A stretch of 32,972 nt of DNA, from the NCBI RefSeq assembly GCF_900142095.1, contig NZ_FQZP01000029.1:1-32972 (forward strand), in the 5' to 3' direction. Of the stretch, positions 1 through 32,972 are shown piece after piece. The notes under the pieces were generated by a model. The model searched no databases, had not been told where the DNA came from, and saw nothing but the letters and a program-made list of their open reading frames with translations. The stretch is from Thermoclostridium caenicola. Lineage in GTDB: Bacteria > Bacillota > Clostridia > DSM-8532. The translations under genes and the position numbers were made by a program. Positions within the stretch are counted from its first letter, which is position 1, and each line of letters starts with the position of its first letter.

Positions 1-42
1 TTTCAGTTCGTTCTTTGTCAAGGTGATCTGCTCCTTGCTCAT
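1..42 (-). CDS. Possible 5' end of a divergent gene, cut by the window edge
   Basis: Reading on the minus strand from an ATG at 42, 14 codons stay open to the window edge (MSKEQITLTKNELK). It would be divergent from rpmG. The upstream ribosome-binding site is weak (a GAGAAA-like run), and too few residues are visible to name a family. The plus strand is also open over this stretch (frame 1 to a stop at 136-138), so coding on either strand is uncertain. Confidence 0.3.
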   Translation of the reverse strand, partial: MSKEQITLTKNELK

Positions 43-112
43 ACTGACATTTTCTCGGATCAGTTACACCCTGACAATATCACAGAACAACAACAGATAT
101 TCCGTGAAACGC

Positions 113-141
113 TTGACATCAGGCTTTGGATATGTTAGACT
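113..141 (+). promoter_or_regulatory. Sigma-A promoter of the rpmG-secE-nusG operon
   Basis: A perfect -35 TTGACA (113-118) is followed by a 17-base spacer and a -10 TAGACT (136-141). It lies 70 bases upstream of the rpmG start, with no other gene between, so it probably drives rpmG, secE and nusG and may read into the L11 genes. Confidence 0.7.
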
Positions 142-211
142 CAATATTGCTTTGCCAGCTTTTTTTTTGTGCAAAAAAATAACATAGTTAATGCATAGGG
201 GTGTTCCAGAA

Positions 212-361
212 ATGAGAGTCAGAATAACCATGGCTTGTACAGAATGCAAGCAGAGAAACTATGATACCATGAAGAACAAGAAGAACGACCCTGACAGGAT
301 CGAACTGAACAAGTACTGCAGGTTTTGCCGTAAGCACACTCTGCACAGGGAAACCAAATAA
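212..361 (+). CDS. rpmG: Large ribosomal subunit protein bL33
   Basis: This 49-residue basic protein belongs to the bL33 family of the 50S subunit. Two CxxC pairs are visible (C9/C12 in CTEC and C36/C39 in CRFC), so it is the zinc-binding, four-cysteine form, not the cysteine-free paralogue many Firmicutes make under zinc starvation. The family core ([21 protein letters not shown]) is intact and the length is normal. The ATG at 212 is preceded by AGGGGTG (197-203) at 8 bases. It is the first gene of the rpmG-secE-nusG set, with secE starting 20 bases after its stop; this gene order is widespread in Firmicutes. Confidence 0.96.
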
Positions 362-381
362 CGAATTGGGAGTTGTTATCC

Positions 382-597
382 ATGACCGATCAGAAGGAAA
401 AAGTCACGTTTACCAAGCGTATAAGCAGGTTTTTCAAAGAAATTCGCACAGAGATGAAAAAGGTCATCTGGCCTACAAGACAGCAACTGATTAATCACAC
501 TCTGATCGTCTTTACGGCATGCCTGGTCGTTGGTGTTGTAGTTTGGATCGCTGATGCCGGATTGGGCCTCTTGTTCCAGGCCATATTCGGGAAGTAA
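382..597 (+). CDS. secE: Preprotein translocase subunit SecE
   Basis: This is the small single-pass subunit that clamps SecY in the inner-membrane Sec channel. The protein is 71 residues, typical of the short Gram-positive form. It has a basic amphipathic N-terminal helix, the family signature around VIWPTRQQ (residues 28-35) and one membrane span at about 38-58. The start is the ATG at 382: GGGAG (368-372) sits 9 bases before it, whereas the in-frame TTG at 373 directly abuts that site. It lies between rpmG and nusG, the classical position. Confidence 0.95.
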   Translation: MTDQKEKVTFTKRISRFFKEIRTEMKKVIWPTRQQLINHTLIVFTACLVVGVVVWIADAGLGLLFQAIFGK

Positions 598-635
598 AAG
601 CGGAAGGAGGGCAGGAGCTTTTTGTCTCCGCTTTT
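596..635 (+). other. Hairpin between secE and nusG that encloses the nusG ribosome-binding region
   Basis: A perfect 9-base inverted repeat (AAAAGCGGA 596-604 with TCCGCTTTT 627-635) has a 22-base loop holding AGGAGG (605-610) and AGGAG (613-617). The nusG ATG is at 638, 2 bases after the stem, so the Shine-Dalgarno lies unusually far (20 or more bases) upstream unless the stem forms. The 3' arm ends in a T run, so weak termination is another reading. Confidence 0.55.
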
Positions 636-637
636 TG

Positions 638-1156
638 ATGGCAGATGAAGCAAAATGGTATGTGGTCCATACCTACTCAGGATACGAGAACAAGGTAAAG
701 GCCAATATCGAGAAGATTGTAGAAAACCGGAAAATGCAGGATTATATCCTCGATGTGGTCGTTCCCATGGAGGAGCAGATCGAGATCAAGGACGGCAAGA
801 AGCGGGCGACCCTCAAGAAGGTTTTTCCGGGCTACGTATTGGTAAAGATGATCATGACCGACGAATCATGGTATGTAGTACGCAATACCAGAGGCGTGAC
901 CGGTTTTGTAGGTCCGGGATCCAAGCCTGTTCCCCTGTCAGATGAAGAGGTCCGCATGATGGGTGTGGAACAGGTTGAGACGGTTGTGGATTATGAAGTT
1001 GGTGACAGCGTCCGCGTTATCGACGGACCCCTGGAAAGCTTTATTGGTACCGTTGAGGAGATCAGCATGGACAAGAAAAAGGTACGTGTCATGGTCTCCA
1101 TGTTTGGCAGAGAAACTCCTGTTGAACTCGATTTTGTCCAGATTATGAAGCTGTAG
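638..1156 (+). CDS. nusG: Transcription termination/antitermination factor NusG
   Basis: NusG binds the RNA polymerase clamp, influences pausing and links transcription to Rho or the ribosome. The 172-residue protein starts MADEAKWYVVHTYSGYENK, the canonical NGN-domain opening. It carries the RGVTGFVG segment and ends in a KOW domain (VIDGPLESFIGTVEEI). The open frame continues 28 codons upstream into secE, but homology and the absence of other good starts place the start at 638. The Shine-Dalgarno is 20 or more bases away, with a hairpin in between, which is unusual for this gene. rplK follows after 150 bases. Confidence 0.96.
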   Translation: MADEAKWYVVHTYSGYENKVKANIEKIVENRKMQDYILDVVVPMEEQIEIKDGKKRATLKKVFPGYVLVKMIMTDESWYVVRNTRGVTGFVGPGSKPVPLSDEEVRMMGVEQVETVVDYEVGDSVRVIDGPLESFIGTVEEISMDKKKVRVMVSMFGRETPVELDFVQIMKL

Positions 1157-1186
1157 CAGGTTATTCGTCACACACAAGGAATAGGG

Positions 1187-1221
1187 CTGTCGGAGGCGCC
1201 TGGAAGGCGCTTTCTCGACAG
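1187..1221 (+). other. Stem-loop in the nusG-rplK spacer
   Basis: CTGTCG (1187-1192) pairs with CGACAG (1216-1221), and GCGCC (1196-1200) pairs with GGCGC (1206-1210) around a 5-base loop. No T run follows, so it is not a standard terminator. It could be a processing site or part of a leader for rplK. Nothing else in 1157-1290 is recognisable. Confidence 0.45.
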
Positions 1222-1306
1222 AACAAGCATGTTTTGCTTTCATGTGCGCTTAAGCACTTGAATAGAGGCCTGAAAAAAGGCAAATACACTGGGAGGTGGA
1301 TTATTA

Positions 1307-1732
1307 ATGGCAAAAAAGGTTTTGGGCTATGTAAAGCTGCAGCTCCCCGCAGGTAAGGCAACACCTGCTCCACCGGTTGGACCAGCCCTCGGACAACACG
1401 GCGTTAATATCATGCAATTCTGTAAGGAATTCAATGAGAGAACCGCAAAGGATGCAGGGTTGGTAATTCCGGTGGTACTCACCGTTTATGCAGATCGTTC
1501 ATTCTCATTCATTACGAAGACTCCTCCGGCTGCCGTCCTGATCAAGAAGGCGTGCAAGATCGAGAGCGGCTCCGCCAGACCCAACAGGGATAAGGTGGCC
1601 AAGATCTCCAGGGAAGAGGTTCGCAAGATTGCTGAGATGAAGATGCCTGACCTGAACGCGGGCAGCCTGGAAGCAGCTATAAGCATGATTGCGGGCACAG
1701 CCAGGAGCATGGGCGTTGTAGTCGAAGACTGA
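1307..1732 (+). CDS. rplK: Large ribosomal subunit protein uL11
   Basis: uL11 forms the GTPase-associated centre on 23S rRNA with bL10/L12 and is needed for factor-dependent GTP hydrolysis. The 141-residue length is standard. Visible family segments are the N-terminal [19 protein letters not shown] motif, [12 protein letters not shown], and the C-terminal RNA-binding domain ([12 protein letters not shown] and the GTARSMGV end). The ATG at 1307 has GGGAGGTG (1291-1298) at 8 bases. rplA follows after 69 bases, as in nearly all bacteria. Confidence 0.97.
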
Positions 1733-1740
1733 TAGGCTGT

Positions 1741-1769
1741 CCCATAAGATGTGGGAGGGAGCAATTCCC
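1741..1769 (+). promoter_or_regulatory. Possible L1-binding mimic upstream of rplA
   Basis: The rplK-rplA spacer contains GATGTGGGAGGG (1748-1759), flanked by a CCCA/TGGG pairing and a short GGGA/TCCC hairpin. The GTGGGAG core resembles the L1-binding stretch of 23S rRNA, where L1 is known to bind, and L1 autoregulates its operon in other bacteria. The function here is inference from a short match. Confidence 0.3.
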
Positions 1770-1801
1770 GATTTTTCAATGACCACAAAGGAGTGATAAT
1801 C

Positions 1802-2497
1802 ATGAAGAGAGGCAAGAAGTATCTGGAAAGTCTCAAGCTTGTCGATAGAACCAAACTGTATGAACCCACCGAGGCATTTGACCTGGTTCAGAAGGCAGCA
1901 AGAGCAAAGTTCGATGAAACAGTGGAAGTACACGTCAAGCTGGGCGTTGACTCCAGGCACGCAGACCAGCAGGTAAGGGGCGCTGTGGTTCTTCCCCATG
2001 GTACAGGTAAGACCGTGCGCGTGCTGGTGTTCGCCAAAGGCGAAAAGGCTACCGAGGCCGAACAGAACGGTGCCGACTATGTAGGTGCCGAAGATTTGGT
2101 GGCCAAGATTCAGAATGAAAACTGGTTTGATTTTGATGTGGTTGTGGCAACCCCGGATATGATGGGTGTTGTCGGACGTCTGGGTCGTGTCCTCGGTCCC
2201 AAGGGACTCATGCCCAACCCGAAGGCCGGAACGGTTACCATGGACATTGCCAAGGCCATTGCCGATATCAAGGCCGGTAAGATCGAGTACCGTCTCGACA
2301 AGACCAATATCATCCACTGCCCCATCGGCAAGGTGTCCTTCGGCACCGAAAAGCTGCGTGACAATTTCCGCACGCTGATGGAAGCCATCATCAAGGCTAA
2401 GCCGGCTGCAGCCAAGGGTCAGTACCTGAAGAGCGTTACCATCTCATCCACCATGGGACCTGGTATCCGCATCAATCAGCAGAAAGTGCTTGACTGA
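1802..2497 (+). CDS. rplA: Large ribosomal subunit protein uL1
   Basis: uL1 builds the mobile L1 stalk that helps release deacylated tRNA, and in many bacteria it also represses its own mRNA. The protein has 231 residues, the usual length. It starts [20 protein letters not shown] and contains the [19 protein letters not shown] region, the signature [18 protein letters not shown], and the C-terminal [12 protein letters not shown]. The frame is open 17 codons further upstream, but the ATG at 1802 has AAAGGAG (1787-1793) at 8 bases and matches homologues. An L10 leader separates it from rplJ. Confidence 0.97.
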
Positions 2498-2533
2498 TTG
2501 GCTGAAATCCTATAGAATAACGTTTGTGATCTT

Positions 2534-2651
2534 AACCGTAGACAGCAGGAACCCTTCGGGGTGTAACGTATATCATCCTGCCGAGGTTAGAGAAAAGTGG
2601 TATTGGTATGCCCTTTCGCAGTCTACGGTTTGGATCGCGGAAGGGTTTTTT
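2534..2651 (+). ncRNA. L10 ribosomal-protein leader with attenuator terminator
   Basis: The 231-base rplA-rplJ spacer carries the L10 leader fold. AACCGTAGAC (2534-2543) pairs perfectly with GTCTACGGTT (2621-2630). It encloses the conserved CAGCAGGAACCCTTCGGG region and the CCTGCCGAGGTTAG segment that form the L10(L12)4 binding site. A Rho-independent terminator, 2611-2619 with 2637-2645 and six T's at 2646-2651, has GTCTACGGTT in its loop, so the outer leader stem and the terminator cannot easily coexist. In B. subtilis, L10 controls rplJL by such attenuation; the same role here is inferred. Confidence 0.9.
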
Positions 2652-2728
2652 GTTGTGAAATGAAAGTTTCATGCTGGAGCCCTGGATAACCGTTGGAAAA
2701 CCAATTCTCTCATCAAGGAGGTGCTCAA

Positions 2729-3238
2729 ATGCCCAGTGAAAAAATACTGCAGCAGAAAAAGGCTGAGGTGGAAAAGCTGAACGGCAAGATCGTCAACGCC
2801 CAGTCCTTTGTGCTCGCTGATTACAGAGGCCTTACCGTTGAGCAGGACACCAAGCTGAGAAAGGCCATGCGTGAAGCAGGTATTGAATACAGGGTCTACA
2901 AGAACTCCATCATCAGCTTTGCCGTGAAAGATACGCCCTACAGCGAGCTGACAAAGTATTTGGAAGGTCCTACGGCCATTGCCATCAGCGAAAACGATCC
3001 GGTTGCTCCTTCCAAGCTGCTCGTCCAGTTTGCCAAAGACTATGAGAAACTGGAAATCAAGGCCGGTATGGTAGAAGGCAAAGTCATCGACCTTGCCGGT
3101 GTGGAAGAGCTGGCCAAGACCCCGTCCAGGGAAGAACTGCTTGGAAGACTTATTGGCAGCCTGCAGAGCTCGCTCTATGGTCTTGCCATTGCTCTCAATG
3201 CTATTGCTGAAAAGCAGGAGCAGGCACAGGAAGCATAA
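2729..3238 (+). CDS. rplJ: Large ribosomal subunit protein uL10
   Basis: uL10 anchors L7/L12 dimers on the ribosomal stalk and, as the L10-L12 complex, controls its own leader. The 169-residue protein starts MPSEKILQQKKAEVEKLNGK. It contains the family segments VLADYRGLTV and RVYKNSIISFAV, and ends in the helical L12-docking tail (LIGSLQSSLYGLAIALNAIAEK). The frame is open 12 codons further upstream from a TTG, but the ATG at 2729 has AAGGAGGTG (2715-2723) at 5 bases. It lies 78 bases after the leader terminator. Confidence 0.97.
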   Translation: MPSEKILQQKKAEVEKLNGKIVNAQSFVLADYRGLTVEQDTKLRKAMREAGIEYRVYKNSIISFAVKDTPYSELTKYLEGPTAIAISENDPVAPSKLLVQFAKDYEKLEIKAGMVEGKVIDLAGVEELAKTPSREELLGRLIGSLQSSLYGLAIALNAIAEKQEQAQEA

Positions 3239-3297
3239 CCTGTCGCAGAACACTTTATCGGTAAACCGATTTTAACAAAGAATAGGAGGATATGAAG

Positions 3298-3678
3298 ATG
3301 AGCGAAAAGATCACAAAGTTCATTGAAGAGATCAAAGCCCTGTCCATTCTCGAGCTTAAGGAGCTTGTTAAGGCTATTGAAGAGGAATTCGGCGTATCTG
3401 CCGCACCTGTTGCTGTAGCAGCCGGCCCTGTTGCTGCTGGCGGCGCTGCTGCTCCCGCTGAGGAGAAGACCGAATTCGATGTTATCCTGAAGGATGCTGG
3501 TCCCGAGAAGATCAAGGTTATCAAGGTTGTTCGCGAGATCACCAACCTGGGTCTGAAGGAAGCCAAGGATGTTACCGAAAAGGTACCCAGCACCATCAAG
3601 GAAGGCGTATCCAAGGAAGAGGCAGAGTCTATCGCTGCCAAGTTCAAGGAAGTTGGCGCCGTTGTCGAAATCAAATAA
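3298..3678 (+). CDS. rplL: Large ribosomal subunit protein bL12 (L7/L12)
   Basis: bL12 forms the flexible stalk dimers that recruit translation GTPases. The protein has 126 residues: an N-terminal dimerisation domain ([20 protein letters not shown]), an Ala/Pro/Gly-rich hinge at about 38-55, and the C-terminal factor-binding domain with [21 protein letters not shown]. Two ATGs lie 6 bases apart; 3298 is preferred because AGGAGG (3284-3289) is 8 bases away but only 2 bases from 3292. A strong terminator follows. rpoB, its usual downstream neighbour, is absent. Confidence 0.97.
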
Positions 3679-3695
3679 GGATTACGAAGGCTTTG

Positions 3696-3729
3696 AACGA
3701 GCCGGCTCCGCCAGGTGCCGGCTCGTTTT
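3696..3729 (+). terminator. Rho-independent terminator after rplL
   Basis: A perfect 11-base stem (AACGAGCCGGC 3696-3706 with GCCGGCTCGTT 3717-3727) with a 10-base loop ends in TTTT. It closes the ribosomal operon 17 bases after the rplL stop. Confidence 0.9.
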
Positions 3730-3846
3730 GTTGTACCAGGGGCGGTCCTTCTGGTTCATTGACACAAAGCAGCACAAATGATGGCTTCGCGGGTTCCCGG
3801 CCGACGGGATTATTTCCCACTCCGATACTCGCTTGGACACCAGAAA

Positions 3847-4012
3847 GGGAGCCCGTAAAAGTTAAGGCGCATTGCGATTAGGTGCCAAAACATCCTGCGA
3901 GAATGGGACAAGGTCGGCCGCTGTTTGAGCGCAGTGAGTTCAGCCAACCCCCATTCGAATAGCCTGATGTTTTGCAGCCGTGCAGCACAGCGGCCGGCTT
4001 TTACGGGTTCCC
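3847..4012. repeat. Long imperfect inverted repeat / structured element of unknown identity
   Basis: The 500-base spacer 3679-4178 has no convincing gene but holds nested complementary arms. GGGAGCCCGTAAAAG (3847-3861) pairs over 15 bases, one G-U, with CTTTTACGGGTTCCC (3998-4012). CAAAACATC (3886-3894) pairs with GATGTTTTG (3966-3974). GAATGGG (3901-3907) pairs with CCCATTC (3950-3956). An inner stem at 3912-3923/3941-3949 caps a TTTGAGCGCAGTGAGTT loop. A 12-base copy CGGGTTCCCGGC occurs at 3790-3801 and 4004-4015. It could be a structured RNA or a dispersed intergenic repeat; I cannot name it. Confidence 0.65.
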
Positions 4013-4026
4013 GGCACCTGTGCTGC
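3982..4026. repeat. Hairpin overlapping the 3' arm of the inverted repeat
   Basis: GCAGCACAG (3982-3990) pairs perfectly with CTGTGCTGC (4018-4026), and inside it GCCGG (3993-3997) pairs with CCGGC (4011-4015). The loop contains the 3' closing arm of the larger repeat, so the two folds would exclude each other or make a pseudoknot. Confidence 0.55.
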
Positions 4027-4074
4027 ATTTACATTCATACGCCGGGCAAAATCTTCTGCCATGTTCCCTCTTCC

Positions 4075-4103
4075 TTGATATCTTTTCGAAAAGCGGGTAG
4101 AAT
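4075..4103 (+). promoter_or_regulatory. Promoter of der-plsY-gpsA
   Basis: TTGATA (4075-4080) and TAGAAT (4098-4103) are separated by 17 bases. They lie 76 bases upstream of the der start and downstream of the repeat element, consistent with a separate transcription unit after the rplL terminator. Confidence 0.65.
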
Positions 4104-4178
4104 GTATATGCGAGACGGAAACTGTTCCCAAAGCCCACACTGCATGAAAACCAACAAGCGATACGGAGGTAAAGGAAC

Positions 4179-5504
4179 TTGTCAAAACCAATTGTTGCCA
4201 TCGTCGGAAGGCCAAATGTCGGTAAGTCGACATTTTTTAATTACCTGGCAGGACGAAGGATATCCATCATCGATGATACTCCCGGCGTCACGCGGGACAG
4301 GATATATGCTGAAAGCGAATGGAGAGGCCGGAAGTTTACCATCATTGATACCGGCGGCATTGAGCCCAACACCGACGACTATATCAAGCAGCAGATGATC
4401 CAGCAGGCCCACATCGCCATTGACATGGCCCATGTGATCATCATGCTGGTGGACGTGAAAACTGGCCTGACAGCCCTGGATGAGGAAGTGGCCAATATCC
4501 TGAGAAAAGCGGATAAACCGGTTCTGTTGGCTGTCAATAAAGTGGACAATCCGGGCCAGCCGCCTGCGGATATCTATGAGTTCTACAACCTGGGTATGGG
4601 CGAGATCTATCCCATTTCTTCCATTCACGGGTTGGGGATTGGCGAGCTCCTTGATGCGGTTTATGAGCATTTTCCCAGTGCCGAGGAGCTGAGCGAGGAC
4701 GAGGACGCCATCAAGGTGGCTGTCATCGGCAGGCCCAATGTGGGTAAATCCTCCATCATCAACAGGATACTGGGCGAAGAACGGGTGATTGTCAGCGACA
4801 TCCCCGGCACCACGAGGGATGCCATTGATACGCATTTTGAAGTGAACGGCAAGCGCTATGTGTTCATCGATACTGCCGGCATCAGGCGGCAGAGCCGGGT
4901 GGATGATGAAATCGAGAAATACAGCGTGCTTCGCTCATGGGCAGCCGTGGACCGGGCCGATGTCTGCCTCATCATGCTGGATGCCCGGGACGGTGTGACC
5001 GAGCAGGATACCCGTATTGCAGGATATGCCCATGAACAGGGCAAGGCCTCCATCATTGTGGTCAATAAGTGGGATCTGGTTGAGAAGCAGACCGGAACGC
5101 TGGAGGAATACCGCAAAAAGGTCGGCCAGGACCTGGAATACATGAACTATGCGCCCATTGTCTTTGTTTCCGCGAAGACGGGGCAGCGCGTCCACAGGCT
5201 GTTCGAACTGATAGATTATGTATTCGACCAGGCCAGCCTGAGAATTCAGACCGGTGTCCTGAACGATGTGCTCAACGAAGCCATCGCCATGGTTCAGCCA
5301 CCCTCCGACAAGGGCAAGAGGCTGAAGATCTATTACATGACACAGACCGGTATACGGCCTCCGAGCTTTGTGCTTTTTGTCAATGACGCAGAATTGATGC
5401 ATTACTCCTATGAAAGGTACCTGAAAAACACCCTCAGGAGCAATTTCGGGTTTGAAGGGACGCCCATATGGTTTACCGTCAGGGAGAAGGGTGACAAGAC
5501 ATGA
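4179..5504 (+). CDS. der: Ribosome biogenesis GTPase Der (EngA)
   Basis: Der is a double-GTPase that matures the 50S subunit. The 441-residue protein has two complete G domains: GRPNVGKS at 10-17 with NKVD, and GRPNVGKS at 184-191 with NKWD. A KH-like C-terminal domain follows (about 350-441, ending in FEGTPIWFTVREK). The start is a TTG at 4179; GGAGGT (4165-4170) is 8 bases upstream and no ATG fits before the first P-loop. Its stop overlaps the plsY start by ATGA, implying translational coupling. der-plsY-gpsA is a common clostridial order. Confidence 0.96.
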   Translation: MSKPIVAIVGRPNVGKSTFFNYLAGRRISIIDDTPGVTRDRIYAESEWRGRKFTIIDTGGIEPNTDDYIKQQMIQQAHIAIDMAHVIIMLVDVKTGLTALDEEVANILRKADKPVLLAVNKVDNPGQPPADIYEFYNLGMGEIYPISSIHGLGIGELLDAVYEHFPSAEELSEDEDAIKVAVIGRPNVGKSSIINRILGEERVIVSDIPGTTRDAIDTHFEVNGKRYVFIDTAGIRRQSRVDDEIEKYSVLRSWAAVDRADVCLIMLDARDGVTEQDTRIAGYAHEQGKASIIVVNKWDLVEKQTGTLEEYRKKVGQDLEYMNYAPIVFVSAKTGQRVHRLFELIDYVFDQASLRIQTGVLNDVLNEAIAMVQPPSDKGKRLKIYYMTQTGIRPPSFVLFVNDAELMHYSYERYLKNTLRSNFGFEGTPIWFTVREKGDKT

Positions 5505-6124
5505 TATGGATTTTGCTTTCTGCTGTGGCAGGGTATCTCCTGGGCAGCATCAATACCTCTCTGGTTGTTGGAAAACTGTTCTATAAGAAGGATGTACGCC
5601 AATACGGCAGCGGAAACGCCGGCGCCACCAATACCTTAAGGACGCTGGGGAAAACAGCTGCCGCCATTGTGGTAGTCGGTGATCTCCTGAAGGGCATCCT
5701 GGCCTGTCTGATTGGCCGGTGGCTGCCCGGCGAGACTGCCGCCGGGGTGTATGGGGGCGAATATGCCGCAGGCATTATGGCCGTGATTGGGCATAACTGG
5801 CCCCTGTATTTCGGCTTCAAGGGAGGCAAGGGGGTTATGACGGCTTTTTCCGTTGTTCTGATGTTTTCGCCCCTGGCAGCGTTGATCTGCCTCCTGGCGT
5901 TCATCGTGATTGTGGCCATAACCAGGTATGTTTCCCTCGGATCCATCATCGGCGGCGCGGCCTTTCCGCTTGTGGCCTGGCTCATGGGCGAACCGCTCCT
6001 TCTCGTTCTGACCGGCGTTCTCCTGGGATTGCTGATCATCATCAGGCATGCCTCCAATATCAGGCGCCTGTTGGAGGGTAATGAAAAGAAACTGAGTTTC
6101 AAGGATAAACCGTCAGGGGAATGA
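5501..6124 (+). CDS. plsY: Acyl-phosphate:glycerol-3-phosphate acyltransferase PlsY
   Basis: PlsY makes lysophosphatidate from acyl-phosphate and glycerol-3-phosphate at the membrane, the first acyl step of phospholipid synthesis in Firmicutes. The 207-residue protein has about five membrane spans and the three family motifs: GSINTSLVVGK near the N-terminus, GSGNAGATNTLRTLGK, and GHNWPLYFGFKGGKGV (the catalytic loop). Its ATG overlaps the der stop by 4 bases. gpsA, which supplies its glycerol-3-phosphate substrate, follows 60 bases later. Confidence 0.96.
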   Translation: MIWILLSAVAGYLLGSINTSLVVGKLFYKKDVRQYGSGNAGATNTLRTLGKTAAAIVVVGDLLKGILACLIGRWLPGETAAGVYGGEYAAGIMAVIGHNWPLYFGFKGGKGVMTAFSVVLMFSPLAALICLLAFIVIVAITRYVSLGSIIGGAAFPLVAWLMGEPLLLVLTGVLLGLLIIIRHASNIRRLLEGNEKKLSFKDKPSGE

Positions 6125-6184
6125 CGGCACGGGAAGCCTGCCGACAGAAGCGATATTACAGCTTGATGAAAGGAATGGATGCAT

Positions 6185-7192
6185 ATGTCAGTGGTTTCTA
6201 TCATAGGTGCCGGGAGCTGGGGAACCAGCCTTTCCGTTCTGCTTTCGAACAACGGGCATCAGGTCCGCGTCTGGTCCCGTTTCCAGGAGGAAGTGGATCT
6301 GCTCAACAGGGAGAGGGAGCATAAGGAAAAGCTTCCGGGGGTCAAGGTTCCGGAAACGGTGGTCTTCACGTCCGATCTGAAAGCTTGCCTGGAGGGGCAT
6401 GATTTCGTGGTTATTGTGCTCCCGTCCCAGACTGTCCGGGAAAATGCAAGGCTTTTGGCGCCGTATCTTTCCCCCAATGATATCGTGGTTCTGTGTTCAA
6501 AGGGAATAGAGGAGGAGTCCGGAAAAAGGCTGAGCCAGGTTGTGCTGGAGGAAGCGCCCGGGGTAAGGGTTGTAGCCTTGTACGGGCCAAGCCATGCCGA
6601 AGAGGTAGCCATCGGTATTCCTACCACGGTGGTGGCAGCCTGTCCGGATCAGGATGCAGCCATGAAGGTCCAGGACTTGTTCATGTCACCCAGTTTCAGG
6701 GTGTACACCAGCTCGGACATCATAGGGGCTGAAATCGGAGCCGCATTGAAGAACATCATTGCCCTGTGCGCCGGTATCAGCGATGGCCTGGGCTACGGCG
6801 ACAACAGCAAGGCTGCCCTGATGACCCGGGGTATCACCGAGATCGCCCGCCTGGGAACGGCCATGGGAGCCAATGCCAAGACATTTTCCGGGCTGACCGG
6901 CATTGGGGACCTGATTGTGACCTGCACCAGCCGCCACAGCCGCAACTGGAGAGCGGGAAATCTTATCGGCAAGGGGTATACCCCCGAGGAAGCCGTGGCC
7001 AGCGTCAAGATGGTGGTTGAGGGCATATCCGCCACGAGAGCCGTTAAAGGCTTGATGGATCGGTACCAGATCAGCATGCCCATCTGCCTGGAAGCCTATC
7101 GGATCCTGTTTGAGGGTAAGGACTGCAGGAAAGCGGTTTATGACCTGATGACCCGGAGAAAGAAGCACGAATTCGAGGATACCGGATGGTAA
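6185..7192 (+). CDS. gpsA: Glycerol-3-phosphate dehydrogenase [NAD(P)+]
   Basis: GpsA reduces dihydroxyacetone phosphate to sn-glycerol-3-phosphate for phospholipid synthesis. The 335-residue protein starts MSVVSIIGAGSWGTSLS, with the nucleotide-binding GAGSWG at 8-13, CSKGIE around K106, the YGPSHAEEVA segment and the catalytic ALKNIIALCAGI region (K189). Two in-frame ATGs exist. 6185 is 10 bases from AAAGGA (6169-6174) and 6179 is 4 bases from it, so the exact start is uncertain by two codons. It is the last gene of the der operon, ended by a bidirectional terminator. Confidence 0.96.
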   Translation: MSVVSIIGAGSWGTSLSVLLSNNGHQVRVWSRFQEEVDLLNREREHKEKLPGVKVPETVVFTSDLKACLEGHDFVVIVLPSQTVRENARLLAPYLSPNDIVVLCSKGIEEESGKRLSQVVLEEAPGVRVVALYGPSHAEEVAIGIPTTVVAACPDQDAAMKVQDLFMSPSFRVYTSSDIIGAEIGAALKNIIALCAGISDGLGYGDNSKAALMTRGITEIARLGTAMGANAKTFSGLTGIGDLIVTCTSRHSRNWRAGNLIGKGYTPEEAVASVKMVVEGISATRAVKGLMDRYQISMPICLEAYRILFEGKDCRKAVYDLMTRRKKHEFEDTGW

Positions 7193-7230
7193 CGGGAAAT
7201 GTAAAGCAGATATCGGTGCAGAACATGAAA

Positions 7231-7263
7231 AAAGCCGTTTCAACCGAAACGGCTCTTTCTTTA
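7231..7263. terminator. Bidirectional terminator between gpsA and glgD
   Basis: AGCCGTTTC (7233-7241) pairs perfectly with GAAACGGCT (7246-7254) around an AACC tetraloop. A T-rich tail follows on the plus strand and an A run precedes it, so it can stop both gpsA and the convergent glgD. Confidence 0.85.
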
Positions 7264-7269
7264 TGGTTC

Positions 7270-8391
7270 TCAGACTGTGATCTTCTTTCCCACAATCAGC
7301 GGCCATTCCTGGTCGCCGATGAGGGTTTTTCCGGCCGTGATGGTGACTCCCTTATCCAGGATGCAGTAATTGAGCTGTGCGCCTTCCTCGACGGTGGTGC
7401 CCTGCATGAGGATGCTGTTTTTGATATGCACGCCCTTCATGACACGGACGCCCCTGTTCAGAACGCTGTTTTCCACTTTCCCTTCAATGATGCAGCCGTC
7501 GGCGATGATGGAGTTTTTGACATCCGCCTCCTCGTTGTATTTGGCAGGCGCTTCATCCTTTACCTTGGTATAGATCTTACGCCTGTCCATCAAAAGCTCG
7601 CGGCGAACCCTGGGATCCAGCAGGTCCATATTGGCCCGGTAATAGAGCTGGATGCTGTTGAGGGGTCTCCAGTATCCCTTGAAGATGTAGGCGTAAATGC
7701 GCATGCTGTCTATGCTGCGAATGATGATGTCCATGACCAGATCGGTATAACCCTTGGCGGCGCTGTCCTGCATCAGTTCGATCAGGAACTTGCGCTTCAT
7801 GATGTAAACGCCCATGGATCCGAGACTGCCGGTGGGATTCAGGGGCTTTTCCTTGAAATCCACGATTCTGCTGTCCTCGTCAATCTCCACGATCCCCAGT
7901 GTCTTCTTGTCGTTTTCGGTCAGATCGTCCAGGGCACGGCAGGCGATGGTGATGTCCGCATCCTTGTCCACATGCTGCTCAAGCATGGGGGTATAATCCA
8001 TGTTATAGATGGCGTAGCCGTTGGCGATCACGACAAACTCCTCGTCGCTTCTTTCCAGGAAGGTCATGTTATTATAAATAGCGTCTGCGCTGCCCTTATA
8101 CCATCCGTTTCCAAACTCCGAGAGATAGGGGGGGAAGATCCTCAGACCTTCATTTTTCCTGTCCAGGTCCCATTCCTTGCCCGAACCCAGATGATCGATG
8201 AGGGAACGGATGCTGTACTGGGTCAGGACGCCCACATTGACGATGCCGGAGTTCACCATGTTGGACAGGGTGAAATCGATGGCCCGATATTTTCCGCCAA
8301 AGGGGATGGCTGCGATGGAACGCTCTACGGACAGTTCTTTCAGCCGGTTGTTTTTTCCGCCTGTCAGGATAATGCCCATGGCTCTTTTCAT
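7270..8391 (-). CDS. glgD: Glucose-1-phosphate adenylyltransferase, GlgD subunit
   Basis: GlgD is the regulatory partner of GlgC in Firmicute ADP-glucose pyrophosphorylase, the committed step of glycogen synthesis. The 373-residue protein has the nucleotidyltransferase fold with [14 protein letters not shown], but the active site is degraded: the pyrophosphorylase loop reads GGKNNRL rather than GGQGSRL as in GlgC next door, and the SGDH metal site of GlgC is NGYA here. A left-handed beta-helix of hexapeptide repeats forms the C-terminus. Its ATG overlaps the glgC stop by 4 bases, and GGAGG is 9 bases upstream. Confidence 0.94.
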
Positions 8392-9668
8392 TGGCCGTTT
8401 CCTCCCTTCATCAGATAGCCGCCGGAAGGGATTTCGCTGGTGGTGAAATCCTGCGGTATAACAAAATTATCAATGACCACATTTCTGCCGATGGTGGTGC
8501 CGTTGGGTATGACCGTGTTGGAGCCTATGACGGTGATGTTCGTGTTGTAGACCTTGGGATTGTAGAGATTTTCCGCAAACTCGCCCACACCGCAGCGTAC
8601 ATGATTGCCGATAACGCTGCCCTCACCGATGATGGAGCAGTTGATCTCCGCGTTGTGGCCGATGAATGCGTCGGACATGATGATGGAATCCTGTATGACG
8701 GCACCTTCCTGGACGGTTACGCCGGGGAATATCACCGAGTTGCGGACAGTACCGTATATCATGCAGCCTTCCGCAATGATGGATTTGGTAACCTTTCCGG
8801 TCTCACCGATGAAATGGGCCGGATATACCGGGTTGGGCGTGTAGATCTTCCAGTAGGGATCGTACATGTTGAACTCGGGAATGCGATCGATAAGGTTCAT
8901 GTTGGATTCCCAGAAGGCTTGTATGGTACCCACATCACGCCAGTAGCCGGTGAACTGGTAGGCGTATAGATTTTTTCCGTCATTCAGCATGGCCGGAATG
9001 ATGTTTTTTCCAAAGTCGTGTTCCGAGTTAGGATCCTCATGGTCCCGCATCAGGTATTCCTTCAATATGCTCCAATTGAAGATATAGATGCCCATGGAAG
9101 CCAGCGTGCTTTTAGGTTTTTGGGGCTTTTCCTCAAACTCGAAAATCTTGTTGCTGTCGGTTATGTTCATGATCCCATAGCGGCTGGCCTCTTCATAGGG
9201 AACATCGATCACCGAGATAGTGGCATCGGCGTTTTTCTTCTTATGGAATTCCAGCATTTCGGAATAGTTCATTTTGTAGATATGATCTCCCGAGAGGATG
9301 AGGACGTATTTTGGAGAAATCTCTTCCACGTAATTGATGTTCTGGAGTACGGCATCGGCGGTTCCGGAATACCATTCGCCCTTTTCAAAACGCTGATAGG
9401 GGGTCAGAATGGTCAAACCACCGTTCATTCGGTCCAGATCCCAGGGCTTTCCGATGCCGATATGGGAATGAAGCTTGAGGGGTTGGTACTGGGTGAGGAC
9501 GCCGACGGTATCGATATTGGAATTGATGCAGTTGCTCAGTGTAAAGTCGATGATCCTGTATTTTCCTCCGTATAGAACGGCCGGTTTTGCGATGTTGTGG
9601 GTGAGGACACCCAGGCGACTGCCCTGACCGCCGGCCAGGATAAGCGCAATGATCTCTTTACGGGCCAT
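8388..9668 (-). CDS. glgC: Glucose-1-phosphate adenylyltransferase, catalytic subunit GlgC
   Basis: GlgC makes ADP-glucose from ATP and glucose-1-phosphate for glycogen synthesis. The 426-residue protein shows the catalytic loop GGQGSRLG (13-20), [15 protein letters not shown], the metal-site stretch [10 protein letters not shown] and the EFEEKP sugar-binding motif, then a hexapeptide-repeat beta-helix. It is the first gene of the glgC-glgD operon. The start at 9668 has GGGAGGA about 10 bases upstream. No glycogen synthase or branching enzyme is in the window, so the operon is a two-gene unit here. Confidence 0.96.
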
Positions 9669-9695
9669 ATCGTATATTCCTCCCAGCTTATGTAT

Positions 9696-9724
9696 TGATT
9701 AATATTTACCAATCCTTCTGACAA
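9696..9724 (-). promoter_or_regulatory. Candidate promoter of glgC-glgD
   Basis: On the minus strand TTGTCA (9724-9719) and TAATCA (9701-9696) are 17 bases apart, about 28 bases before the glgC start. The -10 is imperfect. Upstream, 9735-9800 is a GC-rich block with short stems and no clear function. Confidence 0.45.
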
Positions 9725-9865
9725 TAAAACAGAACGATTGTCGGCGATGGGCGCGGAGCGGGCCTGAAAAGCCTGCGGCCGCGGGGCTCACTGCGGCAAT
9801 AAACGTGATATAAAAAACCATAACGAGATTATGATATGATGAAACGGACAAATTAATTAAAAATA

Positions 9866-9894
9866 TTGAAATTTCCTGAGATTATCATTATAAT
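9866..9894 (+). promoter_or_regulatory. Sigma-A promoter of the dnaJ-like/clpB operon
   Basis: TTGAAA (9866-9871), a 17-base spacer and a perfect TATAAT (9889-9894) sit in AT-rich DNA. The predicted start of transcription near 9901 falls inside the CtsR operator. Confidence 0.8.
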
Positions 9895-9901
9895 AATTTA
9901 A

Positions 9902-9918
9902 AGTCAAAGAAAGTCAAA
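9902..9918 (+). promoter_or_regulatory. CtsR operator
   Basis: The sequence AGTCAAAGAAAGTCAAA is a direct heptad repeat that matches the published CtsR consensus (A/G)GTCAAA-NAN-(A/G)GTCAAA at every defined position. CtsR represses clp and related stress genes in Gram-positive bacteria. The operator begins 8 bases after the -10 box, so bound repressor would block initiation of the dnaJ-like/clpB operon. ctsR itself is not in the window. Confidence 0.88.
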
Positions 9919-9946
9919 GTTAAATCCGGCGCAAGGAGGTGCGTCG

Positions 9947-10900
9947 ATGCAATACCGCGACTACTACGAGATTCTGGGCGTTCCAAGGGATGCGACGCAG
10001 GAACAGATTAAGAAGGCATACCGGAAACTGGCCAAGGCATACCATCCGGATGCCCATCCGGGCAATAAGGAGTATGAGGAAAAGTTCAAACAGATCAATG
10101 AGGCCTATGAGGTGCTTGGCAACCCTGAAAACCGGAAGAAATACGACCAGTTGGGAAGCCGGTTTAATTTTGCCAACGGCTTTGACTTTGACCCTTCCCA
10201 ATTCGGCTTCGGAAATACGCGGTATGAGTTCAGAAGCGGCAATGGCCGCGGTTTCAGTGATTTCTTCAACCTGTTTTTCGGTCCCGGTGGCCTGAACATC
10301 GATGATCTTTTCGGCGGCCTGGGGATGGATGGATTCGGCAGGGATGCTGCGGGCTTCAGAGCCTATCGTGCCGGAACCCATGGGTCTGCAAAAGGGGAGG
10401 ACAGGGAAGTTGAGGTCACCATACCGGTCACCGACGGGCTCAAGGGCGCCGAACGCCGGATTGCCATCGATACCCCCGATGGACGGAAAACGCTGGCCAT
10501 AAAGATTCCCAGGGGCATCCAGCCAGGCGGGAAGATTCGCCTGCAAGGCCTCGGCGGAAAGGGTATCGGCAGCGGGCCAAACGGTGATTTGTACCTGGTT
10601 GTCCGCTTTTCTGAGGATGGCCTGAAGCTGAGCGGCCACGACCTCATCATGGATTTGCCGGTTCTGCCGTGGATTGCGGCCCTTGGCGGCGAGCAGACCG
10701 TCGATACGCCCGACGGCAGGATCCTTGTGCGCGTGCCAGAAGGCATTCAGAGCGGCGGCAAGATCAGGATTCCCGGGAAAGGTTATTACACGCCGGCAGG
10801 CGGACGCGGTGATCTCTACCTGACCGTACGCCTGGTCAATCCGCCGACGCTGACTCCGAAACAGCGGAGGCTGTATGAGCAACTGCGGGATGAATCCTGA
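9947..10900 (+). CDS. DnaJ-like co-chaperone (CbpA type, no zinc finger)
   Basis: This is a J-domain co-chaperone that would stimulate DnaK ATPase and hand substrates to DnaK/ClpB. In its 317 residues are a complete J domain (about 5-70, HPD at 33-35), a Gly/Phe-rich linker (about 75-130), and two DnaJ C-terminal beta-barrel domains (about 140-310). The four CxxCxGxG zinc repeats of true DnaJ are absent, so it is a class II/CbpA-like protein. AAGGAGGTG is 5 bases before the ATG at 9947. It is the first gene of a CtsR-controlled unit with clpB 105 bases downstream. Confidence 0.93.
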   Translation: MQYRDYYEILGVPRDATQEQIKKAYRKLAKAYHPDAHPGNKEYEEKFKQINEAYEVLGNPENRKKYDQLGSRFNFANGFDFDPSQFGFGNTRYEFRSGNGRGFSDFFNLFFGPGGLNIDDLFGGLGMDGFGRDAAGFRAYRAGTHGSAKGEDREVEVTIPVTDGLKGAERRIAIDTPDGRKTLAIKIPRGIQPGGKIRLQGLGGKGIGSGPNGDLYLVVRFSEDGLKLSGHDLIMDLPVLPWIAALGGEQTVDTPDGRILVRVPEGIQSGGKIRIPGKGYYTPAGGRGDLYLTVRLVNPPTLTPKQRRLYEQLRDES

Positions 10901-11005
10901 GGGCAGATTGGCTGATTGGCTTTACAGAATGGCAGGATGGCTGAGAAAAAAGACAAGGGGTTCCCTGCTTTTTTAGGGGACAGGCATCGGAATTGAGGTG
11001 GTTTT

Positions 11006-13603
11006 ATGAATCTTGAACGATTTACAGAAAAAGCGCAGCAGGCGGTGGTTGAGTCCCAGCAGATTGCCATCCGCATGGACCATCAGCAGGTGGACGCGGA
11101 ACATATGGCCCTTGCCCTGGTTGAGCAGGAAGACGGGCTGATACCCAGAATCCTCCTGTCACTGGGTATCAGCCCGCAGGAACTGGGCGGACGGATCAGG
11201 AGCGAACTGGAAAGGCAACCCAAGGTATATGGCGCAGCAGCTTCCAATGTCTATGCCACCCGGCGGTTCAACCAGATCCTGCTTGCGGCCGAGGACATAG
11301 CGAAAAAACAGCAGGACGAATATGTCAGTGTGGAACATATCTTTCTGGCGCTCATGCAGGAAAGGAACGGTTACATCAAGGGGCTGATGCAGCAGTACGG
11401 CGTTGACCGGGAGCGCTTTGAAGAGGCTCTGGCCCGGATTAAGGGCGGCCGCCGCGTGACCAGCCAGAACCCGGAGATGAGCTACCAGGCCCTGGAGAAA
11501 TACGGGCGCGACCTGGTGGAGCTGGCCAGAAAGGGAAAACTTGACCCGGTTATTGGCCGTGATGCGGAGATCCGCCGCGTCATCCGGATCCTTTCCCGAA
11601 GGACCAAGAACAACCCGGTTCTGATCGGAGAGCCCGGCGTGGGTAAAACAGCAGTTGTGGAAGGCCTGGCCCAGCGCATTCTCAAGGGCGATGTGCCCGA
11701 TGGGCTCAAGAACAAGACCATCTTTGCGCTGGACATGGGTGCGCTGATTGCGGGCGCCAAGTTCCGTGGCGAGTTCGAGGAACGCCTGAAAGCGGTTCTC
11801 CAGGAAATTGAGCAGTCGGATGGCCGCATCATCCTATTCATCGATGAGATTCACAATATTGTTGGGGCCGGAAGGGCAGAAGGCGCCATGGATGCCGGCA
11901 ATATCCTCAAGCCCATGCTGGCCAGGGGCGAGCTCCATTGCATAGGCGCCACCACTCTGGATGAATACAGGAAGTATATCGAGAAGGATGCCGCCCTGGA
12001 GCGGCGCTTCCAGACCGTGCTCGTGGATCAGCCCACGGTGGAGGATACCATATCCATCTTAAGGGGCTTAAAGGAGCGCTTTGAGATACACCATGGCGTG
12101 AGGATAACCGACAATGCCATCATTGCCTGCGCGGTCCTGTCCAACCGGTATATCACCGATCGCTTCCTTCCCGACAAGGCCATTGACCTGATGGACGAGG
12201 CGGCCGCCATGCTGAGGACCGAGATTGACAGCATGCCTTCCGAACTGGATGAGATCAGCCGGCGCATCATGCAGTTGGAGATCGAGGCGCAGGCCCTGAA
12301 AAAGGAAACCGACAGGGGATCCCAGGAACGTCTTGCTTCCATCGAGGACGAGATCGCCGGGCTCAAGGATCGGGCCAACCGGATGAAGGCCCAGTGGGAA
12401 CTGGAAAAGGAATACATCCGGCGGGAAAAGGAACTGAAGGAGCAAATCGAGCAGGTACGGCTGGAGATAGAGCAGGCAGAGCGGCATTATGACCTTGAAC
12501 GGCTGGCCGTTCTGAAGCATGGCAGGCTGCCCGAGCTGGAATCCCGGCTTGCGGCTGAGAAACAGAAGCAGAAGGAACTGGCGGGCCGCATGCTCAAGGA
12601 GGAGGTCACCGAGGAAGAGATAGCGGAAATCATCTCCAGGTGGACCGGCATCCCGGTGACACGCCTGATGGAGGAAGAGAGGGAAAAGCTTCTCAACCTG
12701 GACAGGATCCTGCACAAACGGGTGATAGGCCAGGATGAGGCGGTCCAGGCCGTCGCCGATGCGGTACTGCGCGCCAGGGCAGGACTGAAGGACGTCAAAC
12801 GCCCCATCGGTTCCTTCATATTCCTGGGGCCCACGGGCGTTGGCAAGACCGAACTGGCCAGAGCCTTGTCGGAAGCACTGTTTGATTCCGAGGACAACAT
12901 GGTCCGAATAGACATGAGCGAGTATATGGAAAAGCATGCGGTGGCACGCCTCATAGGCGCACCACCCGGTTATGTGGGATACGAGGAGGGCGGACAGCTG
13001 ACCGAGGCCGTGCGCAGAAAGCCCTACAGTGTCATCCTCTTTGATGAGATTGAAAAGGCCCATCCCGATGTCTTCAATCTTCTGCTCCAGATCCTGGATG
13101 ACGGACGGCTCACCGATAGCCAGGGGCGTGTGGTAAACTTCAAGAACACGGTCATCATCATGACCTCCAACATCGGAAGCGATATCCTGCTGGAGGGTGC
13201 CAACGAAGAGGGTGAACTGAGCGAAGATGTGAGGGAGAGGGTGATGTCCCTGCTGAGAAGGGGGTTCAGGCCGGAATTCCTCAATCGCGTCGATGAAATC
13301 GTCCTCTTCAAACCCCTCACCAGAAAGGAGATCAGGGCCATTGTCGGTCTGGTGCTGGAAAGCCTTTCCAAACGCCTGGAAGATCGGCATATCCGTATCG
13401 AGACCACGGAACGGGCTTTGGAGCGGATGGTGGAGGAAGGCTGGTCGCCCGTATACGGCGCACGCCCCATCAGGCGATACATCCAGAAGATCGTGGAAAC
13501 AGGGCTTGGCAGGATGATCATCAACGGAGAAATCGCGGAAGGGGATACGGCGCTCATCGATGCCGATGGAACAGGTATTGTGATCAAAAGAAAGCAGGAA
13601 TAA
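11006..13603 (+). CDS. clpB: ATP-dependent disaggregase ClpB
   Basis: ClpB is a hexameric AAA+ machine that, with DnaK and a J protein, pulls polypeptides out of aggregates. The 865-residue length is typical. Visible parts: N domain (1-150, [14 protein letters not shown]); first AAA+ module with Walker A GEPGVGKT at 208-215; long coiled-coil middle domain (about 405-530), which distinguishes ClpB from ClpA and ClpC; second Walker A GPTGVGKT at 608-615 followed by [12 protein letters not shown]-terminal domain. No ClpP-docking IGF/IGL loop was noticed. It is the second gene of the CtsR-controlled unit and ends at a strong terminator. Confidence 0.97.
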
Positions 13604-13611
13604 GGATACGC

Positions 13612-13642
13612 CCGGCCGGATTTTTTGCCGGCCGGCTTTTTT
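13612..13642 (+). terminator. Rho-independent terminator after clpB
   Basis: CCGGCCGG (13612-13619) pairs with CCGGCCGG (13628-13635) around an 8-base loop, followed by six T's (13637-13642), 8 bases after the clpB stop. Confidence 0.9.
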
Positions 13643-13654
13643 CATTTTCAGGGC

Positions 13655-13684
13655 AGCAAAAAAGGAGAGTTGCTACTCTCCTTT
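13655..13684 (-). terminator. Terminator of the zinc-ribbon gene
   Basis: AAAGGAGAGT (13661-13670) pairs perfectly with ACTCTCCTTT (13675-13684) around a TGCT loop. On the minus strand the stem is followed by a T run, so it ends the zinc-ribbon transcript coming from the right. Confidence 0.88.
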
Positions 13685-13706
13685 GTCATCACAGCGTTAC
13701 CGGAAA

Positions 13707-13874
13707 TTAATACCTGTCGCGATTTGCCATTCTCTGAGCCTTTCTGGCCCTCCTGCATTCCGGACATCTCTGGGGCTCGTTTTCAAAGCCCTTTTCCTTG
13801 TAAAAAGCCTGCTCACCTTCTGTAAAGACGAACTCTGCGCCGCAATCTTTGCACTTCAGCTGCTTGTCTGCCAT
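13707..13874 (-). CDS. Small zinc-ribbon protein (zinc-ribbon domain family)
   Basis: A 55-residue basic protein with two CxxC knuckles (C8/C11 in CKDC and C37/C40 in CPEC), the FTEGEQAFYKEKGF segment between them, and a basic tail RRARKAQRMANRDRY. This matches the short zinc-ribbon proteins (zf-trcl type) common in Clostridia, whose function is unknown; nucleic-acid or ribosome binding is a guess. AAGGAGG lies 11 bases before the ATG at 13874. It is monocistronic, with its own terminator, and is convergent with clpB. Its leader can fold over the ribosome-binding site. Confidence 0.9.
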   Translation of the reverse strand: MADKQLKCKDCGAEFVFTEGEQAFYKEKGFENEPQRCPECRRARKAQRMANRDRY

Positions 13875-13885
13875 CTCTTTCAAAA

Positions 13886-13952
13886 CCTCCTTAAACTATT
13901 TCGGATGATACAAAACTCGAAACTGGGACCCTCATCCGATATTTAAAGGAGG
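13886..13952 (-). promoter_or_regulatory. Leader stem that can sequester the zinc-ribbon ribosome-binding site
   Basis: In plus coordinates CCTCCTTAAA (13886-13895, the complement of the Shine-Dalgarno) pairs with TTTAAAGGAGG (13942-13952) with one bulged base. Inside it CGGATGA (13902-13908) pairs with TCATCCG (13932-13938). In the minus-strand transcript this pairs the AAGGAGG of the zinc-ribbon gene with an upstream CCTCC, suggesting translational control. Confidence 0.6.
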
Positions 13953-14003
13953 ACTGGGGCAGAGTTCGATTTGTAACAATCCAAAATCATAATGGCTTTA
14001 TAT

Positions 14004-14031
14004 AGTATATCACGCATTGGGAAAAAAACAA
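14004..14031 (-). promoter_or_regulatory. Candidate promoter of the zinc-ribbon gene
   Basis: On the minus strand TTGTTT (14031-14026) precedes, after 16 bases, an extended -10 TGA-TATACT (-10 at 14009-14004). The predicted start near 13997 gives a leader of about 120 bases that contains the stem at 13886-13952. Confidence 0.55.
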
Positions 14032-14128
14032 GGGGTTTTTGTACTGTATGAACTGAAATTTTTTGTAAAAAGTGTGGGATGCAGGATGCAGCCCTCATAA
14101 AAAGAGTCTACCTTGGCATCCTATTACA

Positions 14129-14200
14129 TGGTAAAATGGAAATGCTTCAGTCATGAGATCGCGTGAAAGCGGTCACCGGTTGACAGGATTTCCTGACCGG
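14129..14200 (+). promoter_or_regulatory. Possible cdd promoter and leader hairpin
   Basis: The stretch 14032-14227 before cdd holds an extended -10 like TGGTAAAAT (14129-14137) without a good -35. A hairpin at 14176-14200 pairs CCGGT with ACCGG and CAGG with CCTG, with a 3-base bulge. Neither is strong evidence, and nothing else was found in this gap. Confidence 0.3.
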
Positions 14201-14227
14201 GAATCAGCATGTTCGGGGGGAATGGAT

Positions 14228-14674
14228 ATGAGCAAGGGCGCTCAGGACAATGACAGAATAATGGAAGGCCTTTCGGCCCGGGAAATGGTGGATATGGCCC
14301 TCAGGGCGCAGCAGCATGCCTATGTACCCTATTCCGGGTTCCATGTGGGTGCCGCCGTCCTCGCAGACAACGGGAAGGTTTATACAGGCTGCAATATCGA
14401 GAATGCCTCGTTTGGCGCAACCATCTGCGCCGAGAGAACGGCCATTGCCAAGGCTGTTTCCGACGGCGCCAGAAGGATCCTGGCCGTGGCGGTCTCCAGT
14501 GACAGCGAGGGTCCCACACAGCCCTGCGGAATTTGCCGGCAGGTAATGAGCGAATTCTGCTCGGAAGACATGCCCCTCTATCTGAGCAACCGTAACGGTG
14601 AGTATGCGGAGTACGCGTTCCGGGAGCTTCTGCCAAACCAGTTTGTTCTGAAATCCAAACCAAATGCAGATTGA
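14228..14674 (+). CDS. cdd: Cytidine deaminase
   Basis: Cytidine deaminase turns (deoxy)cytidine into (deoxy)uridine in pyrimidine salvage. The 148-residue protein carries the zinc site: C67 and catalytic E69 in TICAERTA, C100 and C103 in PCGICRQ. The substrate region YVPYSGFHVGAAV and the NIENASFG motif are present, and the length suits the homotetrameric class. The frame opens further upstream, but the ATG at 14228 has a G-rich site (14215-14219) about 8 bases away; ATG 14222 is an alternative. era follows 42 bases later, a frequent clostridial pairing. Confidence 0.95.
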   Translation: MSKGAQDNDRIMEGLSAREMVDMALRAQQHAYVPYSGFHVGAAVLADNGKVYTGCNIENASFGATICAERTAIAKAVSDGARRILAVAVSSDSEGPTQPCGICRQVMSEFCSEDMPLYLSNRNGEYAEYAFRELLPNQFVLKSKPNAD

Positions 14675-14716
14675 CGATAACCTCGATCAGATTAGGAAAA
14701 GGGCGGGAGGAAAGCG

Positions 14717-15610
14717 ATGGCATTCAAATCGGGTTTTATCACCATTATCGGAAGACCTAACGTGGGGAAATCCACGCTGCTGAATCTTCTGACAGGCGAG
14801 AAGGTCTCCATTATTTCCAGGAAGCCGCAAACCACCAGGCACAACATACGGACCGTCGTGACACGGGAAGATTTCCAGATGGTCTTTGTGGATACCCCCG
14901 GCATCCACAAGCCCAAGAACAAGCTGGGCGAATTCATGATGAATGCGGCCATGGATACCCTGGATGATGTGGATATCGTCCTGTACATGGTGGAGGCCAC
15001 CGAGAATGAAATCGGTCCCGGCGACCAGTCCATCATAGCTGCCCTGAAAAAAGTCCACACACCGGTCATCCTGGCCATCAACAAGGTGGATCTGGTTGAA
15101 AAGTCCAGTCTTCTGCCTTTGATTGACATGTACAGCAAGGCCCATGATTTCAGGGAGATCGTTCCCATCAGCGCAACCGATCCCAGAACGGTGGAGCTGA
15201 TGTTCGGTATTCTGAAGAAATACCTTCCTGAAGGAGAAAAGCTCTACCCCGACGACATGCTGACCGATCAGCCTGCCAAGGTTCTGGTCCAGGAGCTTAT
15301 CAGGGAGAAAATGCTGGAGCTTCTGGATGACGAGGTGCCTCACGGGGTTGGCATCGAAGTGGTGCGCTACAATGAGAACGAGGAGAGGAATATCCTGGGC
15401 ATCGATGCCAATATCTACTGTGAAAAAGCCTCCCATAAGGCCATCATCATCGGAAAGGGCGGCGAAATGCTGAAGAGGATTGGTATCCGGGCCAGGGAGG
15501 ATATTGAACGGCTGTTCGGCATGAAGGTTGTGCTCAAGCTCTGGGTCAAAGTCAAGGAAGACTGGCGCAATAGTGATTATATGCTCAACGAACTTGGGTA
15601 TAAATCATAG
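14717..15610 (+). CDS. era: Ribosome assembly GTPase Era
   Basis: Era binds the 3' end of 16S rRNA and checks 30S maturation. The 297-residue protein has a G domain with GRPNVGKS (12-19), the switch region KPQTTRHNI, DTPG and NKVD, then a C-terminal KH domain with the GKGG loop (246-249). GGGAGG lies just upstream of the ATG. recO starts 13 bases after its stop, the usual era-recO order. Confidence 0.97.
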   Translation: MAFKSGFITIIGRPNVGKSTLLNLLTGEKVSIISRKPQTTRHNIRTVVTREDFQMVFVDTPGIHKPKNKLGEFMMNAAMDTLDDVDIVLYMVEATENEIGPGDQSIIAALKKVHTPVILAINKVDLVEKSSLLPLIDMYSKAHDFREIVPISATDPRTVELMFGILKKYLPEGEKLYPDDMLTDQPAKVLVQELIREKMLELLDDEVPHGVGIEVVRYNENEERNILGIDANIYCEKASHKAIIIGKGGEMLKRIGIRAREDIERLFGMKVVLKLWVKVKEDWRNSDYMLNELGYKS

Positions 15611-15623
15611 AGAGGAGCCTGCC

Positions 15624-16388
15624 ATGGCGCTTATCCGGACGAAGGGCCTGGTCATAAAAGAGGTTTATGTGGACGATGCCGACAAGATCATCACCCTGAT
15701 GACAGAGGACATCGGAAAAATTTCGGTTTCGGCCAGGGGGGCGAGGAAAAACGGCAGGCAGGCCTATGGGACGCAGATCCTGACCTATGGCCAGTATATC
15801 CTGTATAAGGGCCGCAACAGTTACAGCCTGAACGGGTGCGATATCCTGACTTCCTTTTTTGACCTGGCCAATGACCTGGAAAGATTTACATATGCCGCCC
15901 ATATGATGGAGCTGGCATCGGATGCATGCACCGATGACCAGACCACGGGCAGGGTGCTGAATCTTCTTCTGCATGGACTGAATGCGCTGAACAAGGGCAG
16001 GGAGCCCATGCTGATATCCTCAGCCTTCAGTATGAAGCTTGCGCAGGTTTGCGGCTATCCGCCCCACGTGACAAGCTGTGCGAATTGTCACACCAAAGAG
16101 CTTGAAACCATATACTTCAGTTTTAAGAAATGCGGCTTCATCTGCGAGGTTTGTGCCAAAAACGACGGCGATGCGCTCCCTGTGACCATTGGCACGGCCA
16201 AGGCCATACTGCATGTACTTTGCTCCGATCAGGCGGGTGTCTTCAGTTTTAACCTTTCTTCAGAGAATCTTGAGCGGTTTTCCGATATCTCGAACCGCTA
16301 CATTGCGGAGAGATTTGATAAAAGGTATGAGAAACTGAATTACCTGAAAGAGATTAGACAGGTATCCTATCATTTAGGGGGGGAATGA
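15624..16388 (+). CDS. recO: DNA repair protein RecO
   Basis: RecO loads RecA on SSB-coated gaps with RecR. The 254-residue protein has the N-terminal OB fold (KGLVIKEVYVDDADKIITLMT), a helical middle part and a zinc finger formed by C152/C155 (CANC) and C174/C177 (CEVC). The frame is open 32 codons upstream inside era, but the ATG at 15624 has AGAGGAG at 6 bases and matches the family start. The next gene starts 4 bases after its stop. Confidence 0.95.
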   Translation: MALIRTKGLVIKEVYVDDADKIITLMTEDIGKISVSARGARKNGRQAYGTQILTYGQYILYKGRNSYSLNGCDILTSFFDLANDLERFTYAAHMMELASDACTDDQTTGRVLNLLLHGLNALNKGREPMLISSAFSMKLAQVCGYPPHVTSCANCHTKELETIYFSFKKCGFICEVCAKNDGDALPVTIGTAKAILHVLCSDQAGVFSFNLSSENLERFSDISNRYIAERFDKRYEKLNYLKEIRQVSYHLGGE

Positions 16389-16391
16389 TGC

Positions 16392-16673
16392 TTGAAAAAG
16401 TACCTGTTCAGTTCCGGTGAGGTCATGTATGAAAGAAACCGGAAAAAGCTGGCTGAGGGTGTGTTTGTTGCTGAATTCCTGCAGTATGCCAATGTGGAGC
16501 CCGGCGCCGAATACATCGGAGTCGGAAAGCTCAATGACAAAGAGGTGGAGATCAGGTTCAGCCTGGCCGATGATCAGCTGGAACACGTAAAAATGAAGTA
16601 TACCTACAATATTCTCATGCAGTCCGATCTTCTGAATGCCAGCTGGAAGGCATACGAGATAACCTATATCTGA
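16392..16673 (+). CDS. Hypothetical 93-residue protein in the recO operon
   Basis: I do not recognise this protein. It starts with a TTG at 16392, 8 bases after a G-rich site (16378-16383) that overlaps the recO end; the ATG at 16388 stops after ten codons, and an in-frame ATG exists at residue 12. The protein is soluble, mixed alpha/beta, with no signal peptide, Cys motif or membrane span, and ends MKYTYNILMQSDLLNASWKA. The tight spacing with recO points to co-translation. It could instead start at the later ATG (82 residues). Confidence 0.75.
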   Translation: MKKYLFSSGEVMYERNRKKLAEGVFVAEFLQYANVEPGAEYIGVGKLNDKEVEIRFSLADDQLEHVKMKYTYNILMQSDLLNASWKAYEITYI

Positions 16674-16699
16674 CACCCGGGGCCGGAAGGCCCATGTCA
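16671..16699 (+). other. GGAA-capped stem-loop between orf93 and the AlbA_2 gene
   Basis: TGACA (16671-16675) pairs with TGTCA (16695-16699), and GGGCC (16680-16684) pairs with GGCCC (16689-16693) around a GGAA tetraloop. No T run follows, so it is not a standard terminator; it may set mRNA stability between the two genes. Confidence 0.4.
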
Positions 16700-16722
16700 G
16701 GGATGGAGGCGATGGTGGTTCC

Positions 16723-17901
16723 GTGGATGTCCAAAAATTAAAGCAGCTGCTTTCCAGGGAAGAAGGCGAGAAACTGGATTTCAAGGCCTGTCTGAAGCTG
16801 AGCACGGAAAGCGACAGGAAGGAACTTGTGAAGGATGTCACCGCCATTGCCAACTCCAAGGGCGGCAGAGGGCACATCATCTTTGGTGTGGAGGATAAGA
16901 CCAAGCGCATCCTCGGCATCGACAAATCGGAATTTCATGAAGAGCAGATCCAGCAGATCATCTATAACCGAACCGATCCGCCGGTCCCCGTCCAGGTGGA
17001 TTTCGTGGCGTACGAGGGCAAGCAACTGGCGGTCCTCACCATTTTCAAGAGCCGCCATGCACCCCACCAGGTGATTCAGAACGGCTGTTTCTACATCCGC
17101 AGGGGGTCCACCACCGATTACCTGCGGCGGGCGGAATTGGCCTCCATTCTCCAGGAAAACGGGCTTCTCAGCTATGAAACCGTCATCCGGAATGATGTGG
17201 GAATGGATGCGCTGGATATGGAAAGCATCAGGCGGTTCTTTGCCGGACTGCAGATCGCCGGCGACAAGCCCAATGCGATCCTCATGGAAACCTTCGGGTT
17301 CATCGGTGATAAGGGAAACGGGGAATATTGCCCCACCATCGGCGGCCTTTTGCTGTTCGGGCGGGATATGCCTGTCCATATGCCCCACAGCCATATCCGG
17401 ATCGTTCTGGATCAGCATGTGGAGATGCGGACCGATAATATTCCCGGGCTTCTGGACTGGGCTTCTGCACGGATTCGGGAGCTGATGGACGATGCGGAGT
17501 ACCCCTTTGCCGCTGTGGAAGAGGCCATCGCCAATGCCCTCGTCCACAGGGATTACCTGGACGCTTCCAGGGGCATTGTCATCAAGCTGTCCGCCAAGAG
17601 CATTGAGATAACCAATCCCGGTGCCTATTTCGGCGGCAACCGGGTATATGGCTACAACAAGGACGACTTTCCCCTCAGGAGAAACCCCTGGCTCTACCAG
17701 AGGCTTGTCCTGGTGGATGAGAAAAAGCGTTTCCTGAAATACGGGCTGGGAATCAGCAATATCAAGCGTGCCTTTGAAGGCATCGGCAAGGTCAAGTTCG
17801 TCAACCTGGGCCGAAGCAATGCGTTTCGGGTGGTCCTGCCGCGGGTCTCCGGGGAAAAAGCCGGAGAACATCAGCCTGACAGGCAGGAGAACCGACAATA
17901 G
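16723..17901 (+). CDS. AlbA_2 (Schlafen-like) domain protein with C-terminal ATPase-like module
   Basis: The 392-residue protein has an N-terminal AlbA_2/Schlafen-type putative DNA-binding domain (about 13-130: EGEKLDFK, AIANSKGG, GHIIFGV, FYIRRGSTT) and a C-terminal GHKL/HATPase-like part around VEEAIANALVHRDY (265-278). It resembles proteins annotated as RecG-like or transcriptional regulators; it is not the RecG helicase, as no helicase motifs are present. The start is a GTG at 16723; GGAGG is 13 bases away, a weak fit, and no better start is in frame. The charged tail (EKAGEHQPDRQENRQ) looks disordered. Its target is unknown. Confidence 0.88.
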   Translation: MDVQKLKQLLSREEGEKLDFKACLKLSTESDRKELVKDVTAIANSKGGRGHIIFGVEDKTKRILGIDKSEFHEEQIQQIIYNRTDPPVPVQVDFVAYEGKQLAVLTIFKSRHAPHQVIQNGCFYIRRGSTTDYLRRAELASILQENGLLSYETVIRNDVGMDALDMESIRRFFAGLQIAGDKPNAILMETFGFIGDKGNGEYCPTIGGLLLFGRDMPVHMPHSHIRIVLDQHVEMRTDNIPGLLDWASARIRELMDDAEYPFAAVEEAIANALVHRDYLDASRGIVIKLSAKSIEITNPGAYFGGNRVYGYNKDDFPLRRNPWLYQRLVLVDEKKRFLKYGLGISNIKRAFEGIGKVKFVNLGRSNAFRVVLPRVSGEKAGEHQPDRQENRQ

Positions 17902-17925
17902 TACCGGTAAAAACCGGTGATACCA

Positions 17926-18585
17926 TCATTCGGGATTATTGGAAGAACCGCTCTCAACCAGGGCGGTTTTTTTCTTTTTGTCCGGTTTCCTGTCGCTGCC
18001 CTTATCCTTTTCCGGGTTGCCCTGCGTTTTCTCAGGGGAGCACAGCATGCGGATGAGCCTTTTGGCTGCCAGGATGTTGGCGCCGGCTTCGTAGGCCAGC
18101 TTTAAAGCGAGCATGCCAAGGGCATCAGCGGCACTGCCGGTGTCCTCGTGATTTTTCAGGAACTCTTCTTCGACACGCCGGGCTGTTGCACGCAGGACAT
18201 CGTCCTGAATGGAGCGGAACCGGTTGTAGAATTCCACCATGTCTGTGCTTTCGGTCTGATGCCTGATGATGTTCGAAATATCGGTGATGGGCAGCACTTC
18301 CTTAAGCGCGGAAATGGCGATGAGATAGGCCAGATGTTCCCGTGAGTATTTTTTCTGGACGGGTCTTGGCATTAAGTTATGCTTTACATAGTTGTTGATC
18401 ATGGAGGATGTGATAAGCCTGTCTTCGCCATCCAGGGAAAAGATTCTCAGCTGGCGCTCCAGATAGGTAATCACCTGATCCATGTAGAGATCCAAATCGG
18501 GTAGCGCATCCCAGTCGGGGGTGCGGTGGTCTTTCAGATCAGAGAACCAGGTGTCCATTTCCTTCCTGATACCGTCCGGTTCCAT
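17926..18585 (-). CDS. DUF1836 domain protein (putative DNA-binding regulator)
   Basis: The 219-residue protein carries the DUF1836 signature at about 35-130: YLERQLRIF, then ITSSMINNYVKHNLMPRPVQKKYSREHLAYL, which looks like a MerR-type winged helix. The family is common in Clostridia and its function is unknown; a transcription-factor role is inferred. The C-terminus is a long charged tail with a KKKK run. AAAGGGG lies 7 bases before the ATG at 18585. It is divergent from an SGNH hydrolase across an AT-rich region with an 18-base palindrome, suggesting autoregulation and control of the neighbour. Confidence 0.87.
   Translation of the reverse strand: MEPDGIRKEMDTWFSDLKDHRTPDWDALPDLDLYMDQVITYLERQLRIFSLDGEDRLITSSMINNYVKHNLMPRPVQKKYSREHLAYLIAISALKEVLPITDISNIIRHQTESTDMVEFYNRFRSIQDDVLRATARRVEEEFLKNHEDTGSAADALGMLALKLAYEAGANILAAKRLIRMLCSPEKTQGNPEKDKGSDRKPDKKKKTALVESGSSNNPE
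17946..17973 (+). terminator. Terminator after the AlbA_2 gene, inside the end of the opposing gene
   Basis: AACCGCTCT (17946-17954) pairs with AGGGCGGTT (17960-17968), one G-U pair, around a 5-base loop, followed by seven T's (17967-17973) and a second T run. It lies inside the last codons of the convergent DUF1836 gene, whose lysine-rich tail is encoded by the T tracts. Confidence 0.8.
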
Positions 18586-18648
18586 AGGCAGCCCCTTTCA
18601 TGAAAATAAGTCTGGTTTCGGCTCATTTGTCTTAAAAAGCTCAAAAAA

Positions 18649-18677
18649 ATTATAACATGATTAATAAAATGCCACAA
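18649..18677 (-). promoter_or_regulatory. Candidate promoter of the DUF1836 gene
   Basis: On the minus strand a perfect TATAAT (18654-18649) lies 17 bases after TTGTGG (18677-18672). The -35 overlaps the small palindrome CCACA-A-TGTGG (18672-18682). Confidence 0.55.
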
Positions 18678-18680
18678 TGT

Positions 18681-18718
18681 GGTCAATAATATTATTGACT
18701 TAATATGGTCAATAATAT
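18681..18718. promoter_or_regulatory. Palindromic operator region between DUF1836 and SGNH genes
   Basis: GTCAATAATATTATTGAC (18682-18699) is a perfect 18-base palindrome. The 12-mer GGTCAATAATAT occurs at 18681-18692 and again at 18707-18718, 26 bases apart. These sites sit in the plus-strand promoter and next to the minus-strand -35, the layout expected for a repressor controlling both genes. Confidence 0.65.
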
Positions 18719-18723
18719 AACAT
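18695..18723 (+). promoter_or_regulatory. Candidate promoter of the SGNH hydrolase gene
   Basis: TTGACT (18695-18700) and TAACAT (18718-18723) are 17 bases apart. The -35 lies within the 18-base palindrome and the second half-site fills the spacer. Confidence 0.5.
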
Positions 18724-18774
18724 AGTATTAATAACTAGATAAGATAATAAACAAAAACATGGGATGTGATTATA

Positions 18775-19476
18775 ATGATCGAAACGCTCAGCAAGATAAA
18801 GATAGATATCTGGGGAGACTCGGTCCTGAAAGGGGTCATCTACGACAAGGACAGGGGCAGGTATACCCGGCTGAGGGAGGATAACGCGGTATACGGCCTG
18901 AAAAACCTGGGACTGGATATCCGCAACAACTCTCACTTCGGGCTGACTGCCCCAAAAGCCAGGGAGATGATGGCTCGTGCCCTGGAAAAGGGTATCGACT
19001 GCCAGGCCGCCATCATTGAATTTGGCGGAAACGATTGCGACTACAACTGGAAAGAGGTGTCAGAAGATCCGGAAAAGGAGCACGAGTGTCATACACCGCT
19101 GGAACGGTTCAGGCAATGCATCACCGATATGGTCGGCATGCTCAGGAAAAGGAATATCCGTCCGGTGCTGGTGAACCTTCCGCCCATCGATCCGGAAAGG
19201 TATTTCAAATGGATCACAAGGGGCCTGAACGCCGGGAACATTCTCAGATGGCTGGGAGACGTGCATCGCATCTACCGTCACCATGAATGCTACAACTTAT
19301 GCATCATGAGCCTTGCCGGCAGCCTGGGATGCGATCTCATGGACATCCGGCAGCCCTTCCTGATGCAGAAGGATTACACCCAGTTCCTGTGCGAGGACGG
19401 CATCCATCCCAACCAGCGCGGTCATGCCCTTATCCAGTCCGTCATGAGCGATTTCATGAAAAACATGGCTATTTAA
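18775..19476 (+). CDS. SGNH/GDSL-type esterase or lipase
   Basis: This 233-residue protein has the SGNH hydrolase blocks: block I GDS with nucleophile S16 (IWGDSVLKG), the GGND oxyanion block with N86, and the catalytic D208/H211 in DGIHPNQRG. No signal peptide is visible, so it probably acts in the cytoplasm on an acyl or acetyl ester, perhaps on sugars given the glycosidase next door (inference). The ATG at 18775 has GGGATGTG (18761-18768) at 6 bases; an in-frame GTG at 18766 is less likely. It is divergent from a DUF1836 gene. Confidence 0.9.
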   Translation: MIETLSKIKIDIWGDSVLKGVIYDKDRGRYTRLREDNAVYGLKNLGLDIRNNSHFGLTAPKAREMMARALEKGIDCQAAIIEFGGNDCDYNWKEVSEDPEKEHECHTPLERFRQCITDMVGMLRKRNIRPVLVNLPPIDPERYFKWITRGLNAGNILRWLGDVHRIYRHHECYNLCIMSLAGSLGCDLMDIRQPFLMQKDYTQFLCEDGIHPNQRGHALIQSVMSDFMKNMAI

Positions 19477-19595
19477 ACCTTTGTATGGTCATGTCTGTCT
19501 GGCGATTGATGGTACGCGAACATTATTGAAATCTTATGATGCCTATCTCTATCTTCACCTGGAGATCCCGAATGCTCTTTACTGTCATAAAGGCT

Positions 19596-19624
19596 TGTGC
19601 TATTTTTTTCTTGAAAACAGCACA
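19596..19624 (+). other. Hairpin in the SGNH-beta-glucosidase spacer
   Basis: TGTGCT (19596-19601) pairs with AGCACA (19619-19624), and TTTT (19603-19606) pairs with AAAA (19614-19617), with one mismatch between. No T run follows. The 226-base spacer 19477-19702 shows no convincing promoter or gene. Confidence 0.35.
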
Positions 19625-19702
19625 TCATACTGCCGTCTGGCCTGCATTAGCAATATTTTATGGTCGCGGGCAGAAGAGCAGAAAATGACGGGAGGGATTT
19701 GC

Positions 19703-21052
19703 GTGGGCATCAATGGTTTTCCAAAGGATTTCGTCATCGGAACCGCAACTGCTTCCTATCAGATCGAAGGCGCCGTCCTGGAAGGCGGAAGGGGAGCATC
19801 CATCTGGGACATCTTTTCCCACATGCCCGGCAGGATACTCAACGGGGATACGGGGGATATCGCCTGCGACCATTATCACAGGTATCCGGAAGATATAGCC
19901 CTGATGAAGGAAGTGGGGCTTAAAGGATATCGCATGTCGGTGGCCTGGCCGCGCATCTTTCCCCAGGGCAGGGGCAAGCCCAGCACGGCGGGTCTTGATT
20001 TTTATAACAGGCTGGTTGATGCGCTTCTGGAGAACGATATCGAGCCCATGATAACCCTTTACCACTGGGATCTGCCCCAGGCCCTGCAGGAACTGGGCGG
20101 TTGGGGCAACCGGGATACGACCGACTATTTTGCCGATTACGCCTATACCGTTTTCAATGCGCTCGGGGATCGGGTGAAGAAATGGAACACCCTGAACGAA
20201 CCCTGGGTTTCAGCCTTTGCCGGCCACTATATCGGACGGCACGCGCCGGGAATGCGGGATGCGGCATTGGCCGTCCAGGTCTCCCACCATCTGATGCTGG
20301 CCCATGCAAAGGCCGTTGAAGCTTTCCGGCAATCGGGAAGGGATGGACAGATCGGCATAGCGCTCAATCTCTATCCCATGTACCCGGCTTCGCCCTCCGA
20401 GGAGGATGAAAGGGCGGCCCGGTTCGCGGACGGCTATCATAACAGGTGGTTCCTGGATCCGGTGCTGAAGGGCACCTATCCGGAGGACATGCTGGCCATC
20501 TACCGGGAACGGTTCAATGCGCCCGACATCCGGTCGGGGGATATGGAGCTCATCGGAAGGAACCCTGTGGACTTTCTGGGCATCAACTATTATTTCAGAA
20601 AAGTGATCCGGAGAAGCGAAAGCACAGACATCCTCCAGCTTAATGAGGTCAAGCCGGAAGGCTCCGAATATACCGAGATGGGCTGGGAAGTCTGGCCCCA
20701 GGGGCTGCTGGATCTTCTCGGAAGGATACATAAGGATTACCAGGATCCCCGCATGGTCATCACCGAGAACGGGGCTGCCTTCAAGGATGAGATCATCATG
20801 GACGGCGTGGTCCAGGATGAGGATCGCATCCGCTTCCTGCAAGGCCATCTTGAGGCGGCCAGGCAGGCGATCGCCGAGGGTATCAGGCTGGAAGGCTTCT
20901 ATATCTGGTCCCTGATAGACAATTTCGAATGGGCCTTTGGCTACAGCAAGCGCTTCGGCATTTTCCATGTGGACTACGGCACCCTGGAGCGTAAATGGAA
21001 AAAGAGCGCCCAGTGGCTTAAAAAGTTCATTGAGGAGAATGGGCTCAACTGA
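19703..21052 (+). CDS. bglA: Glycoside hydrolase family 1 beta-glucosidase
   Basis: GH1 enzymes cleave beta-glucosides such as cellobiose with retention. This 449-residue form is full length: GFPKDFVIGTATASYQIEGA at the start, acid/base E166 in TLNEPW and nucleophile E355 in ITENG. No signal peptide, so it is cytoplasmic and probably acts on imported disaccharides. There is no phospho-site evidence that would make it a 6-phospho-enzyme. The GTG at 19703 has GGGAGG (19690-19695) at 7 bases; an in-frame ATG at 19685 lacks a good site. It ends at a strong terminator. Confidence 0.94.
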   Translation: MGINGFPKDFVIGTATASYQIEGAVLEGGRGASIWDIFSHMPGRILNGDTGDIACDHYHRYPEDIALMKEVGLKGYRMSVAWPRIFPQGRGKPSTAGLDFYNRLVDALLENDIEPMITLYHWDLPQALQELGGWGNRDTTDYFADYAYTVFNALGDRVKKWNTLNEPWVSAFAGHYIGRHAPGMRDAALAVQVSHHLMLAHAKAVEAFRQSGRDGQIGIALNLYPMYPASPSEEDERAARFADGYHNRWFLDPVLKGTYPEDMLAIYRERFNAPDIRSGDMELIGRNPVDFLGINYYFRKVIRRSESTDILQLNEVKPEGSEYTEMGWEVWPQGLLDLLGRIHKDYQDPRMVITENGAAFKDEIIMDGVVQDEDRIRFLQGHLEAARQAIAEGIRLEGFYIWSLIDNFEWAFGYSKRFGIFHVDYGTLERKWKKSAQWLKKFIEENGLN

Positions 21053-21133
21053 TACCGATGCAGAATCATTAAGGCCGCCATGGTCCCTGTGTTTTGAGGG
21101 ACGAAGCCGGCAGAACCTGGAGTACCGCAATGC

Positions 21134-21169
21134 AAAAGGCTGCATGCCCTGAGGGGTGTGCGGCTTTTT
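21134..21169 (+). terminator. Rho-independent terminator after the beta-glucosidase
   Basis: GCTGCATGCCC (21139-21149) pairs with GGGTGTGCGGC (21154-21164), three G-U pairs, around TGAG. The stem is extended by AAAA/TTTT and ends in five T's (21165-21169). Confidence 0.85.
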
Positions 21170-21239
21170 CATTTGCCTGCGCCTGAACTCGGACGGCTTG
21201 CCCGTTTCGGGGATCGCCCTGCCGGATGATGACATCCGC

Positions 21240-21268
21240 TTGACAAGGCGAGGGGATCATGTTTTAAT
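21240..21268 (+). promoter_or_regulatory. Sigma-A promoter of the trmB-like/lysA operon
   Basis: A perfect TTGACA (21240-21245), a 17-base spacer and TTTAAT (21263-21268). The palindrome at 21273-21291 begins 5 bases downstream and covers the expected transcription start. Confidence 0.8.
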
Positions 21269-21272
21269 GAGT

Positions 21273-21291
21273 GGTAGTTATTAAAACTACC
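21273..21291. promoter_or_regulatory. Palindromic operator at the trmB-like promoter
   Basis: GGTAGTT (21273-21279) and AACTACC (21285-21291) form a perfect 7-5-7 palindrome over the predicted transcription start, placed for autorepression by the TrmB-like protein encoded just downstream (inference). Confidence 0.7.
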
Positions 21292-21307
21292 AAAAGGGGC
21301 TATGGTC

Positions 21308-22006
21308 GTGACGCTGGTGGAGTGTTTGATGAAAACCGGGCTTACACGCCATGAATCGGAACTGTATATCGCTCTGTGCCGGGAAGGGGAGATGAACGGG
21401 TATGAAGCCGCCAAGGCTACCGGAATTCCCCGGGCAAATGCCTATCAGGCCCTGGCCAGCCTGGCCGACAAGGGCGGCGCCTATGTGATAGAAGGTCCGG
21501 TTCAACGCTATGTGGCTGTTCCGGTGGAAGAATACTGCAGCAACGTGCTGGAGTACATGAAGAATGTGCTGGAGCAGATAAAGCGGGAATGTCCGAGAGG
21601 AAAACCGCAGCACGAACCTTATATCACCATAACGGGGTTCAGGCATATCGTGGACAAGATGAAGAACATGATCAGGCAGGCCAGGGAGAGGGTTTATGTA
21701 TCCCTGTCCGAAAAAGAAATAGCTTATGTGCGGGAAGAGCTGCTGGATGCCGTCCAACGCGGCCTGAAGGTGGTGGCCATCACTTCGGCCGGCGTTGAAC
21801 TGGAGGGAGCCATCGTCTACACGATTCAGAAAAAGCCCGGTCCCATCCGAATCATCGTGGATTCAACCCAGGTGCTGACAGGTGAACTGGCGGGCCTTGA
21901 TGACGACAGCTGCCTCTATTCCAGGAACAGGCCGCTTGTGGAACTCATCAAGGATTCTCTTAAAAACGAAATACAACTATCAAGCTATGGAGGTCGCAGC
22001 CCATGA
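21308..22006 (+). CDS. TrmB-family transcriptional regulator
   Basis: This protein, 232 residues from the chosen start, has an N-terminal TrmB winged helix (LMKTGLTRHESELYIAL, then ATGIPRANAYQALASLADKG) and a C-terminal phospholipase-D-like ligand domain (RERVYVSLSEKEIAY). It is shorter than archaeal sugar-sensing TrmB. AAAGGGG (21293-21299) is 8 bases from the GTG at 21308 but only 2 from the ATG at 21302, so the GTG is preferred; the two differ by two codons. Its stop overlaps the lysA start by ATGA, so the regulator and lysA are co-translated. Autoregulation is inferred from the palindrome. Confidence 0.88.
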   Translation: MTLVECLMKTGLTRHESELYIALCREGEMNGYEAAKATGIPRANAYQALASLADKGGAYVIEGPVQRYVAVPVEEYCSNVLEYMKNVLEQIKRECPRGKPQHEPYITITGFRHIVDKMKNMIRQARERVYVSLSEKEIAYVREELLDAVQRGLKVVAITSAGVELEGAIVYTIQKKPGPIRIIVDSTQVLTGELAGLDDDSCLYSRNRPLVELIKDSLKNEIQLSSYGGRSP

Positions 22007-23247
22007 ACCATTTGATGGAGAACCATTTTCTGAACCGAATCGATGCAGAGGCTTTGCTGAAGGAGTACGGAAGCCCGCTCTATGTTTATGATGAAAAAAC
22101 GCTCAGGGAGCGGATCAGGGATATGGTTAACCTGCTGCCGTATCCCTGGTTTGGGGTCAGTTGCTCCATAAAGGCAAATTCCAACCTGCACCTTCTGAAA
22201 ATCGTGCGGGAGGAGGGCATGGATGCCGACGCCATGTCTCCGGGAGAGATTTTTCTGCTGGAAAAGGCGGGCTTCGAGCCTTCGCAGATCTTCTATGTGT
22301 GCAATAACGTGTCGGCGGAAGAGATGCAGTATGCGCTGGACAGAAACATCCTGATCAGTGTGGACTCCCTGTCCCAGCTGGAAACGCTGGGCAGGATTAA
22401 CCCGGACGGACGGGTGGCACTGAGATTCAATCCCGGTTCTGGTGCCGGACATCACGAAAAGGTAGTCACAGCAGGCAAAAAGACCAAGTTTGGGATCCAG
22501 GAAGACCTGGTTGAGGATGCAAAAGCCATAGCAAAAAAATACGGTCTGAGGATTGTGGGCATCAACCAGCATATCGGTTCTCTTTTCCTGGACGGGAAAC
22601 CCTACCTTGAAAGCGTAAAGGCCCTGCTGCGTATCGCTGCCCGGTTTGAGAATCTGGAATTTGTTGATTTCGGCGGCGGTTTCGGCATTCCCTACCGGAA
22701 GTTCCACGGCGAACAGCGCCTGGACCTTAAGGCGCTGGCTGAGCAGCTCGCCCCGCTGCTCCTGGAGTTCAGGGAGAAATACGGCAGCGATCTGAAGTTC
22801 AGGATAGAGCCCGGCCGCTATCCCTTTGCCGAATGCGGCGCCATACTCGGTACGGTGCATGCGGTGAAGACCAATTATGACACCAAATACATCGGGACCG
22901 ATGTGGGCTTTAATGTACTGATGCGGCCCATCCTCTATGATTCCTACCATGAGATCGTGGCCATCAGGGGAGGAAGGATGGTTTCCGACCCCGACGGCGA
23001 GAAGGTGACCATTGTGGGGAATATCTGCGAAACCGGCGATATCCTGGCGAAAGATCGGCCCATGCCGGAATTGAAGGAAGGGGATATCATAGGGGTTCTG
23101 GACGCCGGTTCCTATGGTTACACCATGGCTTCCAACTACAACCAGAGACTGCGTCCCGCCGAAGTGCTGCTCACCCAAAGCGGGGACATAAGGCTTATCC
23201 GCAGAAGGGACACCTTTGAGGACCTGCTGGCGGGATACAATTTTTAA
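22003..23247 (+). CDS. lysA: Diaminopimelate decarboxylase
   Basis: LysA makes L-lysine from meso-diaminopimelate with pyridoxal phosphate. The 414-residue protein has the fold-III motifs: the PLP lysine at about K57 (SCSIKANSN, a variant of the usual YAVKAN), HIGS (190-193), GGGFG (224-228), an EPGR-type block, and CETGD near the C-terminus. GGAGG (21989-21993) lies 9 bases before the ATG at 22003, which overlaps the upstream regulator gene. dapA and dapB of the same pathway are elsewhere in the window, under a lysine riboswitch that lysA lacks. Confidence 0.94.
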   Translation: MNHLMENHFLNRIDAEALLKEYGSPLYVYDEKTLRERIRDMVNLLPYPWFGVSCSIKANSNLHLLKIVREEGMDADAMSPGEIFLLEKAGFEPSQIFYVCNNVSAEEMQYALDRNILISVDSLSQLETLGRINPDGRVALRFNPGSGAGHHEKVVTAGKKTKFGIQEDLVEDAKAIAKKYGLRIVGINQHIGSLFLDGKPYLESVKALLRIAARFENLEFVDFGGGFGIPYRKFHGEQRLDLKALAEQLAPLLLEFREKYGSDLKFRIEPGRYPFAECGAILGTVHAVKTNYDTKYIGTDVGFNVLMRPILYDSYHEIVAIRGGRMVSDPDGEKVTIVGNICETGDILAKDRPMPELKEGDIIGVLDAGSYGYTMASNYNQRLRPAEVLLTQSGDIRLIRRRDTFEDLLAGYNF

Positions 23248-23283
23248 ACCGACGGCCTGAGCATATTTTTCTGCGCTTCTGCT

Positions 23284-23310
23284 CAAGATAGAGATCAAAA
23301 ATCTGTCTTG
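23284..23310 (+). other. Imperfect hairpin between lysA and the AI-2E-type permease gene
   Basis: CAAGA pairs with TCTTG and GAT with ATC around a CAAAA loop, with a mismatch. No T run follows, so read-through from lysA is likely. Confidence 0.3.
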
Positions 23311-23324
23311 GGTGAAGGATGTGC

Positions 23325-24464
23325 ATGGTTGACGAGATAAAAAAAGCAAAAACGGGACTGATACAGATCACATATGCCATCGTGCTGTTTATGGTTCTAT
23401 GGCACCTGGAGGGAATACTGGCCTTTGCAGGGAAGGTGATCGGGCTTATCAGTCCTTTTCTTTACGGCATCGCCATTGCCTATGTGCTCAACCTGCTGAT
23501 GCGCCTTTTTGAAAGGCTTTTTTCCTTTATGGACAGGAGCAAAACCTTTCTTGTGCGAAGGCTGAAAAGGCCCCTGTCCATTCTCTGCGTCTTTCTGACG
23601 CTGGTGATCATTGTTGTGGCATGGATGGTCCTGGCCATACCCCAGCTGTCATCCAGCGTGTCCAATATCGCGGCCAATATGCCCGAATATGTGGCCGATG
23701 TGGAGCGCTTCCTGAACAAGACCATCGATGATCTGGGCCTCAAGGGGGGATTCTGGAAGAACATCTCCCTGAACTGGAACGAGATGGTGACAAGGGCCGG
23801 GCAGTTCATTTCCAGCATCTTTCCGCGCGTCTTTGCCTTCACGAAGAATTTTACCGGGTTCATCCTCAACATGGCCACTGGCATACTGATTTCCATTTAT
23901 ATGCTGGCCAACAAGGAAAAGCTCCTGCTCATCCTGAGAAAACTGCTCTATGCCTGGCTGCCCAAAAGGTTCTGCAACCGGTTGGTGGATATTTGTGTTG
24001 TGGCTAACCGCACTTTCAAAGGCTATTTTTCCGGCATGATCATCAACGCGCTGATTGTGGGCGCGATCTCCTTTTCGGGAACGGTTGTCCTGGGCATTCC
24101 CAACGCCTTTCTGCTGAGCATGATACTGGGCGTTATGGGTCTCTTCCCCATTATCGGCCCGCTTTTGGGTTCAATCCTGAGCTTTATCATCGTTCTGCTG
24201 GTGGTACCGGAAAAAGCGCTGCTCTTTGTCATTCTGCTTGTGGTTATCCAGGAACTGGATAACATCCTGATCTACCCGAGGGTTGTAGGTCGTTCCATCG
24301 GGCTGGGAGGTATCTGGATCCTGTTTGCGCTCCTCCTGGGGGGCAGCCTGTTCGGTATTGTAGGTACCATAGCCGGAATACCGGCCTTTGCTGTGATCTG
24401 GACCATCGTACGGAAACTCACCCACAACAGGCTCCGAAAGAAGGATATAGTCATCGAACCATAA
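23325..24464 (+). CDS. AI-2E family (TqsA/YdiK-type) membrane permease
   Basis: A polytopic protein of 379 residues with about eight membrane spans and the family layout: two N-terminal helix pairs, a soluble segment with amphipathic helices (about 110-175), then spans with GLFPIIGPLLGSILSFII and the DNILIYPRVVGRSIGL signature. Members are proton-coupled exporters or transport-like proteins; the family name comes from TqsA, but the substrate here is unknown. The ATG at 23325 has AAGG at about 6 bases; an ATG at 23319 is too close. It lies 77 bases after lysA and could be co-transcribed. Confidence 0.9.
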   Translation: MVDEIKKAKTGLIQITYAIVLFMVLWHLEGILAFAGKVIGLISPFLYGIAIAYVLNLLMRLFERLFSFMDRSKTFLVRRLKRPLSILCVFLTLVIIVVAWMVLAIPQLSSSVSNIAANMPEYVADVERFLNKTIDDLGLKGGFWKNISLNWNEMVTRAGQFISSIFPRVFAFTKNFTGFILNMATGILISIYMLANKEKLLLILRKLLYAWLPKRFCNRLVDICVVANRTFKGYFSGMIINALIVGAISFSGTVVLGIPNAFLLSMILGVMGLFPIIGPLLGSILSFIIVLLVVPEKALLFVILLVVIQELDNILIYPRVVGRSIGLGGIWILFALLLGGSLFGIVGTIAGIPAFAVIWTIVRKLTHNRLRKKDIVIEP

Positions 24465-24606
24465 TCGACGACGCTTCGCCGGCACGAAAAAGACCAGTTA
24501 TCGGGCATGCGGGCCAGCATGGGCAGATCCTGGGATGGCAAAGAAACATCGTACCGGGTGCCATGGAGATGAATCCCGGGAATGAAACCTGACGGAGGGT
24601 TTTGAC

Positions 24607-25074
24607 ATGAAAGCCAGAATCGCGTTTATTCTCATGATTGTTCTCGTATTGTGCCTGGTGGCCTACCTGGTAAGCACCGGAACCCAAATCCGGGCTGATT
24701 TGGTCAAAACGCGCGACGAAGGGGCGGCACCGGTTTTGCCGGAGGATGGCCCCGAAAAAGCGGAGGACTATCGGGCAGGCAATGCAGCAGGCGTGTATGA
24801 TGGCAGGGCAAATGGCGGAAAGGCTGAGAGCCCGGGCGCGGCGCAGGGAGATGATCGACGCATCGGCACGGGCAGGTACAGAGGCAGAATGGACGTCAAT
24901 TTCATCGAGCTGGAACTGGAGGATGACGGGCTTAGAAGCTTCCAGCTCAGCGAGGCGCTCAGGGAAAACTTTGACGCCCTTGGTCTGAAAACAGGTGATA
25001 TGGTACGGATCCATTATCGCGAAAGAGAGGGTCAGAATCCGATCATAGAAAAAATTGAAAGGCATACAAACTGA
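24607..25074 (+). CDS. Hypothetical membrane-anchored protein
   Basis: I do not recognise this 155-residue protein. It has an uncleaved N-terminal signal anchor (about residues 5-26, rich in I/L/V), then a low-complexity charged linker of Gly, Ala and Asp (about 40-92), then a compact domain (about 95-155) with MDVNFIELELEDDGLRSF and IHYREREGQNPIIEKIE, which looks like a small beta-barrel. GGAGG stands about 8 bases before the ATG. It lies between the AI-2E-type permease gene and tlp. Confidence 0.75.
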   Translation: MKARIAFILMIVLVLCLVAYLVSTGTQIRADLVKTRDEGAAPVLPEDGPEKAEDYRAGNAAGVYDGRANGGKAESPGAAQGDDRRIGTGRYRGRMDVNFIELELEDDGLRSFQLSEALRENFDALGLKTGDMVRIHYREREGQNPIIEKIERHTN

Positions 25075-25129
25075 ACCCGCGCCTCATACTAATGGAGAAA
25101 AAAACGAGCAGCGGAGGCGACCGGGAACC

Positions 25130-25366
25130 ATGGCATCAAAGCATAAACCCGACGATAGAAGCGACAATGTGGAACGCATTCAGGAAACCATCGACAACAC
25201 CGTAAAAAACATGCGGAAGGCCGAGGACATGATGGCCCTGATGGAGGATGGTTCCAAGAGCAAGAAGGATCTCAAGGAAAAGAACGAAAGACGCGCCATG
25301 TCGCTGGAGGCCATGCGCAGGGAGATCCGGGAAGAGGCGCTGGACAGGGAAAGAGGATATCAATAA
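25130..25366 (+). CDS. tlp: Small acid-soluble spore protein Tlp
   Basis: Tlp is a small thioredoxin-like spore protein made in the forespore of Bacillus and Clostridium. The 78-residue protein matches the family along its length: KPDDRSDNVERIQETIDNTVKN near the N-terminus, KEKNERRAMSLEAMRREI in the second half. The frame is open 25 codons further upstream, overlapping the previous gene, but the ATG at 25130 fits the family start; GGAGG is 12 bases away, somewhat far. This gene is the best single sign that the organism sporulates. It ends at a strong terminator. Confidence 0.93.
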   Translation: MASKHKPDDRSDNVERIQETIDNTVKNMRKAEDMMALMEDGSKSKKDLKEKNERRAMSLEAMRREIREEALDRERGYQ

Positions 25367-25385
25367 AGCCTGTTCATACCCACGG

Positions 25386-25422
25386 GCGGTTTCTGCAGGG
25401 AAGCCTTGCAGAAACCGCTTTT
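25386..25422 (+). terminator. Rho-independent terminator after tlp
   Basis: GCGGTTTCTGCA (25386-25397) pairs perfectly over 12 bases with TGCAGAAACCGC (25407-25418) around a 9-base loop, followed by TTTT. Confidence 0.85.
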
Positions 25423-25492
25423 CGCATCTCATGGGCTCCATTTTGCAGGACAGGGCAAAGGCCCCCCGTTCAAAGACCGGCCGGACTTGCTT

Positions 25493-25828
25493 TCAGAATT
25501 TCTTGAAAGCGAAAAAAACCGCCAGGGCGATAAACGCAAAGGAAACGATGTAGTTCCAGCGAATGGTCTCCTTGAGATACAAAACTGCAAAGACCACGAA
25601 AACCGTCAGAGATATGCATTCCTGGATGATCTTCAGCTGGGTGGCCGTAAAGATCCTGTATCCCATCCGGTTGGCCGGCACCTGGAGGCAGTATTCAAAG
25701 AATGCAATGCCCCAGCTCATCAGAATGACCAGAATCAGGGGCGTGTTGGTGTGGGTGTTTTTCAGGTGTCCGTACCAGGCATAGGTCATAAAGATGTTGG
25801 ACAGAATAAGCAAAACGACGGTCCACAT
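25493..25828 (-). CDS. DMT-type small membrane protein (DUF486 family)
   Basis: A 111-residue protein with four membrane spans, matching the DUF486 family: MWTVVLLILSNIFMTYAWYGHLK at the start, WGIAFFEYCLQVPANRMGY in the middle and LKETIRWNYIVSF near the end. It may be a small drug/metabolite transporter; its substrate is unknown. The frame is open through the tRNA, but GGAGG lies 5 bases before the ATG at 25828, which sets the start. It is on the minus strand, facing tlp, and is separated from the upstream tRNA gene by a terminator. Confidence 0.9.
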   Translation of the reverse strand: MWTVVLLILSNIFMTYAWYGHLKNTHTNTPLILVILMSWGIAFFEYCLQVPANRMGYRIFTATQLKIIQECISLTVFVVFAVLYLKETIRWNYIVSFAFIALAVFFAFKKF

Positions 25829-25898
25829 ATTTTCCTCCGATAGTATCATGATTGGTTGCTGCGTATTGTGCACGTTGGCTGCCTCAATATGGGCATGT

Positions 25899-25924
25899 AA
25901 AAAACCCATCCACAGGATGGGTTT
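25899..25924 (-). terminator. Terminator of the tRNA-Leu gene
   Basis: AAACCCATCC (25902-25911) pairs perfectly with GGATGGGTTT (25915-25924) around a 3-base loop. On the minus strand the stem is followed by a T run, just after the tRNA CCA end. Confidence 0.88.
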
Positions 25925-25929
25925 CATTC

Positions 25930-26012
25930 TGGTGCGGTCGACCGGACTTGAACCGGTACGCTCGCGCATACGCCCCTCAAACGTACGTGTCTGCCAATTC
26001 CACCACGACCGC
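25930..26012 (-). tRNA. tRNA-Leu, anticodon GAG
   Basis: The cloverleaf is complete. The acceptor stem GCGGTCG pairs with CGACCGC, the D arm is GTGGAATTGGCAGAC-like, and the anticodon stem TACGT/GCGTA carries the loop TTGAGGG with anticodon GAG at its third to fifth bases. A class II variable arm CGC-GA-GCG and a T arm ACCGG-TTCAAGT-CCGGT follow. CCA is encoded (plus 25930-25932). It reads CUC and CUU leucine codons. It has its own consensus promoter and a terminator. Confidence 0.96.
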
Positions 26013-26046
26013 ATATCCGTTTGGGTGTCGTTTTGACGCAAGACTT

Positions 26047-26075
26047 ATTATACAAGCAACCGTGGGCCGTGTCAA
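26047..26075 (-). promoter_or_regulatory. Consensus promoter of tRNA-Leu
   Basis: On the minus strand a perfect TTGACA (26075-26070), a 17-base spacer and a perfect TATAAT (26052-26047) lie about 35 bases before the tRNA 5' end. Confidence 0.88.
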
Positions 26076-26106
26076 TACAAAAATCTGCTTGTACAGAAGA
26101 AAATTC

Positions 26107-26149
26107 AAAAGCCCGCCGGTAAATCGGGCTGTCCGGCCAGTCCGGACAG
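26107..26149 (-). terminator. Terminator of the LURP-one gene, with an overlapping second hairpin
   Basis: AGCCCG (26110-26115) pairs with CGGGCT (26125-26130), and on the minus strand TTTTG follows. A second stem, CTGTCCGG (26129-26136) with CCGGACAG (26142-26149), overlaps it by two bases, so one may displace the other. Confidence 0.65.
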
Positions 26150-26161
26150 GATTTTCATGCT

Positions 26162-26644
26162 TCAGCGCCTGTCCTCGTTATGCAGGCAGTGATCGATGGC
26201 GATGACCAGGGTGCTGAAAAAGGCGGCGTTGTTCGGATCGTGAACAATCAGTTCATAACTGTCCCCGAAGGAAAACCATTTCTTATGGATTTCGCCCACC
26301 GGCTGACCATCATGAAAGATGGCAAAATCCATGCCGAAAAGATTACCTTCGATGGTGTAGTCCCCGTACTGGCTCTGGATGGAAAGCCTGGGCCTGAAGA
26401 AGGTGAACTCCTTTTTAATGATGGCGCACAAAAGATCCCCGGTGTAAATATGGTATTCGGGAAGAAACCTGAACAGCTTCTGGCTGATAAAGTACAATTC
26501 CTGCCCGGTCATGTCATATACATGGATTTTGGCGCCCAGGGAAAAGAGCCTTCCCTGCACGGTGAATACGGGCTGGAGGTTTTCGTTGTAGACATGGTAT
26601 TTGTCACCCAGAGTAAATACCTTCTGCCTGATGTAAAGAACCAT
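26162..26644 (-). CDS. LURP-one-related / YxjI family protein
   Basis: This 160-residue protein is built of repeated beta strands of the LURP-one (Tubby-like) type: YIRQKVFTLGDKYHVYN, GRLFSLGAKIHVYDMTG, IKKEFTFFRPRLSI and VGEIHKKWFSFGDSYEL. The family includes B. subtilis YxjI and is related to Tubby and phospholipid scramblase folds; its function is unknown. Two ATGs are available. 26644 is preferred because GGAGG is 6 bases away, whereas ATG 26650 is only 1 base away. It is on the minus strand with no partner gene, divergent from DUF624. Confidence 0.9.
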   Translation of the reverse strand: MVLYIRQKVFTLGDKYHVYNENLQPVFTVQGRLFSLGAKIHVYDMTGQELYFISQKLFRFLPEYHIYTGDLLCAIIKKEFTFFRPRLSIQSQYGDYTIEGNLFGMDFAIFHDGQPVGEIHKKWFSFGDSYELIVHDPNNAAFFSTLVIAIDHCLHNEDRR

Positions 26645-26732
26645 GAGCATCCTCCGTATGAACAGTATGATAATATTCTATCACAGGCAACACTGCCATG
26701 TGCATAAATATATCCGCGCAGGGGCCCTGTTA

Positions 26733-26741
26733 TGATATAAT
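26733..26741 (+). promoter_or_regulatory. Extended -10 promoter of the DUF624 gene
   Basis: TGA-TATAAT (26733-26741) forms an extended -10 box with a perfect TATAAT. No good -35 is visible 16-18 bases upstream. It lies 43 bases before the start codon. Confidence 0.5.
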
Positions 26742-26783
26742 AAAACTGTTTTGTGCAGAAAAAATAAGTCAGAGGTGTGTTGA

Positions 26784-27632
26784 ATGGCCGATGAACCCAT
26801 TTTCGAAAGGGCGCCGGGAGAAAAATACGAGGATAACAGGAGCCGTCTGAATGTTTTCTTCGGGGTGTTTACCAGAAAGTTCTGGAAGCTGATCACCCTC
26901 AATTTCATGTTTATTCTCTTCAATCTCCCCGCAATCATCATATCCTACTTCCTGTGCACCTTTCTGGTGATGCTGTTCATGCCGGAAGCCGGCAATTCAG
27001 CGGAGGAATTCAGCCTGCTGGTGCTGTACAGCGGCTTTCCGACCGTCATGTTCTTCATGGCGGTTCCCCTGATAACCGTGGGACCGGCTCAGGCAGGCCT
27101 GACCTATCTGCTGCGCTGCTATTCCTATGAGATGCCCACTTTCGACTGGTCGGATTTCAAGGATAAGATGAAGGAGAATCTGAAACAGGGCATCTTTGCC
27201 AGCCTGATCAACCTTTTCATCCTGCTCTTCCTGATCATGGACTTATATCTCTATCCGCAGGTATCGGGCGGCAATGCGCTGTTTTCGGTCGCCAACGGCC
27301 TGATGATCATGGTGTTCATCCTGTTTCTCATGGCATCCCTGTACATCTATCCCATGATGGTCACCTACAGGCTGAGGCTCCGGGATATATACAAGAACGC
27401 CGTTTTGTTCGCCCTGGCCCGTTTCGTTCCCAACCTGGCGGTGCTTATCCTGTGCTTCCTGCTGGTGATCGGGCCCTCCCTGGTTTTCTCCGCCACATCC
27501 AGCAGCATTGTTCTGGCGCTGATCTATGTCTATTATCTTGCCCTTGGATTCACCCTGCCGGGACTTGTCATCAACTTCATGATCAATCCTGCCATGGACA
27601 AATACCTGAACAAACCGAAGCAGGGCGGCTGA
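26784..27632 (+). CDS. DUF624 (YesL-type) membrane protein
   Basis: A polytopic protein of 282 residues with about six membrane spans, a soluble N-terminal segment and a short C-terminal tail. The family-typical features are KFWKLITLNFMFILFNLPAI, GPAQAGLTYLLRCYSYE and the DFKDKMKENLKQ cytoplasmic helix. DUF624/YesL members often sit beside carbohydrate transport genes; here it stands alone, so its job is unknown. GAGGTG (26771-26776) lies 7 bases before the ATG. It faces dapB across a bidirectional terminator. Confidence 0.9.
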   Translation: MADEPIFERAPGEKYEDNRSRLNVFFGVFTRKFWKLITLNFMFILFNLPAIIISYFLCTFLVMLFMPEAGNSAEEFSLLVLYSGFPTVMFFMAVPLITVGPAQAGLTYLLRCYSYEMPTFDWSDFKDKMKENLKQGIFASLINLFILLFLIMDLYLYPQVSGGNALFSVANGLMIMVFILFLMASLYIYPMMVTYRLRLRDIYKNAVLFALARFVPNLAVLILCFLLVIGPSLVFSATSSSIVLALIYVYYLALGFTLPGLVINFMINPAMDKYLNKPKQGG

Positions 27633-27685
27633 TTGAATGCCTGCCTGCATTGCGGAACTCTGACGGGCTGATGCTGCAGACAAAC

Positions 27686-27721
27686 AAAGGGGCCTGTTCC
27701 TCGTTTGAGGCGGCCCCTTTT
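27686..27721. terminator. Bidirectional terminator between DUF624 and dapB
   Basis: AAAGGGGCC (27686-27694) pairs perfectly with GGCCCCTTT (27712-27720) with a 17-base loop. TTTT ends the plus strand and an A-rich flank supplies a T run to the minus strand. Confidence 0.8.
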
Positions 27722-27739
27722 CAGTGTTGTTTACGGCGC

Positions 27740-28498
27740 TCAGAAATTGAAGATATCCTGCATCCTGTAAAGACCGGGCTCTTTTCCGTACAGGAAGACG
27801 GCCGACTTGAGAGCCCCTTCCGCCAGCAGGTTCTTGGACAGGGCGGTATGCTTGATCTCGATGATCTCATCGTTACCGGCAAAGATGACCGAATGTTCAC
27901 CCACGATGGTACCGCCGCGAATGGCATGCAGACCTATCTCATCCCTTGTGCGTTTCTGATTGCTGGAATGCCTGTCATAAACATATTTCAGATGGTTCGG
28001 CGCAATGGCCGCATTGATGGCGTCCGCAATGGCGAGGGCTGTGCCGCTCGGGGCGTCGACCTTCTGATTATGGTGCTTTTCGATAATTTCGATATCGAAA
28101 GAGCCATAGAGGATTTGTGCGGCCTTTTTGACCAACTGGATCAGCAGGTTGATGCCCAGCGACATGTTGGCCGACAGCAGAACAGGTATTTCCTTCGAAG
28201 CTTTCTCGATCATCGCCTTGTGTTCGTCGGTAAGTCCCGTGGTGGCTATGACGATGGGCGTCTTCCTTTCCAGCGCGAGGCCCAGTATGGTGTTCAGGGC
28301 GCTGGGGTGGGAAAAATCGACGATCAGGTCGAATTTCTCTTTGATATTGGCTGCGTTGGTGTAAACCGGGTATGGCGCGTTCTCGTTGGGACGGATGTCC
28401 AATCCGGCTACGATGGTGAGATCTTCACGAAACCTGGCGCACTGGGTGATGTGCTGGCCCATTTTGCCGTTGCAGCCATTGAGCAGTATATTAATCAT
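27740..28498 (-). CDS. dapB: 4-hydroxy-tetrahydrodipicolinate reductase
   Basis: DapB reduces the DapA product with NAD(P)H on the way to diaminopimelate and lysine. The 252-residue protein has the nucleotide-binding start GCNGKMGQ (8-15), the TTGLT motif, and the catalytic EKHHNQKVDAPSGTA block (E140, H142, H143, K146, S151-T153). It is the second gene of the dapA-dapB operon, 45 bases after dapA, and is therefore under the lysine riboswitch. Confidence 0.96.
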   Translation of the reverse strand: MINILLNGCNGKMGQHITQCARFREDLTIVAGLDIRPNENAPYPVYTNAANIKEKFDLIVDFSHPSALNTILGLALERKTPIVIATTGLTDEHKAMIEKASKEIPVLLSANMSLGINLLIQLVKKAAQILYGSFDIEIIEKHHNQKVDAPSGTALAIADAINAAIAPNHLKYVYDRHSSNQKRTRDEIGLHAIRGGTIVGEHSVIFAGNDEIIEIKHTALSKNLLAEGALKSAVFLYGKEPGLYRMQDIFNF

Positions 28499-28543
28499 TT
28501 TATCAACCTCCGGCAGATATCAGATAAAATAACAGGCAAACCG

Positions 28544-29422
28544 CTATATCAGACCGTACTCCTTCATGGCCTTCTTCAGCGTCTCCATGCCCTGCGGGCT
28601 GATGTCCACCAGGGGCAGGCGGCAGCGTCCCACGTTCATGCCCATCAGGTTCATGGCCGCTTTTACCGGGATGGGGTTGGTCTCGCAGAACAATGCCTTG
28701 ACCAGCGGTTCCATCCTGATCTGCATCTTCCTGGCGGTCTCCAGGTCGCCATCCATAAAGGCCTTTACCATCCTGTGCATATCGGCCGGAATGATGTTGG
28801 CGGCAACCGAAATCACACCCTTGCCGCCCATGGCCAGCAGGGGAACTACATTGCCGTCCTCGCCCGAGTACTGAATGAGTTCGTCACCGCAAAGATAGGC
28901 TGTTTCTGCCACCTGCAGCAGATTGCATTCCTTTACGGCCACAATATTGGGGATCTCGGAAAGGCGCTTTAAGGTGGACGGATTGATATTGAGGTTGGTC
29001 CTTGACGGGACGTTGTAGAGGACGACGGGGATGTTCACGCTTTCGGCGATGGCCTTGAAATGCTGGTACAAACCTTCCTGGGTGGTTTTGTTGTAGTAGG
29101 GTGTAACGGTGAGTATGGAATCGGCGCCAATGCTTTCACAGTATTGGCTCAGCTTGATGGCGTGGCGCGTATCGTTGCTGCCGGCGCCCATCATGATATG
29201 TACCCGGTTCTTGATGCGTTCAGCCGCAAAACGCAAAACCTCCATATGTTCCTCGTCCGGCATGGTGGAAGCCTCGCCGGTGGTGCCGCAAATCAAAATG
29301 GCGTCGGTGCCTTCCTTGATCTGCCACTCAATCAGTTCCTCAAGTTTGCCATAATCAACCCCATTCTCAGTGAAAGGTGTAACAAGCGCAACACAGGAAC
29401 CAACGAATAACGGCTTCTTCAT
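28544..29422 (-). CDS. dapA: 4-hydroxy-tetrahydrodipicolinate synthase
   Basis: DapA condenses pyruvate with aspartate semialdehyde, the first committed step to diaminopimelate (needed for peptidoglycan, lysine and spore dipicolinate). The 292-residue protein has the GTTGEASTM motif (46-54), Y136 in LYNVPSRT and the Schiff-base lysine K164 in VAVKECN. The frame is open upstream through the leader terminator, but the ATG at 29422 has AAAGGAG at 8-9 bases. It is the first gene of the operon, directly after a lysine riboswitch. Confidence 0.97.
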   Translation of the reverse strand: MKKPLFVGSCVALVTPFTENGVDYGKLEELIEWQIKEGTDAILICGTTGEASTMPDEEHMEVLRFAAERIKNRVHIMMGAGSNDTRHAIKLSQYCESIGADSILTVTPYYNKTTQEGLYQHFKAIAESVNIPVVLYNVPSRTNLNINPSTLKRLSEIPNIVAVKECNLLQVAETAYLCGDELIQYSGEDGNVVPLLAMGGKGVISVAANIIPADMHRMVKAFMDGDLETARKMQIRMEPLVKALFCETNPIPVKAAMNLMGMNVGRCRLPLVDISPQGMETLKKAMKEYGLI

Positions 29423-29462
29423 AACACGCACTCCTTTCTTCCGCAAGATAGGTCTCCAGACT

Positions 29463-29491
29463 AAAAAAGCTGTCGTTAAGTTAACGGCAGC
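29463..29491 (-). terminator. Expression-platform terminator of the lysine riboswitch
   Basis: On the minus strand GCTGCCGTTAA and TTAACGACAGC (29491-29469) form a stem with one mismatch, followed by six T's. An upstream CGGTAG in the 3' arm of riboswitch P1 can pair with CTGCCG of this stem, giving an antiterminator alternative. Confidence 0.85.
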
Positions 29492-29524
29492 ATATACCTT
29501 TGCATAAAGCAAGTATATAAAGAT

Positions 29525-29697
29525 CTACCGATAGCTCTCCACTGTATATACCAGCGACAGTCGCATGGCTCTTAACCATACAACCAGGCAGCAGACCGGA
29601 CGGAATCATGCCCCTTCGGCATTTTCTCCTTTCGTCCGGGGTCATCGGGCCCGCCGCCCTTGCCCGGATTACTCTTAGAAAATGCGCCTCTATCTAT
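29525..29697 (-). ncRNA. Lysine riboswitch (L-box) upstream of dapA
   Basis: Read on the minus strand, the leader contains the L-box core in order: GATAGAGGCGCA, AAGAGTA, a GC stem, GAAAGGAGAAAATGCCGAAGG, CTGCCTGG, and the closing GAGAGCTATC. P1 pairs ATAG-type arms: CTATAGATAG at 29699-29690 with CTATCGGTAG at 29534-29525, one mismatch. A terminator follows 34 bases later. The known class binds lysine and stops transcription when lysine is plentiful. Genes controlled: dapA-dapB. Confidence 0.92.
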
Positions 29698-29796
29698 AGA
29701 TTATATTCAGTTTTATCGTTTCATTCCATACCCCGCGCAGGTTTTGACAAATGTCCAACCCATACGCACGCAAGAATGCTATGTAGGTTATCGTAA

Positions 29797-29825
29797 ATCA
29801 TATCATGATTTGGGTCCGTTGTCAA
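29797..29825 (-). promoter_or_regulatory. Promoter of riboswitch-dapA-dapB
   Basis: On the minus strand a perfect TTGACA (29825-29820), a 17-base spacer and TATGAT (29802-29797). The predicted start near 29790 gives about 90 bases of leader before the riboswitch. Its -35 overlaps the -35 of the divergent ftsK promoter. Confidence 0.8.
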
Positions 29826-29848
29826 AGAACATTTTATTATGGTATAGT
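29819..29848 (+). promoter_or_regulatory. Promoter of ftsK/spoIIIE
   Basis: TTGTCA (29819-29824), an 18-base spacer and an extended -10 TGG-TATAGT (-10 at 29843-29848), 37 bases before the GTG start. Confidence 0.65.
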
Positions 29849-29885
29849 TTAATGGGATAATAGGCTGGAAACCGGAGGTAATGAA

Positions 29886-32426
29886 GTGGCTCCAAAAAAG
29901 GTACAAAAGAGAACAAAAAGCAGCAGAGGAAAAACGGCAGCGAAAAAGCAGACCCCAACGGGCAACAGCCGACTGAAGGAAGAAGTGAGCGGGCTTCTGA
30001 TCGCTGTCACAGGCATAATCATGATGCTCAGCATTTATTTTAACGGTGCCGCCGGACCTTTCGGAGAAATCCTTGGCAGGTTGACGGGCGGCCTTTTCGG
30101 CCTCATGGGCTATATCCTTCCTGCCATGACGTTCATCTACGGCATTGTCACCATATTCAAACCCAGGACCGCCTCAAGAGCCAGGAAATTCACGCTGGCG
30201 CTGATACTGGTATCGCTGGTTGCGGCCCTTTTGCAGGCGGGACTTCACGAGATTATCTATTACCAGAATATGAATGTGGGCCAGTATATCAGCACCTTCT
30301 ATTATGAAGGTATCCGTGCCATCGGGAAGGGTGTGGATGGTTTCGTGGCTTCGGGAGGCGTGATTGGCGGTATCATCGGCGTCCCGCTGCTTTTCGTGTT
30401 CAAGAAGCTGGGAACCATGATCATCCTCATCACCCTTTCCATTATCTCAGCCATGCTCCTGACAAGGCTGTCCCTGACCGATGCGGCCAGGGGCGTTTAC
30501 CGGGGAACCACGGAGGCCATCAACGGCGTAGTGGAGGCTGTCCGGAAAAAGAGGACCGACCGGGCTGTGGAAAAAAGCCTGCGGGAGGAATATAACGATG
30601 AAACCGCGGACGCCCCGATGTTGACACCGCTCCGGGAGGGAAGGCGTGCCAAGATTGTGGATTTCCCGCTCCATGAAGTCAGGCGGGATGAGCCGGAGGA
30701 GTCTTTGGCGGCCGTAACCCCGGAGCAGGCCGACTGGAACCTGACAATGAGCGAGGAACCCGTCATGGCGCCCATGCCTGTGGAGCTGCCGCCGGAAAAG
30801 CCTGCAGCCGCCCCAAAACAGAATTCCCGAAGAAAAGCGGTTCCGCAGGAAGATGTGGCAAATACGGTTTCCGAAGACTTGCAGGCTGCTGCACAGGCAA
30901 TGGCGCACACGGATGAACCAGCCATGGATATGCCGTCCACCGAGCCCAAAGGCCAATATGTCTTTCCGCCGCTGGAACTGCTGAACCGCTCAAAAGAAAG
31001 CGAGAAGAGCATGAAACAGATCCGGGCCAGCGCAGCGGAAAACGCCAGAAAGCTGGAAACCACGCTGGAGAGTTTTGGTATAGGGGCCAAGGTGATCAAC
31101 GTATCGGTGGGTCCGGCCTTTACGCGCTACGAAGTGCAGCCGGCCCCCGGCATCAAGGTCAGCCGTATCGTCAACCTGACCGATGATATCGCCCTCAACC
31201 TGGCGGCTTCCGGCGTCCGTATAGAGGCGCCCATACCCGGGAAAGCCGCCATCGGTGTCGAGATTCCCAACAGGGAAGTAGCCCCCATCAGCCTTCGCAG
31301 CGTCCTGGAATCACCCGAGTTCATGAACCATCAGTCCAGGCTGGCTGTGGCGCTGGGTAAGGATATCACGGGAGAGAATACGGTGGTGGATCTTGCCAAA
31401 ATGCCCCATATCCTGATAGCGGGCGCCACCGGTTCGGGTAAGAGCGTATGCATCAACTCCATCATCATCAGCCTGTTGTATAAGGCAACCCCGGAAGAAG
31501 TCCGTCTGCTCATGATCGATCCCAAGGTGGTCGAACTGGGCGTTTACAACGGGATACCTCATTTACTCATCCCTGTGGTGACCGATCCCAACAAGGCGGC
31601 GGGCGCCCTGCGATGGGCGGTTTCCGAGATGACCACCCGCTACAAGATGTTTGCCGAACGCGGTGTCCGGGATCTTTTGGGCTATAACGCATCTGTCGAG
31701 GAAACCGGGGAAGGCCAGAAACTTCCGCAGATCGTCATCATCATCGACGAGCTGGCCGACCTGATGATGGTGGCTCCTCATGACGTGGAGGATTCCATAT
31801 GCAGGTTGGCCCAGATGGCACGGGCAGCCGGCATGCACCTGGTAATAGCCACCCAGCGTCCCTCGGTCAACGTCATCACGGGCGTCATCAAGGCCAATAT
31901 CCCTTCCCGCATCGCCTTTGCGGTTTCCTCCCAGGTGGATTCCAGGACCATCCTGGATATGGCCGGCGCGGAAAAGCTGCTGGGCAAGGGCGACATGCTC
32001 TACTACCCGGTGGGCGTCCCGAAGCCCATCCGTGTGAAGGGCGCCTTTGTATCGGATAAAGAGGTGGAAATGGTCGTCGATTTTGTCAAGAACCAGATGC
32101 GGGCGCTCTATGACGAGGAGATCCTGGAAAATATCAACGAAGATTCCGCCGGCGATGAGGATGAAACTCCGGACGAATGCGATGAAATCCTGCCCCAGGC
32201 CATTGAAGCGGTCATCGAGTGCGGACAGGCTTCTGTTTCCTTCATCCAGCGAAAGTTCAAGGTGGGATATGCCCGGGCCGGCAGGATCATCGACCAGATG
32301 GCCGAGCGGAACATCATCAGCGGCTACGAGGGGAGCAAGCCCAGAAGGGTCCTGATTTCCCGGGAGCGCTGGGAAGAGATGAAAATGAATAACCAAATGT
32401 TCAACCAAACGGGGGAAAAGGCATGA
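29886..32426 (+). CDS. DNA translocase FtsK/SpoIIIE
   Basis: FtsK/SpoIIIE proteins pump chromosomal DNA through the division or sporulation septum. The 846-residue protein has membrane spans at about 35-53, 67-91, 103-123, 157-171 and 176-193, a charged Pro/Ala linker (about 220-360), the motor domain with Walker A GATGSGKS (513-520) and [11 protein letters not shown], and a C-terminal gamma winged helix (about 765-830: [20 protein letters not shown]). The start is GTG 29886, with GGAGG (29874-29878) at 7 bases; the ATG at 29881 is out of frame. FtsK or SpoIIIE cannot be told apart from sequence alone. Confidence 0.95.
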
Positions 32427-32920
32427 ACCTTTATGCGAATATACCCGGAGACTACAACGTGATGCTGGCCTTTACGGACATTTTGATCCTGCTCATGACC
32501 GCCTATATGGGCATAAGGTTTGTCAGGCGCATGACCGTCATGACCGCTGCCGTTCTCATGCTTCAGCTTTGCATGCTGACTGCCGGGATCCTTGCCTTCA
32601 TCAACAGGACCATCCTGGTGCCTTTTTTTGAAATCGGTCTGATCCTGCTGGGCGTGATTCTTCCGGCAGTCTTTGTGCTGTATGATTATCTTGGCATGAA
32701 GCGCAGGATCAGGGACAGCGGGGTGGATTCCCCCCTGATCCAGAAGCTGGACAGGGATGAAAGTCCTGGAAAGTACGGGGATTTCGTATCAGAGGCCATC
32801 GACTGGGGCGAAGAGGCTTCCGAGGGAATGGTTTCGGCCTTCCTTTCCATCAAGGACAAGCCGCTTAAAAACCAGTTTATAATGCCCCCCATTGTCAAGA
32901 CAATTTTTCAGCTTTTCTAA
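32423..32920 (+). CDS. Hypothetical membrane protein coupled to ftsK/spoIIIE
   Basis: I do not recognise a family. The 165-residue protein has about three membrane spans (residues about 17-33, 40-60 and 67-90) followed by a soluble acidic C-terminal half ([32 protein letters not shown]) that would lie on one side of the membrane. Its ATG overlaps the ftsK stop by ATGA, so it is probably translated with it and may act in the same septal process (inference). The last 52 bases of the window after its stop are AT-rich, with no gene seen. Confidence 0.78.
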
Positions 32921-32972
32921 GTTAGATTCTCCTTTCTTTAAATTTCCATATTTTACATTTATTTACTATGTC

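Follow-up and report, generated by a model that had tools for sequence, protein, structure and literature searches.

Structure of the inverted repeat between rplL and der

The gap between rplL and der in the window (the whole analysed stretch of 32,972 nucleotides) carries a long nested inverted repeat, which raises the question of what this structure is and whether it belongs to the locus. The original prediction proposed either a structured RNA or a dispersed repeat. The genome of the window is referred to here as G000, its congeners as G001 to G004, and two other Clostridia genomes as G347 and G160. Overall, the feature is probably a non-autonomous, MITE-like mobile element that inserted here and that folds over its full length into a single long hairpin with bulges and a conserved apical loop.

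The outer arms were found to be 15 nt each and 93% complementary, and both the nested inner helices and the apical loop predicted between them were recovered at the positions in Table 1. Folding of positions 3780-4030 on the + strand gave -105.5 kcal/mol compared to a shuffle mean of -86.05 (z -3.87) and none of 200 shuffles was equal, in agreement with the claim that the pairing exceeds chance. The prediction also included two competing folds, and the upstream CGGGTTCCC on which they depend does exist, but its flank is specific to this copy and the arrangement does not generalise to other copies. Another copy-specific competing pairing (3981-3997 with 4011-4027) lies partly beyond the element. 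The idea of a bistable switch rests on a copy-specific flank. The lone CGGGTTCCC is possibly the remnant of an older element copy, and similar remnants were seen in the rplL-der gap of G001 and G003. The apical motif GTTTGAGCGNAGCGAGTT was kept genus-wide and in hairpins from other families, and a sequence related to CATTGCGATtAGG, CATTGYGRA, was seen in other Clostridia families.

Table 1. Features of the hairpin element and its surroundings in the window
Feature	Position	Strand	Basis
Full-length mobile hairpin element, 166 bp, imperfect palindrome	3847-4012	+	15 full-length G000 copies; reciprocal covariance model match
Left terminal arm GGGAGCCCGTAAAAG	3847-3861	+	Family consensus GGGAKCCCGTAAA
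Right terminal arm CTTTTACGGGTTCCC	3998-4012	+	Family consensus TTTACGGGMTCCC
Conserved motif CATTGCGATtAGG, mostly unpaired	3870-3882	+	Near-invariant in genus-copy alignment
Apical loop and top stem TGTTTGAGCGCAGTGAGTT	3922-3940	+	Contains conserved motif GTTTGAGCGNAGCGAGTT
Lone CGGGTTCCC, outside the element	3790-3798	+	Flanks not common to other copies
rplL, upstream gene	3292-3678	+	ORF; orthologues in four congeners, DNA identity 84-88%
der, downstream gene	4179-5504	+	ORF; name from the original prediction

Rfam gave no relevant family match for the element. Two other structures in the window scored above the Rfam gathering score; an L10 leader upstream of the rplJL genes (2518-2660) and a lysine riboswitch on the - strand (29524-29700).

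Copy number, size variants and placement

A sequence search of G000 produced 32 matches to the element, 15 of them full-length with approximately 78-89% identity to the window copy. A search with the genus consensus found copies in all five genus genomes and in none of 56 other genomes at the DNA level. These matches confirmed a dispersed repeat. Full copies in the genus were mostly 160-170 bp. The element is short (about 166 bp), non-coding and dispersed in multiple copies (15 full copies and fragments), and it has terminal inverted repeats (GGGAKCCCGTAAA / TTTACGGGMTCCC), as in MITEs. Shorter forms with both usual ends were 104-107 bp in G000 and about 55 bp in G004, while longer forms with both usual ends (217-350 bp, G001 and G002) had the middle swapped for a cassette holding a TCATTGCGAGGAG-type repeat. 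Variants with a REP-like cassette in place of the hairpin middle were seen at loci L097-L103 of G001 and G002; of one orthologous pair (G002 C7 versus G001 C180), one member had two of them and the other had one. Truncated copies fused to terminator-like hairpins were observed at L029 (G000 C31:25731-25801), L027 (G000 C71:1775-1853) and L233 (1500-1540), and these look as if they were reused as gene terminators. The phage sequences searched held no element copies and the plasmid sequences searched held no full copy; one Variovorax plasmid matched 48 nt of the central hairpin and two other plasmids gave short weak matches.

Comparison of the orthologous rplL-der gaps showed one + copy in this genome, two tandem copies in G001 that were both inverted, one inverted copy and a remnant in G003, and no element in G004. 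No element was present in G002 in the stretch after rplL that precedes the contig end. As presence and orientation differ between congeners, this locus does not conserve the element. The proposal of a dispersed repeat was upheld by the copies found, and compensatory changes (see below) were found as well, while a non-coding RNA tied to the rplL-der locus was not supported, given the congeners with an inverted copy or no copy and the lack of strand bias. Copies showed no bias for a replication strand (9 of 21). By a crude longest-ORF rule, which misread some loci, among them rplL itself, 21 of 39 copies lay between convergent genes and the majority of copies were downstream of genes.

The element ends in the genus were GGGAKCCCG...CGGGMTCCC, with an A immediately outside the left end. 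No target site duplication was found in the genus, either directly beside the hairpin or at a fixed distance farther out. The empty-site search among the congeners recovered no clean site precisely without the element, and the insertion sites of G001 and G002 were mostly shared. The sole joined-flank match was rejected as an empty site, being the loss of one tandem unit and not a clean insertion.

Conservation of the fold within the genus

A total of 28 full copies were aligned with MAFFT, and the alignment was not fitted to structure. The consensus fold had 51 pairs, 14 of which were changed on both sides. The covariation score was 0.182 compared to 0.101 in shuffled alignments, with none of 500 shuffles as high, so the test of compensatory changes proposed for a real structure gave a positive result. 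Paired cells amounted to 97.8% compared to 93.5% in shuffles. With unpaired columns as the reference for expected counts, pair-breaking single changes were about 3.5-fold rarer than expected (30 observed, 104 expected), and 24 compensated double changes were observed where 4.3 doubles of any kind were expected. Selection on pairing is the simplest reading of this pattern, and arm-to-arm template switching within palindromes may add to the double changes. The count of G-U over A-C pairs on the + strand (26 to 15, not significant) hints weakly at the + strand.

Related hairpins in other Clostridia

A covariance model of the genus copies found full-length hairpins in 19 of 391 genomes of the class, belonging to 11 genera and seven families including its own. 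By this model, six further Clostridia families share the 165-nt hairpin and its tip TGTTTGAGCGNAGCGAGTT; stem sequences differed between families, but they had in common the apical motif and some of the internal-loop sequence. The reverse strand of true copies still scored 29-44 bits, showing that the covariance model rewards any long hairpin; homology is therefore overstated if judged by structure scores alone, and the E-values are approximate. Homology across families was supported by three controls. A reciprocal covariance model built from Clostridium-type hairpins found the genus copies end to end, with an E-value of 4e-5 for the window (3848-4011) and down to 2.5e-9 for others, and in 280 kb of G000 it found 12 known copies and nothing else. 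A sequence-only model ranked the same places with E-values of 3e-6 to 5e-3. Finally, stretches centred on the loop motif, a set that includes the genus copies, had a median of 51 pairs across the apex compared to 11 in random stretches. The argument for homology is carried by the shared loop and the sequence-only model. The Clostridium-type alignment also had 14 doubly changed pairs.

A search of viral contigs for the motif alone, with no regard to structure, added a few long hairpins that carry it at their tip, and some of these contigs looked like Bacteroidota. In the IMG/VR contigs L283, L284 and L287, hairpins tipped by the same TGTTTGAGCGAAGCGAGTTT precede hairpins of the GATACTTTYTTG type, which are typical of Bacteroidota. 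The open-access literature searched, with regard both to the loop and to MITEs of Clostridium, yielded no earlier description. Although an ordinary mobile repeat at this locus, the element belongs to an apparently undescribed, widely distributed hairpin family that conserves its structure, and the window copy is best read as belonging to a genus-level branch of this Clostridia-wide family.

The hairpin in G347 and G160 was found inside elements of approximately 199 bp with GGGTGCAT ends. Target duplications of 9 bp were perfect in 11 of the 17 elements examined in these two genomes and matched in at least eight of nine positions in 14. Some had lost sequence, leaving 37-108 bp, and others carried inserts; these hairpin-bearing elements are MITEs. 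No such outer GGGTGCAT-type ends or duplications were seen in the genus of the window, and for this reason the window element was classified as MITE-like and not as a MITE.

Neither G000 nor the listed G347 sites showed a transposase bracketed by a pair of element ends, the arrangement expected of an autonomous relative. Two GGGTGCAT end pairs of 2-3 kb in G347 were considered as autonomous parents and rejected, as they enclose a cellulase-like gene and other non-transposase genes. At L319 (G347 C2 1271272-1274571), the two halves of one hairpin MITE, without target duplication, enclose a cellulase-like gene whose C-terminus is dockerin-like. RAYT (Y1) was also rejected as the mover because G000 lacks it, many genomes that have no element possess it, and the element does not flank it. 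The Y1/RAYT gene of the four congeners (L155-L158) encodes 257-260 aa, is single copy and has neighbours common to G001, G002 and G004; the element does not flank it.

A second repeat adjoining the element

An abundant second palindromic repeat, AGATTGCC(A/G)CG...CTCGCAATGACA, adjoins the element at L009, L013, L019, L030 and many other G000 loci. A half-site of the repeat (AGATTGCC...CGCAATGACA in full) was found within 250 nt of 84% of element anchors in G000 compared to 5.7% of random positions, a control not limited to intergenic DNA. It resembles CGTC-type REPs (PMC3733652); Firmicutes are not among the CGTC-REP carriers listed there, and the repeat described here is from Clostridia. The exact junction CTCCCGGAGATTGCC occurred at four places and the reversed control pattern at none, even allowing two mismatches. 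The element end CTCCCGG was joined identically to AGATTGCC of the REP-like repeat at four unrelated places, L231-L234 (G000 C18, C22, C39 and C69). Composite movement of the two repeats or their repeated joining is therefore likely.

Alternative explanations

The strongest competitor is an ordinary DNA MITE whose fold is unselected and whose compensatory changes are due solely to template switching or to correction between the arms. Some double changes are indeed private to one copy and affect adjacent pairs (L019, pairs 59/111 and 60/109), but pair-breaking singles are depleted too (about 3.5-fold, as noted above), asymmetric internal loops remain asymmetric in the aligned copies and the loop sequence is common to several families, and we regard this explanation as unlikely. 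Less likely again is a family of structured non-coding RNAs, dispersed by duplication, of which each copy is transcribed and acts as RNA. It would account for the compensatory changes and conserved unpaired motifs, for the same fold and loop in seven families and for the non-significant G-U excess on the + strand. However, copies are conserved neither in orthologous position nor in orientation and have no strand bias, no promoter-like site was found within the element, Rfam gave no match, and the hairpin of G347 and G160 lies plainly within transposed units.

That the repeat is a REP-like element which a RAYT (Y1) transposase mobilises in the form of single-stranded hairpin DNA appears highly improbable. 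The hairpin, the lack of target duplication, the single-copy RAYT in G001-G004 and the proximity of CGTC-type REP half-sites (84% versus 5.7%, against a control not matched for intergenic DNA) would suit it, but RAYT is absent from G000, which is 99.98% complete and richest in full copies, and is frequent among genomes that lack the element (38 of 61 genomes). Around 30 further Y1 loci and three RAYT loci in the genus, no element was found within 1.5 kb, there was no replication-strand bias and relatives show 9-bp duplications. Least credible of all is a role in cis, as a terminator or regulatory RNA dedicated to rplL or der. Although one copy sits between both genes, no T-tract directly follows the element stem (the 3' arm is followed by GGCACC), no terminator was called with this stem, a separate hairpin with a TTTTG tail already lies 3' of rplL, and orthologous gaps lack the element or hold an inverted copy.

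Comparison with known repeats

The preferred reading, a MITE-like insertion, agrees with known bacterial MITEs (Correia/NEMIS, ERIC, RUP and Nezha; PMC3733652, PMC10969869) in size (70-300 bp), lack of coding sequence, terminal inverted repeats, intergenic dispersal and strong folds. The target duplications of the G347 and G160 relatives are a further likeness, whereas none occur in the genus of the window. The element differs from these MITEs in that its apical loop and fold were kept across bacterial families while the stem sequences changed almost wholly. REPs are hairpins of 20-40 bp with a tag tetranucleotide, GTAG or CGTC (PMC3733652). CGTC-tagged REPs are likewise short, intergenic, often paired palindromes, and a repeat of the CGTC/TGTC-ATTGC type adjoins or sits inside elements of the window type. 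The element itself, at 166 bp, without a tag and with different ends, is not a REP hairpin, nor is there a RAYT flanked by the repeat as in REP/REPIN systems, the gene being absent in G000 and elsewhere not flanked. RAYT-linked REPINs and TIR repeats (PMC3116915, PMC3733652) are also hairpin-forming and non-autonomous, and each congener has its Y1 gene in one copy, but G000 has no Y1 gene and no Y1 gene with the element at its sides was found. Candidate structured RNAs of palindromic type, described from human microbiomes, are 80-132 bp, mostly from Bacteroidetes and mostly terminators (PMC8040213); by this description they are set apart from the element of approximately 166 bp in Clostridia.

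Proposed mechanism and significance

The element is dispersed and mobile, its pairing was kept via compensatory changes and its kin are partly embedded in MITEs with 9-bp duplications. Counting against the MITE-like reading are the negative searches for target duplications in the genus, for an autonomous element with matching ends and for a clean empty site, together with the reward that covariance models give to any long hairpin and a possible share of template switching in the double changes. In the window, the element is situated beyond the terminator of rplL and probably serves no function tied to the site. A transposase acting on the element ends would spread it in trans, and the duplications of the relatives point to a DDE enzyme as the possible mover. 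The folded strand may be recognised or tolerated, during transposition or in read-through transcripts that carry the element in 3' untranslated regions, and the fold would be kept in this way.

Most bacterial MITEs are species-level relics, and their folds are taken for a side effect of the inverted ends. In this case, both fold and tip were kept across at least seven families while stems and outer ends were replaced, which suggests that something reads the fold. A bolder proposal, which we put forward tentatively as a possibility, is a mobile family spanning Clostridia and perhaps Bacteroidota in which selection acts on the folded strand itself, as RNA or as single-stranded DNA, with its tip TGTTTGAGCGNAGCGAGTTT; this strand would be what functions and what a host or transposon protein reads, and the transposon ends would be replaceable. 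The hairpins form a testable family outside Rfam, and the near-closed genome G347 (three contigs) carries insertions with clean duplications. The result is also a warning that an intergenic covariance signal can stem from mobile DNA and not from a locus-specific RNA. What is conserved is a shape, not a gene at this spot.
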